DNA of 64,000 nt from an uncultured Polaribacter sp. Its GTDB lineage: Bacteria > Bacteroidota > Bacteroidia > Flavobacteriales > Flavobacteriaceae. A model generated the notes under the pieces. That model saw only the letters and a list, made by a program, of their open reading frames with translations, was not told where the DNA came from and searched no databases. The stretch spans positions 1 through 64,000 of the forward strand of contig CALSRX010000003.1 in assembly GCA_943788865.1 (NCBI GenBank), read 5' to 3'. The position numbers and the translations under genes were made by a program. Numbering within the stretch: position 1 is the first letter of the stretch; each line of letters starts with the position of its first letter. This document shows, one piece after another, positions 1 to 64,000 of the stretch.

Positions 1-37
1 TACAGTAGAATAAACTTTAAAGATTATATTATTTTAT

Positions 38-66
38 AAAAAAACCAGCGAATTCGCTGGTTTTTT
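38..66. terminator. Rho-independent terminator, bidirectional
   Basis: The sequence has a perfect inverted repeat: ACCAGCG, then AATT, then CGCTGGT. It is flanked by six A on the left and six T on the right, so it can end transcription on either strand. It follows directly after the minus-strand flavoprotein gene that stops at 70 and probably also serves a plus-strand gene to the left of the window. Confidence 0.85.
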
Positions 67-69
67 CTT

Positions 70-678
70 TTAAACTTTATCATGAACTTTGGTGTGCTCT
101 CCATCATTCCAAAGTGTTAAAATATCTGTAGCAACTGTCGCACCGCTACCAGCTGCAATTGAAAACTGACTTCTTAATCCGGCAATAGTGCCACAAACAT
201 ATAGCCCTTCTTTAATTAAAAAATGCTCATTTTTTAACTGAATTCTATCCTTTTTAGGGTTTGCTCTTTTATGAGGTATTACAAAATTTTCTAGCCCTTT
301 TATTGTTAGTGGACGTGAGTAGTTTAAAGCTAAAACAACAATTTTTGAAAAGTAAATTGATTTATTTGTAGTGATTAGATATCCGTTTTCAGAGGAAGTA
401 ATAGCAATTACTTTTTCATTTTGAATCTGTAAAATATGAGGGTATTTTTCTGTTAAGTGTTTTTTTCCATCGGTAAGAATATCACTTCCAAGAGTCCCTG
501 GTTTTATTCCTATTGTATTATTAAATAATGCGTTTTGTAAATGAGAAGATTTCTGATGTATGATAATGCCAATATTTTTACCAGAGGCAACTATTTTTTC
601 ATTTGCAGAACCTAGAATTAAAGCACATTGCATTCCTGCAACACCGCCACCAATAATTAAAACATCAAAAGTATCCAT
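70..678 (-). CDS. Small NAD(P)/FAD-dependent oxidoreductase
   Basis: The 202-residue protein starts with a Rossmann nucleotide-binding motif (VLIIGGGVAG, residues 6-15) and ends with a typical second FAD contact, YVCGTIAG followed by a small-residue helix. This is the layout of the thioredoxin reductase-like pyridine nucleotide-disulfide oxidoreductase superfamily, but at about 200 residues it is too short to carry a full second NAD domain and has no CxxC redox pair. The open frame extends 24 codons further upstream; the ATG at 678 is preferred because the GGGxxG fold begins right after it and the extension would run into the promoter of the divergent gene. The substrate is unknown. The call is firm at superfamily level only. 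Confidence 0.75.
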   Translation of the reverse strand: MDTFDVLIIGGGVAGMQCALILGSANEKIVASGKNIGIIIHQKSSHLQNALFNNTIGIKPGTLGSDILTDGKKHLTEKYPHILQIQNEKVIAITSSENGYLITTNKSIYFSKIVVLALNYSRPLTIKGLENFVIPHKRANPKKDRIQLKNEHFLIKEGLYVCGTIAGLRSQFSIAAGSGATVATDILTLWNDGEHTKVHDKV

Positions 679-729
679 TCCCGCTATTTTTAGTAAGTGT
701 AAATATAAAGAATTCGTAAAAAATAAATG

Positions 730-737
730 TATTTTTG
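730..737 (+). promoter_or_regulatory. Bacteroidota -7 promoter box (TATTTTTG)
   Basis: TATTTTTG matches the Bacteroidota sigma-ABfr -7 consensus TAnnTTTG at every fixed position. It lies only four bases before the ATG at 742, so the transcript would start at or next to the start codon. No clear -33 TTTG element is visible. Confidence 0.5.
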
Positions 738-741
738 CGAT

Positions 742-1314
742 ATGTTTCAACTAGGAAAAACAATCGTTTCAGAAGACGTTATTCAAAAAGATTTTGTCTG
801 CAATTTATCTGCATGTAAAGGTGCGTGTTGTATTAATGGAGATGCAGGGGCTCCTTTAGAAAAAGAGGAAACTAAAATTTTAGAAGAGATTTACCCGAAA
901 GTAAAACCCTTTTTACGACAAGAAGGAATTGATGTTATAGAAAGTCAAGGAACTTGGATAACAAGTGATTTTGGAGAATTAGAAACTCCTTTAATAAATA
1001 ATGCAGATTGTGCGTATGTTATTTTTGATGAAAACAACACTGCATTATGTGCAATCGAAGAAGCCTACAATCAAGGAGTTATAGACTGGAAAAAACCTGT
1101 ATCTTGTCACTTATATCCAATTAGAGTTCGAGATTATTCTGAGTTTTCTGCTGTAAATTATCATAAATGGGAAATTTGTGATGATGCGTGTACGCTAGGA
1201 AAAGAATTACAAGTTCCTGTTTATAAGTTTGTTAAGCAAGCTTTAATTCGTAAATTTGGAGAAGATTGGTATGCGGAACTAGAAACCTTTGCCGAAAAGA
1301 ACTTAAAAAAATAA
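742..1314 (+). CDS. DUF3109 family protein
   Basis: The 190-residue protein belongs to the DUF3109 family, widespread in Bacteroidota and of unknown function. It shows the family's N-terminal cysteine cluster (C20, C25, C29, C30 in VCNLSACKGACC) and further conserved Cys/His in the middle (SCHLYPIRV, WEICDDAC), which suggests a metal or Fe-S site of the YkgJ type. ATG 742 is chosen over an in-frame ATG at 727 because a good -7 promoter box lies at 730-737, between the two. The gene is divergent from the flavoprotein and is followed after 6 bp by a lipoprotein gene, probably in the same transcript. Family assignment is confident; the function is not known. Confidence 0.85.
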   Translation: MFQLGKTIVSEDVIQKDFVCNLSACKGACCINGDAGAPLEKEETKILEEIYPKVKPFLRQEGIDVIESQGTWITSDFGELETPLINNADCAYVIFDENNTALCAIEEAYNQGVIDWKKPVSCHLYPIRVRDYSEFSAVNYHKWEICDDACTLGKELQVPVYKFVKQALIRKFGEDWYAELETFAEKNLKK

Positions 1315-1320
1315 AGGATC

Positions 1321-1848
1321 ATGAAAAAAACAATAGTATTACTATTTTTAGCCGCTGTTACAGTTTCTTGTGCTAGTTTAGACGAGTTATTAGAGTTAAA
1401 TGTAAATAACAATTTAACAGAAAGTGTTGCTTTTAACATTCCACAAACACAAGGAACAACCGTTTCTTATAGTCGTTCTGAAACACTTGATTTAACTACT
1501 GGAGATTTGGCTCAATATGTAGATAAAATAACCGCAATTAAAATCAATTCACTTACCTATAAATTTAAAGATTTTATAGGAAATACTGCAGGAATGATAT
1601 CTGCGGGGACTCTAAAACTTGACAATACAGTTGTGAGTTCAATAACAAATTTAAATGTGTCTCAAGCTGTAAACGAAGAAACTGTTTTTACGATTTCAGA
1701 TTCTATGATTTTAAACCAATTAGAAAGCACTTTATTAAATAATAGCTCCGCAACTCTTCTTCTTTCTGGAGATGCGCTTTCTGATGCTGGAGCAATGGAC
1801 TTTAAAGTTGAAGTTACTATAAACTTAACAGCAACTATAAAAGAGTAA
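1321..1848 (+). CDS. Predicted lipoprotein of unknown function
   Basis: The first 17 residues form a lipoprotein signal: two lysines, a hydrophobic stretch and a lipobox ending in VSC17, so the mature protein should be lipid-anchored. The remaining ~158 residues are rich in Ser, Thr, Asn and Leu with alternating hydrophobic patterns that suggest a beta-rich fold. No catalytic motif is visible. It starts 6 bp after the DUF3109 gene and ends before a strong terminator, so the two form a short operon. I do not recognise a named family. Confidence 0.7.
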   Translation: MKKTIVLLFLAAVTVSCASLDELLELNVNNNLTESVAFNIPQTQGTTVSYSRSETLDLTTGDLAQYVDKITAIKINSLTYKFKDFIGNTAGMISAGTLKLDNTVVSSITNLNVSQAVNEETVFTISDSMILNQLESTLLNNSSATLLLSGDALSDAGAMDFKVEVTINLTATIKE

Positions 1849-1872
1849 AAAAACCTTATTTTAATATAAAAT

Positions 1873-1902
1873 TGACTCCTATTTTAAGAGTCATTTTTTT
1901 TT
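1873..1902 (+). terminator. Rho-independent terminator
   Basis: TGACTC and GAGTCA form a 6-bp stem with a 9-base loop, followed by a run of nine T. It ends the DUF3109-lipoprotein operon. Confidence 0.75.
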
Positions 1903-2211
1903 GAAAAAAAACAAACTCAAAAAGGCAAGAAAAGAATTTACAAATTCTCGTTTTTTATTTTTCAGAACTTTTAAAGAAGTCAATAAAATTAGGGTGTTAC
2001 AAAAAAATGAAAAATTAAACACCTAATAATCAAATAGTTAAAAATAATTTTTAAAAATCAAAAAAACGCTAAATGTGAACGTTTTGTTAAAAACTTCAAC
2101 TTTTTGTGGATAAGTATAACTTCGTTTTTCAGTCAATTTTTCCAATCTTTGTTAACGTCTTTTTCGACAAAAAACTCGAAATTTTTTAATAACTAAATTT
2201 TTTAAAGAAGA
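1903..2211. promoter_or_regulatory. Long leader/control region upstream of nrdB
   Basis: This very A+T-rich gap has no credible ORF but holds several possible regulatory signals. There is a 16-bp palindrome AGAATTT-AC-AAATTCT (1933-1948). An inverted pair lies at 1990-1998 and 2018-2026 (TTAGGGTGTT against AACACCTAA, one bulged G). A perfect DnaA-box match, TTATCCACA on the minus strand, lies at 2105-2113. Just after it, TAACTTCG at 2117-2124 is a one-mismatch -7 box. I did not find a recognisable NrdR box. A role in nrd control by DnaA or another regulator is inference from position. Confidence 0.35.
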
Positions 2212-3183
2212 ATGTCTGCTACAGAACCAATTTTGCAACCGAATGATAATAGATTTGTAATTTTCCCAATTCAACATACCGACTTATGGGATTGGTACAA
2301 AAAACAACAAGCTTGTTTTTGGACAGCAGAGGAAATTGACTTGCATGCAGATATTGTAGATTGGAATGATAAATTAACAGAAGAAGAGCGTTATTTTATC
2401 AAACATATTTTGGCGTTTTTTGCTGCTTCAGATGGAATTGTAAATGAAAACCTTGCAGAAAATTTTGTGAATGAAGTACAATTTTCTGAAGCGAAATTTT
2501 TCTACGGATTTCAAATCATGATGGAAAATATCCATTCAGAAACCTATTCTTTATTAATTGATACCTATGTTAAAGACGAGGTAGAAAAGGACAAATTATT
2601 TAATGCAATCGAAAACTTTCCTGCAATTAAAAAGAAAGCAGATTGGGCATTAAAATGGATAGAATCTGATTCGTTTGCTGAGCGTTTAATAGCATTTGCA
2701 GCCGTAGAAGGGATTTTCTTTTCAGGTGCTTTTTGTTCTATTTTTTGGCTTAAAAAGAGAGGTTTATTACCAGGATTAACATTTTCTAACGAGTTAATTT
2801 CTAGAGATGAAGGAATGCATTGTGATTTTGCGGTTCACTTACACAATAACCATATTGTAAACAAAGTGCCAAAAGAGCGTATCAGAGAAATTATTGTTGA
2901 TGCCTTAAATATTGAGCGCGAATTCATCACAGAATCTTTACCTGTAAGTTTAATTGGTATGAATGCCAAGTTAATGACAGAGTATTTAGAATTTGTAACA
3001 GACAGATTGCTTGGAGAGTTCAATTGCGAAAAAGAATACAATGCATCAAATCCTTTTGATTTTATGGAAATGATTTCATTAGAAGGAAAAACAAACTTCT
3101 TTGAAAAAAGAGTATCAGAATATCAAAAAGCAGGTGTAAAATCTGGAGGAACAGGAAGTATTAGTTTTGATTCAGATTTTTAA
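2212..3183 (+). CDS. nrdB: Ribonucleoside-diphosphate reductase, beta subunit (class Ia)
   Basis: This is the R2 subunit that houses the di-iron/tyrosyl-radical cofactor used by the alpha subunit to make dNTPs. All expected cofactor residues can be read: Asp74 (AASDG), Glu105 and His108 (ENIHSE), radical Tyr112, Glu166 (AVEGIFF), Glu200 and His203 (RDEGMH). The sequence follows the eukaryote-like R2 pattern ([11 protein letters not shown]) common in Bacteroidota. The length of 323 residues is normal. The C-terminus ends in an acidic/aromatic tail (SFDSDF), as expected for docking on NrdA. It is followed by nrdA after 89 bp. Confidence 0.97.
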
Positions 3184-3217
3184 AACTTAGCCAATCAATT
3201 AATAAAATAAAAAAGAA

Positions 3218-3241
3218 TGTCAAAAAGTGGATGTTTTGACA
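3218..3241 (+). promoter_or_regulatory. Intercistronic hairpin between nrdB and nrdA
   Basis: TGTCAAAA and TTTTGACA form a perfect 8-bp stem with an 8-base loop in the 89-bp gap between the two reductase genes. No T-tract follows, so it is unlikely to be a full terminator. It could stabilise the upstream mRNA or adjust the NrdB:NrdA ratio (inference). Confidence 0.4.
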
Positions 3242-3272
3242 GCAACATAAACCAATAAAACCATAATTAACT

Positions 3273-5657
3273 ATGTATGTACTAAAAAGAGACGGCAAAA
3301 GAGAGCCAGTAATGTTTGATAAGATTACTGCAAGAGTAAAAAAAATGTGCTATGGATTAAACAAAATTGTCGATCCCGTTAAAGTTGCCATGCGAGTTAT
3401 TGAAGGTTTATATGATGGAGTTACAACTTCAGAGTTAGACAATTTAGCTGCAGAAACTGCTGCTACAATGACAACAGCTCATCCAGATTATGCAAAATTA
3501 GCTGCAAGAATCGCTGTTTCTAACTTACATAAAAACACCAAAAAATCGTTTTCAGAAACTATGGACGATTTATATTATTATGTAAATCCACGTACAGAAA
3601 AAAAAGCACCATTGTTGGCAGATGATGTATACAAAATCATCAAAGACAATGCAGAAAAATTAGATTCTACGATTATTTATAATAGAGATTTTAATTACGA
3701 TTATTTTGGTTTTAAAACATTAGAGCGTTCCTATTTATTAAAATTGAACGGAAATATTGTAGAGCGTCCACAACACATGTTAATGCGTGTTTCTATTGGG
3801 ATTCATAAAAATGATATTGACGAAGCGATTGAAACGTATGAGTTAATGAGTAAAAAATATTTTACCCATGCAACACCAACATTGTTTAATGCAGGTACGC
3901 CAAAACCACAAATGTCTTCTTGTTTCTTATTACAAATGCAAGATGATAGTATTGGTGGAATCTATGATACCTTAAAACAAACAGCAAAAATTTCTCAATC
4001 TGCTGGAGGAATTGGTTTGTCTATTCACAATGTAAGAGCAACAGGTTCTTATATTAGAGGAACAAACGGTACATCAAACGGAATTGTACCGATGTTAAAA
4101 GTATTTAACGATACGGCTCGTTATGTAGATCAAGGTGGAGGAAAACGTAAAGGTTCTTTCGCAATGTATTTAGAGCCTTGGCATGCAGATATTTTCGACT
4201 TTTTAGATTTAAAGAAAAATCATGGAAAAGAAGAAATGCGTGCAAGAGATTTATTCTATGCAATGTGGATTCCAGATTTGTTTATGAAACGTGTTCAAGA
4301 AGACGGTACATGGACCTTAATGTGCCCTAATGAATGTCCACATTTATTTGATACCTATGGCGATGAATTCGAAAAATTATACGAAGGATACGAAAAAGTA
4401 GGAAAAGGAAGAAAAACAATCAAAGCAAGAGAACTTTGGGAGAAAATCTTAGAATCTCAAATTGAAACAGGTACTCCGTACATGTTGTATAAAGACGCAG
4501 TAAACCGTAAAACAAATCATAAGAATTTAGGAACCATTCGTTCTTCTAACTTATGTACAGAAATTATGGAATATACTGCAAATGATGAAGTTGCTGTATG
4601 TAACTTAGCATCTATTGCGTTACCAATGTTTGTTACAGAAAAAGAAAACGGTGAAAAGTTTTTCAATCATAAAAAACTATTTGAAGTAACTAAAAAAGTA
4701 ACACGTAATTTAGATACGGTGATAGATATGAATTACTATCCTGTTAAAGAAGCAGAAAATTCAAACTTCCGTCACAGACCAGTAGGATTAGGAATTCAAG
4801 GATTGGCAGATACTTTTATCAACTTACGTTTGCCTTTTACATCAGAAGAAGCAAAAAAACTGAATCAAGATATTTTTGAAACCATGTATTTTGCAGCAGT
4901 AACATCTTCTATGGAAATTGCTAAAGCAAAAGAACCATATTCTACTTTTAAAGGATCTCCGATGTCAGAAGGAGAATTCCAATTTAATATGTGGGGAATT
5001 AAAGATGATGAATTAAGCGGAAATTGGGATTGGGCAAAATTACGTAAAAACGTTATGAAACACGGAGTTAGAAACTCGTTATTAGTTGCGCCAATGCCAA
5101 CAGCATCAACGTCTCAAATCTTAGGAAACAATGAAGCATTTGAACCATACACTTCTAACATTTACACCAGAAGAGTTTTATCAGGTGAATTTATCGTTGT
5201 AAACAAGCACTTACTTGAAGATTTAGTAGAATTAGGGTTGTGGAACAATGACATGAAAGAAGACATTATGCGTGCAAACGGATCAATACAACATATTGAT
5301 GCAATTCCTGCAGATTTAAAAGAATTGTATAAAACAGTTTGGGAAATGAGCATGAAAGATATTATTGATATGGCACGCCATAGAGGATATTTTATCGATC
5401 AATCTCAATCGTTAAACTTGTTTATGCAAGATCCTGATTTTGGAAAATTAACCTCAATGCATTTCTACGGATGGAAATCTGGATTAAAAACCGGAATGTA
5501 TTACCTAAGAACAAAATCAGCAGTAAACGCAACGCAGTTTACCTTATCAAAAGAGAAAAAAGCAGAAGACAAACCAATGTCTGCTGAAGAATTTAAAGCA
5601 ATGGTAGAGGCATCTAAAAATGCCGGACCAGACGATTGCTTAATGTGTGGGTCTTAA
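3273..5657 (+). CDS. nrdA: Ribonucleoside-diphosphate reductase, alpha subunit (class Ia)
   Basis: This is the 794-residue catalytic subunit that reduces ribonucleoside diphosphates. It starts with an ATP-cone domain (about residues 1-90), so overall activity is likely controlled by ATP/dATP. Active-site residues are in place: redox pair Cys217 (QMSSCF) and Cys443 (AVCNLAS), thiyl-radical Cys428 within SNLCTE (Asn426, Glu430), and a C-terminal shuttle pair Cys789-x-x-Cys792. The two tyrosines expected for radical transfer lie in the C-terminal third (FYGW, MYYLRT region). It forms an operon with nrdB. Confidence 0.97.
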
Positions 5658-5710
5658 TCATATCTACAAAAACTGTCTCATTAAAGACAAATGATTAAAT
5701 TAAAGGGGTG

Positions 5711-5741
5711 AAAGAGAAACAGCAATGCTTCTCTTTTTTTT
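5711..5741 (+). terminator. Rho-independent terminator after nrdA
   Basis: AAAGAGAA pairs with TTCTCTTT (8 bp) around a 10-base loop and runs into eight T. A smaller hairpin (TGTCT...AGACA, 5674-5689) lies just upstream. Confidence 0.75.
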
Positions 5742-5781
5742 GTCATTTCAAGCGGAGTCGAGAAATCTATTTTGTAGATTT
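5742..5781. repeat. Intergenic palindromic repeat, GAGCGGAGTCGAG family (copy 1)
   Basis: It begins GTCATTTCAAGCGGAGTCGA and continues into a perfect 7-bp hairpin (AAATCTA/TAGATTT). The AGCGGAGTCGAGA core recurs at 9980-10050 and 26685-26710, always in a gene gap. It sits directly after the nrdA terminator and before dgt. Confidence 0.7.
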
Positions 5782-5804
5782 ACAAATCAATTAATTATGC
5801 AACA

Positions 5805-7145
5805 ATGAACTGGGAACAATTACTATCGTTAAAACGATTTGGAGATACAGAAAAACGACACAGAGCACAACAAGATGAAACTCGTTTGGGCTTTGAAGTA
5901 GATTTTGATAGAATCATTTTTTCATCAGCATTTAGAAGCCTGCAAGACAAAACTCAAGTAATTCCATTATCGGAAACCGATTTTGTACATACCCGTTTAA
6001 CACACAGTTTAGAAGTTTCTGTAGTGGGCAGAAGTATTGGAAGACGGGTTGGAAAAGTGCTCCTAGAACGTCACCCAAATTTAGTAGAACTTGGGTATAC
6101 ATTCAATGATTTCGGAGCTATTGTTGCAGCTGCATCACTAACACACGACATTGGAAATCCGCCTTTCGGGCATTCAGGCGAAAAAGCTATTGGAGAGTAT
6201 TTTAAAACCGGAAACGGATTAAAATACAGAGAAGAATTGGCAGAAAAAGAATACCAAGACCTCATCGATTTTGAAGGAAATGCCAACGGATTTAAAATCC
6301 TAACAGAAACAAGAAAAGGCATTTCTGGCGGATTACGATTGTCTTATGCTACATTGGGCGCGTTTCTTAAATATCCTAAAGAATCATTGCCAAAAAAACC
6401 AACCAACCATATTGTAGATAAAAAATACGGATTTTTCCAATCAGAAAAAGAAGCTTTTTTAGATGTTGCAAATGAATTGGGTTTACAACAAAAATCTACC
6501 ACAAATGATGTTTCTTTTTATCGGCATCCTCTTGCCTATTTAGTAGAAGCAGCAGACGATATTTGTTACACTATTATTGATTTTGAAGACGGAATTAACC
6601 TGGGTTTAATTGAAGAAGATTTTGCATTAGAGTTTATGATTAAGTTGGTAAAAGACACCATAGACATCAAAAAATATCATTCTTTACAACATAAAAAAGA
6701 TAGAGTAAGCTATTTACGCGCTTTGGCAATTGGTGTTTTAATTAATGAAACAGTAGATATTTTTTTAGCAAATGAAGAAGCTATTTTAAAAGGAGAATTT
6801 GACAAAGGATTATTAGATAGATGCACCTATGAAGCACAAATTAACGACATTATTAAAATTAGTATTGATAAAATCTACCGAAGCAACGAAGTTGTAGAAA
6901 AAGAAGTTGCAGGCTATAAAATTATTGCAGACATCATCGATGTATTTGTAAATGCGTTAAACAATAATCATTTAGGAACAGCCTCAAATTATGACACGCT
7001 GGTCTTAAATTTATTACCAAACGAATACAAAAACACCTCAGATAGTTTGTATCATAGAATCATGAAAATTTGCAGTTATGTGTCTAAAATGTCTGATAGT
7101 TACGCCATTAGATTGCATAAAAAACTAAATGGAAATTTAATTTAA
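5805..7145 (+). CDS. dgt: Deoxyguanosinetriphosphate triphosphohydrolase (dGTPase)
   Basis: This HD-superfamily enzyme splits dGTP (or dNTPs) into deoxynucleoside and triphosphate and so counterbalances ribonucleotide reductase. HD residues are visible: His67 (LTHSLEV), the His114-Asp115 pair (LTHDIGNPPFGH, with His123), and a later Asp in the LVEAADDICY segment. The N-terminus has the family start NWEQLLS and the phosphate-binding YRTPFxRD-like region is represented by DRIIFSSAFRSLQDKTQV. At 446 residues it matches the long dGTPase type. It follows nrdBA in the same orientation but behind a terminator, so it is functionally linked to them yet probably transcribed separately. Confidence 0.93.
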   Translation: MNWEQLLSLKRFGDTEKRHRAQQDETRLGFEVDFDRIIFSSAFRSLQDKTQVIPLSETDFVHTRLTHSLEVSVVGRSIGRRVGKVLLERHPNLVELGYTFNDFGAIVAAASLTHDIGNPPFGHSGEKAIGEYFKTGNGLKYREELAEKEYQDLIDFEGNANGFKILTETRKGISGGLRLSYATLGAFLKYPKESLPKKPTNHIVDKKYGFFQSEKEAFLDVANELGLQQKSTTNDVSFYRHPLAYLVEAADDICYTIIDFEDGINLGLIEEDFALEFMIKLVKDTIDIKKYHSLQHKKDRVSYLRALAIGVLINETVDIFLANEEAILKGEFDKGLLDRCTYEAQINDIIKISIDKIYRSNEVVEKEVAGYKIIADIIDVFVNALNNNHLGTASNYDTLVLNLLPNEYKNTSDSLYHRIMKICSYVSKMSDSYAIRLHKKLNGNLI

Positions 7146-7193
7146 AAAACATTTCACTAACTTTAGCAATGTAAACTAATAAACGAATCAATT

Positions 7194-9959
7194 ATGAATA
7201 AAAAACTACTATTCGCTTTTGCTTTTGTTATTGCAGTTTTTGCAATTTATACATCGTTAAATCAAGACTCAGAAGTAGAAAAAACTAGAAAGAAATATGC
7301 AGATTTTGTAAAGAATCACCCGTATTCTAAATCTCTTCAACTAACTAAAAAAGAGAGAAAGGCAAGTGGAATGCCGCCTAACAAATATTTTGAACAAGAA
7401 TATTTGTTAGAAATGAATCCCAATACTGGAAGAACCCACCCAGAAAATGTTTTTGAACTTCAAAAACAATTAAAAGCTAACCGTAAATTACAGAGAGTAC
7501 CTGGGGATGCAGTTGATAATATGTGGGTAGAAAGAGGACCAAATAATGTTGGAGGACGAACTCGAGTTGTGATGTTTGATCCAAACGACCTAACTCATAA
7601 GCGGGTATTTGCTGGTGGAGTTTCTGGCGGTTTATGGGTAAATAATGATATAACCAATGCAAATTCTTCTTGGACACGCGTTGGAATTGATGAGAACTTA
7701 TCAATTAGTTGTATGACCGTTGACCCTAACAACTCTCAAATTATGTATGTGGGTACTGGTGAATCGTATACGGGTGACCAAGCTGTAGGGAATGGTATTT
7801 GGAAATCCACAGATGGTGGAACCTCTTGGGTAAATGTGTATTCTGATACATTTAATGCAGATGTAACACAAAGAGTATTTTATATCAATGATATCAAAGC
7901 AAGGAATAATGGAGGAAACACTGAGGTTTACTTTGCTGTAGCAGGCGCATATTATGCTGAAGGGGAGGAATGGGTTGCCTTTCAAAAAACTGGATTATAC
8001 AAATCGATTGACAATGGAACAAATTGGAATAAAATAACATTGCCGGCTATTCCTGGTAGCGCAACCCCTTATGAACCGAATGATATTGAGATTGGTTCAG
8101 ACAATACTATTTGGATTGGTACAGAAAGAAACCCATGGGGTTTTGGAGGAGGGACTATTTTAAAATCAACTGATGCAGCAGGAACTACATTTACAGCAGT
8201 ACATTCAATTACAAATGCAAGAAGAACAGAAATAGCCGTTTCAGGAACTAATGCAAATACAGTGTATGTATTAGCACAGGTAAGGTCAGTCGATGGTTCG
8301 GGGAATACAATTGCTCCTTATTTAAGTATGCTAAAAACAACAGATGGTTTTTCAAATACGACTACACTAACATTACCATCAGATGCAGATACCGGAATTC
8401 CAAATAACGATTTTACTCGTGGTCAGGCTTTTTATGATTTAGTGATTGAAGTAGATCCAACAGATGACACAATAATTTATGCAGGGGGTATTGACTTATT
8501 TAGAAGCACAAACTCAGGTACTTCCTGGAAACAAATTTCTAAATGGTCTAATAACAATAATTTAGCAGGATTAAATATTCCTTTAGTACATGCAGATCAA
8601 CATGGCTGGGCATTTCATCCTACAGATGCCAATAAAGCAATTATCGGGAATGATGGCGGTGTGTATTATGCAAGTTCATTGTCTGGTGCAGAAACGACAA
8701 CAAATGCGATTTCATCGAGAAACAAAGACTATAATGTAACGCAATTTTATCACGGAGATATAGGACAAAATGCTGCAAACGTGTTATTAATTTCAGGTGC
8801 TCAAGATAACGGAACACAATTCATGAATGGTGCATCAGCAGGAATTAATAGTTCTATTAAACCAAAAGGAGGAGACGGTGCTTATTCTTTCATAGATAGA
8901 GATGGCGCCTATTTTTTAGCATCTTATGTATATAATGATGTAGAAGCTTTTCCTTTGCCATATAATGGAAATAGAATAGAAATTATTGATGATGATAAAG
9001 CAGGTTCTTTTATCAATCCAGCAACATTAGATGATAATTTAGATATTTTATTTACAAATTTTTCTAAAACCATAGCAGGGAATAGAAGCTATAATTTAGC
9101 AAGATTCACTAATTTATTAACCGTTCCTGTTAAGACAGAATTTACAAATGGTTTATTAACTGGAGAACCAACAGCATTTAAAGTATCTCCTTATGAATTA
9201 AATTCTACAAAACTTTTTGTAGGAACTAATGATGGAAAATTATTGCGAATTCAGAATGCTAATTCAGCTGGTCCAGTTTGGAGTGATATTACAGGTGGTG
9301 CTTTTCCTGCTGGAAGTGTATCTTCTATAGCTTTTGGAGCAACAGAGAATGAAATTATAGTTACGTTCCACAATTATGGAGTTGCTAGTATTTGGTATAC
9401 TTCAAACGGAGGAACAACCTGGGTAAGCAAAGAAGGTAATTTTCCTGACATTCCTGTAAAAGCAATTATGATGAATCCATTAAATAATGATGAAGTAATT
9501 ATTGGTACAGAATTAGGTGTTTGGAGAACAGGTAATTTTAAGGATGCCAACCCGAGTTGGTCTCAATCTTTTAACGGAATGTCTAATGTAAAAGTAACAT
9601 CATTTAGTTTAAGAACTGCAGATAATACGGTTATGGCAACGACTTATGGTAGAGGAATGTTTACCGGACAATTCTTTTCAGCAGCAGCTTCTGTAGATGA
9701 TGTGGTAAAAGACAATAAAGTGTTTACCATGTACCCAACAGTTTCAGATGGAGACTTTACTGTTTTTGCAAAAAACACGGTAGGTAAAGCTAATTTGCTG
9801 CTGTTTGACATCAACGGAAAGCAAGTGTTTTCTAAGCAAATAGATTTTTCTCAACAAGAAAGACAACCTGTTTCTGTAAACTTAACTTCTGGTGTTTATA
9901 TTGTAAATTTGATTGATGTAAACAACAAGAAAGCAACAGGAAAAGTGATAATCAAATAA
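7194..9959 (+). CDS. Large secreted Asp-box (BNR/VPS10-like) protein with T9SS type A sorting domain
   Basis: The 921-residue protein has an N-terminal signal/anchor segment (residues 3-20 hydrophobic). Its body is a beta-propeller carrying several Asp-box repeats of the form S-x-D-x-G-x-T-W (STDGGTSW, SIDNGTNW, STNSGTSW, TSNGGTTW). The last ~75 residues form a type A T9SS sorting domain: a YPTVSDGDF start, a LLLFDINGKQVF centre, and an LTSGVYIVNL...GKVIIK end. The family includes sialidase-like and photosystem-stability-factor-like propellers, but no catalytic set could be assigned. It should be exported by Sec and then moved across the outer membrane by T9SS. A weak -7 box (TAACTTTA, 7158-7165) precedes it. 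A shorter relative lacking its N-terminus is at 49494. Confidence 0.85.
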   Translation: MNKKLLFAFAFVIAVFAIYTSLNQDSEVEKTRKKYADFVKNHPYSKSLQLTKKERKASGMPPNKYFEQEYLLEMNPNTGRTHPENVFELQKQLKANRKLQRVPGDAVDNMWVERGPNNVGGRTRVVMFDPNDLTHKRVFAGGVSGGLWVNNDITNANSSWTRVGIDENLSISCMTVDPNNSQIMYVGTGESYTGDQAVGNGIWKSTDGGTSWVNVYSDTFNADVTQRVFYINDIKARNNGGNTEVYFAVAGAYYAEGEEWVAFQKTGLYKSIDNGTNWNKITLPAIPGSATPYEPNDIEIGSDNTIWIGTERNPWGFGGGTILKSTDAAGTTFTAVHSITNARRTEIAVSGTNANTVYVLAQVRSVDGSGNTIAPYLSMLKTTDGFSNTTTLTLPSDADTGIPNNDFTRGQAFYDLVIEVDPTDDTIIYAGGIDLFRSTNSGTSWKQISKWSNNNNLAGLNIPLVHADQHGWAFHPTDANKAIIGNDGGVYYASSLSGAETTTNAISSRNKDYNVTQFYHGDIGQNAANVLLISGAQDNGTQFMNGASAGINSSIKPKGGDGAYSFIDRDGAYFLASYVYNDVEAFPLPYNGNRIEIIDDDKAGSFINPATLDDNLDILFTNFSKTIAGNRSYNLARFTNLLTVPVKTEFTNGLLTGEPTAFKVSPYELNSTKLFVGTNDGKLLRIQNANSAGPVWSDITGGAFPAGSVSSIAFGATENEIIVTFHNYGVASIWYTSNGGTTWVSKEGNFPDIPVKAIMMNPLNNDEVIIGTELGVWRTGNFKDANPSWSQSFNGMSNVKVTSFSLRTADNTVMATTYGRGMFTGQFFSAAASVDDVVKDNKVFTMYPTVSDGDFTVFAKNTVGKANLLLFDINGKQVFSKQIDFSQQERQPVSVNLTSGVYIVNLIDVNNKKATGKVIIK

Positions 9960-9979
9960 AAAGAATAAATCTTTATAAT

Positions 9980-10050
9980 GTCATATCGAGCGGAGTCGAG
10001 ATATAAATGAAAGTTCATTTTTATGAGTTCTCGATTCCGCTCGAACAGAC
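9980..10050. repeat. Paired GAGCGGAGTCGAG repeats forming a long hairpin (copy 2)
   Basis: The left arm TCGAGCGGAGTCGAGA (9986-10001) and the right arm TCTCGATTCCGCTCGA (10029-10044) are complementary over 16 bp with one mismatch that would be a G-U pair in RNA. The interior has its own perfect 7-bp hairpin (AAATGAA/TTCATTT). The structure lies between convergent genes and could act as a bidirectional transcript end. Confidence 0.8.
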
Positions 10051-10083
10051 AAAAGCAGCATTATTTTAATGCTGCTTTTTTTA
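10051..10083. terminator. Bidirectional Rho-independent terminator overlapping the dxs stop codon
   Basis: AAAAGCAGCATT and AATGCTGCTTTT pair perfectly over 12 bp around a 5-base loop, followed on the plus strand by about ten T. It overlaps the last codons and stop of dxs on the minus strand. It ends the plus-strand T9SS gene and probably dxs as well. Confidence 0.85.
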
Positions 10084-11842
10084 TTTCTTTGACTAAAGAT
10101 TTTGAATCTATTTTTGCAATAGTATACAATTCTTCAACGGTTCCTTGATGGATGAATTCATCTGGAACACCAAGTGTTTTAATCTTATTTTTATAATTGT
10201 GCTTTGAAGAAAATTCTGAAATTGCACTTCCAAATCCTCCAGCAATAGTTCCGTCTTCTATTGTAATTAGAGTATCAAAAGTGTTAAAAATAGTATGTAA
10301 TAATTGCTCATCCAAAGGTTTTACAAAACGCATGTCGTAATGCGCTACAGAAACTTTTTCATCTAGATTTTCAATTGCTTCTGCTACATTTTTTGCTATG
10401 CTACCAATAGACAAAACGGCCACTTCTTTTCCTTCTTTAACACAGACTCCTTTTCCAATTTCTATAGTAGAAAAAGGTTGTTGCCAATCAATCAAAACCC
10501 CTTTCCCTCTTGGATATCGAATGGCAATTGGGTTTTCTAACCCAAATTGGGCGGTGTACATCATATTGCGCATTTCAACTTCATTTCTTGGCGCAAATAA
10601 GATTAAATTCGGAATTGCACGTAAATACGCCAAATCAAAAACACCATGATGTGTAGCACCATCTTCACCAACCAAACCAGCTCTGTCTAAACAAAAAATA
10701 ACCGGTAAGTTTTGCAAGGCAACATCGTGTATAATTTGATCATATGCGCGCTGTAAAAAAGTAGAATAAATAGTACAAAAAGGAATCAATCCTTGTGTTG
10801 CCATTCCGGCAGCCAAAGTAACTGCATGCTGCTCTGCAATACCCACATCAAACGTTCTTTCAGGAAACCTTTCTAAAAGAAAATTCAATGAACTACCAGT
10901 AATCATGGCAGGTGTTATACCCACAATTTTGTTGTTTATTTCTGCAAGTTCCACCAGCGTTTTACCAAATACATCTTGGTATTTTTGTGGTTCTATTTTT
11001 AATTCTTTCGGAATGATTTCTCCAGTAATTTTATCAAATTTTCCAGGAGCATGATATTGTACTTGGTTTTCTTCTGCTTGGAGTAATCCTTTTCCTTTTG
11101 TGGTGATAACGTGTAAGAATTTTGGACCTTTTATCTTTTTTAATCGCGATAATTCTGCAGTTAATTCCTCTAAATTATGACCGTCAATCGGGCCAAAATA
11201 ATTAAAGTTTAATGCCTTTATGATATTGTTCTGAGCGGCTAGCCTTTTATCTGATTTTACTTTGGTTAAGTATTCTTTTAACGCTCCCACAGATGGATCA
11301 ATACCAATAGCATTGTCATTTAAGATTACCAATACATTAGCATCCGTAACTCCAGCATGATTCAAAGCCTCAAAAGCCATTCCGCTTGCAATAGAGGCAT
11401 CACCAATAACAGCAATATGCTGCTTTTCATTTTCTCCTTTTAGTTTAGAAGCAATTGCCATTCCTAATATTGCAGAAATTGAAGTAGACGAATGTCCAAC
11501 ACCAAAAGCATCGTACACACTTTCGCTTCTTTTGGGGAAACCCGAGATTCCGTTTAACCGTCTATTGGTATCAAAAACAGCTTTTCGTTCAGTGATTATT
11601 TTATGTCCGTAGGCTTGATGCCCAACATCCCAAACCAGTAAATCATTTGGGGTGTCAAACAAATAATGCAATGCAATTGTTAGTTCAACAACCCCTAAGC
11701 TAGCCCCTAAATGTCCTTCTTTTGTGGCAACAACATCAATGATAAATTCACGCAATTCTTTTGCTAAAACCGGTAATTGACTTGGTTTTAGTTTACGTAG
11801 ATCTTTAGGATTGTAAATTGTATCTAAAAGTTTTGTTGACAT
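10061..11842 (-). CDS. dxs: 1-deoxy-D-xylulose-5-phosphate synthase
   Basis: This thiamine-diphosphate enzyme condenses pyruvate and glyceraldehyde 3-phosphate, the first step of the MEP isoprenoid pathway. Visible motifs are His44 in EGHLGASLG, the TPP/Mg motif Gly147-Asp148-Ala-Ser through Asn175 (LNDN), and the catalytic-Glu segment GIAEQHAVTLAAGMA in the pyrimidine domain. A transketolase C-terminal domain ends the protein. The length of 593 is slightly shorter than the usual ~620. The start ATG at 11842 is only 65 bp from the divergent tadA start, so the two share a control region. Confidence 0.96.
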   Translation of the reverse strand: MSTKLLDTIYNPKDLRKLKPSQLPVLAKELREFIIDVVATKEGHLGASLGVVELTIALHYLFDTPNDLLVWDVGHQAYGHKIITERKAVFDTNRRLNGISGFPKRSESVYDAFGVGHSSTSISAILGMAIASKLKGENEKQHIAVIGDASIASGMAFEALNHAGVTDANVLVILNDNAIGIDPSVGALKEYLTKVKSDKRLAAQNNIIKALNFNYFGPIDGHNLEELTAELSRLKKIKGPKFLHVITTKGKGLLQAEENQVQYHAPGKFDKITGEIIPKELKIEPQKYQDVFGKTLVELAEINNKIVGITPAMITGSSLNFLLERFPERTFDVGIAEQHAVTLAAGMATQGLIPFCTIYSTFLQRAYDQIIHDVALQNLPVIFCLDRAGLVGEDGATHHGVFDLAYLRAIPNLILFAPRNEVEMRNMMYTAQFGLENPIAIRYPRGKGVLIDWQQPFSTIEIGKGVCVKEGKEVAVLSIGSIAKNVAEAIENLDEKVSVAHYDMRFVKPLDEQLLHTIFNTFDTLITIEDGTIAGGFGSAISEFSSKHNYKNKIKTLGVPDEFIHQGTVEELYTIAKIDSKSLVKEIKKAALK

Positions 11843-11907
11843 GCAACAAAAGTACGAGTTTTACATCTGATTTGCTTTTTGTATTATTGAAAAAATATTT
11901 TTTTACG

Positions 11908-12357
11908 ATGATAAATCCTTTTGATGATGTTTATTTTATGAAAAAAGCTTTAGATGAAGCAGCAATTGCCCTTGATAAAGGGGAGGTTCCTGTGGGAGCA
12001 ATCATTGTTTTTAAAGACCAAATTATTGCTAGAGCCCATAACTTAACAGAAACTTTAAATGATGTAACAGCGCACGCAGAAATGCAAGCATTTACTGCTG
12101 CAGCAGATTATTTAGGTGGAAAATATTTAAAAGACTGCACCTTGTATGTAACCTTAGAACCTTGTCAAATGTGTGCTGGTGCAAGTTATTGGACACAGAT
12201 TGGTAAAATTGTATACGGTGCTTCTGAGTTAGAACGCGGTTTTATAAAGTTAAAAACAACCATTCACCCAAAAACAAAAGTAGTTGGCGGAATTTTAGAA
12301 AATGATTGCAGCAGCCTTTTAAAACGCTTTTTTATAGAAAAAAGAAATTTAAATTAA
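11908..12357 (+). CDS. tadA: tRNA-specific adenosine deaminase
   Basis: This zinc enzyme converts A34 to inosine in tRNA-Arg. It has the cytidine-deaminase-fold signature His56-Ala-Glu58 (TAHAEMQ) and Pro85-Cys86-x-x-Cys89 (LEPCQMC), with VPVGAIIV before them. The 149-residue length fits. The reading frame is open for 30 codons further upstream, but that extension would overlap the dxs start and lacks similarity, so ATG 11908 (MINPFDD) is chosen. Confidence 0.93.
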   Translation: MINPFDDVYFMKKALDEAAIALDKGEVPVGAIIVFKDQIIARAHNLTETLNDVTAHAEMQAFTAAADYLGGKYLKDCTLYVTLEPCQMCAGASYWTQIGKIVYGASELERGFIKLKTTIHPKTKVVGGILENDCSSLLKRFFIEKRNLN

Positions 12358-12396
12358 TAAACAAATCTCTTCAATTTTTGAAGAGATTTGTTTATT
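12356..12396. terminator. Very strong bidirectional terminator after tadA
   Basis: Bases 12356-12372 and 12380-12396 are perfectly complementary over 17 bp with a 7-base loop; the core is ATCTCTTC/GAAGAGAT. It overlaps the tadA stop codon. On the minus strand it also closes the broken gene at 12413. Confidence 0.75.
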
Positions 12397-12412
12397 AGAA
12401 CTCCATTCAATA

Positions 12413-12640
12413 TTAGTCCCCTATAATTTTCACATTGTCTATTTGTAAAGTGGTTGTCACTCCTCCGTCTCCGCCAAAATATTGAAAAGCAACATGTACA
12501 GTTCCGATTAAACAAGATAAAGGGATACTACCAGATTTGGTAAAGAAATTAGAGTAATCATTACTTGGACCTTCAGAGATGTTCGCATTTATTTGAGTCC
12601 ATGTGGCTGTTTTTAGAAAACATCCATAACCACCCAACAT
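12413..12640 (-). pseudogene. C-terminal fragment of a choice-of-anchor/cleaved-adhesin-type surface protein
   Basis: The 75-codon frame ends in a typical Bacteroidota jelly-roll pattern: TWTQINANI, SGSIPLSCLIGTVHVAFQYFG, TTLQIDNVKIIGD. This matches the last strands of choice-of-anchor J / DUF5017-like domains, where the tryptophan, the V-AF-Y strand and the final IDNVK are conserved. No signal peptide or earlier domain precedes it, and the frame runs straight into foreign sequence, so it is a 5'-truncated relic. The residues before about TATWTQ may already belong to the junction. Confidence 0.6.
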
Positions 12641-12732
12641 TTATAAAAGTAATGAAAGATGTTGAAGATAGAGTTTCTAAGATGAAAAACAATGTGATTG
12701 CTCGTAATCTGGAATTAATGAAGAAAAAATAA
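12600..12732 (+). pseudogene. Gene-tail relic (lysine-rich C-terminus) opposite the adhesin fragment
   Basis: An open frame on the plus strand reads ...HPTFIKVMKDVEDRVSKMKN and ends NLELMKKK-stop at 12732. It has amphipathic-helix character with normal codon use, which looks like the C-terminus of a real protein rather than chance. The part upstream of about 12640 is antisense to the adhesin fragment and is probably not original. No start signal or promoter is present. The parent protein was not recognised. Confidence 0.35.
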
Positions 12733-12769
12733 TTTTTCTTAACAGGTCTTTCCTAAAAACAGCTTACCA

Positions 12770-14389
12770 TTATTCTTGCTGATATCCCGGTCCCTTCACA
12801 AACCTCCCAGGAAATGCTCCAGTATGTTTTTCATTAGAAATCACTTGAACCCCATTTACAAACACATCATTCATTCCATTTGCAAACTGAAGCGGTTCGT
12901 CAAAAGTAGCATTGTCGCCAACAGTTTCTGGATCAAAAATGACCACATCAGCAAAATAATTTTCTTTTAAAAATCCACGATCTTTTAATCCAAGGTTCGT
13001 TGCAGGAAATCCACTTAATTTACGAACAGCTTCTTCCAATGAGAGCAACTTTTCTTCTCTAGTAAACTTTCCTAAAACTCTAATAAAACTTCCAAAAGCT
13101 CTTGGATGCGTTCTAAAATCTTTCGATAGGTCAGAATAAGATCCTGCATCAGAACAAAAAGACAGCCAAGGAATTTGTATTTTTTTACGAATATTTTCTT
13201 CAGACATACTAAAGTAAATACACTGGATTCGGCTATCGTCTTCTATAATCATATCAATAATGGCATCGGCAGGAGATTGATTTCTCATTTCAGCAGCTTC
13301 TGCAACTGTTTTGCTACGATATTTTTTTGCCATTTCAGCATTTTTAAAACCAACCATTAAAATTCCGCTTGGAGGTTGATGAGCCAACTCTTTTCTAATA
13401 TCTACTAAGAGTCTTTTTCTTGGTTCTGCTTGTTTCATTCTTTCTATCCAAGCTTTATGACCGCTTTCTTGAACCCAGGTTGGAATTACTCCAGTTAAAC
13501 CTGTTGAGCTAGCATTATAGGTATACATATCTGCAGTAATTCGAAGTCCTTTTGCTCGTGCTTTTTCTACGCGTGTAATTACAGTGTCTAATAAATGCCA
13601 ATTGGCTTTTCTAGAAGCTTTTAAATGGTAAATTTCTGCTGGTATCTTTGCTTTTTCTGCAATTAATAGTAATTCATCTAAAGCATCTAACAATTTATCA
13701 CCTTCACTTCTCATATGAGAAATATACATGCCTCCAAACTTAGAAGCTATTTTATTAAGTGCAATCAGCTCGTCGGTATCTGCATAATCTCCAGGTGCAT
13801 AAATTAAAGAAGATCCAATTCCCATGGCCCCTTCTTTCATAGCTTTTTCTACAGAAGCTTGCATTGCCAATAATTCTTCATTTGTCGCTTTTCTATTGGC
13901 ATAACCAACATGTTGTATTCTAACAGTTTCTGCACCTAAAAAAGAGGCAATATTGGTAGATATCTTGCTTTTTACCAATGTGTCCATAGCACCACCAAAC
14001 GACATATATTTTTCATCACCAGGCTTTCCTTCTGGACCAGGAGAGTTTCCTTCTCCAAAAACCTCAAGTGTTACACCTTGTTTCAAATCACTCAAAGAAC
14101 GACCATCGTTCATTAAAGTTCCGTATGCCCAACTCAGCATATTTATAAATCCAGGTGCTATTGCTTTTCCTTTTGCATCAATTACGTTGGTAGCTTTAAA
14201 CTCTTTGTGTTTTCCTACATAAATAATTTTATCTCCTTTTATGGCAACAGTTCCCTTAAAAGGAAGTTCACCCGTTCCATTATAAATTACTCCATTTTGT
14301 ATTACAGTATCACAACTAGGTGCTTCTTTTTGACAACCAAAGGCAAAAATAAATACGGCAATTGTTAAAAGATAATGTTTGTATTTCAT
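12770..14389 (-). CDS. N-acyl-D-amino-acid deacylase-like amidohydrolase, lipoprotein
   Basis: This 539-residue lipoprotein (lipobox ending FGC19) belongs to the D-aminoacylase branch of the amidohydrolase superfamily. It shows the usual N-terminal small beta domain (VIYNGTGELP, IAPGF), central GMYISHMRSEG and AEIYHLKAS strands with metal-site His, and SDAGSYS near the end. The first metal-binding HxH that normally follows PGF is absent: the sequence reads PGFINMLSWA. The GVTT...C segment also reads GVTLEVFGEGNS. The enzyme may therefore use a single metal or another acyl-amino-acid substrate. It lies 6 bp downstream of a secreted M20-type amidohydrolase, so a shared peptide or acyl-amino-acid degradation role is likely. 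Confidence 0.8.
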   Translation of the reverse strand: MKYKHYLLTIAVFIFAFGCQKEAPSCDTVIQNGVIYNGTGELPFKGTVAIKGDKIIYVGKHKEFKATNVIDAKGKAIAPGFINMLSWAYGTLMNDGRSLSDLKQGVTLEVFGEGNSPGPEGKPGDEKYMSFGGAMDTLVKSKISTNIASFLGAETVRIQHVGYANRKATNEELLAMQASVEKAMKEGAMGIGSSLIYAPGDYADTDELIALNKIASKFGGMYISHMRSEGDKLLDALDELLLIAEKAKIPAEIYHLKASRKANWHLLDTVITRVEKARAKGLRITADMYTYNASSTGLTGVIPTWVQESGHKAWIERMKQAEPRKRLLVDIRKELAHQPPSGILMVGFKNAEMAKKYRSKTVAEAAEMRNQSPADAIIDMIIEDDSRIQCIYFSMSEENIRKKIQIPWLSFCSDAGSYSDLSKDFRTHPRAFGSFIRVLGKFTREEKLLSLEEAVRKLSGFPATNLGLKDRGFLKENYFADVVIFDPETVGDNATFDEPLQFANGMNDVFVNGVQVISNEKHTGAFPGRFVKGPGYQQE

Positions 14390-14395
14390 GATCTT

Positions 14396-16006
14396 TTATT
14401 TTTTCTTTTTTAAAGTTGGATAACTTACTCCTAATTGTTCTAAATAGGTATCAAATTCTTTTTCGTTGTAATAAAATTTTTCTAGCTGAGATCTAAATTG
14501 TTTTTGTTTGTCTGTATTCAAATAGATGGGAGGTAAATCACTTTCAGTAATCATTGGTTTATAGGAAGTGTTTTTACGTTGTTCCTTATTAAAATAGTCT
14601 TTAGCTTCTTTTAATAGGTTTGGTTTTAATAAAAAATCAATAATTGTCATGGCTTCTACTTTAGCACCGGCAGTAACTCCTTTATGTGCAATCGGAGTTG
14701 CCATAGCAATGGCGTTACTCCAATGATGTCCTTGTAAACCAGGAATGTTAGAAGGGTATCTTAAGGTTACTGTTGGAACCGTCCAAGAGACATCGCCAAT
14801 ATCATCAGAACCACCACTTCTAGGTGTTTTAATTGGTAACCCTAATGGAATTAATTTTGTGCTTAAACCAGTAATTCTAGATGATTTTACTTCCGTTTGA
14901 ACTGCTTTTGCTAGTGTTTGGTCTTTTTCTGACCATTCTGGCAATCCAACAGTTTTGATATTTTCATACATGGTTTCTGCAATGGTTTTATTAAAATGTC
15001 TTGGCCAAGCAGTTCCTAGTATTTTTGATGTAACTTTTGTTTTTGTCATTAATGCAGCACCCTTTGCCACATCATTTGCTTCTTGATACATCTCCATAAT
15101 TCCATCATAGGTAACATCTCTAAAATAATACCAAATTGATGCTTTAGAAGGAACTACATTGGGTTGGTCACCAGCATCTGTAAAAATAGAATGCGATCTT
15201 TTTAAAGGATGTAAATGTTCTCTTTTATAATTCCAACCCACACTCATTAATTCGGCAGCATCTAAAGCACTTCTTCCACGCCAAGGCGAACCAGCAGAAT
15301 GGGCAGATTCTCCTTCAAAAGTATATTCTACAGAAATTAAACCAGTACCACTAGCGGCACCATAAGAGACACCCAAATTACTACTTACGTGGGTAAAAAT
15401 ACACATGTCTATCTTATCAAAAAGTCCGTCTCTAGTGTACCAAGCTTTTGCAGCAACCAATTCTTCTGCAATTCCCGGCCATAAAATAAGTGTTCCGCCA
15501 ATATTTTCACGTTCCATTATTTTTTTAACGGCTAAAACAGCAGTGATGTTTAAAGGAATACCAGAGTTATGACCTTCTCCATGCCCTGGAGCTCCATCAA
15601 CAATTGGTTTGTGGTAGGCAACTCCTGGATATTGTGATGCTTTCGGAATACAATCTACATCGCTTCCTAATGCAATTACAGGACCTTCTCCGTTTGACCA
15701 TTTGGCAAACCAAGCAGTCGGAATTCCAGATACAGATTCTTCAATTTCAAATCCGTTTTGCTTTAAAATTCCTGTTAAATATTTAGACGATTCATATTCT
15801 TGAAAACCAAGTTCTGAAAAACTAAATATTTTATCAACCATTACTTGAGATTGTTTATGGTTGGCAGTTACAATTTGTGAAACTTCTTTTTTTAAAGCCT
15901 CTACTTTTCTTTTGCTCCATTTTTTTTGAGCTTGAGTAAATTGAGTAGTTCCTAAAAAAAAGAAACATAAAATAAAGGCGGTTTTTTTGTTAAGACTTGT
16001 AAACAT
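14396..16006 (-). CDS. Secreted AbgB-like M20 amidohydrolase
   Basis: The 536-residue protein has a Sec signal peptide (hydrophobic residues 9-25, likely cleavage after TQAQ). It follows the M20D/AbgB pattern (aminobenzoyl-glutamate utilization protein B): GSDVDCIP, GEGHNSG, WPGIAEE, FTHVSS, a lid/dimerisation domain in the middle, and GGSDDIGDVSW with a final HHWSN. These hold the expected metal ligands (Asp, His, Glu, His). Known family members hydrolyse amide bonds of acyl or aryl amino acids; the true substrate here is unknown. It is the first gene of a two-gene operon with the D-aminoacylase-like lipoprotein. Confidence 0.85.
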   Translation of the reverse strand: MFTSLNKKTAFILCFFFLGTTQFTQAQKKWSKRKVEALKKEVSQIVTANHKQSQVMVDKIFSFSELGFQEYESSKYLTGILKQNGFEIEESVSGIPTAWFAKWSNGEGPVIALGSDVDCIPKASQYPGVAYHKPIVDGAPGHGEGHNSGIPLNITAVLAVKKIMERENIGGTLILWPGIAEELVAAKAWYTRDGLFDKIDMCIFTHVSSNLGVSYGAASGTGLISVEYTFEGESAHSAGSPWRGRSALDAAELMSVGWNYKREHLHPLKRSHSIFTDAGDQPNVVPSKASIWYYFRDVTYDGIMEMYQEANDVAKGAALMTKTKVTSKILGTAWPRHFNKTIAETMYENIKTVGLPEWSEKDQTLAKAVQTEVKSSRITGLSTKLIPLGLPIKTPRSGGSDDIGDVSWTVPTVTLRYPSNIPGLQGHHWSNAIAMATPIAHKGVTAGAKVEAMTIIDFLLKPNLLKEAKDYFNKEQRKNTSYKPMITESDLPPIYLNTDKQKQFRSQLEKFYYNEKEFDTYLEQLGVSYPTLKKKK

Positions 16007-16195
16007 TTGGTTATTATTTTAATTAGTTAAACAATATTATTAGTTAAGATATTGTTTGACTGAGTTTTGCAACCAAGTTACTAAAAATTTGAATATCAAT
16101 TTTTTCTATATTCAAATGCGAAAAAAGAAGTATACTGTTTTTGAGAAGAAATTTTAAAAGTATCTTAAACACCTTTTTTCCTTAAGGGACTAATG
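16007..16195. other. Non-coding gap upstream of the amidohydrolase operon
   Basis: This A+T-rich stretch holds the promoter region of the minus-strand operon. I see no ORF and no convincing full -7 box. It ends at the terminator at 16196. Confidence 0.3.
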
Positions 16196-16225
16196 TTAAA
16201 AAAAGCGAATTTCCGCTTTTTTTAA
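16196..16225. terminator. Bidirectional terminator-like hairpin
   Basis: TTAAAAAAAGCG pairs perfectly with CGCTTTTTTTAA (12 bp) around a 6-base loop, with A and T runs on opposite sides. It marks the border between the amidohydrolase operon and the accessory island and is 4 bp from the large palindrome. Confidence 0.75.
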
Positions 16226-16229
16226 TGTC

Positions 16230-16360
16230 TGCCAACGGTCAAGTATAAGAGCAGTAGCGGATAGATTGTTTTTTGCTTTCGAACTGAAAGATATTTTGAT
16301 TAAGCAAAAAACGGTTCAAGTTTTCACCTGAACCGCTATTGCTTTAATACCTTGTTGGCA
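16230..16360. repeat. 131-bp imperfect palindrome with TGCCAAC/GTTGGCA ends (attC-like)
   Basis: The ends TGCCAAC (16230-16236) and GTTGGCA (16354-16360) are perfectly complementary. Inside them AGCAGTAGCGG (16250-16260) pairs with CCGCTATTGCT (16333-16343) with one mismatch. The outer arms also align, with a 4-base bulge on the left. Within the loop GTTTTTTGCTT/AAGCAAAAAAC (11 bp) and CGGTTCA/TGAACCG (7 bp) form further stems, the last competing with the main stem for CCG. Bulged, long imperfect palindromes at cassette ends are typical of integron attC sites. However, the boxes here lack the exact RYYYAAC/GTTRRRY form, so attC-like is a description, not an identification. Confidence 0.6.
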
Positions 16361-16364
16361 TTAG

Positions 16365-16469
16365 TTATTCTTTTATGAATTTTGAAGAATAGATGCCTTT
16401 GTCATTATAGACTTTTATAATCAGTATACCTGTACCTATATCCTCAACATTCACGGTTTTTGAATATTA
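16365..16469 (-). pseudogene. Relic of a T9SS type A sorting domain
   Basis: After an in-frame stop, the minus strand reads KTVNVEDIGTGILIIKVYND and then KGIYSSKFIKE-stop at 16365. This is the last ~30 residues of a T9SS sorting domain: S/TGxYxxxV, a D/NxxG turn and KFIK end. Nothing upstream fits the rest of such a protein. The frame runs back into the stop codon of the membrane protein at 16467, so it is a fragment. Its stop codon lies 4 bp from the large palindrome. Confidence 0.65.
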
Positions 16470-17237
16470 ATTTTCTTCTCTCTTTCTAATTGCAAGTGGA
16501 ATAGCAAATTTTGGTAGAAATGAGATTAGATTAGTTACCAGTTTCAAAATGTAATTATAGATTTCTTTGTATATATAAAATGCGATAAGCAAAAGAAAAG
16601 CTCCAGCAATGCTCATAACACCTATTTTGATATATTCTCCAAAATTTTCATAATCTCCAACAATTTGTTGAGGAGCTAACCCGCTGAATACCTCCATTCC
16701 TGGAAAAATACTTAGTAACAATGCAGGCAATTCACTTAATGGTGCATACACAAAAGAACCCACTAGAGCAGCAAAGATTTGAAGTATACCAGCGTATAAA
16801 AACAACACGAACAGTAATTCACCTATTACCAAAATTAATTTCGGTAAGGTTTTTACAAAAACAAAGGATAACAAACCGTCATATTCGATGGTTTTCATTT
16901 GTTCTGTTCGCTTTTTTAAGACACTAAATAAAGCCCAAGCGGTTAAAATACTAATTGCGAAGCCAAGGATTAGACCAACAACAGCACCTGCTTTTTGACC
17001 ACCGCTTGAATAATCGTTTGAAATGTAGCTTTTTACAAAGCCAGAATCTCCAAATAATCCATCAAAGCTTAGATAAATTCCGCCTAGCAGAAGTCCAATT
17101 GCTAATACGGTAAGTAAAAGAGTAATAATGTTTTTAAAAACATTTCCATCATCCAGTTTCCCTAAAAAAGGAATAACTAATTTGTTGTAACCTTTATCAG
17201 CTATTGATAATGATACAAAAGGTAAATTTTTTTCCAT
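16467..17237 (-). CDS. Multi-pass inner-membrane protein of unknown function
   Basis: The 256-residue protein has about five hydrophobic segments (near residues 36-56, 84-105, 131-160, 168-178 and 205-224). A short basic tail ends IRKREEN, and conserved-looking polar stretches (DYSSGGQKAG, EYDGLLSF) lie between segments. No transporter or enzyme motif was recognised. It stands alone inside the island, in the same direction as the recombinase, and ends next to the T9SS relic. It could be cassette cargo (inference). Confidence 0.6.
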   Translation of the reverse strand: MEKNLPFVSLSIADKGYNKLVIPFLGKLDDGNVFKNIITLLLTVLAIGLLLGGIYLSFDGLFGDSGFVKSYISNDYSSGGQKAGAVVGLILGFAISILTAWALFSVLKKRTEQMKTIEYDGLLSFVFVKTLPKLILVIGELLFVLFLYAGILQIFAALVGSFVYAPLSELPALLLSIFPGMEVFSGLAPQQIVGDYENFGEYIKIGVMSIAGAFLLLIAFYIYKEIYNYILKLVTNLISFLPKFAIPLAIRKREEN

Positions 17238-17511
17238 TGTCTATAAATTTAAATTTTCCTACTCATAAGGCTTTTCAAAATACGCCCCGTTTTTTAGAGT
17301 GGGTTCTGGACTCCACTTTGAACTCTGCAATTATAATGTTAATTAATGCAAACTAGTTATATAGAGAACAAAGTTCTCGTTTATTGATTATTATTTCGGG
17401 ATAACAGGAACTTTTGGTCATTTTATCCAATTTAAGTGATTGCTTTTTCCATAAGAAAATGTGCAATTTTTTTCCATAGCTAAAAATATAAAAAAAAATT
17501 AATATAATAAT
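17238..17511. other. Non-coding gap between membrane protein and recombinase
   Basis: I find no ORF. The gap contains a 6-bp inverted repeat GAGAAC-AAA-GTTCTC (17364-17378) and a weak stem AGTGG/CCACT near 17300, and it is otherwise A+T-rich. It may be decayed cassette sequence. Confidence 0.3.
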
Positions 17512-18675
17512 CTATAAATATTGGTTTTCTGAATTCAACATCGGTCTATTTGCAGATGCATTTTTTTCTAAGTTCATTAAAATAGTATCTAATGGACTTT
17601 TAATTTCTAATAAATCTTTCTTAGCAACATGTGTATAAATCATGGTGGTTTCTGGCCTTTCATGACCCAATAACTCTTGAATATGACGCAAACCAATTCC
17701 ATTTTCTAACAAATGAGTGGCATAAGAATGTCTTAAAGTATGTGGTGTAACATTTTTTTGTATGCTGGCCAACTTTGTAGATTTATGTAAAAATTTTCTA
17801 ATACTACTTTCAGAATAGGGCTTACAAATACCTCCTTCAACAAAATAACATGTTGGATTATAGGTGCTAAAATAGTTTTGTAATAAAGGTAAAAGACTGT
17901 CAGCTAAAATAACATACCTGTCTTTTCTCCCTTTTCCATTTTGTATAAATAACTGTCTTCTATTTATATCAATATTTTTAAGTTCTAATTTTATCAACTC
18001 ACTAATTCTTAATCTACATGAATAAATTAAGGCAATAATAGCCCTATGTTTCAAATTTTTAGTAACTCTAATAACTTCTATAACTTCTTCTTGAGACAAA
18101 ACATTAGGTAATTGCCTAGATTTTTTGGGTCTTTCTAAGTGTAAATTATTAATTTTTGTTTCTGGATAAAAAACAATAAAAATCTTTATTGCACTAATAA
18201 ATTGGCGTTGAGAACTTATAGAATAATTTCTTTCTAGAAATACTGTCTCTATAAACTCTTCTACATTTCTATTGGTAAGATCTTCTAAGGCTATTTTAGT
18301 ATGAAAATTAATAAAATCAGCTACAAAAAAAGTATAAGTATTTAGGGTGCTTTGGCTGTACCTTTTCCCTTTTAAATACAAATAAAAGCTGTTTAATAAC
18401 GTTTTTTGAGCTTCGGTTAGGTTTCTTTGAAAAACCTTTTTACTAGAGATCTTGTTGGTATCAACTTTTGTAATTCCTTCAAATAAAGTTACAATCAGGG
18501 CTAAGTTTTTTGGAGTATCTTTTAAGTACCAAGACTTTAAAGAAGTGCTCCAACGAACACCATTAACAGTCTTAATGATATCAATTAATTTCTGATGATA
18601 CTTAAATTGTATAAGCAATTGTTTACTTTTTCTATGAACCTTTTGTTCAAGAAAAATTGTAGGTATTTTTTCCAT
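17512..18675 (-). CDS. Tyrosine recombinase (Xer/integron-integrase-like)
   Basis: This 387-residue recombinase has a complete catalytic set: Arg223 (LRISE), Lys248 (GKGRKDR), His312-x-x-Arg315 (HTLRHSYATHLL), His338 (ELLGHE) and nucleophile Tyr347 (IYTHV). Residues ~88-180 form the SAM-like core-binding domain (KRYSQSTLNTY). An extra N-terminal domain of about 80 residues (RWSTSLKSWYLKD) precedes it; such extensions are common in Bacteroidota integrases. It therefore looks active. Its ATG lies 20 bp from a 29-bp repeat that recurs at the 3' end of recJ, the position expected of an att site beside its own integrase gene. It is unlikely to be housekeeping XerC/XerD because of the extension and the context. 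Confidence 0.88.
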   Translation of the reverse strand: MEKIPTIFLEQKVHRKSKQLLIQFKYHQKLIDIIKTVNGVRWSTSLKSWYLKDTPKNLALIVTLFEGITKVDTNKISSKKVFQRNLTEAQKTLLNSFYLYLKGKRYSQSTLNTYTFFVADFINFHTKIALEDLTNRNVEEFIETVFLERNYSISSQRQFISAIKIFIVFYPETKINNLHLERPKKSRQLPNVLSQEEVIEVIRVTKNLKHRAIIALIYSCRLRISELIKLELKNIDINRRQLFIQNGKGRKDRYVILADSLLPLLQNYFSTYNPTCYFVEGGICKPYSESSIRKFLHKSTKLASIQKNVTPHTLRHSYATHLLENGIGLRHIQELLGHERPETTMIYTHVAKKDLLEIKSPLDTILMNLEKNASANRPMLNSENQYL

Positions 18676-18694
18676 TTCTTTAGCAATTACCCAA

Positions 18695-18727
18695 AAATAA
18701 GAAAATTTATTGAATGTCTTTTAACAA
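18695..18727. repeat. Left direct repeat, candidate recombination site (29 bp perfect, 33 with one mismatch)
   Basis: Bases 18695-18723 are identical to 19963-19991, and the match continues for 4 more bases with one mismatch. On the minus strand the copy still carries the last codons of recJ (LLKDIQ-stop). It contains AATAA-GAAAAT-TTATT, which is an ATAA-N6-TTAT core like a Xer/dif site. The mobile mystery A/B module lies between the two copies. Confidence 0.8.
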
Positions 18728-18752
18728 TTAATTATACACGGCTTTAGTTTTT

Positions 18753-19349
18753 TTAGCTTTCTGCAAATTTTATTAATGGTTTTATATTACCATTGTCAGC
18801 TTCTCTTAATGCTATTATATACTCTTTTCTTGTTTCATCTGCTCTAACCATATTTGACTTGTGCCAACTGAAAAGTTCTTTTCCGAAAATAGATTCAATA
18901 ATTATATCAGCCATCATTCTTGAGTGTCTGCCATTTCCATTAGGAAAGCAGTGAATTGCTACGATTCTATGTTTAAATCTAATAGCAATTTCTTTAGGTG
19001 GATAAGTCTTGTTTTCTAACCAATATTTAGTGTCATCAATTAGATCTTTCAGTTTTATACCAATTTGAGTCCATTTTATTCCAATGTTTTTGTCACTTTT
19101 TCTAAATTCACCTGCCCATTTCCAAACATCACTGTACATTTTTTTGTGCAAGTTTTTAATAAACTTTTCGGTTAAAATATTTTCAGGCTTTAATTTTGAA
19201 TAAATAGTCCATTCAACAGCTTTCTCAATGTTCAATTGCTCAAACTCATCTAGTTCTTCTTGAGTGGTAATTGACTTTATTTTAAGACCTTCTTTTTCTT
19301 CTTCGTCTAAAGGTGTTTGGCCATTTTTATAATTTAGGTTTAATCCCAT
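18753..19349 (-). CDS. Mobile mystery protein B (Fic/DOC domain protein)
   Basis: The 198-residue protein has the Fic core: helices around MYSDVWKWAGEFRKS and the catalytic loop His133-CFPN-Gly138-Asn-Gly-Arg141 followed by HSR. Fic proteins move AMP, other nucleotides or phosphate groups onto target proteins, often as toxins. Where AMP-transferring Fic loops have Asp/Glu before GNGR (HxFx[D/E]GNGR), this one has Asn137, so its chemistry may differ. The start overlaps the mystery A stop by 10 bp, which implies translational coupling. This A-then-B order is the hallmark of the TIGR02612/TIGR02613 pair, usually found on mobile DNA. A toxin role is inference. Confidence 0.85.
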   Translation of the reverse strand: MGLNLNYKNGQTPLDEEEKEGLKIKSITTQEELDEFEQLNIEKAVEWTIYSKLKPENILTEKFIKNLHKKMYSDVWKWAGEFRKSDKNIGIKWTQIGIKLKDLIDDTKYWLENKTYPPKEIAIRFKHRIVAIHCFPNGNGRHSRMMADIIIESIFGKELFSWHKSNMVRADETRKEYIIALREADNGNIKPLIKFAES

Positions 19350-19801
19350 AACGACTTTCTCATTTCTCGTTTTATTTCATCAGCAAGCTCTTTTATGGTT
19401 TTGGTTATCTTTTCATCTCCAATTCCTTGGTCCTCTAATTTCATGTTTTGGTTGGTTCTTAAAACAATTTTTTTAGCCAGTTTTTCAGCCTTTAAGTTGA
19501 TTAGATTATTAATGGTTCCGTCTTTTGGCACAAAGCCATAAACAAGTTTTAAATCGAGAGCATTACCTACCTCCTTTAAAGAATTTATTGATATTGAGCC
19601 TTTTGCTTCACTATCTTCAATTTTATTCACACCTTGCTTTGTTACACCTAATTTGGTCCCAAGTTGAACCATTGTCATGTTAAGAGTAGTTCTGATTGTA
19701 TTTATCCAGCCTTTATCTGGCACCAGGACCATTTCTGTCTTTTGAAATGGTTTTAATTTTTGATCCAATTGTTCAATTAAAAGTTGTTTCTTATTTCTCA
19801 T
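19340..19801 (-). CDS. Mobile mystery protein A (HTH DNA-binding protein)
   Basis: The 153-residue protein carries an Xre/Cro-type helix-turn-helix around residues 35-75 (MVQLGTKLGVTKQGVNKIED, then SISINSLKEVGNALDLKLVY). Such proteins are the constant upstream partner of the Fic-type mobile mystery protein B. By analogy with toxin-antitoxin pairs it probably represses its own promoter and may counter the Fic protein. A palindrome GTAAAC-TTAATT-GTTTAC overlapping its promoter is the likely binding site. No obvious Fic-inhibitory (S/T)xxxE(G/N) helix could be picked out, so the antitoxin role stays open. Confidence 0.85.
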   Translation of the reverse strand: MRNKKQLLIEQLDQKLKPFQKTEMVLVPDKGWINTIRTTLNMTMVQLGTKLGVTKQGVNKIEDSEAKGSISINSLKEVGNALDLKLVYGFVPKDGTINNLINLKAEKLAKKIVLRTNQNMKLEDQGIGDEKITKTIKELADEIKREMRKSLWD

Positions 19802-19846
19802 TATTATTAATTTTTATCGAACTAAGTTTCCAAATTAATTAAAAAA

Positions 19847-19896
19847 GTAAACTTAATTGTTTACAAATATAGTTAAAAGTCAACAAATATGTTTAC
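19847..19896 (-). promoter_or_regulatory. Promoter and candidate operator of the mystery A/B operon
   Basis: On the minus strand TATATTTG (19871-19864) is a perfect -7 box. The palindrome GTAAAC-TTAATT-GTTTAC (19847-19864) begins at its downstream edge, and a second GTTTAC half-site lies at 19891-19896. A dyad touching the -7 element is a typical place for self-repression by the HTH protein. The binding itself is inference. Confidence 0.5.
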
Positions 19897-19962
19897 AAAA
19901 GGTAAAAAAAGTCAATACTTAAGATTACTTTAAGTAAGAGATGAATTAAAGCTAACATTGTT

Positions 19963-19995
19963 AAATAAGAAAATTTATTGAATGTCTTTTAGCAA
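19963..19995. repeat. Right direct repeat overlapping the recJ stop codon
   Basis: Bases 19963-19991 are identical to 18695-18723. The repeat spans the last codons and the stop of recJ plus 12 bp downstream, so insertion here regenerates the recJ end. It shares the ATAA-N6-TTAT core of the left copy. Confidence 0.8.
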
Positions 19996-21660
19996 CAACT
20001 GAATACTCGTAAACCCATTCCAGGTATTTTCATCGATGTTGTACACAATGTCAAACTCGTTTTTAATAAGGGGTAATTGATCGCCCAACCCAAAACCAAT
20101 TGCCGTATAGGTTTTGTTGTCTGACCCATAAATTAAATTAAGGCGCAAATGACTTTTATCTTCGCCCACTTGTTTGCCAAATCCATTATCTCTAACCGCA
20201 GCAGTTTTAAAAACAGGCTTCATATTTTGAGGTCCAAAAGGTGCCATTTGTTGTAGAATTCGATAAAATTTTGGTGTAATCTCAGAAAGTTCAATTTCGG
20301 CATCAATGGTTATTTCCGGAATTAATTGTTCGGGTAAAATGGTTTGTTGTACAACGTCTTCAAACTTTTGCTTAAAACGTTCGTAGTTCTCTGGCAATAA
20401 GGTCAACCCAGCCGCATATTTATGTCCGCCAAACTGTTCAATAAATTCAGCACATTGTTCTAATGCATTGTACACATCAAATCCTTTTACCGATCTTGCA
20501 GATGCAGCCAATTTATCGCCACTTTTTGTAAAAACTAAGGTAGGTCTGTAATGGGTTTCTATGAGTCTAGAAGCCACAATACCAATAACACCTTTATGCC
20601 AATCTTCACGATAAACAACCGTTGTAACATTTTGTTCTTCCTTATTTTCTGTAATTTGTTGTAAAGCTTCATGGGTTATTTTTTTATCGAGTTCTTTTCT
20701 GTCTGAATTGTTTTTTTCTATGGCGGATGCAAATTCAACCGCAGTTTCAAAATCCATTTCGGTCAATAATTCAACGGCATAATTTCCGTGTTTCATCCTT
20801 CCAGCAGCATTGATTCTTGGTGCAATGATAAAAACAACGTCGGTAATGGTCAATTCTTTCTTTTTCAGTTGATGAATAATAGCTTTAAACCCATTTCTAG
20901 GATGGGTATTGATTACCTGCAAGCCAAAATAAGCCAATACTCTATTTTCTCCGGTCATCGGAACGATATCTGCTCCAATTGCTGTAGCAACCAAATCTAA
21001 ATAGGGCGTTAAATCTTCAATAGTTTCATTTCTTTTGGATGCCAATGCTTGCACCAATTTAAATCCAACACCACAACCACACAATTCATCATACGGATAG
21101 TTACAATCGGTTCTTTTCGGATTTAAAACAGCTACAGCCTTCGGAATTTCAGCACCTGGCTTGTGATGATCACAAATGATAAAATCGATGTTCTTTTCTG
21201 ACGCATAGGCAACTTTATCAATGGCTTTGATACCACAATCTAGGGCGATGATTAAAGAAAAACCATTGTCTTCTGCAAAGTCAATTCCTTGATACGAAAT
21301 GCCATACCCTTCTTCATATCTATCCGGAATGTAGGTTGCTACATTTTTGTAATAGGTTTTTAAATAGGAAGAAACCAACGAAACAGCAGTAGTGCCATCT
21401 ACATCATAATCGCCATAAATTAAAATGTTTTCTTGGTTGGCAATGGCAGTTTCAATTCTGCTTACCGCAACATCCATATCTTTCATCAAAAAAGGATCGT
21501 GTATATCTTCTAATGATGGACGAAAGTATTTTTTAGCGTCATCAAATGTAGAAATTCCTCGTTGCAGTAAGATTTCTGCCAAGGGTTTTTCTATAGATAA
21601 TTCGCTTGCAAGTTGATTAATTTTTTCTTTTTCAGGTTTTGTTTTTAAGGTCCAACGCAT
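19975..21660 (-). CDS. recJ: Single-stranded-DNA-specific exonuclease RecJ
   Basis: This is the 5'-3' ssDNA exonuclease of recombination and mismatch repair. DHH-family motifs are all present: Gly83-Asp84-Tyr-Asp86-Val-Asp88 (YGDYDVDGTT), Asp141 (ALDCG), Asp164-His165-His166 (ICDHHKPG), and the DHHA1 motif FGGHKYAAGLTL. A C-terminal OB-like domain follows. At 561 residues it is normal for Bacteroidota. The 3' end of the gene serves as one copy of the 29-bp repeat that bounds the Fic module, but the protein end appears intact. Confidence 0.95.
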   Translation of the reverse strand: MRWTLKTKPEKEKINQLASELSIEKPLAEILLQRGISTFDDAKKYFRPSLEDIHDPFLMKDMDVAVSRIETAIANQENILIYGDYDVDGTTAVSLVSSYLKTYYKNVATYIPDRYEEGYGISYQGIDFAEDNGFSLIIALDCGIKAIDKVAYASEKNIDFIICDHHKPGAEIPKAVAVLNPKRTDCNYPYDELCGCGVGFKLVQALASKRNETIEDLTPYLDLVATAIGADIVPMTGENRVLAYFGLQVINTHPRNGFKAIIHQLKKKELTITDVVFIIAPRINAAGRMKHGNYAVELLTEMDFETAVEFASAIEKNNSDRKELDKKITHEALQQITENKEEQNVTTVVYREDWHKGVIGIVASRLIETHYRPTLVFTKSGDKLAASARSVKGFDVYNALEQCAEFIEQFGGHKYAAGLTLLPENYERFKQKFEDVVQQTILPEQLIPEITIDAEIELSEITPKFYRILQQMAPFGPQNMKPVFKTAAVRDNGFGKQVGEDKSHLRLNLIYGSDNKTYTAIGFGLGDQLPLIKNEFDIVYNIDENTWNGFTSIQLLLKDIQ

Positions 21661-21710
21661 AGCAATTTTTTATACTGAAATATTTTCAGCATTTCTTTTT
21701 ATAGTTTTAT

Positions 21711-22139
21711 TTATTCATTTTCATGCAAATGTATTTGAGTGGTTATTGTAGCAAACTGTCTAAACATTTCCATCACACCGCAATATCTATCTACCGATAA
21801 ATTTACTGCTTTTGTAATTTTATCTTCTTTTAAATCGGTCCCATAAAAATGATAATCTACATGCACTTTATGATAGTGTTTTGGGTGCTCTTCTGTTAAT
21901 TCTCCTGCTACTACAATTTTAAAATCTGCTGGCTCTGCACGCATTTTTTTTAATAGAGAATCGACATCTAATCCAGAACAACCTGCTAAAGAAGAAAGCA
22001 TCAGCGCTTTTGGGCCAAACCCAACTAAATCTCCATGATCTTCTGATGCATCATAAATAATAAACGTATTTCCACTGGGGTTATCTGTTTCTAAAATTCC
22101 ATTTTTTTTCCAAGATGTGGTTACTGTATTTGTTGCCAT
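21711..22139 (-). CDS. OsmC family peroxidase-like protein
   Basis: The 142-residue protein has the OsmC/Ohr fold and both redox cysteines, Cys54 (LAGCSGLDV) and Cys120 (DRYCGVM). These form the catalytic pair that reduces organic hydroperoxides in characterised members. The closest pattern is the YhfA-like OsmC group rather than Ohr, so the substrate is uncertain. It is monocistronic or co-transcribed with recJ (50 bp gap, same strand). Confidence 0.88.
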   Translation of the reverse strand: MATNTVTTSWKKNGILETDNPSGNTFIIYDASEDHGDLVGFGPKALMLSSLAGCSGLDVDSLLKKMRAEPADFKIVVAGELTEEHPKHYHKVHVDYHFYGTDLKEDKITKAVNLSVDRYCGVMEMFRQFATITTQIHLHENE

Positions 22140-22170
22140 TTTATCGTTTGTTTTTACAAATTTACTATAA

Positions 22171-23196
22171 TTAGAATTGTATCAAGCAATCTATTAAAGA
22201 ATCTAATTGTTTTTTTGTGTGATTTGCATTCAAGACAACTCTATTGATTTTTTTTGTAGTTGCAGGATAATAAAAACTCGTAATTAAAATTTGATTTTTA
22301 AATAAATAGTCTGCAATTTCTTCCTTTTCAAAAAAGAAAACAGGGTAGTTTTCTGACATTCGAACCGCCGTTAAATGTTTTAATTTATGGTACACATAAG
22401 AACTGTTTTCTTGCAGTTTTTTGAGCTGTTGTTGATAGATTCCTTGCCCGTTTACAAAGGCTTCTAAAAAAGACGGACTCATACCAGCGCAACCAATAAA
22501 TAACGAATCGGTTTTTATCAAGTTGATAAAATTTGTGCTTCCGGCAATAACACCTCCATTAATACCAAAGGCTTTTCCTAAAGAAGACACAATAATTATT
22601 TCTGTGTTTTTTGCTTTCGAAATTTGAGATGAAATGCCATTTCCGTTAACACCTAAAACACCTAAACTATGCGATTCATCTATCAAGAGATATAGAGTGT
22701 TTGTTTCAGAAATGTCGTTTAAAAACTCAAATGAAAAAGGAGTGGTTTCTAAAGATGCAATTGCATCTACAATAATACAAATGGAGGTGTTTTGTGAATT
22801 CTTTAGTTCAGCATTTAGCTCAGCATTTACAAAAACAGGCTGAGCTTCATCCACTAAAATTGCTGGATGTGTTTTGGGCATATAATAAAAAGCATCCACT
22901 TTTTTTCTTAATGCGCGCAACGCAAATTGTCCTGCCAATGTACCTGAAGAAACCGTAACAGCATCTTCTGTATTTAAAAAAGAGCTTAAATAGTGTTCTC
23001 CTTTTTGATAAATGTCTAGTTTTAAATTAGCACTTCTAGAACTTCCGTAAGAGGTTCCCCAGGTTGCAATACTTTGACTTACCAATTCTTGAAAACTTGG
23101 CAAAAGTGGAATGCCTAAATAAGAAGTCCCGCTAAAAAACAAATAGGCTGTATTGTTGATTATTGCGGTTGTGTTTGGTGCTTTTTGTAATTGCAT
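22171..23196 (-). CDS. PLP-dependent aminotransferase class I/II, BioF-like
   Basis: The 341-residue fold-type I PLP enzyme has Asp173-Glu-Ser-His176 (IDESHSLGVLG) and Schiff-base Lys208 (SSLGKAFGINGG), the pattern of the alpha-oxoamine synthase group that includes 8-amino-7-oxononanoate synthase. It is shorter than BioF (~380) and lacks other biotin genes nearby. Its start is two bases after the end of a dipeptide epimerase gene, so the two are translated from one message. This pairing suggests a role in amino acid or dipeptide metabolism rather than biotin synthesis (inference). Confidence 0.75.
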   Translation of the reverse strand: MQLQKAPNTTAIINNTAYLFFSGTSYLGIPLLPSFQELVSQSIATWGTSYGSSRSANLKLDIYQKGEHYLSSFLNTEDAVTVSSGTLAGQFALRALRKKVDAFYYMPKTHPAILVDEAQPVFVNAELNAELKNSQNTSICIIVDAIASLETTPFSFEFLNDISETNTLYLLIDESHSLGVLGVNGNGISSQISKAKNTEIIIVSSLGKAFGINGGVIAGSTNFINLIKTDSLFIGCAGMSPSFLEAFVNGQGIYQQQLKKLQENSSYVYHKLKHLTAVRMSENYPVFFFEKEEIADYLFKNQILITSFYYPATTKKINRVVLNANHTKKQLDSLIDCLIQF

Positions 23197-23198
23197 TG

Positions 23199-24209
23199 TT
23201 ACAGTAAATGAGCTCCAATTCCGTTTTCATCAGCATAAGAAATTACACCATTTGTAATGGTAATTCCAGCTGCAATATCTTCTTTTAAAAGCAAGGAACC
23301 ATCCATATCTACATAATTTAATAATGGTAATAAATGCGCAATGGCAGAAATTCCGATGCTAGATTCTGTCATACAACCCACCATGGTTTTAAGTCCAAGA
23401 CTTTTTGCTTTTTCTAACATTCTTTTTCCGGGTGTTAACCCACCACATTTGGTAAGCTTTACATTTACACCATGAAATAGGCCAACACATTTTTCAACAT
23501 CACTTTCTACAATGCAACTTTCATCTGCAATTATAGGCAAAGCAGAATTTTCAAAAACTTTTTTATAACCATCAAGATCAGCAGCAGGTAAAGGTTGTTC
23601 TAAAAACTCTACACCCAAATCTTTTAAGATAAATGAATTTTTGATAGCTTCATCTGCATTCCATCCACAATTGGCATCAATTCTAAAAATCGCATCGGTA
23701 TGTTTTCTTAGTTCAGTAACAATTTCAATATCGTTTTTTGTGCCTAATTTTATTTTATAAATCGGCCAAGGCAATTCTTTCATTTTGGCCACCATGGTTT
23801 CAATCGTGTCAATTCCGATGGTATAATCTGTCATCGGATTGTTGTTTGTTTTCAACCCCCAAACTTCGTACAACTTTTTACCTTGTTTGCGTGCATACAA
23901 ATCATTAAACGCCATGTCTAAAGCACATAAAGCAAACATGTTGTTTTTAAATAGTGGTTGTAACTTTTCCCAAAACTCATCTGGAGTAGCATCTGATAAC
24001 GACTCAATAAACCCTTGGTTTTCGGTAATTTCATCGATCAAATTTTCCATGGTGATTTTATAATACGTATTGGAAGATGTTTCTCCAAAACCATGAAAAT
24101 CGTCATCAATTAATTCTACAATTAATGTTGGTTGTGTATTTCTAGATTCTCTTGAAATGGTAAACGTGTGTTTTAATACTAAATCATAAGAATGTAATTG
24201 AAGCTTCAT
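23199..24209 (-). CDS. Dipeptide epimerase (enolase superfamily)
   Basis: The 336-residue protein belongs to the muconate-lactonizing subgroup of the enolase superfamily, like L-Ala-D/L-Glu epimerase YcjG/YkfB. The KxK motif (Lys152, Lys154), metal ligands Asp178 (RIDAN), Glu204 (EQP) and Asp229 (ADES), and the opposite-face Lys251 (VKLTKCGG) are all present, which fits a two-base epimerisation. These enzymes act in murein-peptide recycling or on other dipeptides; specificity cannot be read from sequence alone. It is the first gene of a two-gene operon. Confidence 0.88.
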   Translation of the reverse strand: MKLQLHSYDLVLKHTFTISRESRNTQPTLIVELIDDDFHGFGETSSNTYYKITMENLIDEITENQGFIESLSDATPDEFWEKLQPLFKNNMFALCALDMAFNDLYARKQGKKLYEVWGLKTNNNPMTDYTIGIDTIETMVAKMKELPWPIYKIKLGTKNDIEIVTELRKHTDAIFRIDANCGWNADEAIKNSFILKDLGVEFLEQPLPAADLDGYKKVFENSALPIIADESCIVESDVEKCVGLFHGVNVKLTKCGGLTPGKRMLEKAKSLGLKTMVGCMTESSIGISAIAHLLPLLNYVDMDGSLLLKEDIAAGITITNGVISYADENGIGAHLL

Positions 24210-24254
24210 ATTTTAAGTTTTGATTAATTAGAAAGTTAAATTTATAAAAATAGA

Positions 24255-24262
24255 TATATTTG
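24255..24262 (+). promoter_or_regulatory. -7 promoter box (TATATTTG)
   Basis: TATATTTG is a perfect TAnnTTTG match, 22 bp before the ATG of the AhpD-like gene. It lies in the 75-bp gap between divergent genes. Confidence 0.5.
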
Positions 24263-24284
24263 AGGCTATAAAAATAGAAAAGAT

Positions 24285-24875
24285 ATGCCATTAGTAACAC
24301 CTTTATCTGCGAATCACGATATAGAAACAAAAGAATTAGCAGAGTTTTTTAATGAAACCTTAGGCTTTTGCCCAAATTCAGTATTAACCATGCAACGTAG
24401 ACCCGCTATTTCTAAAGCGTTTATCAATTTAAACAAAGCGGTAATGGCTAATGAAGGACGCGTTACTTCAGCCTTAAAAAGAATGATTGCTTGGGTTTCT
24501 AGCAATGCTACAGGTTGTAGATATTGTCAGGCACATGCAATTAGAGCCGCAGAACGTTATGGAGCAGAACAAGAACAATTAGACAATATTTGGGAATATA
24601 AAACGCATGCAGCTTTTTCTGACGCAGAACGCGCAGCATTAGATTTTTCTTTAGCGGCCTCGATGGTTCCAAACGCTGTTGATGAAAACATTAAAACTGA
24701 ATTATATAAATATTGGAACGAAGGAGAAATTGTAGAAATGTTAGGCGTTATTTCTCTCTTTGGATATTTAAATAGATGGAACGATTCTATGGGAACTTCT
24801 ATAGAAGACGGAGCTGTAGAAAGCGCAGAGCAATATTTAGGAAAAACTGGTTGGGAAAAAGGGAAACACAAATAA
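24285..24875 (+). CDS. Carboxymuconolactone decarboxylase/AhpD-like protein
   Basis: The 196-residue all-helical protein carries the AhpD-type redox motif Cys78-Arg-Tyr-Cys81 with His84 (GCRYCQAHA). Members with this CxxC...H set act as peroxidase partners or alkylhydroperoxidases. The length agrees with the peroxidase-related branch of the CMD family. It stands alone, with a promoter box upstream and a hairpin downstream. Confidence 0.88.
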   Translation: MPLVTPLSANHDIETKELAEFFNETLGFCPNSVLTMQRRPAISKAFINLNKAVMANEGRVTSALKRMIAWVSSNATGCRYCQAHAIRAAERYGAEQEQLDNIWEYKTHAAFSDAERAALDFSLAASMVPNAVDENIKTELYKYWNEGEIVEMLGVISLFGYLNRWNDSMGTSIEDGAVESAEQYLGKTGWEKGKHK

Positions 24876-24901
24876 ATCCTTTTTTTTTAAAGAGAATAAA
24901 C

Positions 24902-24935
24902 GCATCATTTATTTCAAAAAGTGATGCATTTTTTT
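24902..24935 (+). terminator. Terminator after the AhpD-like gene
   Basis: GCATCA and TGATGC pair around an A/T-rich loop that can pair further (TTT with AAA), followed by A and then seven T. Confidence 0.6.
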
Positions 24936-25034
24936 GTACAGAACCCTTATGTTTTGGGATATTTAACATAAATTTTAACAAATAGATAAGGCCTACTTCG
25001 TTATATTTACAACAAACTAATTAATTTTTATACA

Positions 25035-26591
25035 ATGAAAAAAATCTTACACGTTTTAGTGTTGTTTCTTATGGCTACAACAGCTGTAACAGCACAAAGT
25101 AAAGACCCTGTTGTTCAAAACATTATCAATGAGGCAAACAACAACTCTCAACTAGAAAACTTAGCGCATGAATTATTAGATGGAATCGGACCAAGATTGG
25201 TAGGTACTCCACAAATGAAACAAGCCAATGACTGGGCTGTTGCCAAATATAAATCTTGGGGAATCTCTGCAAGAAATGAAAAATGGGGACAATGGCGCGG
25301 ATGGGAACGCGGTATTACACATGTAGATATGACCTATCCTCGTGTTAAAAGTTTAAGCGCAACACAACTAGCTTGGAATCCAAGTACTTCAAACAAAGGA
25401 ATTTCTGGAGAAGTTATAATTATTCCAACAATTTCTGATAAAGCAGCGTTTCAACGTTGGTTAAAAACAATCAAAGGAAAAATTGTATTGATTTCAGAAA
25501 AGCAAATTACAGGAAGACCAGACTATAACTGGGAAGAATTTGCAACGCCAGAATCATTTGAAAAAATGAAAAAAGAGCGTTCTGCAGCTACAGCAGCTTG
25601 GAGAAAAAACATTAGCAATACTGGTTTTAATTCTAGAACCATCATCGCAGAATTAGAAAAAGCAGGAGCAGCAGGTTTGGTTGCTTCTAACTGGTCTAGA
25701 GGTTTTGGGGTAAACAAAATTTTTAGTGCAAGAACAGAAAAGATTCCAACTATTGATATGGAATTAGAAGACTACGGAATGTTATATAGATTGGCAGAAC
25801 ATGGAAGCAAGCCAGAAATTAATATTGTTGCAAAATCTAAAGAACTAGGTGCTGTAGACAACTTTAATACCATAGCAGAAATTAAAGGAACAGAAAAGCC
25901 AAACGAATACATTATTCTTTCTGCACATTTTGATTCTTGGGACGGAGGAACTGGAGCAACAGATAATGGAACTGGAACTTTAGTAATGATGGAAGCAATG
26001 CGTATTTTAAAGAAAATGTATCCAAATCCAAAAAGAACCATTTTAGTGGGTCACTGGGGAAGTGAAGAACAAGGGTTAAACGGTTCAAGAGCTTTTGTAG
26101 AAGATCATCCAGAAATTGTAAAAAATATTCAGGCTTCTTTTAATCAAGATAACGGAACTGGAAGAGTGGTAAATATTTCTGGTCAAGGATTTTTACACGC
26201 TTATGATTTTATGGGAAGATGGCTATCTGCTGTTCCAAGAGATATTACAAAACATATTAAAACAACATTCCCAGGTTTTCCTGGTGGAGGTGGATCTGAT
26301 TATGCAGCTTTCTTAGCTGCTGGAGCTCCAGGATTTAGTTTAAGTTCTTTAAGCTGGTCTTATTGGAATTACACTTGGCACACCAATAGAGACACTTATG
26401 ATAAAATTGTTTTTGATGATGTGCGTAACAACGCAATCTTAACTGCAATTTTAACCTATATGGCTAGTGAAGATCCAGAAAGAACGAATTTAGAGAAAAT
26501 TAAAATGCCTATTGACCCAAGAACTGGTAAAGCGAGAACTTGGCCAACACCACGTTCTCCACAAAGAAGAGGTGGATTAGACAATAAATAA
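25035..26591 (+). CDS. Secreted M28 family zinc peptidase
   Basis: The 518-residue protein starts with a Sec signal peptide (cleavage likely after TAVTAQ) and has a PA-domain insert (about residues 120-270) before the M28 catalytic core. The two-zinc ligands can be read: His298 and Asp300 (SAHFDSW), bridging Asp310 (GATDNGTG), Glu344/Glu345 (GSEEQG), Asp372 (NQDNGTG) and His449 (YTWHTN). M28 enzymes are aminopeptidases or carboxypeptidases; periplasmic or surface peptide breakdown is likely. A near-perfect -7 box (TATATTTA, 25002-25009) precedes it and a strong terminator follows. Confidence 0.9.
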   Translation: MKKILHVLVLFLMATTAVTAQSKDPVVQNIINEANNNSQLENLAHELLDGIGPRLVGTPQMKQANDWAVAKYKSWGISARNEKWGQWRGWERGITHVDMTYPRVKSLSATQLAWNPSTSNKGISGEVIIIPTISDKAAFQRWLKTIKGKIVLISEKQITGRPDYNWEEFATPESFEKMKKERSAATAAWRKNISNTGFNSRTIIAELEKAGAAGLVASNWSRGFGVNKIFSARTEKIPTIDMELEDYGMLYRLAEHGSKPEINIVAKSKELGAVDNFNTIAEIKGTEKPNEYIILSAHFDSWDGGTGATDNGTGTLVMMEAMRILKKMYPNPKRTILVGHWGSEEQGLNGSRAFVEDHPEIVKNIQASFNQDNGTGRVVNISGQGFLHAYDFMGRWLSAVPRDITKHIKTTFPGFPGGGGSDYAAFLAAGAPGFSLSSLSWSYWNYTWHTNRDTYDKIVFDDVRNNAILTAILTYMASEDPERTNLEKIKMPIDPRTGKARTWPTPRSPQRRGGLDNK

Positions 26592-26610
26592 ACAACTACA
26601 ATTTTGTATA

Positions 26611-26642
26611 AAAAAACCTCATCTAAAAGATGAGGTTTTTTT
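26611..26642. terminator. Strong terminator after the M28 peptidase
   Basis: AAAAAACCTCATCT and AGATGAGGTTTTTT are perfectly complementary (14 bp) around an AAA loop. It can work in both directions. Confidence 0.9.
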
Positions 26643-26684
26643 AGTACTTATGTTTTGTAAAATATTCTAAAATAAAAAAAGAAT

Positions 26685-26710
26685 GTCACCTCGAGCGGAG
26701 TCGAGAGGTC
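26685..26710. repeat. Intergenic repeat, GAGCGGAGTCGAG family (copy 3)
   Basis: GTCACCTCGAGCGGAGTCGA followed by GAGGTC shares its core with copies at 5742 and 9980. CCTCGA can pair with TCGAGG if one base is bulged. It lies between convergent M28 peptidase genes. Confidence 0.65.
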
Positions 26711-26767
26711 AGTATTTATTAAGAGATCAAAACTTAAACTAATCGGTTAAAATGTAAAATTATATTT

Positions 26768-28480
26768 CTATTTTAAAGCCTCAATAACACTTTTAGCTTT
26801 CTCTTTTATAATAGCTTGTGTTTTTTCAATGTCTGATTGAATCAAAGAAATTTCTGAAACCAGATCAGAAGTTGTAGCTGCAGCTTTTACATACCAGTCT
26901 TCCCAGGCAGCAATAATTTCTACTTGCGTTTTTACATCTTCGCCTTTTTCAATCGCTAATTTGCTTTGTTTCAATTCTTCATCTAAACGAGCAATGGAAG
27001 CATTTTCTATATTTTTTAAAATTTCCTTTGCAGTAGTTGCATCAGAATTTATCAATGTGAAAGCAGAGACTAAGGCAGCCGTTCCAACATTTTTTAAGGT
27101 TGTTTTAGAAACTTTATCAATTCTGTCGTTATCTGTGTGATAAAATTGATCTGTAAAATGCCAAAATAACACACTCGGAATATTGCCTCTTAAAAAAGGC
27201 ACATGATCACTTCCACCTTCAAACGGATTTGTGTTAACAACCCAATTTGCACGTTTTCCTTGGGCTTTAAATTTTTCAATCACAAAATCGTTTAAATAAT
27301 GTGGTTTCATTTGTTCTAAAGTTAACTTTCTTCCACCCCATTCTGTGTGTTTATCATTTCCACGTGTCCAAATTGCACTAGGGTCCGGCATTTTTTCAAT
27401 TAAAAAAGTTCCACCAGTTTTTTCAGTGTCTTCTCCAACCATGTCTAAAGAAATTCCCCACACAATATCTTTTGCTCGGAGGCTATCTTCTTTTACATAT
27501 CTTCCTGTTGAAACAATTTCATCTCCCCATAAAAAAGTCAATGTTCTCTTTGGTTTGATTTTTCCTGTTTTTACCAATTTAGCTGATAGAGAAGCCATTT
27601 CTAATGCAGCACCAACCCCAGAAGCATTGTCATTTGCTCCAGGTTCTTGTATATGTGCACTAAAAACCAACCGTTTTTTAGGTTGCTCACTTCCTTTAAT
27701 ATCTGCAACAATTGTTAACTCTTCGGATGGATAAATTTTCGTTTCAATTTGTACATTCAATGTTACTTTTCCTTTTGCTAAAGCAGTTTTTAAACGTTCT
27801 TTTGCAGCAAATGACATGGCAATTCCCCAAGATTTATGCACTGAATCTAACGGAACAGAACGAAACTGAATAGAAGTGGTGTTTTTCTCAGGTTGTAAAT
27901 ACGCAGGATTGCTGTATGTAATGACACCAATAGCACCGCCATCGAGAGCGGTTTTGAAAATTCTACCCGGACTTGTTTCTGCAAAAACAATTTTCCCTTT
28001 TACATTGGTTGTTTTAAGCTTTTTTAAATCTTCAATATATATTACTTCGGCAGTTACACCTTCTTTCGGAGTGCTATATGATCTCAACGCAATCATGTTT
28101 CTATTGGTATCGTGTGCTAATAATGGTGTTGCTTCTCCATTAATGGTAACCGTTGCATCTACAGATTCCCAAGTAGGATTTTTTAACGGACGCGTTTCAA
28201 TTCTATATGTTAGCACATCTTTGTCAGTGGCTTTTTCTTCTAATACATACCCATCTTTTTCTAACTGCTCCGCAATTTTGTAGACACTTTTGTTAAAACC
28301 TGTATTACCAACAACACGCCAATATTTTTCTACAAAAGAAACAGTTTCAAAGGCAAGGTCTCCTGTAAATTCTTCATTGATAACATCAGAATATTCAGCT
28401 GTTTTTAATTCTTTATTGGAATTACACCCAATAAATCCGAGCATAATGATTGCGATAATAGCAACATGTTTTCTAAACAT
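26768..28480 (-). CDS. M28 family peptidase, lipoprotein
   Basis: The 570-residue protein starts at ATG 28480, giving a lipobox IGC19; the open frame continues 67 codons further but would overlap rsmI without similarity. A PA-like insert precedes the M28 core. Ligands visible are His276 and Asp284 (AHIQEPGANDNASG), Glu321 (WGDE), Asp346 (SLDMVGED) and a final His in FYHTDND. The usual HxD is HxQ here, as in a Bacteroidota subgroup. A helical, Lys/Glu-rich tail of about 100 residues follows the catalytic domain. It points towards the other M28 gene but is only distantly related to it. Confidence 0.87.
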   Translation of the reverse strand: MFRKHVAIIAIIMLGFIGCNSNKELKTAEYSDVINEEFTGDLAFETVSFVEKYWRVVGNTGFNKSVYKIAEQLEKDGYVLEEKATDKDVLTYRIETRPLKNPTWESVDATVTINGEATPLLAHDTNRNMIALRSYSTPKEGVTAEVIYIEDLKKLKTTNVKGKIVFAETSPGRIFKTALDGGAIGVITYSNPAYLQPEKNTTSIQFRSVPLDSVHKSWGIAMSFAAKERLKTALAKGKVTLNVQIETKIYPSEELTIVADIKGSEQPKKRLVFSAHIQEPGANDNASGVGAALEMASLSAKLVKTGKIKPKRTLTFLWGDEIVSTGRYVKEDSLRAKDIVWGISLDMVGEDTEKTGGTFLIEKMPDPSAIWTRGNDKHTEWGGRKLTLEQMKPHYLNDFVIEKFKAQGKRANWVVNTNPFEGGSDHVPFLRGNIPSVLFWHFTDQFYHTDNDRIDKVSKTTLKNVGTAALVSAFTLINSDATTAKEILKNIENASIARLDEELKQSKLAIEKGEDVKTQVEIIAAWEDWYVKAAATTSDLVSEISLIQSDIEKTQAIIKEKAKSVIEALK

Positions 28481-28520
28481 AATAAATTGATTTTTATAAA
28501 TAATAGTACGATTTAATTTT

Positions 28521-29192
28521 TTATTTTTTCCCCTCAACAACAATAACAATTTCCCCTTTTGGTGGTTTGTTGGTGTAATGTGCCAACACTTCGGTTGTAG
28601 TTCCTCTAATGGTTTCTTCAAATAGCTTGGTGAGTTCTCTAGAAACAGAAATTGGTCTGTCGGCTCCAAAATACTCAACAAAATTCCCTAATGTTTTTAC
28701 TAATTTATGAGGCGATTCATAAAAAATCATGGTTCTTGTTTCTTCTGCCAATAACAACAAACGTGTTTGTCTCCCTTTTTTTACCGGTAAAAAACCTTCA
28801 AAAACAAACTTATCATTTGGTAAACCAGAATTTACCAAAGCAGGTACAAAAGCGGTTGCTCCCGGTAAACAATTCACTTCAATATTGTGTTCTACACAGG
28901 CTCTTGTCAATAAAAAACCAGGATCAGAAATCGCGGGAGTTCCAGCATCAGAAATGAGCGCACACGTTTCTCCATTTTTAATTCTATTCAACACCCCTTC
29001 AATAGATTTATGTTCATTGTGCATATGGTGACTGTGCATTTGCGTTGCAATTTCGAAATGCTTTAGTAATTTTCCGCTTGTACGCGTGTCTTCAGCCAAA
29101 ATAAAATCGACTTCTTTTAACACACGAACTGCTCTAAACGTCATGTCTTCTAAATTACCAATAGGCGTTGGGACTAAATATAATTTACTCAT
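28521..29192 (-). CDS. rsmI: 16S rRNA (cytidine-1402-2'-O)-methyltransferase
   Basis: The 223-residue SAM methyltransferase of the tetrapyrrole-methylase fold has the family start LYLVPTPIGNLEDMTFRA, the AEDTRTSGKLL motif, the SDAGTPAISDPG loop and GATAFVPALVNSGLP. RsmI methylates the ribose of C1402 in the ribosomal decoding centre. It is somewhat shorter than the E. coli enzyme because it lacks the C-terminal extension. It ends 40 bp before the start of the M28 lipoprotein on the same strand, so read-through is possible. Confidence 0.95.
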   Translation of the reverse strand: MSKLYLVPTPIGNLEDMTFRAVRVLKEVDFILAEDTRTSGKLLKHFEIATQMHSHHMHNEHKSIEGVLNRIKNGETCALISDAGTPAISDPGFLLTRACVEHNIEVNCLPGATAFVPALVNSGLPNDKFVFEGFLPVKKGRQTRLLLLAEETRTMIFYESPHKLVKTLGNFVEYFGADRPISVSRELTKLFEETIRGTTTEVLAHYTNKPPKGEIVIVVEGKK

Positions 29193-29210
29193 AATTGAAG
29201 TGTTGAGTTT

Positions 29211-29279
29211 TTAGTGTTGAGTTGTGAGTTAATTAGTAAGGGTAAAAACTTAAAACTCATAATTCAACATTCAAAACTA
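29211..29279. repeat. Intergenic palindrome (GTTGAGTTGTGAGTT type)
   Basis: The left arm around GTGTTGAGTTGTGAGTT (29214-29230) is complementary, with a few mismatches, to the right arm ACTCATAATTCAACATTC (29255-29272). A second partial copy of the left arm lies at 29199-29210. It fills the gap between rsmI and the cupin gene. Confidence 0.55.
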
Positions 29280-29281
29280 TT

Positions 29282-29641
29282 TTAAATAGATTCATAAGTT
29301 TCTAACGTTATATCTGCAATTACATTACCTGTATGTTTAATAGATAATGGTTCAAACAGCACAATATGAACTTCTTCTTTAGCAATGGGTTTGTGCTCAA
29401 CCCCTTTAGGAACAATATAAAATTCACCTTCGTTTAGCGTTACTGTTTTGTCACGTAATTCAATTTCTAAACAACCTTTTATCACCATAAATAATTCATC
29501 TTCCTCATCGTGTTTATGAAACATAAACTCTCCTTTTAATTTTGCCAATAAGATTTGTTGCCCATTTAATTCACCAATTTTTTTAGGTGACCAATGGTCT
29601 GAAAACAAGTTGAATTTCTCTTGAATATTTATAACACTCAT
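29282..29641 (-). CDS. Cupin domain protein
   Basis: The 119-residue single-domain cupin has motif 1 (FHKHDEEDEL with His42, His44, Glu49) and motif 2 (GEFYIVPKGVEHKP with His83), which form the metal site. No other domain is present. Such small cupins bind small molecules or act as isomerases or dioxygenases; nothing here fixes the role. Confidence 0.85.
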   Translation of the reverse strand: MSVINIQEKFNLFSDHWSPKKIGELNGQQILLAKLKGEFMFHKHDEEDELFMVIKGCLEIELRDKTVTLNEGEFYIVPKGVEHKPIAKEEVHIVLFEPLSIKHTGNVIADITLETYESI

Positions 29642-29713
29642 AAGTACAAACTTACAAAGATTTTAGCTCATTATTCTCAAAACATAAAAAGTAGTTATTC
29701 TGCTTAAATTGTT

Positions 29714-29721
29714 TAATTTTG
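29714..29721 (+). promoter_or_regulatory. -7 promoter box of aspS (TAATTTTG)
   Basis: TAATTTTG is a perfect TAnnTTTG match. It would give an aspS leader of roughly 70 bases that includes the small palindromic repeat at 29731. Confidence 0.5.
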
Positions 29722-29730
29722 CAGGATTAG

Positions 29731-29754
29731 ATCCCGAAATAAATTTGGGATGAC
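29731..29754. repeat. Small palindromic repeat in the aspS leader
   Basis: ATCCCGAAAT and ATTTGGGAT are complementary apart from one unpaired base, and the unit ends GGGATGAC. It resembles the other short palindromes of this window, which carry a GTCAT start or an ATGAC end. Confidence 0.5.
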
Positions 29755-29799
29755 AGTTTAAGGAAACCTCGCTGTGCGAGAAGAAATTTTTCAAAAGAA

Positions 29800-31554
29800 A
29801 TGTATAGAAGTCATTCTTGTGGTGAATTGAGAGCATCACACATCAATACAGAAGTAACCTTAGCGGGTTGGGTACAAAAATCGCGAGACAAGGGATTTAT
29901 GATTTGGGTAGATATCCGAGATCGTTACGGAATCACGCAGTTAATTTTTGATGAAGATCGCACACCAAAAGAAATTATTGAGCGAGCAAAAACCTTGGGG
30001 CGTGAGTTTGTAATTCAGGTTACAGGAACTGTTATTGAAAGGACTTCTAAGAATCCTAAAATGAAAACGGGTGATGTTGAAGTATTGGTTTCTAAGTTAG
30101 AAATACTAAATCAATCTAAGCTACCTCCTTTTACCATTGAAGATGAAACGGATGGTGGAGAAGATATCAGAATGAAATATCGCTATTTAGACATCAGAAG
30201 AAATCCAGTAAAAGATAGTTTAATTTTCCGTCACAAAGTATCGATGGAAGTTCGCAAATATTTATCAGATCAAGAATTTATAGAAGTAGAAACTCCGTAT
30301 TTAATCAAATCAACTCCAGAAGGCGCACGTGATTTTGTAGTACCTTCTCGTATGAATGAAGGTCAGTTTTATGCCTTGCCACAATCGCCACAAACATTCA
30401 AACAACTATTAATGGTTGGCGGAATGGACAAATATTTTCAGATTGTAAAATGTTTTAGAGATGAAGATTTACGTGCCGATAGACAACCAGAATTTACACA
30501 AATAGATTGTGAAATGGCCTTTGTTGAACAAGAAGATGTGTTGAATGTTTTTGAAGGCTTGACGCGTCATTTATTGAAAGAAATCAACGGTGTTGAGGTA
30601 GCAGAATTTCCAAGAATGCGCTATGATGATGCCATGCGTTTATACGGAAACGATAAACCAGACATCAGATTCGGAATGGAGTTTGGCGAGTTGAATGAAG
30701 TTACGCAACACAAAGATTTTGGTGTTTTTAACAACGCAGAATTGGTTGTTGGTATTGCTGTTCCTGGAGGGAATTCATACACAAGAAAAGAAATTGATAC
30801 ATTGATTGATTGGGTGAAGCGTCCCCAAGTTGGTGCTTTAGGAATGATTTATTGTCGCGTAAATGAAGACGGAACATTCAAATCATCTGTAGATAAGTTT
30901 TACAATCAAGAAGACCTGGCAAAATGGGCAGAAATTACTGGAGCAAAAGCCGGAGATTTAATTTGTATTTTATCAGGAGAAACCAATAAAGTAAGAACAC
31001 AATTATCTGCTTTACGAATGGAATTGGCAGAACGTTTAGGGTTGAGAGATCCTAAAGTATTTGCACCATTGTGGGTCATTGATTTTCCGTTATTAGAACT
31101 GGATGAAGAAACAGGACATTACCACGCCATGCATCATCCGTTTACATCACCAAAACCAGGACAGTTAGAATTATTAGATACAGACCCAGGTGCTGTAAAA
31201 GCAAACGCTTATGATTTAGTGTTGAACGGAAATGAAATAGGTGGAGGTTCTATCAGAATTCACGATAAGAAAATGCAAGCAACCATGTTAAAACATCTTG
31301 GGTTTTCTGAAGAAGAAGCAAAAGCACAATTCGGTTTTCTAATGGATGCCTTTGAATATGGGGCACCACCACATGGAGGCTTGGCTTTTGGATTGGATAG
31401 ATTGGTTGCTATTTTAGGTGGACAAGAAACCATCCGTGATTTTATTGCGTTTCCAAAAAACAATTCAGGAAGAGATGTTATGATTGATGCACCAGCATTT
31501 ATAGATGAAGCACAATTAAAAGAATTGTGTATCAAATTAGATATTCAAGAATAA
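29800..31554 (+). CDS. aspS: Aspartyl-tRNA synthetase
   Basis: This class II synthetase charges tRNA-Asp. The order is an N-terminal OB-fold anticodon domain ([10 protein letters not shown]...[11 protein letters not shown]), the class II catalytic core with motif 2 ([20 protein letters not shown]), the bacterial GAD insert (about residues 290-410) and motif 3 ([15 protein letters not shown]). At 584 residues with the GAD insert it is the bacterial type. It starts at [11 protein letters not shown], the standard family start. Confidence 0.97.
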
Positions 31555-31557
31555 AAC

Positions 31558-31636
31558 GTCATTACGAGTGAAAGCGAAGTAATCTCACTTTTAGTAAAAG
31601 ATTGCCACAACAAATTAAAACTTGTTTCGCAATGAC
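31558..31636. repeat. Intergenic repeat, GTCATTACGAG...CGCAATGAC family (copy 1)
   Basis: The 79-bp unit begins GTCATTACGAG and ends TTTCGCAATGAC, so its ends are inverted copies of each other with a few mismatches. An inner part reads GCGAAGTAATCTC. A second copy lies at 56442-56514. It is placed between aspS and its terminator. Confidence 0.75.
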
Positions 31637-31646
31637 AAAAATTTAT

Positions 31647-31680
31647 AAATCCCGTTCTAATTTTTGAACGGGATTTTTTA
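31647..31680 (+). terminator. Terminator after aspS
   Basis: AAATCCCGTTC and GAACGGGATTT pair over 11 bp around an 8-base loop, with six T. Confidence 0.85.
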
Positions 31681-31693
31681 GTATTTTTAGTTT

Positions 31694-32404
31694 ATGAAAA
31701 AACTACTTGTTATTTTAGTATTGTTCTTATCAATTCAAACGTTCTCACAAGAACTAACGGGGGATCAGCTGTTAGAAAAAGCAATAAAATATCACGACCC
31801 AAATGGAAAATGGGAATCTTTTAAAGGCACACTTTTGGTAACTATGGAAACCCCAAAAAGCCCTAAAAGAGAAAGTGAAATACACATTGATTTACCTAAT
31901 CAGTTCTTTTCAGTAACTGCAAAAAGTGGCAAAAATTCATCAACATATGTCATTGATAAAGATCATATTCAGATTGTTTTTAACGGAGATACAAGTCCAT
32001 CAGAAGAAACTTTAAAGAAGAATCGATTAAGTAAAGACAGAGCAAAGATGTACAAAAATTACTACACGTATTTGTATGGTTTGCCAATGAAACTAAAAGA
32101 CCAGGGCACCATAATTCATCCTAAAGTAGAGAAAAAAACGTTTAAAGGAAAGCAATATTTGGTTTTAAAAGCAACCTATAAAAAAGAAGTAGGAAAAGAT
32201 ACTTGGTATTTTTATTTCAATCCCAAAACTTATACAATGGAAGTGTATCAGTTTTTTCATGATGAATCTAAAAATGATGGTGAATATATTTTATTAACCA
32301 ATGAAGAATTAATCAATGGTATTAAAATGCCTAAAAATAGAGCGTGGTTTACCAATAAAGAAGAAACACATTTAGGAACAGATATTTTAACAAGCAACAA
32401 GTAA
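31694..32404 (+). CDS. DUF6503-like periplasmic protein (LolA-type fold)
   Basis: The 236-residue protein has a cleavable signal peptide (MKKLLVILVLFLSIQTFSQ). The mature part has the half-barrel strand pattern of LolA/outer-membrane lipoprotein-sorting-like proteins: GKWESFKGTLLVTME, YVIDKDHIQIVF, VLKATYKKE, DTWYFYFNPKTYTMEVYQF. I assign it to the Bacteroidota DUF6503 group with moderate confidence. A lipid- or lipoprotein-binding role in the periplasm is inference. It is a distant analogue of the lipoprotein at 35850. Confidence 0.65.
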   Translation: MKKLLVILVLFLSIQTFSQELTGDQLLEKAIKYHDPNGKWESFKGTLLVTMETPKSPKRESEIHIDLPNQFFSVTAKSGKNSSTYVIDKDHIQIVFNGDTSPSEETLKKNRLSKDRAKMYKNYYTYLYGLPMKLKDQGTIIHPKVEKKTFKGKQYLVLKATYKKEVGKDTWYFYFNPKTYTMEVYQFFHDESKNDGEYILLTNEELINGIKMPKNRAWFTNKEETHLGTDILTSNK

Positions 32405-32478
32405 AATGATAAAAGTCTTTTAGAAAAACAAATCTCAAAATCAAATACTATTTGAGTCTTTGTATACTAGTTTTAGAG

Positions 32479-32486
32479 TACTTTTG
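32479..32486 (+). promoter_or_regulatory. -7 promoter box (TACTTTTG)
   Basis: TACTTTTG is a perfect TAnnTTTG match, 22 bp before the ClC transporter ATG. A TTTG at 32459-32462 lies upstream, but the spacing of 16 is short for a -33 element. Confidence 0.5.
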
Positions 32487-32508
32487 CATTTGGTAGTTTT
32501 TCTTAAAA

Positions 32509-34305
32509 ATGAAATCATATAAATTTAAAAAAGCATTTACTAAGTTTTTAATTTGGCGATCTAAGCACATTTCGCAACGTCAATTTATTTACTTATTAAG
32601 TATTCTTGTTGGATTTTTATCTGGAGTTGGCGCTGTTGTATTAAAAAACTTAACACATTTTTTTCAGCATTTATTAGAAGGAAAGCTTGTAGTTTACTAC
32701 CATCATGCATTTTACTTTCTGTTTCCTGTTATTGGATTAGCAATTGTATATGTTGTCATAAAATATGTACTTCGAAATAAAGTAAGTCATGGCATTCCTT
32801 CAACCTTATTTGCCATTTCTAAACGGAAAGGTATTATGAGACGTCATCAAATGATTGCTTCTGTATTAACCGCGCCAATTACTGTTGGTTTTGGAGGTTC
32901 TGTTGGATTAGAAGGGCCAACGGTTGCAACAGGTGCTGCAATAAGTTCTAATGTAGCACGATTGTTTCATTTAAATCAAACTACAAGAAACTTATTAATA
33001 GGCTGTGCCGCAGCTGGAGCATTATCTTCGATTTTTAAAGCTCCCATTGCAGCTATAATTTTTGCTATTGAAGTGTTTAGTTTAGACTTAACAATAGCAT
33101 CTATGTTGCCGTTATTGTTGGCATCGATTTCAGCAATAATTACATCGTATTTCTTTTTTGGCTCAGACGTTTTACTTCCATTTAAAATTGAAGATGTTTT
33201 TACCATTAAAGATGTTCCTTTTTTTATTGTATTAGGGATAATAGCAGGATTGACTTCAATTTATTTTACAGAAGTTTACGATAGAATACAAAAGTTCTTT
33301 GATAAAATAGGATCACCAATAAAAAGGCTGTTAATAGGCGGAATTGGTTTGGGAATTCTAGTCTATTTTATTCCACCTTTATATGGAGAAGGATTTGATT
33401 CAATCAACGGACTTTTAGATGGAAATATAGAAATAACACTACAAAGTAATTTTAAAAACCTTGATCTCACCAATGTTTGGATGGTTATTCTATTGTTGGC
33501 AGGATTAGTGTTTTTTAAGATAATTGCCAGTTCATTAACATTTGGCGCTGGAGGTGTTGGCGGTATTTTTGCTCCAACATTGTTTATGGGAAGCATTATG
33601 GGCAATTGTATTGCAAAAGTTATTAATAATAGTGGTTTGTTTAACAATTCTGTTTCAGAAAGTAACTTTACGTTGGTTGGTATGGCTGGTTTAATGGCAG
33701 GAGTTTTACACGCACCCTTAACAGCAATTTTCTTAATTGCAGAAGTTACAGGAGGGTATGAGCTATTTATTCCTTTAATGATAACAGCTGCTATTTCTTA
33801 TTCTATTACAAAGTATGCACATCCACACTCAGTGTATGCAATGGAGTTAGGACGAAAAGGAGAATTAATTACCCACGATAAAGATCACGCGGTGCTAACC
33901 CTAATGGATATTGATAAAGTTATTGAAAATAATTTTATTACTATATATCCGAAAATGACTTTGGGAGAAATTGTAACAGAAGCGGTCGTAAAATCGAATC
34001 GAAATATTTTTCCTGTGTTAAGTGAAAAAAAGAACAAACTTTTAGGAATTATATTACTAGATGATCTTCGTCCAATTATGTTTGATAAAGGATTGTATCA
34101 AACCGTTTTTGCAGAAGAAGTAATGCAAAATCCACCAGAAACGATAGAAATAGGAATAGATAAAATGACCACAATTATGAAGAAATTTCAAAAAAGTGGT
34201 GCATGGAACTTACCTGTCATAAAAGATGAAAAATATATTGGATTTATTTCTAAATCTAAACTTTTAACTGCCTATAGAAATAAGTTAATAGAAGTAACAA
34301 GTTAA
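32509..34305 (+). CDS. ClC-type chloride channel/antiporter with C-terminal CBS pair
   Basis: The 598-residue protein has about ten membrane helices followed by two CBS domains (from about residue 455). ClC selectivity motifs are present: SHGIPS (GSGIP-like), Gly133-Leu-Glu135-Gly-Pro with the gating glutamate, and GVGGIFAPTLF (GxFxP). Glu188 (FAIEVF) sits where the E. coli ClC proton glutamate lies, which points to a Cl-/H+ antiporter rather than a channel (inference). CBS domains suggest control by adenine nucleotides. Confidence 0.93.
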   Translation: MKSYKFKKAFTKFLIWRSKHISQRQFIYLLSILVGFLSGVGAVVLKNLTHFFQHLLEGKLVVYYHHAFYFLFPVIGLAIVYVVIKYVLRNKVSHGIPSTLFAISKRKGIMRRHQMIASVLTAPITVGFGGSVGLEGPTVATGAAISSNVARLFHLNQTTRNLLIGCAAAGALSSIFKAPIAAIIFAIEVFSLDLTIASMLPLLLASISAIITSYFFFGSDVLLPFKIEDVFTIKDVPFFIVLGIIAGLTSIYFTEVYDRIQKFFDKIGSPIKRLLIGGIGLGILVYFIPPLYGEGFDSINGLLDGNIEITLQSNFKNLDLTNVWMVILLLAGLVFFKIIASSLTFGAGGVGGIFAPTLFMGSIMGNCIAKVINNSGLFNNSVSESNFTLVGMAGLMAGVLHAPLTAIFLIAEVTGGYELFIPLMITAAISYSITKYAHPHSVYAMELGRKGELITHDKDHAVLTLMDIDKVIENNFITIYPKMTLGEIVTEAVVKSNRNIFPVLSEKKNKLLGIILLDDLRPIMFDKGLYQTVFAEEVMQNPPETIEIGIDKMTTIMKKFQKSGAWNLPVIKDEKYIGFISKSKLLTAYRNKLIEVTS

Positions 34306-34320
34306 TTTTCAGCCTTTTTG

Positions 34321-34328
34321 TAGCTTTG
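34321..34328 (+). promoter_or_regulatory. -7 promoter box (TAGCTTTG)
   Basis: TAGCTTTG is a perfect TAnnTTTG match, 23 bp before the small membrane protein ATG. Confidence 0.45.
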
Positions 34329-34351
34329 CAAACAATCTAATTTTTCTTTTT

Positions 34352-34588
34352 ATGAAAACACTTCTTACTATTTTATTTATCATTTTTATTCTTTGGATGT
34401 GTACAGGTATTTATTTGCTTAAAACTGAACATCCTAAAGCAGAAATTGTAATGGGATTGGGCATTTTTTACCTTTCTTTTTTATTGATGCCCATTTTTAT
34501 TTATCACAGATATAGAGACGGTAAATACAAAAAATATCAATTAGACGACGAAAAGATAAAAGGTTGGATGAAAAACAAAGATTCTTAG
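34352..34588 (+). CDS. Small two-helix membrane protein
   Basis: The 78-residue protein has two hydrophobic segments (residues 3-23 and 33-51), then a charged tail (YHRYRDGKYKKYQLDDEKIK). It has its own promoter box and normal codon use, so it is probably real. No family is recognised. It lies between the ClC transporter and hflX. Confidence 0.6.
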   Translation: MKTLLTILFIIFILWMCTGIYLLKTEHPKAEIVMGLGIFYLSFLLMPIFIYHRYRDGKYKKYQLDDEKIKGWMKNKDS

Positions 34589-34609
34589 TTTAAAAAAATG
34601 TTTTCTTTA

Positions 34610-34617
34610 TACCTTTG
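34610..34617 (+). promoter_or_regulatory. -7 promoter box abutting hflX (TACCTTTG)
   Basis: TACCTTTG is a perfect TAnnTTTG match only 6 bp upstream of ATG 34624. It predicts a leaderless or nearly leaderless hflX mRNA. Confidence 0.5.
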
Positions 34618-34623
34618 TCGCTT

Positions 34624-35829
34624 ATGATAGAAGAAAGAGAAGTAACTTCTGAAAAAACAGTTTTGATTGGTGTTATCACACAATTTCAAGACGAAACGCA
34701 GTCTGAAGAATATTTAGATGAGTTAGAGTTTTTAACCCTAACAGCAGGAGGAGTTGCTGTAAAAAGATTTACGCAAAAGTTAGAAAAACCACACCCAAAA
34801 ACATTTATTGGAGCCGGAAAATTAGAGGATGTCAAAGCCTATATAGAATCTCATAATATTGGTACGGCAATTTTTGATGACGAATTATCGCCAGCACAAA
34901 TAAGAAATATCGAAAAAGTGTTGGATTGTAAAATCTTAGACCGAACCAATTTAATTCTCGATATTTTTGCGCAAAGAGCCCAAACAAGTTCAGCAAAAAC
35001 CCAAGTTGAATTGGCACAATGCGAATATTTACTACCACGGTTAACCAGACTTTGGACACACCTTGATAAACAAAAAGGAGGAATTGGAATGCGTGGTCCT
35101 GGAGAAACAGAAATAGAAACAGACAGACGTATCATTCGTGATAAAATCAACCTTCTTAAAAAGAAGCTATCAACGATAGATAAACAAATGGGTGTGCAAC
35201 GAAAAAACCGTGGAAAAATGGTGCGTGTTGCTTTGGTTGGGTACACCAATGTTGGGAAATCAACCTTAATGAATGTGATTAGTAAAAGTGACGTGTTTGC
35301 AGAAAACAAATTGTTTGCAACTTTAGACACGACGGTAAGAAAAGTAGTGGTTAAAAACATTCCTTTTTTAATGACAGATACGGTTGGGTTTATTAGAAAA
35401 TTACCACCCCAATTGGTAGAATCATTTAAATCTACATTAGATGAAGTTAGAGAAGCCGACTTGTTATTGCATGTGGTAGATATTTCGCATCCAAATTTTG
35501 AGGATCATATTGCCTCAGTGAATACCATTTTAGACGAAATAAAAAGTGCAGACAAACCGACGATAATGGTTTTTAATAAAATCGATGCATATTCTCACGA
35601 AACAATTGATGAAGATGATTTGGTGACTGAAAAAACAAAAGCACATTATACCTTAGAAGATTGGCAAAAAACATGGATGAATGAAATAGAAACAACATCA
35701 GTATTTCTGTCCGCCATCAATAAAGAAAACCTTGAAGAGTTTAAAGAAAAAGTGTATGATGAGGTTCGAAAAATTCATATAGAACGCTTTCCGTACAACA
35801 ACTTTTTGTATGATGAATATAAAGAATAA
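34624..35829 (+). CDS. hflX: GTPase HflX
   Basis: This ribosome-associated GTPase splits stalled or dormant ribosomes. The N-terminal HflX domain (FIGAGKLEDV, FDDELSPAQIRNIEK, DRTNLILDIFAQRA) leads via a coiled linker (GPGETEIETDRR) to the G domain. The G domain has G1 GYTNVGKST (about residue 205), G3 DTVGF and G4 NKID. The frame could begin at TTG 34615, but ATG 34624 is chosen because the promoter box runs up to 34617. The stop codon overlaps an ATG for the next lipoprotein frame. Confidence 0.95.
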   Translation: MIEEREVTSEKTVLIGVITQFQDETQSEEYLDELEFLTLTAGGVAVKRFTQKLEKPHPKTFIGAGKLEDVKAYIESHNIGTAIFDDELSPAQIRNIEKVLDCKILDRTNLILDIFAQRAQTSSAKTQVELAQCEYLLPRLTRLWTHLDKQKGGIGMRGPGETEIETDRRIIRDKINLLKKKLSTIDKQMGVQRKNRGKMVRVALVGYTNVGKSTLMNVISKSDVFAENKLFATLDTTVRKVVVKNIPFLMTDTVGFIRKLPPQLVESFKSTLDEVREADLLLHVVDISHPNFEDHIASVNTILDEIKSADKPTIMVFNKIDAYSHETIDEDDLVTEKTKAHYTLEDWQKTWMNEIETTSVFLSAINKENLEEFKEKVYDEVRKIHIERFPYNNFLYDEYKE

Positions 35830-35849
35830 TGATTTTTAAAATAGACTTT

Positions 35850-36575
35850 ATGAAACAGCTTTTTTTATACATTTTAGCGCCACTATTGTTTTTGTCGTGT
35901 TCTATTTCAGAACCAACAAACGGAGAAGAGCTGATTGCATTGATGCACAAAAAATATGCTAGTTCTTGGTATCAAACATTAACGTTTAAGCAAGCAACAA
36001 TTTATTATGATGCTGAAGAAAAAGTAGCAAGAGAGCAAACTTGGTATGAGGCAATGCTTTTACCAAATAGTTTAGCCATAAAGTTCGATTCTATTACTTC
36101 TGGAAACGGAATTGTATTTAAAAACGATTCTATTTATAATTTTAAAGACGGGAAAAAGATTGCTTCTAGACCGCTATATCATCCGTTGTTAATTTTAGGG
36201 TTTTCTGTATATGCTCAACAACCTCAAAAAACCATTAACGATTTAAAAAAATTGCAAATAGATCTTTCTAAAATCAAGACAACTACTTGGCAAGGCAAAG
36301 AAAATTATGTAGTTGGAGATGAAAATGCAAATCATTTTTATATAGAAAAAGAGCGATTATTATTTACAAAATTAATTCAGAAACAAGCTAACAACACTCT
36401 TAGAGAAACGCAATTTAACAAGTATGAGCCTTTGCAAAAAGGGTGGATTTCTCCAGAAGTGCTGTTTTTTACAAATGGAAAATTGACTTTAAAAGAAGTA
36501 TATAGCGAAATTAAAACACCTGTTTTAACAAAAGAAGTATTTGATGTAAATCAATTTCAAAAAAGCAATTGGTAA
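35850..36575 (+). CDS. Predicted lipoprotein, LolA-like
   Basis: From ATG 35850 the 241-residue protein has a lipoprotein signal ending FLSC17. An in-frame ATG at 35829 that overlaps the hflX stop would put charged residues before the signal, so it is less likely. The mature part resembles the LolA-like half-barrel (YQTLTFKQATIYYD, SLAIKFDSITSGNGIVF, KENYVVGDENANHFYIEK). It follows hflX directly, so the two are probably co-transcribed. It abuts the convergent CNNM gene with no gap. Function unknown. Confidence 0.65.
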   Translation: MKQLFLYILAPLLFLSCSISEPTNGEELIALMHKKYASSWYQTLTFKQATIYYDAEEKVAREQTWYEAMLLPNSLAIKFDSITSGNGIVFKNDSIYNFKDGKKIASRPLYHPLLILGFSVYAQQPQKTINDLKKLQIDLSKIKTTTWQGKENYVVGDENANHFYIEKERLLFTKLIQKQANNTLRETQFNKYEPLQKGWISPEVLFFTNGKLTLKEVYSEIKTPVLTKEVFDVNQFQKSNW

Positions 36576-37661
36576 TTATTTGAGATTTTCAAAATCATCT
36601 ATAATCCCCAAGCGTTTTGCTCTTCTTTCCCAGCTTTTTCGAGCCAATACTTGTAGGTCTTCAATATTGTCGCTTTCGTCCATAATTTCTAAACCAAGCA
36701 AGGTTTCAATCATATCTTCTTGAGTAACCAATCCACTTACAGAACCATATTCGTCAACCACCAAAGCAATATGTTCTCTTTGCTCTATAAGCTGCCCAAA
36801 TAAATCAGGTATTGGTAAGTCTCTTTGAGTGACTAAAATAGTTCTTTTAATGTCTTTTAATTGCTTATTTCCATTTCCATTGATAATGGCTTCTAACAAT
36901 TGATCTTTTAAAAAATACCCTGTAATATGATCTGAATTCCCCTCGTATAGCGGAATTCTAGAAAAACGTAAATTCGGATTTTGGTCAAAAAACTCTTGTA
37001 TGGTTTGTGTTTCATCAGAAGATTTTAACACAGTTCTGGGAGTCATTATATCCTTAACTAATACTTCTTTAAAGTTTAATAGGTTTTTAATTACTTTGCT
37101 TTCTGAAGCATGAAAAACACCTTCTTGCTCAGCAATATCTGTCATTGCAGAAAAGACTTCTCTACTTAAAACAGAGGTGTGAGCTGACTTTCCAAAGAGC
37201 TTGGTAAACAATTGCAAAAACCATAAAATACCTGTCCATTTAAACACAAAAACTAACAATGTTAAAGTTGTTGTGCTAAATTTTACTAATTTTTGCCAAT
37301 GAGTTGCACCAATAGTTTTAGGGATAATTTCTGAAACAATTAAAATTAAAATGGTCATAATTGCAGAAACAACACCCACAATATTAAAGCCTAAAAGCTC
37401 AATTTTGTAAGGTAATTTTTCTGCCTGAACTCCGACTAAAATTGCACCTACAGTATGTGCAATAGTGTTGAGTGTTAATATGGCAATTAACGGTTTATCA
37501 ACATCGTTTTTTAACACTTCTAACTGATTTGCATATGTTTTGTTTTCACTTTTTTTCACTTTAACAAATGTTGGTGTAACACTTAGTAAAACGGCTTCAA
37601 GAATTGAGCAGAAAAATGAAAAGAATATAGAAAGAGCGGCAAATAAAATTAATAAACTCAT
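36576..37661 (-). CDS. CNNM/hemolysin-type membrane protein with CBS pair
   Basis: The 361-residue protein has a DUF21/CNNM membrane domain (four hydrophobic segments in residues 1-150) followed by two CBS domains (VKDIMTPRTVLKS..., IEQREHIALVVDEYGSVSGLVTQEDMIETLLG). The C-terminal CorC/HlyC domain of longer relatives is missing and the protein ends soon after CBS2. Characterised relatives handle Mg2+ or other divalent cations. A near -7 box (TATATTTA on the minus strand) lies upstream. Confidence 0.87.
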   Translation of the reverse strand: MSLLILFAALSIFFSFFCSILEAVLLSVTPTFVKVKKSENKTYANQLEVLKNDVDKPLIAILTLNTIAHTVGAILVGVQAEKLPYKIELLGFNIVGVVSAIMTILILIVSEIIPKTIGATHWQKLVKFSTTTLTLLVFVFKWTGILWFLQLFTKLFGKSAHTSVLSREVFSAMTDIAEQEGVFHASESKVIKNLLNFKEVLVKDIMTPRTVLKSSDETQTIQEFFDQNPNLRFSRIPLYEGNSDHITGYFLKDQLLEAIINGNGNKQLKDIKRTILVTQRDLPIPDLFGQLIEQREHIALVVDEYGSVSGLVTQEDMIETLLGLEIMDESDNIEDLQVLARKSWERRAKRLGIIDDFENLK

Positions 37662-37726
37662 AATATTTTTTAGTTGGTTAAATATACTAAAAATGAAAAG
37701 AATAGAGACATCTTGGTTATATACAA

Positions 37727-37749
37727 AGAGTCAGCAAAAAGCTGACTCT
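37727..37749 (-). terminator. Hairpin downstream of the DUF3078 pair
   Basis: AGAGTCAGC and GCTGACTCT form a perfect 9-bp stem with a 5-base loop. The T run after it on the minus strand is short (TTTG), so it is a weak terminator or an mRNA 3'-end stabiliser. Confidence 0.5.
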
Positions 37750-37774
37750 AAATATGTAAATAAGTGATTTATTT

Positions 37775-38617
37775 TTAGAACATATAATTTACGCCTAATC
37801 CAAATACTTCTTTAAACTGTGTTTTACTTGTTGCATTGTCATCCACAATTGTATGTAAATTTAAGTTTGTAGACAAGTATTTATTTATTTGCATTACAAA
37901 GTTTAATTGATAATCGATGTCAATATTATGTGGATTATCTAAATAGTTAGCATACACATTTAAGATATTTTCCATAGTAATGTTTTCCATCACAGTAGCT
38001 TTGTAATTTAAGGAACCATTAAAACCAAATTCATAACGTGTGTTTTTACCCAAGTCTGTACCGTATTGCCCAGAAAATTCATCAGAAACCATTGTGATTT
38101 TAGAAGTAATTGGCGCTAGATTTATTTTAAAATTATCTGATTTTTTCCACAACATACCGGGTCCAAAACTTAGATATCCTGGAGCTATAAATGCAGAGGT
38201 TTTTACTTTCGGAGTCTTTTTGTAATCATACCCATTTGTAAATTGTGTTTTAAAATTTAAAAAGAAAGAATAAGACCAAAACCCTTTAGCTTTTTTACCA
38301 TAGAGAGAGTTAAACTCAAATCGGTCATCAGTTTTTCTTGTCCCATTTCCATCAACATTATTTAACCCATAAGCTAAAATTATTTTGTTATCCCAAGTTG
38401 TATTTCCTTTAGAATAATTAAAATCATAATTGAGGCCTAAATTTCCAGAAATGGTATTTTCTCCACCAGAAATCCAATTGGAAAAAGAAGATTGGTTAAG
38501 CAAAAAAGAAATGTTTCCTGTTTTTTTCCAGGTACTGTTTTTGCTTTCAGTTTTATCTTGTGCTTGCATTTGAACAGCAAAAACGAATAACAATATGAAG
38601 CTAATTTTTTTAATCAT
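37775..38617 (-). CDS. DUF3078 outer-membrane-type protein (paralogue 1)
   Basis: The 280-residue protein has a signal peptide (ending FAVQMQAQ) and a repeated beta-strand pattern with aromatic girdle residues, typical of a small outer-membrane barrel. The DUF3078 signature SFLLNQSSFSNWISGGENTI is clear, followed by NLGLNYDFNY and a C-terminus GLGVNYMF ending in an aromatic residue. It is a close paralogue of the gene 50 bp upstream. The function of DUF3078 is not known. Confidence 0.85.
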   Translation of the reverse strand: MIKKISFILLFVFAVQMQAQDKTESKNSTWKKTGNISFLLNQSSFSNWISGGENTISGNLGLNYDFNYSKGNTTWDNKIILAYGLNNVDGNGTRKTDDRFEFNSLYGKKAKGFWSYSFFLNFKTQFTNGYDYKKTPKVKTSAFIAPGYLSFGPGMLWKKSDNFKINLAPITSKITMVSDEFSGQYGTDLGKNTRYEFGFNGSLNYKATVMENITMENILNVYANYLDNPHNIDIDYQLNFVMQINKYLSTNLNLHTIVDDNATSKTQFKEVFGLGVNYMF

Positions 38618-38667
38618 TTTTTATTTTTTTTGTGAAAGACAGCAACTATTGTTTAAAGTTACTGTGG

Positions 38668-39525
38668 TTATTTTTTGTGAAAAATATATTTAAAACCAAG
38701 ACCAAATATTTCTTTAAACTGAATTTTACTTGATGCGTTATCATCAATTAGCGTATGAAAAAGAACATCTACAGTCATGTATTTATTAACATCAATTATA
38801 AATTTTGCTTGGTAATCTAAATCCACATTTTGAGGATTTATTAAGTAATTAGAATACAAAGCAATAATGTTTTGCATGGTAATATTCTCCATAATTTCAA
38901 ATTTCAAATATGCAGACAAGCTAAACCCTAAAGCAAATTTTACATTTTCTCCTGGGTCAACACCATATTTACCAGAAAATTCATTGTTCACAAAAGTAAA
39001 TCTTGCAGTTGCAGGCGCAATATTTATGGTAATATCATCAGATCTTTTCCAAAGCATCCCTGGCCCAAAAGATAAATAAGCTGGAGAAAAGAAATCTGAA
39101 ATAGGTAACCTAGGTGTTTTTTTATAGTCAAAACCTCTTGTATATTGAGTTTTAAAGTTTAAGAAATAAGAGAAAAACCAATATTTATTAAATTTTAAAC
39201 CTAAAAGAGAGTTGTATTCAAATCGGTCACTTGTTTTACGTACACCAGCATCTTTAATACTGCTTAAGCCATAAACTGAAATAATTCTATTATCCCAGTT
39301 CCATTTTCCACTTTTATAATTAAAATCATAGTTTACACCAATGTTTCCAGCAACCGTATTATCTCCACCGGCTTTCCAGTTTGTAAAAGTAGATTGATTG
39401 AATAAAAAAGTAAATAACCCTGTTACTTTCCATTTTGGAGGTACAGGAGCAATACTGTCTTTCTTTTCTTGAGAAAAACTTAGGACTGAAAATAATAAAA
39501 GAAAACCTAAAAATGACTTTCTCAT
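38668..39525 (-). CDS. DUF3078 outer-membrane-type protein (paralogue 2)
   Basis: The 285-residue protein has the same layout as its neighbour: signal peptide, TFLFNQSTFTNWKAGGDNTV, NIGVNYDFNY, a conserved FLNFKTQYTRGFDYKKTP block, FGPGMLWKRSDD, and an aromatic C-terminal end. The two line up along their whole length, so they arose by tandem duplication. It has its own promoter box and leads a two-gene operon. Confidence 0.85.
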   Translation of the reverse strand: MRKSFLGFLLLFSVLSFSQEKKDSIAPVPPKWKVTGLFTFLFNQSTFTNWKAGGDNTVAGNIGVNYDFNYKSGKWNWDNRIISVYGLSSIKDAGVRKTSDRFEYNSLLGLKFNKYWFFSYFLNFKTQYTRGFDYKKTPRLPISDFFSPAYLSFGPGMLWKRSDDITINIAPATARFTFVNNEFSGKYGVDPGENVKFALGFSLSAYLKFEIMENITMQNIIALYSNYLINPQNVDLDYQAKFIIDVNKYMTVDVLFHTLIDDNASSKIQFKEIFGLGFKYIFHKK

Positions 39526-39549
39526 TAGTTATTAAATAATTTTAAGCTG

Positions 39550-39557
39550 CAAAAGTA
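39550..39557 (-). promoter_or_regulatory. -7 promoter box of the DUF3078 operon (TACTTTTG)
   Basis: On the minus strand TACTTTTG matches TAnnTTTG exactly, 24 bp before the ATG at 39525. Confidence 0.5.
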
Positions 39558-39581
39558 ATAGGAATTAAATAACTAAAAAAA

Positions 39582-40091
39582 TTATTTAGAAGCTTTGTAT
39601 AAAGGAACCGTAGAACAGGCTTCGCCAAAAAAAATCGTTTTTGCGATTGGTTGAATTTTTTGAATTAAAAGGGTGTAGGCTGAAGCAGGAATCGGTTTGT
39701 TTGAACATCCTTTAAGAATTAATGGTTTGTCTCTAAAATCGTTAACATTTAATTGATTTATGATTTCTACATAAATAACACTTTCTAATGTTTCTAATGA
39801 TCCTACAACAACTTTCTTTGCAAAAGGCGACAATTTTGTAGCGATTAATAAATAGGCCCAAGAAGGAATAATGGCATCAGAAGAACAAGTTAAAGCAACA
39901 AAGGTATTGTGGTATTGACTCCAATCATGCGCATTTACAAATGCTCTAAAATCTTTTTCTTTTAAAATGATTTCTTCAAACAACCAGTCTTTAATATCAA
40001 TCAATACACGATTACCTTCAGGATAATAATCCTCAAGATCTATTGTGACTAATTTGCTATTTGCAACTCTATTGATTATTTCTTCTGCCAT
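39582..40091 (-). CDS. DUF2480 family protein
   Basis: The 169-residue protein matches the Bacteroidota DUF2480 family: NRVANSKLVTIDLEDYYPEG, DWLFEEIILKEKDFR, WSQYHNTFVALTCSSDAIIP, SWAYLLIATKL. Two cysteines (TCSSD, KGCSNKP) and a third near the end are conserved-looking. It ends the sufE-sufT-DUF2480 operon with a 3-bp gap, which hints at a role in Fe-S assembly or sulfur transfer (inference). Confidence 0.85.
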   Translation of the reverse strand: MAEEIINRVANSKLVTIDLEDYYPEGNRVLIDIKDWLFEEIILKEKDFRAFVNAHDWSQYHNTFVALTCSSDAIIPSWAYLLIATKLSPFAKKVVVGSLETLESVIYVEIINQLNVNDFRDKPLILKGCSNKPIPASAYTLLIQKIQPIAKTIFFGEACSTVPLYKASK

Positions 40092-40094
40092 TAA

Positions 40095-40415
40095 TTAAAG
40101 CATTCCTAATTCTAACTTAGCTTCTTCGCTCATCATTTCTTGTGTCCAAGTTGGATCAAAAGTAATTTCTACTTCTGCATTGTTAATTTCTTTTAATGAT
40201 GCTACTTTGTCTTCTACTTCTCTTGGTAAAGACTCTGCAACAGGGCAATTAGGTGATGTTAAAGTCATTAATATTTTAGCATCATTATTTTCATTTACAA
40301 AAACATCATAAATTAACCCTAACTCGTAAATATCTACGGGTATTTCTGGATCGTAAATGGTTTTTATAACCCGAACAATTTTATCTCCAATTTCTTCTAA
40401 TTCTGCGTCGTTCAT
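40095..40415 (-). CDS. SufT/MIP18-type iron-sulfur assembly factor (DUF59)
   Basis: The 106-residue DUF59 protein reads TIYDPEIPVDIYELGLIYDV, LMTLTSPNCPVAESLP (with the reactive Cys), and FDPTWTQEMMSEEAK. These are the conserved features of the MIP18/SufT/PaaD group, which helps to mature Fe-S proteins. It lies between sufE and DUF2480 in one operon. No sufBCDS genes are in the window. Confidence 0.9.
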   Translation of the reverse strand: MNDAELEEIGDKIVRVIKTIYDPEIPVDIYELGLIYDVFVNENNDAKILMTLTSPNCPVAESLPREVEDKVASLKEINNAEVEITFDPTWTQEMMSEEAKLELGML

Positions 40416-40433
40416 TAATATATAGTATTATTT

Positions 40434-40850
40434 TTATTTTGCTTGTAAAGCAATTGCATACATTTTAATTTGTTTTATCATCGAAACCAAACCGTTTGCT
40501 CGGGTTGGACTTAAGTGCTCTTTTAAACCAATTTGATCAATAAAGTTGGTGTCAGCATTTAAAATATCTTCTGCTTTTTGATTGGAAAAAACACGCAATA
40601 ACAAAGCAACAATTCCTTTGGTTAAAATAGCATCACTATCTGCGGTAAAAACAAGTTTTTCATTCTGTAATTCTGAATGTAACCAAACTTTAGATTGACA
40701 TCCTTTGATCAAGTTTTCATCCAATTTAAAGGCGGAATCAATTAGAGGTAATGACTTTCCTAAATCAATAATATATTCATAACGCTCCATCCAATCATCA
40801 AACATCGAAAACTCATCAATAATTTCTTCTTGTATTTCTTTGATAGTCAT
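40434..40850 (-). CDS. sufE: Cysteine desulfuration protein SufE
   Basis: The 138-residue SufE-fold protein takes persulfide sulfur from SufS to the SufBCD scaffold. The acceptor Cys51 sits in the family loop LIKGCQSKVWL. FDDWMERYEYIIDLGKSLP at the start and a C-terminal helix follow the family pattern. A perfect minus-strand -7 box lies 50 bp upstream. It leads a three-gene operon. Confidence 0.93.
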   Translation of the reverse strand: MTIKEIQEEIIDEFSMFDDWMERYEYIIDLGKSLPLIDSAFKLDENLIKGCQSKVWLHSELQNEKLVFTADSDAILTKGIVALLLRVFSNQKAEDILNADTNFIDQIGLKEHLSPTRANGLVSMIKQIKMYAIALQAK

Positions 40851-40899
40851 TTTTTAAACTTATTTTTGTACAGGCTAAAGACCTATTTTATCTGAGCGA

Positions 40900-40907
40900 C
40901 AAAATTA
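40900..40907 (-). promoter_or_regulatory. -7 promoter box of the sufE operon (TAATTTTG)
   Basis: On the minus strand TAATTTTG matches TAnnTTTG exactly and is 49 bp from the sufE ATG. Confidence 0.5.
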
Positions 40908-41017
40908 CGATAAAATTGGTATTTATTCCTATTTAGTTTAAATATAAATAAGGTTTAACATAGATTTAAACCAATAACAAGAATAAATCTTTCTAAACAG
41001 AAAGTTAAAATTAAGAG

Positions 41018-41944
41018 ATGAGTAAATTATTAGCAGTTGGTACAGTAGCTTTTGATGCTATTGAAACACCATTTGGCAAAACAGATAAAATATTAGGTGG
41101 TTCAGGAACTTTTGTAGGCTTAGCAGCGAGTCAGTTTGGAGTAGAAACAGGGATTGTTTCTGTTGTTGGGGGAGATTTTCCACAATCTTATTTAGACATG
41201 ATGAACTCTAAAGGGATTAATACGGATGGAGTTGAAATTATAAAAGAAGGCAAAACTTTTTTCTGGAGCGGTAAGTATCATAACGATATGAATTCTCGAG
41301 ATACGTTAATTACTGAGTTAAATGTTTTAGAAAATTTTTCTCCGGTGGTTCCAGAAAATTTTAAAGATGCAGAAGTTGTTATGTTGGGTAATTTACACCC
41401 TTTAACACAAGCCTCGGTTTTGGATCAAATGGAGGTTACACCAAAATTAGTAGTGCTAGATACGATGAATTTTTGGATGGATATTGCCCTAGAAGATTTA
41501 CACAATGTAATTAAAAGAATAGATGTAATTACCATTAATGACGAAGAAGCACGTCAGTTAAGTGGAGAATACTCGTTAGTAAATGCAGCTAAGAAAATCC
41601 ATGAAATGGGTCCAAAATATGTGGTCATTAAAAAAGGAGAACACGGCGCTTTGTTATTTAACGAAGGGAATATGTTTTTTGCACCGGCATTGCCTTTAGC
41701 AGAAGTTTTTGACCCAACAGGAGCAGGAGACACATTTGCTGGAGGTTTTTGTGGGTTTTTAGCAAAAACAGAAGACATTTCTTTTGAAAACATGAAAAAC
41801 GCAATTATTTACGGCTCTAATTTGGCTTCGTTTTGTGTAGAAAAATTTGGTACACAAAGAATGGAAGAGTTAACAAAAGAAGAAGTTACAAAACGCTTAG
41901 AGGCGTTTAAGCAACTAACACAATTTGATATAGAAATCTCATAA
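41018..41944 (+). CDS. PfkB-family sugar/nucleoside kinase
   Basis: The 308-residue ribokinase-fold protein has the N-terminal GGSGTFVGLAASQFG glycine motif and the anion-hole/catalytic signature DPTGAGDTFAGGF (near residue 232). The substrate cannot be told: ribokinase, adenosine kinase and fructokinase share these motifs. The gene lies 63 bp upstream of purF in the same direction but is separated by a terminator, so a link with purine or ribose metabolism is only suggested. Confidence 0.88.
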   Translation: MSKLLAVGTVAFDAIETPFGKTDKILGGSGTFVGLAASQFGVETGIVSVVGGDFPQSYLDMMNSKGINTDGVEIIKEGKTFFWSGKYHNDMNSRDTLITELNVLENFSPVVPENFKDAEVVMLGNLHPLTQASVLDQMEVTPKLVVLDTMNFWMDIALEDLHNVIKRIDVITINDEEARQLSGEYSLVNAAKKIHEMGPKYVVIKKGEHGALLFNEGNMFFAPALPLAEVFDPTGAGDTFAGGFCGFLAKTEDISFENMKNAIIYGSNLASFCVEKFGTQRMEELTKEEVTKRLEAFKQLTQFDIEIS

Positions 41945-41949
41945 ATATA

Positions 41950-41979
41950 AATCCGCGCTTTTTGCTGCGGATTTTTTTA
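41950..41979 (+). terminator. Terminator between the PfkB kinase and purF
   Basis: AATCCGC and GCGGATT form a 7-bp stem around a 10-base loop, followed by seven T. Confidence 0.8.
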
Positions 41980-42007
41980 TCACTTAAAACAAACAATAAC
42001 TAAGAAA

Positions 42008-43906
42008 ATGAGTGACGCTTTAAAACACGAATGTGGAATTGCAATGGTAAGATTGTTAAAACCATTGCAATATTATAAAGACAAATACGGAATCGCTTTT
42101 TACGGAATTAATAAAATGTATTTGCTAATGGAAAAACAGCACAACCGTGGTCAAGATGGTGCTGGATTTGCAAGTGTAAAGTTTAATGTAAATCCTGGAA
42201 CTAGATATATTAGCAGAATTCGTTCAAATCAATCACAACCTATTCAAGATATTTTTGCTCAAATTAATAACAGATTAAATGGAGTTTTAGAAGAAAACCC
42301 AGATAAAAAAAATGACATTACTTGGCAAGAAGAAAACATGCCTTATTTAGGAAACTTATTTTTAGGCCATGTTCGTTACGGAACCTTTGGTAAAAATAGT
42401 ATAGAAAGTGTACATCCATTTTTACGTCAAAGTAATTGGAAACATCAAAACTTAATTGTTGCTGGTAACTTTAACATGACCAATTCTAAACAATTATTAG
42501 AAGAGTTGATTGAGTTAGGACAACACCCCAAAGAGTTTACAGATACAGTTACTGTAATGGAAAAAATTGGGCATTTCTTAGAAGAAGAAGTAGCAAATTT
42601 ATATTTAAAAGCGAAAGAAAAAGGATATACTAAAAAAGATGCATCACCTTATATTGAGGAGCATTTAGATTTACAAAATGTATTACAACGTTCTTCTAAA
42701 AATTGGGATGGAGGCTACGCAATGGCAGGTTTAGTTGGCCATGGAGATGCGTTTGTGCTTAGAGATCCTTCAGGCATTAGACCTACTTTTTATTATCAAG
42801 ATGATGAAGTTGTTGTTGTAGCATCAGAAAGACCCGTTATTCAAACTGTATTTAATGTTTCTATTGATAAGGTTAAAGAATTGGAAAGAGGTCATGCATT
42901 AATTATAAAAAAAGATGGTCAAATTGATGTAAAATCGATTTTAGAACAAAAAGAAAAGAAGGCCTGTTCTTTTGAGCGTATTTATTTTTCTAGAGGAAGT
43001 GATGCTTCTATTTATGAAGAACGTAAAAATTTAGGAAAATTAGTTTTTCCTCAAGTCCTTAAATCAATAAATAACGACATTACAAATTCTGTTTTTTCAT
43101 ATATTCCAAATACAGCTGAAACTTCTTTTTACGGAATGACAGAAGCTGCTGAGGATGTCTTAAACCAACAAAAAACTGCAAAAATTTTAGCTGGAGGAAA
43201 ATCTCTTTCGGCAGAAAAAGTAACAGAAATTTTATCTGAAAGACCTCGTTTTGAAAAAATAGCGATAAAAGACGCAAAATTAAGAACCTTTATTGCTGAT
43301 GATAATAGTAGAGATGATTTAGTAGCTCACGTTTATGACGTAACCTATGGAGTTGTAAAACCTACTGATAATTTAGTAATTATTGACGATAGTATTGTAA
43401 GAGGAACTACTTTAAAGAAAAGTATCATTAAAATTTTAGACAGATTACAACCTAAGAAAATAGTGGTGGTTTCTTCAGCGCCTCAAATTCGTTATCCAGA
43501 TTGTTATGGAATTGATATGGCAAAAATTGAAGATTTTATTGCTTTTAGAGCTGCCTTAGAATTGTTAAAAAACACAAATCAATATCATATTGTAGATGAA
43601 GTGTATAAAAAAGCAATTGCTCAAAAAAACAAACCTGATAGTGAAATAGTAAACTATGTAAAAGAAATTTACGCTCCTTTTACCGATGAAGAAATCTCTA
43701 ATAAAACAGCTGAAATGTTAAAAACATCTGACATCAATGCAGAAGTTGAGGTAATTTATCAATCGGTAGACAATTTACACATTGCGTGTCCAGATAACTT
43801 AGGAGATTGGTATTTTACAGGAGATTACCCAACAGATGGCGGACATAGAGTTGTTAACCAGGCGTTTATTAATTTCTACGAAGGCAATAACGAAAGAGCT
43901 TATTAA
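42008..43906 (+). CDS. purF: Amidophosphoribosyltransferase (PurF-like, long form)
   Basis: This enzyme commits PRPP to purine synthesis by adding the amide nitrogen of glutamine. The N-terminal class II glutaminase starts at Cys9 (HECGIAMV), so an 8-residue propeptide must be removed to expose it. NRGQDGAG, HVRYGTFG and GNFNMTN follow. The phosphoribosyltransferase half has the PRPP loop VIIDDSIVRGTT (about residues 457-468). At 632 residues it is over 100 longer than E. coli PurF, with insertions in the glutaminase half and a C-terminal extension. Long forms like this are usual in Flavobacteriia, sometimes beside a standard purF elsewhere. Confidence 0.85.
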   Translation: MSDALKHECGIAMVRLLKPLQYYKDKYGIAFYGINKMYLLMEKQHNRGQDGAGFASVKFNVNPGTRYISRIRSNQSQPIQDIFAQINNRLNGVLEENPDKKNDITWQEENMPYLGNLFLGHVRYGTFGKNSIESVHPFLRQSNWKHQNLIVAGNFNMTNSKQLLEELIELGQHPKEFTDTVTVMEKIGHFLEEEVANLYLKAKEKGYTKKDASPYIEEHLDLQNVLQRSSKNWDGGYAMAGLVGHGDAFVLRDPSGIRPTFYYQDDEVVVVASERPVIQTVFNVSIDKVKELERGHALIIKKDGQIDVKSILEQKEKKACSFERIYFSRGSDASIYEERKNLGKLVFPQVLKSINNDITNSVFSYIPNTAETSFYGMTEAAEDVLNQQKTAKILAGGKSLSAEKVTEILSERPRFEKIAIKDAKLRTFIADDNSRDDLVAHVYDVTYGVVKPTDNLVIIDDSIVRGTTLKKSIIKILDRLQPKKIVVVSSAPQIRYPDCYGIDMAKIEDFIAFRAALELLKNTNQYHIVDEVYKKAIAQKNKPDSEIVNYVKEIYAPFTDEEISNKTAEMLKTSDINAEVEVIYQSVDNLHIACPDNLGDWYFTGDYPTDGGHRVVNQAFINFYEGNNERAY

Positions 43907-43922
43907 TAGCTTTAAAGCACAT

Positions 43923-43954
43923 AAAAAAAGCATCTCATTTGAGATGCTTTTTTT
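43923..43954. terminator. Strong bidirectional terminator
   Basis: AAAAAAAGCATCTC and GAGATGCTTTTTTT form a 14-bp stem with a 4-base loop, between convergent purF and sodB. Confidence 0.9.
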
Positions 43955-43985
43955 TATTGAGTGAAATACTCAAAAAAGATATTTT

Positions 43986-44591
43986 TTATTTTGAAGCTGC
44001 GTATCTTTTTGCAACTTCATTCCAGTTGATTACATTAAAAAATGCATTGATATAATCTGGTCTTCTATTTTGGTAATTTAAATAGTATGCATGTTCCCAA
44101 ACGTCTATTCCTAAAATTGGAGTTCCTCCACAACCATTAGACATTAAAGGATTGTCTTGATTTGCTGTAGAGCAAACTTCTACTTTACCACCTTTATGAA
44201 CACACAACCAAGCCCATCCAGAACCAAATTGTGTTGCAGCTGCTTTAGAAAAAGCATCTTTAAAACCATCTACAGAACCAAATTCAGCTTCTATAGCAGC
44301 TTTTAATTCTCCAGATAATTCTCCTTTATTAGTTGGATTCATAACTGACCAAAACAACGAGTGGTTAAAAAAACCACCACCATTATTTCTAACAGCTTTG
44401 TTGTTCATGTCTAAGTTCGTTAAAATATCCTCAATAGATTTTTCTTCTAAATCAGTTCCAGCTATTGCATTGTTTAAGTTGTTTGTATATCCTTGGTGAT
44501 GTTTGCTATGGTGAATTTCCATAGTTCTAGCATCAATATGTGGTTCTAACGCATCGTATGCGTATCCTAATTCTGGTAATTGAAAAGCCAT
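43986..44591 (-). CDS. sodB: Superoxide dismutase (Fe/Mn family)
   Basis: The 201-residue cytoplasmic enzyme dismutates superoxide. All four metal ligands are present: His27, His77 (FFNHSLF), Asp163 and His167 ([11 protein letters not shown]). The metal preference is not certain: the Gln in TANQDNP is placed as in Mn-type enzymes, while other positions are mixed, so an Fe, Mn or cambialistic enzyme is possible. A perfect -7 box is found 63 bp upstream. Confidence 0.94.
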
Positions 44592-44653
44592 AATTATTTG
44601 TTTTTGTGATTAAATTTATTGTTTATCAACTCTATGCTGAATTTCTATATTCA

Positions 44654-44661
44654 CAAATTTA
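44654..44661 (-). promoter_or_regulatory. -7 promoter box of the superoxide dismutase gene (TAAATTTG)
   Basis: On the minus strand TAAATTTG matches TAnnTTTG. A TTG lies 20 bp upstream of it, a spacing close to the expected -33 position. Confidence 0.5.
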
Positions 44662-44732
44662 GCGGAAATATCTTTGACCAACAACTAGTATTGGTTTTGA
44701 TTTTTTATGTGGTTATAAAGAAAAATTATAGC

Positions 44733-45755
44733 CTAATAATTAGCATCTTCAGGATACTTGGCCATAAACGATTCTGCTTTCTCCACCATTTTTGTATTTC
44801 CACAGAAAAAAGGAACACGTTGGTGTAACTCTGTAGGTTGTAAATCAAGAATTCTTTGATATCCGTCAGAAGCTTTTCCATTTGCTTGTTCTGCTAAAAA
44901 AGACATTGGATTGCATTCGTATAACAAACGTAATTTTCCTTTAGGACCAATTTTACTGGTAGGATATAAATAAATTCCGCCTTTTAACATATTTCTATGA
45001 AAGTCTGAAACTAAAGAACCAATATATCTAGAAGTATAAGGTCTATCTTCATTTTCTTCTTGACAATATTTTAAATATTCTTTTACTCCCTGCGGAAAAT
45101 GGACATAATTTCCTTCGTTGATAGAATAAATTTTTCCAACTTCAGGAAAAGTGATATTAGGATGCGATAAATAAAAAGTTCCAATTGCGGGATTTAATGT
45201 AAAACCGTTTACACCTTTTCCTGTTGTAAAAACCAACATGGTAGAGGTTCCGTAGGCAACATATCCAGCGGCAACTTGCTGATTTCCTTTCTGTAAAAAA
45301 TCTTCTTTTGTAACGGGTGCTCCAATAGGTGAAACTCTTCTATAAATAGAAAAAATAGTTCCAACTGAAATATTTACATCGATGTTAGAAGAACCGTCTA
45401 AAGGATCCATCAAAAGCACATATTTATTTTCATTTGCTTTATTTCTTCCCTCAACCACAACGTAATCATCTTCTTCTTCACTTGCAATTCCACACACAAT
45501 TTCTCTATTGATAATGGTTTGCTTAAACAAGTCGTTAGCCAACACATCTAGTTTTTGTTGCGCTTCTCCTTGAATGTTAATATCTCCTGCAGCACCTGTA
45601 ACATCTACTAAACCTGCTTTTCTAATTTCATGATTTACTACTTTAGCAGCCAATCTTATGGAGTTAATAATTCTAGATAATTCTCCTGAAGAGTACTTAA
45701 AATACATTTGATTCTCGATGATAAATTCTCCGAGAGTCGTATGAGCTTGATTCAT
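44733..45755 (-). CDS. fbp: Fructose-1,6-bisphosphatase class 1
   Basis: This is the gluconeogenic enzyme that converts fructose 1,6-bisphosphate to fructose 6-phosphate. The 340-residue protein has ASEEEDDYV (metal Glu), the signature [19 protein letters not shown], and the C-terminal [20 protein letters not shown]. The start [12 protein letters not shown] is the normal family start. It diverges from the acetyltransferase gene with a 61-bp gap. Confidence 0.96.
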
Positions 45756-45789
45756 GTCAATAAAATATAAATGGTTTACAAATATCGTT

Positions 45790-45797
45790 TAAATTTG
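45790..45797 (+). promoter_or_regulatory. -7 promoter box (TAAATTTG)
   Basis: TAAATTTG is a perfect TAnnTTTG match, 19 bp before the GNAT ATG. It would drive the GNAT-aspartate kinase pair. Confidence 0.5.
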
Positions 45798-45816
45798 CGT
45801 TACTTAAATAAATATT

Positions 45817-46296
45817 ATGAGTTTTATCGTTAGAAAAGGAGAAAAAGAAGACATGAAAAATGTGATGAGGTTAATTAAAGAACTTGCAGCGTTTGAAAAA
45901 TTACCCAATGAAGTAGAAATTTCAGAAGCTGATTTAATAAAAGACGGATTTTCTGAGCATCCGAAATTTATGACATTTGTTGCAGAAGAAAATAATGAAA
46001 TTATTGGAGCAACATTATTCTATGAAAGATATTCTACTTGGAAAGGTCGTGTGATTCATTTAGAAGATTTAATTGTAACCGAACAAAAAAGAGGTTTTGG
46101 AGTTGGAATGGCTTTGTACACAGCCATATTAAAATACGCTTATGATATGGGTGCAAAAAGAGTTGTATGGGATGTATTAGATTGGAACCAAAATGCAATT
46201 GATTTCTACAAAAGTACTGGGGCAAATGTATTAGAAGATTGGCAAGTTGTTCATATGAGAGAAGATGCTTTGAAGAAATTTATTGAAACCAAATAA
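45817..46296 (+). CDS. GNAT N-acetyltransferase (SSAT-like)
   Basis: The 159-residue protein has the whole GNAT fold: an N-terminal strand (FIVRKGEKEDMKNVMRLIKE), the acetyl-CoA loop (EQKRGFGVGMAL), and a final strand (NQNAIDFYKSTGANVLEDW). The sequence is closest to the diamine/spermidine acetyltransferase-like group (LAAFEKLPNEVEIS, LEDLIVTEQKRG). The substrate is not known. The stop codon overlaps the ATG of the next gene (TAATG), so the two are translationally coupled. Confidence 0.88.
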   Translation: MSFIVRKGEKEDMKNVMRLIKELAAFEKLPNEVEISEADLIKDGFSEHPKFMTFVAEENNEIIGATLFYERYSTWKGRVIHLEDLIVTEQKRGFGVGMALYTAILKYAYDMGAKRVVWDVLDWNQNAIDFYKSTGANVLEDWQVVHMREDALKKFIETK

Positions 46297-47549
46297 TGAA
46301 AATTTTCAAATTTGGAGGAGCTTCTATAAAAAATGCAGAAGGGGTTAAAAATTTAGTTCGAGTATTAAATTTCGAAGGAACTAAAAACACATTTGTCATT
46401 GTTTCTGCAATGGGAAAAATGACAAATGCTTTCGAAAAAGTTGTTTATAACTACTTAAATGATGTTTCTGAGTTAAAAAATTCGATAAACCAAATCCAGC
46501 TTTTTCATCAACATATTTTATCAGAATTGTTTGAAAGTGAGCATCTAATAAACAATCAGGTAACTCAATTATTTGGACAATTACAAGGTTTTTTAATTCA
46601 AAATAAAAACAAAGAGTATAGTTATGTTTATGATCAGGTTGTTTGTTATGGAGAATTATTATCCACAAAAATTGTAAGTGAGTTTTTAAAAGATTCTGAA
46701 ATTAAAAATAATTGGTTGGATGTTAGAGAAATTATTAAAACAGATTCTAATTTTAGAAATGCATCTGTAAATTGGGAAGAAACACAAATAAATACACAAA
46801 AATTAAATCAACAAGAATTATACATTACACAAGGGTTTATTAGCCAAGATGCAAAAGGAAATACAACTACTTTAGGAAGAGAAGGATCTGATTTTACAGC
46901 CGGAATTTTAGCCTATTGTTTGCAAGCAGAAAGTGTAACTATTTGGAAAGATGTTGATGGTGTTTTAAATGCAGATCCAAGAGTTTTTCAAGACACTATA
47001 TTGCTACAACAAATTTCATATCAAGAAGCCATTGAAATGGCTTTTTATGGCGCATCGGTTATACATCCAAAGACAATAAAGCCATTAGAAAATAAAAGAA
47101 TTCCGTTATATGTTAGGTCTTTTCTAAATTTAGAAAATCCAGGCACAAAAGTTAGTAAAGGAGCTCAGTTAGTGCCTAAAACGAGTTGTTTTATCGTAAA
47201 GAAAAATCAAATTTTAGTTTCTATTTCTGCAAAAGATTTTTCTTTTATGGTGGAAAGGAATTTGAGTTATATTTTCGAATTACTGCATCAGTATAAAATA
47301 AAAGTGAATTTAATTCAGAATTCGGCCATTAGTTTTTCGGTGTGTATTGAAGACAACTATTCTAATTTTACTCATTTTTATAAAGAGTTAAGTCCTAGTT
47401 TTAACGTTAAGTATAATGAAAACGTAACCATGTTTACCATTAGGCACTTTAATTCAGAGTCGATAAAAAAAATCGAAAAAAAAGGAATTTTGCTGTTACA
47501 ACAAACCAGTAGAGAAACAGTTCAGTTAGTAATCGATGAAAAAAATTAA
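46296..47549 (+). CDS. Aspartate kinase (monofunctional)
   Basis: The 417-residue enzyme phosphorylates aspartate, the first step of the Lys/Thr/Met/DAP pathway. The amino acid kinase domain starts FKFGGASI and shows TTLGREGSDFTAGILAYCL and the substrate loop IWKDVDGVLNADPR. ACT-like regulatory sequence follows residue ~300 but is more divergent than usual (QILVSISAKDFSFM, HQYKIKVNLIQNSAISFS). Feedback control therefore cannot be judged. It overlaps the GNAT gene. Confidence 0.9.
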   Translation: MKIFKFGGASIKNAEGVKNLVRVLNFEGTKNTFVIVSAMGKMTNAFEKVVYNYLNDVSELKNSINQIQLFHQHILSELFESEHLINNQVTQLFGQLQGFLIQNKNKEYSYVYDQVVCYGELLSTKIVSEFLKDSEIKNNWLDVREIIKTDSNFRNASVNWEETQINTQKLNQQELYITQGFISQDAKGNTTTLGREGSDFTAGILAYCLQAESVTIWKDVDGVLNADPRVFQDTILLQQISYQEAIEMAFYGASVIHPKTIKPLENKRIPLYVRSFLNLENPGTKVSKGAQLVPKTSCFIVKKNQILVSISAKDFSFMVERNLSYIFELLHQYKIKVNLIQNSAISFSVCIEDNYSNFTHFYKELSPSFNVKYNENVTMFTIRHFNSESIKKIEKKGILLLQQTSRETVQLVIDEKN

Positions 47550-47603
47550 TTATGCTAACTAATATTTTTACATTAAGTTTGTGGTTATGTCAATTTTTAG
47601 CGA

Positions 47604-49430
47604 ATGAGTTTAGTAACATCTAAAGAAATTGCAACTGTTTTAGGGGTGTCCAAGTACGGGTTTTTAGGAACTTTTGTTGGATGGATTTTGATGAGGGTTT
47701 TAAGCATCTCTGCTATCAATAGGATTTATAATAAACATAAGCACAAAAAAGACTTAGATTTTTTAAACGGAATTTTAGGGGATTTTCAAATTGAATTTGA
47801 AATTCCTGACGAAGACTTAAAAAGAATTCCAAAAGAAGGGCCATTTATAACAGTATCAAATCATCCTTTAGGAGGAATAGACGGAATTTTGTTATTAAAA
47901 CTACTGCTTCAAGAAAGACCAGATTATAAAATAATTGCCAATTTTTTACTGCATAGAATAGAGCCTTTAAAGCCTTATGTTATGCCCGTAAACCCTTTTG
48001 AAACACATAAAGACGCGAAGTCTAGTGTTGCTGGAATTAAGAGCGCACTGTTGCATTTAAAAAACGGAAATCCCTTAGGAATTTTTCCTGCTGGAGAAGT
48101 TTCTACCTATAGAGATGGAAAATTAATGGTGGATAAACCATGGGAAGAAGGCGCTGTTAGATTAATAAAAAAAGCACAAGTTCCCGTAATTCCAATTTAT
48201 TTTCATGCAAAAAATAGCAATTTATTTTATGTCTTGTCTAAAATTAGCGATACGTTTAGAACTGCAAAATTACCGTCAGAATTACTCTCTCAGAAACATA
48301 GAGTTATAAAGGTAAGAATAGGAAAACCTATTTCTGTTAAAGATCAAGATTCTTATGAAGATATTACTTCTTTCTATGAGTTTATTAGAAGGAAAACGTA
48401 TATGTTGGCAAATTCTTTTGAGAAAAAAACGCAAAAAATTCTTTCTGCCAAAAACCTTAAACTACCAAAAACCCCAAAAGAGATTATCTCACAAAAAAAT
48501 GTTCGATATTTTATTAGAGAAATAGAAAATTTAAGGGAAAATGATAAAAGACTGCTAGAAAGTAAAAATTATGAAGTGTTTTTTGCAAGTGCAAAAGAGA
48601 TTCCAAATTTACTGCAAGAAGTTGGTCGACTTAGAGAAATTACTTTTAGAGATGTTGGTGAAGGAACAAATAAAGCGATAGATTTAGACAAATTCGATAA
48701 ATATTATCACCATTTATTATTATGGGATATAGAAGCAAACATGCTTGTTGGTGCCTATAGAATGGGACTTGGAAAAGATATTTACAAAAAATACGGTATT
48801 GCAGGTTTTTATATTCATACCTTATTTCGTTTTGAACCAGAATTGTATTCTATGATGGAGAATACCATAGAAATGGGAAGAGCGTTTATTGTAAAAGAAT
48901 ATCAACAAAAACCAATGCCTTTATTTTTATTGTGGAAAGGAATTGTGCATGTTACATTGCGTTATCCTGAATATAAATACTTAATGGGAGGCGTTAGTAT
49001 AAGCAATCAATTTTCAGAATTTTCAAAATCGTTGATGATAGAATTTATGAAATCTCATTATTACGATCCTTATATAGCACAATATATTTTTCCTAAAAAA
49101 GAGTTCAAAGTAAAACTAAAAGACGTTGATAAAGACTTTGTTTTTGATGCCACCAAAGCAGACATGCAAAAGTTTGATAAAATTATCGATGAAATTGAGC
49201 CAGGTGCATTAAGAATTCCGGTTTTGATAAAAAAATACGTAAAACAAAACGCGCGATTGGTTGCTTTTAACGTAGATCCTAAATTTAACAATGCTGTAGA
49301 CGGGTTGATGTATATTAGAGTTGCAGATATACCAGACAGTACCGTAAAACCTGTTATGGAAGAATTCCAGGCAGAATTGGAGCGCAAAGCTACAGAGCTT
49401 CAAGAGCAACATAAGCCTGCAAACGAATAA
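47604..49430 (+). CDS. Fused O-acyltransferase/N-acyltransferase (OlsF-like aminolipid synthase)
   Basis: The 608-residue protein joins two enzymes. Residues ~1-280 form a PlsC-type acyltransferase with VSNHPLGGID (His87, Asp93) and IFPAGEVSTYRDGK. Residues ~310-540 form a GNAT-like acyl-acceptor N-acyltransferase of the OlsB type (ASAKEIPNLLQEVGRLREIT, GAYRMGLG, EMGRAFIV, YLMGGVSIS). Such fusions (OlsF) make ornithine lipids from ornithine in two steps, and related Bacteroidota proteins make glycine lipids. The first motif has five residues between His and Asp instead of the textbook four, as in other members of this group. The acceptor amino acid is not determined by sequence here. Confidence 0.82.
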   Translation: MSLVTSKEIATVLGVSKYGFLGTFVGWILMRVLSISAINRIYNKHKHKKDLDFLNGILGDFQIEFEIPDEDLKRIPKEGPFITVSNHPLGGIDGILLLKLLLQERPDYKIIANFLLHRIEPLKPYVMPVNPFETHKDAKSSVAGIKSALLHLKNGNPLGIFPAGEVSTYRDGKLMVDKPWEEGAVRLIKKAQVPVIPIYFHAKNSNLFYVLSKISDTFRTAKLPSELLSQKHRVIKVRIGKPISVKDQDSYEDITSFYEFIRRKTYMLANSFEKKTQKILSAKNLKLPKTPKEIISQKNVRYFIREIENLRENDKRLLESKNYEVFFASAKEIPNLLQEVGRLREITFRDVGEGTNKAIDLDKFDKYYHHLLLWDIEANMLVGAYRMGLGKDIYKKYGIAGFYIHTLFRFEPELYSMMENTIEMGRAFIVKEYQQKPMPLFLLWKGIVHVTLRYPEYKYLMGGVSISNQFSEFSKSLMIEFMKSHYYDPYIAQYIFPKKEFKVKLKDVDKDFVFDATKADMQKFDKIIDEIEPGALRIPVLIKKYVKQNARLVAFNVDPKFNNAVDGLMYIRVADIPDSTVKPVMEEFQAELERKATELQEQHKPANE

Positions 49431-49493
49431 GATTTTTTAGATAGAAGCTGTTTTTTTAGTTTTTGTGTAATTAACTGATTGTTAAAGAATATA

Positions 49494-51182
49494 ATGTTTA
49501 CCGGTCTTAAGGGAGTTTACTTTTCTTCAAATTCAGGAGGTACATGGTCGGTTGCTATTGCGCCTAATACTGATAATAGACGTGCTGTTACTGTAGGTTC
49601 TGATGGAAGTTTTTACATTCAAAATCAAACAGGTGACATTAAAAAATACAACATAGGAGCTAATACTTTTTCTACAATTGGTGTTAAACCAGGAGGTTAT
49701 GATTCTCAAGGAGGCTATAATCAAACGTTATTGTTTAAAGACGGAATGTTTCTATCAGGAGAAGTAAATGGTCATACGTCTATAGATAATGGAGCAAGCT
49801 GGAATAATTCTTTGAACGGATATTGGGGTAGTCCAGCTGATGCAGGAACGTATGTGCATTCAGATCATCATGGAATGGGAACATTAGATGGGCAATATGA
49901 ATTTTGGAGCGCAAATGATGGTGGATTAAACTTTACAACATTTAGTTCTATAAACGATGTTAAACCAACCACAGTTTATAAATCAAATGGTGTAATTGTA
50001 TCTCAAATATATGATGTTGCTATTACTCCTACTTTATCTCAAGGAGATTACATGCTAGGGTTACAAGATAATGATGGCTTTAGTAAAGAAATGCATAACG
50101 GCACAAGACAATGGATTTCTGCTTCTGCAGGAGATGGAGTTACAGTTGCTATCAATTATAACAACCCCTCAATTAGATACTTAGGTGGATTTAATGGTAA
50201 TTTTCATAAAACTGGAACTGGTTATACTGGGAAATATAATGGTGAGACTAATGGAACAATTCCAGGGGCAGGGCAACTTTGGCCATTAGAAATTCACACT
50301 ACAGACCCAACAATACTATATGCAGGTGGAGATGATGTGTATAAGATTACAGACCCAAATGCTGCAGCAAGTATAGCAACAGGAGTTACAAATGCTGTAA
50401 AATTAAATGCTGGAGCAGGGCTAATAGAAAAAATCTCTACACATGGTAATGGAATTGCTGTTGTTGGAAATGCTACGTCAAAATATTCTAAAGACGCAGG
50501 TGCAAATTGGCTAACATTAACAGAGCCAGGAGGAGGTTGGATTAATTCTGTTGATTTTGATCAATCTAATACATCAAACGTGTACGTTACTGTTTCTGGG
50601 TATTCAGATGGAAATAAAGTTTTTAAATCTACAGATAGCGGTGCAACCTGGACAAACATTTCTACAGGTTTACCAAATATTGTAATGCATGAAGTTGTAT
50701 TAAAACAAAACCAAGGAACAGAAATTTTATTTGTTGGAACAGAAATAGGTGTATACTTTAAAAATGGAGCTGACAATTGGAAAAAATTTGGATCAGGTTT
50801 ACCTAATGTTATTGTAAGAGACATAGACATAAACTATACAGAAGATAAATTGGTTGCTGCCAGTTTTGGAAGAGGTTTATGGCATATTAATATTGCTAAT
50901 AGTACTTTAGGAATTGATAAAACAGCATTTAATGTTTCTCCTTTTTCTGCATATCCAAGTCCAGTTTTAGACGGAAAGTTAAATTTTAAAGTAGATCAAG
51001 CAAATGCTAATTTTGAATATAAAATTTATAATGTTTTAGGTGGAATTGTAGCTGAAGGAAAGAAAGACACAAATTCTGGCACCATTAATGTATCTAAATT
51101 ACATACAGGAATTTATATGTTAAAAGCATATAAAGACGGAATTGTTTTCCCTACTGTTAAATTTTTAGTTTCTAATAAATAA
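49494..51182 (+). CDS. N-terminally truncated Asp-box protein with T9SS type A sorting domain
   Basis: The 562-residue frame holds Asp-box repeats (SSNSGGTW, IDNGASW, SKDAGANW, STDSGATW) and ends in a complete T9SS sorting domain (YPSPVLDGKLNF, YKIYNVLGG, LHTGIYMLKAY, VKFLVSNK). It has no signal peptide: the frame opens inside a propeller blade (MFTGLKGVYFSSNSGG). The 63 bp up to the previous gene contain no more of it; a TTG at 49479 adds only five residues. It therefore looks like the 3' part of a gene whose 5' part was deleted. Unless fused upstream, the product cannot enter the Sec/T9SS route. Confidence 0.75.
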   Translation: MFTGLKGVYFSSNSGGTWSVAIAPNTDNRRAVTVGSDGSFYIQNQTGDIKKYNIGANTFSTIGVKPGGYDSQGGYNQTLLFKDGMFLSGEVNGHTSIDNGASWNNSLNGYWGSPADAGTYVHSDHHGMGTLDGQYEFWSANDGGLNFTTFSSINDVKPTTVYKSNGVIVSQIYDVAITPTLSQGDYMLGLQDNDGFSKEMHNGTRQWISASAGDGVTVAINYNNPSIRYLGGFNGNFHKTGTGYTGKYNGETNGTIPGAGQLWPLEIHTTDPTILYAGGDDVYKITDPNAAASIATGVTNAVKLNAGAGLIEKISTHGNGIAVVGNATSKYSKDAGANWLTLTEPGGGWINSVDFDQSNTSNVYVTVSGYSDGNKVFKSTDSGATWTNISTGLPNIVMHEVVLKQNQGTEILFVGTEIGVYFKNGADNWKKFGSGLPNVIVRDIDINYTEDKLVAASFGRGLWHINIANSTLGIDKTAFNVSPFSAYPSPVLDGKLNFKVDQANANFEYKIYNVLGGIVAEGKKDTNSGTINVSKLHTGIYMLKAYKDGIVFPTVKFLVSNK

Positions 51183-51184
51183 GT

Positions 51185-51598
51185 ATGAATTTTAAGAACT
51201 GTATTTTTCTAATTTTCAGCATTGCATTAGTAGGCTGTAATCAAAAAACACTCACAATTAATTCTTCAGTAAAAAGAATTGTTTACCCGGGAGTTGTTGG
51301 CCTTTCACCATCTGTTGAATATAAAATTAGTTTTGAAAGTTCAAGTGATTTTAAAATTGACGCTCTAAAATTAAATACTAACGAGATTAAAGAATTTTCA
51401 CTTTATGATGAAAGCACAAGAAAATCTATCATTAGTGCTAATTTGTTAAAAAGCGGGAAATATGCGATAAGCTTTAAAGTAAAAAATATTAGAGATATTA
51501 AAAAGCCAGAAGAAGCTACGATATTTATTTTATCTAATAATAAAACAATTAAGAAAAAAGGTAAGATAAAAACAATTGAGCCATTAAGACTTCGATAA
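51185..51598 (+). CDS. Predicted lipoprotein of unknown function
   Basis: The 137-residue protein has a lipobox ending VGC18 after a short hydrophobic segment (MNFKNCIFLIFSIAL). The mature part has many beta-strand-like alternations and a basic end (KKKGKIKTIEPLRLR). It begins 3 bp after the truncated T9SS gene and has a good terminator, so both share a transcript. No family recognised. Confidence 0.6.
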   Translation: MNFKNCIFLIFSIALVGCNQKTLTINSSVKRIVYPGVVGLSPSVEYKISFESSSDFKIDALKLNTNEIKEFSLYDESTRKSIISANLLKSGKYAISFKVKNIRDIKKPEEATIFILSNNKTIKKKGKIKTIEPLRLR

Positions 51599-51612
51599 TA
51601 TTATTTAGAAAT

Positions 51613-51646
51613 AAAAAAGCCAAACAAATGTGTTTGGCTTTTTTTA
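51613..51646 (+). terminator. Terminator
   Basis: AAAAAAGCCAAACA and TGTTTGGCTTTTTT form a 14-bp stem with a 4-base loop and T run. It also faces the minus-strand TM2 gene. Confidence 0.88.
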
Positions 51647-51664
51647 TACGTTTTAAAAATTGAT

Positions 51665-51958
51665 TTAAAACCAACCTTTCTTATTTGTTTGATACATGTA
51701 AACAAACTCTTCATCAGATTTTGTTAGATAGATAATTCCTTCAATTAGCGTAATAATCCCCATAGCCCAAGCAGCAATACCACAGGTAATAACCCCTAAA
51801 ATAAAAGTACAAACTAATATTATAATTCCTTCTTGAGTATATCCTAAAATAAATTTATGAATTCCTAACGGACCAAGAATGATTGCTAAAATACCAGCAA
51901 TAACTCTTTTACTGGATTCATTTGGAATAGAATTTCCGTTTTCATCTATAACTTGCAT
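51665..51958 (-). CDS. TM2 domain protein
   Basis: The 97-residue protein has the TM2 pattern: two close membrane helices with the GPLGIHKFILGYTQEGIIIL turn motif (residues ~29-48), then a second helix AWAMGIITLIEGIIYL. A short C-terminal tail follows (YMYQTNKKGWF). The role of bacterial TM2 proteins is unknown. Confidence 0.85.
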   Translation of the reverse strand: MQVIDENGNSIPNESSKRVIAGILAIILGPLGIHKFILGYTQEGIIILVCTFILGVITCGIAAWAMGIITLIEGIIYLTKSDEEFVYMYQTNKKGWF

Positions 51959-51988
51959 GTGTTTCTTTTTAAAGATTGAAATATAAAA

Positions 51989-52378
51989 CTACAAAAAAGA
52001 AGCGTCTTTTGGTTCCCAAAGTTCAATTTTATTTCCATCTAAATCTACAATCCAGCCAAATTTTCCATAGTCATATTCTTCAATTTTATCAATAACAGTA
52101 ACACCTTCTTTTTTTAATTGTTCTAACAATTCAACTAAATTTTCAACTCTATAATTAAACATAAAGTCTTTTTTTGAAGGTTCAAAATAGGTTGTGTCTT
52201 TTGCAAACGGACTCCATTGTGTAGAGCATTTATTTCCTTTTTCGTCTTTCCACCAAAAAGTACAGCCCCAATCATCGGTATTAAAACCTAAATACTTTTT
52301 GTACCAATCTTTTGTTTCTGACGGATTTGCTGTTTTAAAAAACAAACCACCAATTCCGGTTACTTTTCCTTTTTTCAT
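51989..52378 (-). CDS. VOC (glyoxalase/bleomycin-resistance-like) protein
   Basis: The 129-residue protein has two beta-alpha-beta-beta-beta modules. The first reads GLFFKTANPSETKDWYKKYLG, and the second ends DPDGN-like as VDLDGNKIELWEP with a metal Glu. The first metal residue of the usual His/Glu set is not clear. The substrate is unknown. It is probably co-transcribed with the dehydrogenase on the same strand, 25 bp upstream. Confidence 0.82.
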   Translation of the reverse strand: MKKGKVTGIGGLFFKTANPSETKDWYKKYLGFNTDDWGCTFWWKDEKGNKCSTQWSPFAKDTTYFEPSKKDFMFNYRVENLVELLEQLKKEGVTVIDKIEEYDYGKFGWIVDLDGNKIELWEPKDASFL

Positions 52379-52403
52379 CTTGTAAAACTTGAGATGTTAC
52401 AAG

Positions 52404-53339
52404 TTAGCAAAATTTTTGTTTTATTTTATCTACAATTGTCTGTGCTAGTTTTTGGTTGCTTTCTACTGTCCAACCCGCAACATGAGGAGATAAAATTACA
52501 TTTTCAGACTGAATTAAATACTTGAAAGCTTTAGGCATTTCAGTTGTAAATAAATTCTCGAAAGATGCTTTTTCATATTCCAACACGTCCAATCCAGCAC
52601 CTAAAATTTTTCCTTTTTGTAAAGCTTCAACCAAATCTTTGGTAACAACAGATTTTCCTCTTGCCGTATTAAGAAGCCAAAACGGTTTTTTAAACTGATT
52701 GATAAACGTTGTGTTTATCATATTTGTGGTTAATGAAGTTTGAGGCGTATGCAAACTCAATACATCTGCGTTTTCTTGAATTTCTTTAAGTGATACTTGT
52801 TTGCAGTTTTTATCACCAACGTTCGATTGAATATCATAACACAGTACATCAACATCAAAACCTTTGAGTTTTTTAGCAAACGATTTTCCCATGTTCCCAT
52901 AACCAATAATTCCAACCGTTTTTCCGTCTAATTCAATCCCGCGATTTTGTTCACGCAACCATTTTCCGTTTCTAACTTCATTATCGGCTTTATTTAATTT
53001 ATTGAAAAGAGAAAGTAACATTCCCAATGCGTGTTCTCCAACTGCATTTCTATTTCCTTCAGGAGCAGAAATTAAATGCACTTCTTTTTTGGTTGCATAG
53101 TTGCAATCTATATTTTCCAATCCTGCACCAACTCTACCAATAAATTTTAGGTTTGTTGCTTTGTCTAAAAATTGTTTATCTATGGTAAAACGACTACGAA
53201 TGATAATACCATCATAAGTATTAATTTTAGATTCAATTTCATCTTTTGAAGAAGCATAATCTTCGTCATTTGTAAAACCCAACTCATTGAGTTGATTCAA
53301 TAATAACGGATGATTAGAATCTAAGTGAAGGATTTTCAT
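52404..53339 (-). CDS. D-2-hydroxyacid dehydrogenase (phosphoglycerate dehydrogenase-like)
   Basis: The 311-residue NAD-dependent D-isomer-specific dehydrogenase has the Rossmann motif GIIGYGNMGKSFAKKL and the three catalytic residues Arg (NTARGKSV), Glu (LDVLEYEK) and His (SPHVAGW). It lacks the C-terminal ACT domain of SerA. A role as 3-phosphoglycerate dehydrogenase is possible, but glyoxylate/hydroxypyruvate or other 2-hydroxyacid reductases have the same motifs. Confidence 0.85.
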   Translation of the reverse strand: MKILHLDSNHPLLLNQLNELGFTNDEDYASSKDEIESKINTYDGIIIRSRFTIDKQFLDKATNLKFIGRVGAGLENIDCNYATKKEVHLISAPEGNRNAVGEHALGMLLSLFNKLNKADNEVRNGKWLREQNRGIELDGKTVGIIGYGNMGKSFAKKLKGFDVDVLCYDIQSNVGDKNCKQVSLKEIQENADVLSLHTPQTSLTTNMINTTFINQFKKPFWLLNTARGKSVVTKDLVEALQKGKILGAGLDVLEYEKASFENLFTTEMPKAFKYLIQSENVILSPHVAGWTVESNQKLAQTIVDKIKQKFC

Positions 53340-53368
53340 AAGAAAAGATTGTTATTTTATAACTTACG

Positions 53369-53435
53369 GTCATTTCTGCGAAGGCAGAAATCTAAAAAAA
53401 GACTTTCTATGGATTCCTGCCTTCGCAGGAATGAC
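53369..53435. repeat. Intergenic palindrome with GTCAT...ATGAC ends (CTGCGAAGGCAG family)
   Basis: The 67-bp unit has arms GTCATTTCTGCGAAGGCAGA (from 53369) and TCCTGCCTTCGCAGGAATGA (to 53434), complementary over about 24 bp with two mismatches. It sits between panB and the dehydrogenase gene, both on the minus strand, and could end or stabilise panB mRNA. Confidence 0.8.
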
Positions 53436-53446
53436 AACTACTTAAT

Positions 53447-54265
53447 TTAATACTGCTCGCTTTCATTCGGAAAATCTTTGCTTTTTACATCTGCATTGTA
53501 TTGTTGAAAAGCACTGGTCATATCTGCATATAAATCTAAATACCTACGTAAAAAACGAGGATTAAATTCATGCGTCATTCCCAACATATCGTGAGTAACT
53601 AAAACCTGTCCATCAACACCACCACCAGCACCAATTCCAATTACAGGAATTGAAATACTTTCAGCTACTTTTTTCGCTAATTTTGCAGGAACTTTTTCTA
53701 ATACAATGGCAAAACAGCCAATTTTTTCTAACAACAAAGCATCTTCTAACAATTTATCTGCTTCTTCTTCTTCTTTTGCTCTAACGGTATAAGTCCCGAA
53801 TTTATAGATAGATTGTGGCGTTAAGCCTAAATGTCCCATTACTGGAATACCAGCATTTAATATTCTTTTAATAGATTCTTTTATTTCTTTTCCTCCTTCT
53901 AATTTTACAGCATGTCCGCCAGACTCTTTCATAATTCTAATGGCAGAGCGCAAGGCTTCTTTTGGATCTGATTGATAACTACCAAAAGGCAAATCAACCA
54001 CCACCAAACTACGCTCTATTCCTCTTACTACTGAACTTGCATGATAAATCATTTGGTCTAAAGTAATAGGCAACGTGGTTTCATGACCCGCCATTACATT
54101 AGAGGCAGAATCACCAACTAAAATGACATCAATTCCTGCACCATCTAAAATTTTTGCCATGGTAAAGTCATAGGCAGTTAACATTGATATTTTTTGACCA
54201 TTAGCTTTCATATCTACTAATGATTTTGTGGTAACTCTCTTATATTGTTTTTTTGCAACAGACAT
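53447..54265 (-). CDS. panB: 3-methyl-2-oxobutanoate hydroxymethyltransferase
   Basis: This enzyme makes ketopantoate from alpha-ketoisovalerate in pantothenate/CoA synthesis. The 272-residue protein has the PanB motifs [57 protein letters not shown] and [18 protein letters not shown], with the magnesium ligands and the catalytic Glu (LEKVP). It starts with a basic segment ([12 protein letters not shown]). Confidence 0.96.
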
Positions 54266-54413
54266 TTTCTATAATTTTATCTCTGGTAAAAATACGTAAA
54301 TATTCGTATCAAGACTCCTTTTTTTCTTCTAGTTAATCTTCTGTTAATCTTTGAAGAAGAATTTTAAATCTTCATTTATTTGAATAGATTTACTCAACTA
54401 ATCCTATTTTATC

Positions 54414-54893
54414 ATGAAAAAAATTATAACATTTTTACTTCTAGCAACTCTTACTTTTTCATTGAATGCTCAAAAAAGAGAGGAAACAAAAGCTGTTAGA
54501 GTAGCAGTCCAAAACTTTTTTAAAGGATTTCATAAAGGGGATGTTGCGTTGTTAAAAACGACTATTCATAAAGATTTACACTCACAAACTACTTTTATTA
54601 ATGGTAAAGGTGAAAGTGTTTTACGATCAGATGCGAAAGCATATGAAAGCTTGGTTGCTTTTGCAGAAAAAGTAAAACCAACAGATAATTATTTTGAAAA
54701 AATTCTCTCTTATACCATTCATATTGATGGAAATTTAGCTTCTGTTTGGACACCTTATGAGTTTTATAACAACCAAAAATTTAGTCATTGTGGCGCCAAT
54801 TCTTTTCAGCTTTTTAACAATAATGGCAATTGGGAAATTATCTATATAGTAGATACACGTAGAAAAAACGATTGTAAAGCACCTCAGAAATAG
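54414..54893 (+). CDS. Secreted NTF2-like/DUF4440-type protein
   Basis: The 159-residue protein has a Sec signal peptide (cleavage near SLNAQ) and one NTF2-like cone-fold domain (VQNFFKGFHKGDVALLKTTI, EKILSYTIHIDGNLASVWTPYEFY, WEIIYIVDTRR). Such domains bind small ligands or act as scaffolds. It is monocistronic and upstream of the ECF sigma factor gene in the same direction. Confidence 0.8.
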   Translation: MKKIITFLLLATLTFSLNAQKREETKAVRVAVQNFFKGFHKGDVALLKTTIHKDLHSQTTFINGKGESVLRSDAKAYESLVAFAEKVKPTDNYFEKILSYTIHIDGNLASVWTPYEFYNNQKFSHCGANSFQLFNNNGNWEIIYIVDTRRKNDCKAPQK

Positions 54894-54928
54894 AGGTTAT
54901 CAAAAACGGAGCTTTAGTTTAAATTGAA

Positions 54929-54936
54929 TATCTTTG
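54929..54936 (+). promoter_or_regulatory. -7 promoter box (TATCTTTG)
   Basis: TATCTTTG is a perfect TAnnTTTG match, 16 bp before the sigma factor ATG. Confidence 0.5.
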
Positions 54937-54952
54937 ATGTTCAGAGTTCAAA

Positions 54953-55525
54953 ATGTCAGAAAATCCAACAAAACATATTTTAAATCCAAATACTTGGATT
55001 GATCTATACGCCGATTATTTATTTAATTATGCAGTTGTACGTGTAAATAATAATGATATGGCAAAAGATTTGGTGCAAGAAACTTTTTTTGCAGGATTAA
55101 AATCAGCCAAAAATTTTGAAGGAAAAGCAACTGAGAGAACTTGGTTGGTGGCAATACTGAAGCGTAAAATAATCGATTATTATCGTAAAATAAATTCTAA
55201 AAAAGGAAAAGCCGAAGTTAGGATGAATTTTTATGAAGATAGTGAAAATGATGGAAGTTGGATTGAAGAACGCGTTCCTCAAACTTGGGGTAATGATGCA
55301 GATAAGCTGATAGAAACCACAGAATTAAAATCGGCAATAGATCAATGTATTGATAATTTACCAGAAAAATATGCACTCGTTTTTAGAATGAAAACGATTC
55401 AAGAATTTGAAACAGAAGAAATCTGTAAGGAGTTAAATATAACTGCGTCAAATCTTTGGGTTATCATTCATAGAGCAAGAACGCAACTTAGAAAATGTAT
55501 GGAAGATAACTGGTTTAATAGCTAA
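54953..55525 (+). CDS. ECF-type RNA polymerase sigma factor
   Basis: The 190-residue sigma-70-family protein has only regions 2 and 4, the extracytoplasmic-function type. Region 2 carries DMAKDLVQETFFAGLKSAKNF (core binding, -10 contacts) and TWLVAILKRKIIDYYRK. Region 4 has LPEKYALVFRMKTIQEFETEEICKEL, ITASNLWVIIHRARTQLRKCM (HTH). A small ZAS-motif protein lies 6 bp downstream and probably controls it. The longer insert between regions 2 and 4 is usual for the Bacteroidota subgroup. Target genes are unknown. Confidence 0.93.
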   Translation: MSENPTKHILNPNTWIDLYADYLFNYAVVRVNNNDMAKDLVQETFFAGLKSAKNFEGKATERTWLVAILKRKIIDYYRKINSKKGKAEVRMNFYEDSENDGSWIEERVPQTWGNDADKLIETTELKSAIDQCIDNLPEKYALVFRMKTIQEFETEEICKELNITASNLWVIIHRARTQLRKCMEDNWFNS

Positions 55526-55531
55526 TATAAA

Positions 55532-55792
55532 ATGGCAAAATTTAGTATAACTTGTGATGAAGCAACAACCATTTGCGACAAAAGTCAATATGGAGAAGCA
55601 ACATTTTTAGAAAAAATAAAATTAAACCTTCACTTTCTTTTATGCAAAATATGCGGGCTGTACTCGAAACAAAATGCTAAAATGACCAAAATTTATAAGA
55701 TGAAAGAAACCGATTGTAAAAAAGAACATCGTTGTTTATCTAAAGAAGAAAAAGAGCAGTTGAAAAAAGAACTTCAAGAATTAGAAGGATAG
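55532..55792 (+). CDS. Small zinc-binding (ZAS-motif) candidate anti-sigma factor
   Basis: The 86-residue protein shows His34-x3-Cys38-x2-Cys41 (HFLLCKIC), the motif of zinc-binding anti-sigma factors, with two more cysteines nearer the N-terminus (TCDEATTIC). A charged C-terminal helix (LSKEEKEQLKKELQELE) follows. It has no membrane helix, so it is soluble, like RsrA-type redox-sensing anti-sigmas. Its position directly after an ECF sigma gene supports this role; binding is inference. Confidence 0.72.
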   Translation: MAKFSITCDEATTICDKSQYGEATFLEKIKLNLHFLLCKICGLYSKQNAKMTKIYKMKETDCKKEHRCLSKEEKEQLKKELQELEG

Positions 55793-55797
55793 AAAGA

Positions 55798-56439
55798 ATG
55801 CATTTTTTACCCGAAAAAATAGAGGACTATGTTGTAAAACATACTCAAAATGAACCTCAAATCTTAAAAGAATTATCTAAAGAAACTTGGCAAAAAGTAT
55901 TGAATCCAAGAATGTTAAGTGGTGATTTTCAAGGCAGAGTATTGTCTATGCTTTCAAAATTAGTTCAACCTAAAAGCGTTTTAGAAATTGGCACATATAC
56001 TGGTTATTCTGCGTTGTGTATTGCAGAAGGATTGCATCCAGAAGGGATCATACACACCATAGATAAAAACGAAGAACTGTATAGTTTGCAAGAAAAATAT
56101 TTTAAAAAATCAGGGTATCAGAATCAGATTCAACAATATGTTGGAAATGCATTAGACATTATTCCAACAATGAATACAACCTTCGATTTGGTGTTTATAG
56201 ATGCAGACAAATCAAACTATATCAATTACTTTCATTTGATTATGGAGAAGATGAATTCTGGCGGAATTATTTTATCCGATAACGTTTTGTGGAGTGGAAA
56301 AGTAATAGAAGAGCTTAACGAAAAAGATATGGATACTAAAGTATTGCTAGCATACAATACACTATTAAATTCTGATGATAGGTTAGAAACTGTTTTGTTA
56401 CCAATACGAGACGGGTTGACAATTAGTAGAGTAAAGTAG
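55798..56439 (+). CDS. SAM-dependent O-methyltransferase
   Basis: The 213-residue class I methyltransferase belongs to the catechol/caffeoyl-CoA O-methyltransferase group. Motif I is VLEIGTYTGYSALCIAEGL, then HTIDKNEEL, and the metal/substrate motif is DLVFIDADKSNY. Members methylate small phenolics or, as TrmR/YrrM, modified wobble uridine; the latter is plausible for a conserved copy but not shown. It starts 5 bp after the ZAS protein gene, so it is in the sigma operon. Confidence 0.87.
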   Translation: MHFLPEKIEDYVVKHTQNEPQILKELSKETWQKVLNPRMLSGDFQGRVLSMLSKLVQPKSVLEIGTYTGYSALCIAEGLHPEGIIHTIDKNEELYSLQEKYFKKSGYQNQIQQYVGNALDIIPTMNTTFDLVFIDADKSNYINYFHLIMEKMNSGGIILSDNVLWSGKVIEELNEKDMDTKVLLAYNTLLNSDDRLETVLLPIRDGLTISRVK

Positions 56440-56441
56440 TA

Positions 56442-56514
56442 GTCATTGCGAACTTAGTGAAGCAATCTTTTTATTAGAAAGAGATTACTTCGTCGAAAAA
56501 CTCCTCGTAACGAC
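56442..56514. repeat. Intergenic repeat, GTCATTGCGAA...GTAACGAC family (copy 2)
   Basis: The 73-bp unit starts GTCATTGCGAA and ends CTCGTAACGAC, with inner GTGAAGCAATCTT and GATTACTTCGTC segments that can pair. It matches the unit at 31558 in its ends and spacing. It separates convergent genes and reaches within 2 bp of the tatA stop. Confidence 0.7.
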
Positions 56515-56515
56515 G

Positions 56516-56788
56516 TTACATATTCCTTTTTACAGGACCCGTAATATCTTCTTTTACCTTATTGATTTCTTCAGCAACATCTTTTGCAATGCTTGTATCA
56601 ATTCCTTGTTTGTCGGCAGTTTCGTTGATTTCTCTTTTAATATCATTCGTGGCATCTTTTAACTGACGCATTCCTTTTCCAAGACCACGAGCAATTTCCG
56701 GAATTTTATCTGCACCAAACAACATCACCACTATCAGACCGATAACAATTATTTCTGGACCACCAATAAATAAAAAATGTGCATTCAT
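56516..56788 (-). CDS. tatA: Twin-arginine translocase subunit TatA/TatB
   Basis: The 90-residue protein has one N-terminal membrane helix (about residues 9-26), the phenylalanine-glycine hinge (LFGADKIPEIARGLGKG), an amphipathic helix and a charged tail. It forms part of the pore that exports folded proteins. TatA and TatB are hard to separate by sequence; TatA is more likely as the only copy here. tatC is not in the window. Confidence 0.92.
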   Translation of the reverse strand: MNAHFLFIGGPEIIVIGLIVVMLFGADKIPEIARGLGKGMRQLKDATNDIKREINETADKQGIDTSIAKDVAEEINKVKEDITGPVKRNM

Positions 56789-56869
56789 ACGGATGCAAAG
56801 TTAACCATTTCTATAATTAGATTCTAAAAATAAATTGTAATTTAGAATCGCTAACCAAACTATTTTAAA

Positions 56870-58138
56870 ATGATGCTCAAAAAAGTATTCTTTAGCCTCT
56901 TGATACTAGCTTTTTTTGCCAATTGTAAAACGGCAAAATTAAACAGAACCATTTCTAAAAAAGTAAATACGCCTTTTTATAAAAATCAATTTACAGGCAT
57001 TTATATTTATGATATAAAGGCTGACAAGGAAGTCTATAATTACAATGGAGACAAATATTTTACTCCGGCAAGCAACACTAAACTTTTCACCTTATTTACA
57101 GGGCTAACCATGTTGCCAGATTCTATTCCAGCTTTTAAATACGCTGTAAATAAAGATACTATTACCATTCAAGGAACAGGAGACCCAACATTTTTGCACA
57201 ATTATTTTAAAGATAGTACCGCTTTAAAAATGGTAAACACTTATGCAAAAGCAAATTTAATTATCAATAATACAACAGATAAACGTTACGGACCGGGGTG
57301 GGCCTGGGAAGATTATGACACCTATTTTAGTCCAGAAAGAAGTGCTTTTCCGATGTATGGAAATGTAGTTACCGTTCAAAATGAAGATTCAATTGTTGTG
57401 CAACCATCCTATTATCAACAAAAAATAAAAATTACAGAGGATTTTTATGGAAGAGACGAATACAAAAACAATTTCTATTTTAGAAAAGATAGAAAAAGTG
57501 AAACGGAGATTCCGTTTTTGATAGATTCTACTATTGTTGCCTCACTTTGGAATGACATTGCTCCGAATAAAGTTTCTATCATTACATCCTCCGCTTTAAA
57601 ACCATCAACTGTTGCGTATAGTGTTCCGTCTGACACTTTATACAGACGTATGATGGAAGTAAGCGACAATTTTTTAGCAGAACAAATTTTAATTTTGGCA
57701 TCTTCTACCTTGTCAGACACATTAAGTTCTTCTAGAGTTAGAAAATACGTATTAGAAAATCAATTAAAAGACTTAAAACAACAACCGCGTTGGGTTGATG
57801 GTTCTGGATTGAGCAGGTATAATTTATTTTCTCCTGCCTCTTTGGTAGATGTGTTATCAAGAATGTACAAAATGATTCCTCAAGAACGTTTGTTCCGTTT
57901 ATTTCCAGTGGGCGGAGAATTCGGAACCATAAAAAATTGGTATGCAGGAAAAGAAAAACCTTATGTGTTTGCCAAAACCGGAACGGTAGGCAACAACCAT
58001 AATGTTAGTGGTTATTTATTGACAAATTCAGGAAAAGTTTTGGTGTTTAGTTTTATGAACAATCACTTTAAGAAAACCAACGACGAAGTAAGAACTCAAA
58101 TGCAAACCGCTTTTGAGTGGTTGCGCGATCATTATTAA
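56870..58138 (+). CDS. dacB: D-alanyl-D-alanine carboxypeptidase/endopeptidase, PBP4 type (S13), lipoprotein
   Basis: The 422-residue protein has a lipobox ending FANC19, so it is lipid-anchored. The three active-site motifs are present: Ser68-Asn-Thr-Lys71 (TPASNTKLF), Ser265-Asp-Asn267 (VSDNFLAEQ) and Lys369-Thr-Gly371 (AKTGTVG). It removes or trims cross-links in peptidoglycan. At 422 residues it is shorter than E. coli PBP4 (477), mainly in the domain inserted between the first two motifs. Its stop codon abuts that of convergent mutS with no gap. Confidence 0.92.
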   Translation: MMLKKVFFSLLILAFFANCKTAKLNRTISKKVNTPFYKNQFTGIYIYDIKADKEVYNYNGDKYFTPASNTKLFTLFTGLTMLPDSIPAFKYAVNKDTITIQGTGDPTFLHNYFKDSTALKMVNTYAKANLIINNTTDKRYGPGWAWEDYDTYFSPERSAFPMYGNVVTVQNEDSIVVQPSYYQQKIKITEDFYGRDEYKNNFYFRKDRKSETEIPFLIDSTIVASLWNDIAPNKVSIITSSALKPSTVAYSVPSDTLYRRMMEVSDNFLAEQILILASSTLSDTLSSSRVRKYVLENQLKDLKQQPRWVDGSGLSRYNLFSPASLVDVLSRMYKMIPQERLFRLFPVGGEFGTIKNWYAGKEKPYVFAKTGTVGNNHNVSGYLLTNSGKVLVFSFMNNHFKKTNDEVRTQMQTAFEWLRDHY

Positions 58139-60748
58139 CTATTTTTTAATCAACATCCGTTTAATTTCATTCAACTTCATCAAGGCCTCAATCGGAGTTA
58201 AGGTATCAATATTGGTTGATAAAATTTCTTCTTTGATATTTTCTAATAAAGGATCATCCAACTGAAAAAAACTCAATTGCATTTCTTCGTGTTGTACGGT
58301 TTTTAAAGTTTCCTTTACTTCTTTATTCGAATGATTTTTCTCTAATTGTTCTAGTATTTTATTTGCTCTATGAATTACCTGAGTTGGCATTCCAGCCAGT
58401 TTAGCAACATGAATTCCGAAACTATGATTAGAGCCACCAGCAACCAACTTACGTAAGAAAATAATAGTGTCTTTGAGCTCTTTTACAGAAACATTGAAAT
58501 TTTTAACACGGCTAAAAGTTTCGGTCATGTCATTTAATTCGTGGTAATGCGTAGCAAATAATGTTTTCGCTTGTGATGGATGTTCATGTAAATATTCTGC
58601 AATAGCCCAAGCAATTGAAATTCCGTCATAGGTAGAAGTTCCTCTTCCAATTTCATCTAACAACACCAAACTACGTTCAGAAATATTATTAAGAATAGAA
58701 GCAGTTTCGTTCATTTCTACCATAAACGTAGATTCGCCCATCGAAATATTATCGCTTGCACCAACACGTGTAAAAATTTTATCTACCACACCAATTCTAG
58801 CATTTTGTGCAGGAACATAACTTCCCATTTGTGCCAACAACACAATCAATGCAGTTTGACGTAATATGGCCGATTTTCCAGACATGTTGGGCCCAGTAAT
58901 CATAATAATTTGTTGTTGATTTCTATTCAACACCACATCATTTGCAATATACTCTTCGCCAATTGGTAATTGTTTTTCAATCACCGGATGGCGTCCGTTT
59001 TTAATTTCTAAATCGGTGCTTTCATCTAAAACCGGACGTACATAATTATTGTCAATCGCAGTTTTAGCAAAAGACAATAAACAATCTAATTTTGCAATTC
59101 CGTTTGCGTTTTGCTGAATTGGCTGCACAAAATTGATGATGTATTGAATCAATTTAGCAAAAATTTCTTGCTCTAAAAGTTGAATTTTTTCTTCTGCTCC
59201 TAAAATTTTGGTTTCGTATTCCTTCAGTTCTTCTGAAATATAGCGCTCTGCATTTACCAAGGTTTGTTTGCGAATCCACTCTTCAGGAACTTTATCTTTA
59301 TGGGTATTCCGAACTTCTATATAGTATCCAAACACATTGTTGAACGCAATTTTTAAGCTAGAAATTCCTGTTCTTTCGGTTTCACGAGCTAGCATATTGT
59401 CTAAATATTCTTTTCCAGAGGTTGAAATGGCACGTAAATCATCTAACTCTTGTGAAACTCCTTTTGCAATAGCATTTCCTTTATTGATGTTTACCGGAGC
59501 ATCGTCAAATACCGTTTCAGAAATTTTTGAAATCAATTCTGAACAATTGTTTAATGATTTTCCGATTTGTTTTACAGATGCATTTGTGCTTTTTTCAGCA
59601 GCCTCTTTAATCGGAATAATTGCTTGTAAAGAATTTTTTAAGTAGACAACTTCTCTTGGCGAAGCTTTTCCTGTGGCCACTTTAGAAATCAATCGTTCAA
59701 TATCACTTATTTGTTTGATTTGATAGGTAACGGTTTCAAAGAACTCATCAGAATTGATTAAATAATTAACGGTTTCGTGTCGTTGCTGAATTTCCTCAAT
59801 ATTCTTTAAAGGCAAAGCCAACCAACGCTTTAATAAGCGTCCACCCATGGGCGAAATGGTTGCGTCTATAATATCTAAAAGTGTCACAGAGTTATTAGAA
59901 GTTCCGTGGTACAATTCTAAATTACGGACCGTAAATCTATCCATCCAAACATAATGATCTTCAGCAATTCTTGAGATATTTTGAATGTGCGATAATTGTT
60001 TGTGTTGTGTTTCCGATAAATAAAACAATACAGCACCTGCAGCTACAATTCCGCTAGATAATTCTTGAATTCCAAAACCTTTTAAACTTTTTACTTTAAA
60101 ATGATTTTGCAACTTTTCTTGTGCATATTCAGGTTGAAAAACCCAATCATCTAGATAAAATGTATAAAAACGATTTTCAAAAAGTTCTAGAAATTGTTGT
60201 TTGTGTCTTTTTTCGACTAATACTTCACTTGGACTGAAATTTTGTAATAATTTATCGATGTATTCAGCATTTCCTTGTGCAACTAAATATTCTCCGGTAG
60301 ACACATCTAAAAATGAAATTCCGAGTTGTTTTTTTTCAAAATGAATTGCCGCTAAAAAATTATTTGTTTTAGTATTTAATACTTCATCATTCAAAGCAAC
60401 ACCAGGCGTAACCAATTCTGTAACTCCACGTTTTACAATAGTTTTGGTCATTTTAGGATCTTCTAATTGATCACAAATGGCAACACGCATTCCGGCTTTT
60501 ACCAACTTTGGTAAATAGGTGTTTATGGAGTGATGCGGAAAACCAGCCAAAGCAGTTTCAGTTTCGCTTCCAGCACCTCTTTTTGTCAATGTAATTCCTA
60601 AAACATGTGCTGCTTTTTTAGCATCTTCACCAAAGGTTTCGTAAAAATCGCCCACTCTAAACAACAACATGGCATCAGGATATTTTACCTTAATGGCATT
60701 ATATTGTTTCATTAATGGAGTAACCTTTTTTGTGGTTGCTTTTGCCAA
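58139..60748 (-). CDS. mutS: DNA mismatch repair protein MutS
   Basis: The 869-residue mismatch-recognition ATPase has the N-terminal clamp motif [16 protein letters not shown] (Phe-x-Glu wedge), the connector and lever domains, Walker [23 protein letters not shown] (Walker B), and [12 protein letters not shown]-terminal dimerisation helix ends the protein. The start codon is TTG at 60748: there is no ATG in frame before [10 protein letters not shown], and the family start [15 protein letters not shown] fits the TTG exactly. RecJ, also a mismatch-repair nuclease, is elsewhere in this window. Confidence 0.96.
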
Positions 60749-60813
60749 GTCTTTCGGAATTTTTAAATTAGTTTTGCGAAGATAATTATTCGTATATAAA
60801 GATAGAACTTTTT

Positions 60814-61341
60814 ATGAGAAAACTAAAAAATAGCGAGTTAGGAAGAATCTCTGTTGATGAATTTAAAGATGTTACTAAAACACCTTTAATTGTAATTCTT
60901 GACAATATTAGAAGTTTAAACAACGTGGGTTCTGTTTTTAGAACCTCGGATGCTTTTTTGATTGAAAAAATTTATCTCTGCGGTATTACGGCAACCCCAC
61001 CAAACAAAGAAATTCATAAAACAGCATTGGGTGCTACAGAATCTGTAGAATGGGAATATGTAAAAGATACCTTAGCATTGGTTGAGAAATTAAAGAAAGA
61101 AAATATAAAAGTATTATCCATAGAACAAGCTGAAAACAGCACCATGCTAAACGAGTTTATTCCAGCTAAAAAGCAAAAATATGCTGTTGTGATGGGTAAT
61201 GAAGTGAAAGGGGTACAACAAGAAGTAGTTTCAGCTTCAGATTTGTGTATTGAAATTCCACAATTAGGCACCAAACACTCTTTGAACATATCAGTAAGTT
61301 GTGGTGTTGTATTATGGGATTTGTTTAATAAGTTAAAATAA
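60814..61341 (+). CDS. TrmH/SpoU-family RNA 2'-O-methyltransferase
   Basis: The 175-residue knotted methyltransferase has motif 1 LIVILDNIRSLNNVGSVFRTSDAF, motif 2 YAVVMGNEVKGVQQEV and motif 3 IPQLGTKHSLNISVSCGVVL. These hold the SAM-binding trefoil knot and catalytic Arg/Asn. It has no N-terminal RNA-binding extension. Substrate (tRNA or rRNA position) cannot be read. It is divergent from mutS. Confidence 0.93.
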   Translation: MRKLKNSELGRISVDEFKDVTKTPLIVILDNIRSLNNVGSVFRTSDAFLIEKIYLCGITATPPNKEIHKTALGATESVEWEYVKDTLALVEKLKKENIKVLSIEQAENSTMLNEFIPAKKQKYAVVMGNEVKGVQQEVVSASDLCIEIPQLGTKHSLNISVSCGVVLWDLFNKLK

Positions 61342-61348
61342 ATTGCTA

Positions 61349-62698
61349 TTAAATACCAATGATTAGTTTCGCAATCCAAAAGTAAATTAGAATTCCAAAA
61401 ATATCATTACTAGTAGTAATAAATGGCCCAGTTGCAATTGCAGGATCGATTCCTCTTTTATTTAAAAACAAAGGAATGAAAGTTCCTATTAATCCAGCAA
61501 CAATAATAACCACGATTAGCGAAACAGAAATAGCAAAACCTTTTTGAAGCTCTCCGCTGTATAACCAAATAAATAAAAATAAAAAGATTGCTAAAATTAA
61601 TCCGTTTAATGAAGCAAGGAGCATTTCTTTTATCAATCTACTATTGATACTTCCTTTTACATCATCGTTTGCTAAACCTTGTACGATAATTGCAGAAGAT
61701 TGTACTCCAACATTTCCTGCCATAGCGGCAATTAATGGTGTAAAAAAGAATAAGATAGCATCTTCACTAAATAAATCTTGAAACCCCTCCATAATTAAGA
61801 AGGCTCCAATACCACCAATAAGACCTAAAAATAACCAAGGAATACGTGCTTTTGTTAAATGGAAAATACTATCATCAGAATCTACATCTTGAGTTAAACC
61901 TGCAGCCATTTGGTAATCTTTATCGGCTTCTTCTTTGATCACATCTACGATATCATCAATAGTAATTCTACCTAATAAAACCTCATTGTCATCTACAACC
62001 GGAATCGCCTCTAAATCATATTTTCGCATGATATTAGCAACATCTTCTGCTGGGTCACCAACATGAACAGCATCTACCTTTGGAATGTAAATTTCAGAAA
62101 TATGAGTCCTTGTAGAAGCAACTAATAAATCTTTTAAAGAGAGGCGCCCTTTTAATTGACCAGCATCATTTACAACATAAATAGAATGTACTCGAGTAAC
62201 TTCTTCTGCCTGAATTCGCATTTCTTTAACACATTTCAGAACATTCCAATTTTCATTTACACTCACCAACTCTTTTGCCATTAAACCACCGGCAGAATTT
62301 TCATCATAAGAAAGTAATTCTTCAATTTCTTTGACATGTTCTTCGTCTTCAATTTCAGACATTACGGCCTCTTGCCTTTCTTCAGAAAGTTCTCCAATAA
62401 TATCTGCAGCATCATCCGAGTCTAGTTCTTCAACTTCTTCAGCAATTTCTTTTGCGGTAAACTGTTCTAATATTTTTTCTCGAATATCTTCATCAAGCTC
62501 AATTAAAATCTCAGAAGTTGTTTCGCTATCTAGGAGTTTAATAATATATACCGATTCTTCAAAAGAAACATCTTCTAAAATTTCTGCAATATCTGCATGA
62601 TGTATTTCTTCAAACAGTTCAATAATCGCTTTATCATTTCCATTTTGGATATGTAATGCAATATCTTCTATAAGCTCTTTTGTGATTTCAAATGCCAT
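61349..62698 (-). CDS. mgtE: Magnesium transporter MgtE
   Basis: The 449-residue channel has an acidic N-domain (about residues 1-130), two CBS domains (residues ~135-255, with SLKDLLVAS and [18 protein letters not shown]), a plug helix and five membrane helices starting near residue 285. The selectivity region shows [19 protein letters not shown]. Mg2+ binding between the N and CBS domains closes the pore in known members. Its start overlaps the rsmA stop by 11 bp, so the two are coupled. Confidence 0.95.
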
Positions 62699-63491
62699 TG
62701 TTAGCTATTTTTGCAGTCAAATTAATGAATTCTTGAACCGATAATTGCTCAGGGCGTTTCGCAAATATAGGGTCTTCTTTTAACGTATCCGAAAGATTAA
62801 AGGATTTTAAACTACCACGCAACATTTTTCTTCGTTGATTGAAACTTGTTTTTACAACTCTAAAAAATAATTTTTCATCTACAGGCAACGTATAGTTTTC
62901 TTTTCTGACCAACCTAATTACACCAGAATCTACTTTTGGAGGTGGGTTAAAAACAGAAGGAGGTACAGTAAATAAATATTCTACATCATAAAAAGCTTGT
63001 GTTAAAACGGATAAAATTCCGTACACTTTACTTCCTTCTTTTTCTGCAATTCTCTGAGCAACTTCTTTTTGAAACATACCAGCAAATTCTGGTACAAATT
63101 CTCTATTTTCTAGCGCTTTAAAAACGATTTGTGTAGAAATATTATAAGGGAAATTACCAATAATTGCCACCTGTTCTTTATTAAAAAGTTGTGTTATTTG
63201 TTGCTTTAAAAAATCGCCTTCTAGGATCTTAAATTTTTCTGAAGTTGTGTTTAAGTTTAGGTGCTCTAAAGGAAATGTTTCTTTTAAATAGGTAACAGAT
63301 TCAGAATCGAGCTCCATGACAGTTACTACTGCTTTTTTTTCTAATAAATACTTTGTTAAAACCCCCATTCCAGGACCAATTTCTAACACATTATTGTATC
63401 CTTTTTCAGTTAAAGAATCTGCAATTTTCTTAGCGATTGTTTCATCGGTTAAAAAGTGTTGTCCTAAATGTTTTTTGGCTTTAACGCTCAT
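62688..63491 (-). CDS. rsmA: 16S rRNA (adenine-1518/1519-N6,N6) dimethyltransferase
   Basis: The 267-residue enzyme dimethylates two adenines near the 3' end of 16S rRNA. It shows [11 protein letters not shown], motif [17 protein letters not shown], and the catalytic NFPYNIST (NLPY type), with [18 protein letters not shown] further on. The start codon is ATG 63491. DUF4286 stops 2 bp upstream on the same strand, so a three-gene operon DUF4286-rsmA-mgtE is likely. Confidence 0.96.
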
Positions 63492-63492
63492 G

Positions 63493-63822
63493 TTAATTTT
63501 TTACTTCGTTTGAGAAAAACTCGTTTACAATTTTTAATTCTGTCCTAAAAGCCAACATTTTATCTGCAAATTTTTGCATTCCGCCAATACGCAATCTATC
63601 AGCATCTTCTTTGTAATAATTGTCTAAATCTTCGCGAGTTTTTGCGCTGTATTGTACAGAATATGTAATTCCGCCCATATCTTCTTCAACCAACACTTGC
63701 GTTAATTTTGCTGAGGTAAATTTTCCGGTGGCTAAGACTTCTGGAATGTGGTTATGAATCCATTCTAACCATTCTTCATGAATACTTTGGTCTATGCTTA
63801 AAGTTACGTTGTAAATGTACAT
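63493..63822 (-). CDS. DUF4286 family protein
   Basis: The 109-residue protein matches DUF4286 of Bacteroidota: [20 protein letters not shown], a mid-domain TYSVQYSAK and a C-terminal [18 protein letters not shown]. The fold is probably a ferredoxin-like alpha-beta (Dabb-type) domain. Function unknown. It leads into rsmA. Confidence 0.85.
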
Positions 63823-63833
63823 TTGTATGGTGG

Positions 63834-64000
63834 TTAATTAACAATATCTCCTCTGAGTTTCCTGTATTTTTTTCTAGCGTCAACTAAATAAATACTCGAC
63901 GGATGCTCAAAAATAATCTTTTGATAGTATTCAGAAGCTTTTTCGGTATTAATTAATTGATTTAGATAAATTTCTGCAATTTGATAGATAGAATCATCAA
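63834..64000 (-). CDS. C-terminus of a TPR-repeat protein (gene runs off the window)
   Basis: The 54 visible codons read DDSIYQIAEIYLNQLINTEK and then ASEYYQKIIFEHPSS, which has the helix pairs and small-residue spacing of tetratricopeptide repeats, and end RGDIVN-stop at 63834. Only the end of the gene is in the window. It lies 11 bp upstream of the DUF4286 start, so it could head the same operon. Likely an exported or cytoplasmic scaffold protein. Confidence 0.7.
   Translation of the reverse strand, partial: DDSIYQIAEIYLNQLINTEKASEYYQKIIFEHPSSIYLVDARKKYRKLRGDIVN

Follow-up and report, generated by a model that had tools for sequence, protein, structure and literature searches.

Integrons are a main gene-capture route, and in surveys they are identified from the IntI-specific domain of the integrase together with the canonical attC site, whose boxes follow the consensus RYYYAAC/GTTRRRY. 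Complementary flanks between successive sites are a mark of integron cassettes. In the excerpts of the literature drawn on here, the IntI-specific domain around patch III is given as the defining feature of IntI (PMC9668308), the recombination boundary is written G|TTRRRY (PMC9892861), and strand choice at canonical attC sites is attributed first to the extrahelical base of the R''-L'' arm (PMC2727003). The same kind of partial text lists Bacteroidota among the integron-bearing phyla (PMC8618304, PMC9668308); for Bacteroidetes proper, the IntegronFinder 2.0 excerpt (PMC9024848) gives In0 elements in its previous survey, together with a single complete integron in Salinibacter ruber. We found no description of the system reported below among the matches listed from open-licence full text.

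The window, that is, the whole 64,000-nucleotide stretch of Polaribacter DNA analysed here, contains a 131-bp palindrome that is most likely, from its sequence and from arrays in relatives, an attC-type site. It very probably belongs to a chromosomal integron run by the tyrosine recombinase encoded 1.2 kb away. The features of this locus are as follows, all on the minus strand.

16230–16360, minus strand: attC-type site (single-stranded DNA folds; covariance model match)
16223–16235, minus strand: putative post-crossover sequence beyond the attC, TTGGCAGACATTA, assigned by sequence pattern
16236–17352, minus strand: predicted single cassette of 1117 bp, from the TT that follows the G of attI to the crossover G of the attC
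16467–17237, minus strand: cassette gene of 256 aa, an open reading frame with no Pfam family at E 0.01
17252–17321, minus strand: DUF805 RNA (RF03081; 79.1 bits against a gathering score of 51.1), a structured leader in the cassette lying 14 nt ahead of the gene
17351–17397, minus strand: predicted attI, a small inverted repeat followed by ATATAACTA-G|TT, assigned by the attI motif and by comparison of first cassettes across loci
17512–18675, minus strand: integrase of 387 aa, ~1.2 kb from the palindrome, with an N-terminal domain (residues ~1–82) followed by an Xer/IntI-like core

The ends of the palindrome are exact, with TGCCAAC at 16230–16236 and GTTGGCA at 16354–16360, as the first-pass annotation had described, and its AAC..GTT core spans 16234–16356. 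The site is naturally read on the minus strand, which is the cassette top strand, and the plus strand is the folding "bottom" strand. The second stem and competing inner stems that had been proposed are present, as is an unpaired spacer, and both single strands of 16220–16370 fold better than their shuffled counterparts (z = -5.2 for the plus strand and -4.6 for the minus strand; none of 200 dinucleotide shuffles was as good in either case). The bulges claimed for the second stem appear in the free DNA fold of the palindrome but disappear when the stem is aligned to the family model, where, read from the sequence, it runs for 18 positions with one mismatch, two G.T wobbles, and no bulge. The relic reading frame said to stop 4 bp from the element did not hold up, since only a TAA at 16223–16225 on the plus strand is found there and no plus-strand frame of at least 50 aa is listed as ending at it; the gene belonging to the site lies instead on the minus strand (16467–17237) and ends 106 bp before the site. 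Searched by BLAST against phages and plasmids, the element gave short chance matches only.

Homologues of the element were found by BLAST in same-genus genomes, several per genome in some of them, and the stretches fetched from these genomes hold dense one-strand arrays of sites measuring ~125 nt from AAC to GTT. We built the covariance model R1 on an alignment of 53 sites that excluded the window copy and included one other site of its own genome. The alignment shows a 16-pair stem with two-sided changes in 10 of the 16 pairs, and two stem positions are near-constant G.U on the modelled (bottom) strand, in 51/53 and 45/53 sites. The window site, absent from the building set, matches R1 at 66.8 bits (E 9.7e-10). 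A second match in the window at 56166 (19.1 bits) was taken as chance.

Across 201 sites of the family, AAC and GTT are kept, the base after GTT is a purine in 197, and position +8 is an A in 197. The canonical boxes rarely fit, GTTRRRY in 13 sites and RYYYAAC in 12, so that the departure from this consensus remarked on in the first-pass annotation, which had used the same pattern, extends to the family. The central spacer measures 6 x 3 nt in 145 of the 184 sites aligned for it and is unpaired, as in canonical attC sites. The extrahelical base of the canonical site is absent from the L''-R'' arm at L-stem positions 3–14 in 183/184 sites, and a bulge on the opposite arm of the L stem, mostly a T, is present in 37/184. 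G.T pairs outnumber T.G pairs by 399 to 38 in the same 184 sites. In the 112 sites that were modelled as circles, the pairing continues as far as position 11; 94 of them have a T.G wobble at position 8, and the bottom strand is the better folder in 110, by a mean of 4.5 kcal/mol; these 112 sites had been preselected for complementary ends (≥5/6), so the first six positions of the R stem are no independent evidence. The bottom strand may be the recombining one, as it is in canonical attC sites. Because the canonical extrahelical base is missing, another polarity signal would have to act here, and the wobbles and the spacer are the candidates.

A tblastn search with the recombinase of the window gave at least 514 relatives, of which we retained the 80 best loci, each bearing a Bacteroidota title; the nearest named integrase relatives among the matches listed come from Polaribacter and other Flavobacteriaceae. 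R1 gives 231 matches in these 80 loci, 227 of them on the minus strand when each locus is oriented with its integrase on the plus strand; since the model represents the bottom strand, the top strand of the sites runs with the integrase. After the 19 weakest matches (26.8–33.9 bits; 18 downstream, 1 upstream, 4 on the other strand) had been dropped, 210 of the 212 retained matches lie downstream of the integrase, in 331 kb of sequence, vs. two upstream in 710 kb. In 48/80 loci a site lies downstream, and the median distance to the first one is 0.84 kb. One locus (L107) has an upstream match only, and the 31 loci without a retained match have less than 2.2 kb of contig left, except L089 (4.8 kb) and L092 (10 kb). 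Many contigs stop a few hundred bases past the integrase gene, as expected ahead of a repeat array.

Behind the integrase stop codon lies the motif ATATAACnA-G|TT with a small inverted repeat ahead of it, taken here as the attI. Of 77 loci, 63 have the motif within 400 nt, the 77 control stretches have none, and conservation drops immediately past the GTT. In 42 of 49 loci, the window included (10/11), the bases after a GTT behind the integrase correspond to the 5' flank of the first attC found at nine or more of 11 positions. This GTT stands 28–202 nt after the stop in 33 of the 42 loci and 312–7118 nt from it in the other nine, in which the first site found is probably not that of the first cassette. 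The placement of sites and attI leads us to infer that this recombinase is the enzyme acting on the sites.

The sites are also related to one another in the way of cassette ends. We compared the 3' flank of each site with the 5' flank of the next, counting a pair as complementary when at least five of the first six positions agreed, and with nine sites left out for ends other than AAC/GTT and three for incomplete flanks, 135 of 145 successive pairs were complementary (p 6e-69). The controls gave 11/200 for the flanks of the same site, 4/145 for the wrong-way comparison, and 239/5000 for random pairs. The longest array lies on the finished chromosome of G016, where 77 sites on one strand occupy 137 kb (2169083–2305851) downstream of an integrase at 2161461–2162615, the first site being 6.5 kb behind it. 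Neighbouring sites are complementary in 57 of the 60 testable pairs, and 60 of the 63 cassettes examined have their longest open reading frame on the cassette strand. A second cluster of sites in this genome, near 2.02–2.04 Mb, lies on the far side of the integrase, more than 110 kb ahead of it, and no integrase adjoining that cluster was found. In G001, an integrase and an array occur together at two loci, with 44 sites on one strand in 160 kb.

Two stretches were found as near-identical copies, 1652 bp repeated 108 kb away in G001 and 1220 bp repeated 1.6 kb away in G016, each with one difference. In both, the identity is bounded by the GTT of the flanking sites and the neighbours beyond differ; two of three near-identical pairs were followed to their ends in this way. 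Such copies with breaks at sites are the indirect evidence seen for integrase-dependent cassette movement. No cassette common to the G016 and G001 arrays was found at the threshold (64 vs. 39 cassettes, with 76 of the 77 G016 sites used), so recent exchange between those two genomes is unsupported. The genes carried are varied: 57 of the 58 listed cassette reading frames of G016 were scanned and gave 47 Pfam families, none of them in more than two members. One G016 cassette gene is a reverse transcriptase of the defence type DRT/UG20, and two G016 cassette proteins fall in the Pfam Beta-lactamase family PF00144.

The first-pass annotation had suggested a Bacteroidota variant of folded recombination sites within the island of a tyrosine recombinase and had asked whether copies follow short reading frames in arrays. 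The one-way arrays downstream of the recombinase support the suggestion, and the copies do end one-gene cassettes that run in one direction behind it with end complementarity of the integron type. Neither of the outcomes that had been named as contrary, a spread unrelated to gene ends or recombinases and the pattern of a transcribed RNA, appeared in the 80 integrase loci; scattered single sites also exist.

The integrase itself is a tyrosine recombinase in which R223, K248, H312, R315, H338, and Y347, which we take to be the active-site residues, are invariant in 75/75 full-length rows, the window included. The IntI-specific insertion is absent from the alignment, 19 residues standing where IntI4 has 62. 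Correspondingly, the spacing from KGxK[DN]R to HxLRH is 58 in 68 of the 72 relatives having both motifs (81 were examined; the other four have 57 or 59) vs. 100–101 in the 12 canonical IntI proteins having both (13 examined). The IntI model TIGR02249 scores the window protein at 201.4 bits in two pieces and does not reach its cut-off of 265, whereas the positive control, a Vibrio phage IntI, reaches 494.4 bits. In a 37-row tree, with 20 of the 81 relatives and only five Xer rows on long branches, the family forms one group (99/98) that adjoins IntI (92/85), and on this tree it appears nearer to IntI than to XerA. By these defining features, the platform lies outside the IntI family and canonical attC.

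Residues 1–82 are predicted to form a domain of five strands and two helices. The available text on HARP describes a five-stranded sheet with two helices in fork-remodelling enzymes (PMC4666394), and six of the top eight Foldseek rows for the N-terminal domain are XPB or SMARCAL1 HARP, at E 0.07–0.57. Alignment with VIA-align gives Z up to 7.3 with unrelated folds (CASTOR1 and eIF1 rows) tied, Pfam HARP (PF07443) scores 15.9–18.9 bits in 3/10 proteins, below its cut-off of 25, and a further sequence comparison to HARP gives E 0.69. The domain may be HARP-like, which we treat as a lead and not a result.

The window platform holds one cassette. Its start matches its end flank at 10/11 positions, with none of 100 shuffles as good, and the predicted attI crossover lies between 17353 and 17352. 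Beyond the attC, the sequence TTGGCAGACATTA (16223–16235) has a purine after GTT and an A at +8, as cassette starts have, and may be either what remains of a lost next cassette or the outer end of the array. The cassette gene was found in its own genome only (1/58) and not in the 57 other same-genus genomes searched. The DUF805 RNA leader at the cassette head appears to travel with this Pfam-less gene; as no Rfam family matches in seven array loci (147 kb), the RNA is apparently not a regular component of cassettes. The window integrase has R221, two positions away from the catalytic R223, where all 74 other aligned relatives have G, and because of this residue and the one-cassette array, this copy may be inactive. 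Just before the integrase, at 18753–19801 on the minus strand, a Fic-domain gene and a helix-turn-helix gene overlap by 10 bp and look like a toxin-antitoxin pair. Elsewhere in the same genome R1 finds sites far apart and mostly single, 12 places at E ≤0.1 with the window site included. The 11 further ones are scattered over contigs C1, C2, C4, and C5 of the assembly, only part of them with a matching cassette start, and could be insertions outside attI or the remains of arrays.

The distribution across genomes bears on the strongest alternative, that a canonical IntI encoded elsewhere moves the sites in trans and the neighbouring Xer-like recombinase is a bystander. We regard this as improbable. 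The integrase is present in 39/58 same-genus genomes at E 1e-60, and sites are present in at least 81 of 296 genomes of an even sample of the phylum at E ≤1e-4, these counts being floors because scoring was limited to 11 candidates in each genome. Within f1, the family of the window, the integrase accompanies sites in 17 of 18 genomes and is present in 5 of the 12 without sites (Fisher p 0.0025); the exception, G289, has sites and no integrase at the threshold. Among 19 genomes from the rest of the order and class, no association is seen (7/11 with sites, 6/8 without; p 1.0), and many of the integrase matches there are weaker and may be other Xer-like proteins. Canonical IntI was sought over the phylum with TIGR02249 at E 1e-20; an earlier setting of E 1e-40 in the 58 same-genus genomes left the controls empty too and was uninformative. 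Canonical IntI scores above the cut-off in 85/296 genomes and in 22/81 of those with sites, which speaks for the trans reading, and an excerpt of PMC9892861 reports that IntI1 recombined one Polaribacter phage attC. However, 21 of those 22 genomes are outside the class: canonical IntI is found in 0/30 genomes of the window's family, and among the 11 further genomes of the class that bear sites it is found in one (G093). Across the full sample, the presence of sites is independent of that of canonical IntI (p 0.77), and no R1 match was obtained in 13 canonical IntI loci, which reach only ~1.5 kb to each side (46 kb in total). Furthermore, the sites are placed behind the window-type recombinase, at a conserved attI. 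Outside the class, 21 of the 52 genomes with model matches also carry canonical IntI, and the matches there may belong to ordinary integrons. Our claim is firm in the window's family and looser beyond the class.

It is very improbable that the element is instead a transcribed structured RNA or a terminator after genes. The conserved covarying stem does sit at gene 3' ends, and the RNA fold of the window palindrome is strong (z = -5.9, with 0/200 shuffles as good), but complementarity of flanks across genes, exact gene-plus-site copies, and one-sided clustering behind an integrase are unexpected for an RNA. Neither the window site nor the seven array loci contain a match at the gathering score of any Rfam family, and the strand favoured by the conserved wobbles is the one opposite to the gene transcript. 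Least credible of all is a palindromic transposable repeat (MITE/REP-like) spread by an IS200/IS605-type transposase or similar, which would fit the single copies scattered in the window's own genome but not long arrays on one strand whose sites are regularly spaced and have variable yet complementary ends, beside a tyrosine recombinase and attI that are fixed.

The integron reading, in which the neighbouring tyrosine recombinase acts on the palindrome as an attC-type site, also suggests how such a platform would recombine. The platform appears to work like an integron, the platform features examined by comparison being present. An excised cassette would be a circle in which the two ends meet, so that its start, GTT-R-N6-A, could pair with the box left of AAC. 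The bottom strand would then form a hairpin with an R stem of ~11 positions beyond AAC/GTT, a 6x3-nt spacer, and an L stem of 16–18 bp. The integrase would join the folded bottom strand at G|TT to a double-stranded attI or to another site, and replication would resolve the joined product. The choice of strand may come from the asymmetric G.T wobbles and the lopsided spacer, instead of the canonical extrahelical bases, and recognition of the folded DNA may fall to the HARP-like domain at the N terminus, standing in for the IntI-specific domain that is missing. Recombination by this platform is deduced here from sequence comparison.

On a wider scale, we lean towards the view that Flavobacteria and their relatives have a widespread integron class of their own, with an integrase lineage next to IntI, a HARP-like fork-reading domain in place of the IntI-specific one, folded sites whose polarity resides in wobbles and spacer, superintegrons, and cassettes that reach phages. 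If so, a search designed around IntI and canonical attC would be expected to overlook these superintegrons. Should the integrase act as proposed, folded-site recombination would be independent of the IntI domain, the origin of integrons from Xer-like recombinases would become directly testable, and a large cassette pool in marine bacteria would be opened up.

One R1 site (62 bits) lies at 14503–14624 in the Polaribacter phage P12002L, and a cassette start at 15197 matches it at 11/11 positions, with one annotated gene, gp24, inside. This lytic phage thus holds a complete single-gene cassette, gp24 and its site, at 14503–15197 (L222). The accessible part of PMC9892861 describes for P12002L a cluster with two methyltransferase genes and the activity of IntI1 on one attC site; at the annotated P12002L methyltransferase genes, R1 finds nothing above chance (13 bits, E 2.2, 310 bp from gp54).

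Compared with known systems, the best or equal-best named family for the integrase is that of archaeal XerA, NCBIfam NF040815 ("site-specific tyrosine recombinase/integron integrase"), with 201.3 bits. All 66 aligned family members match it at E 1e-10, and NCBI has given its name to some plasmid relatives. However, the window protein is below the curated cut-off of 220, and the alignment with XerA begins at residue 92, past the N-terminal domain. The HARP/XPB damage-recognition domains (SMARCAL1 4o66; XPB 6p66 and 6p4f) share five strands and two helices with that domain but differ in the weak sequence likeness, with the best Foldseek E at 0.07 and CASTOR1/eIF1 tied at Z. In the chromosomal integrons of Treponema, as far as the available portion of PMC3607928 describes them, the integrase is likewise transcribed towards attI, along the cassette direction; they have intI genes, and in one species a GTTAGGT box, whereas the window family is without the IntI domain. 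Relative to IntI integrons (TIGR02249; the V. cholerae superintegron and class 1), the window family has no IntI-specific insertion and has an extra N-terminal domain. Its sites, unlike canonical attC, seldom show GTTRRRY/RYYYAAC, have no extrahelical base in the L stem (L''-R'' arm), and carry the A at +8 that gives a wobble in the R stem. In other respects the two agree: both have a tyrosine integrase, an adjoining attI, and cassettes in one direction; both have folded sites at the cassette ends, a G|TT boundary, and a cassette start complementary to the 5' box of the site; and in both the bottom strand folds better and the arrays reach superintegron size.
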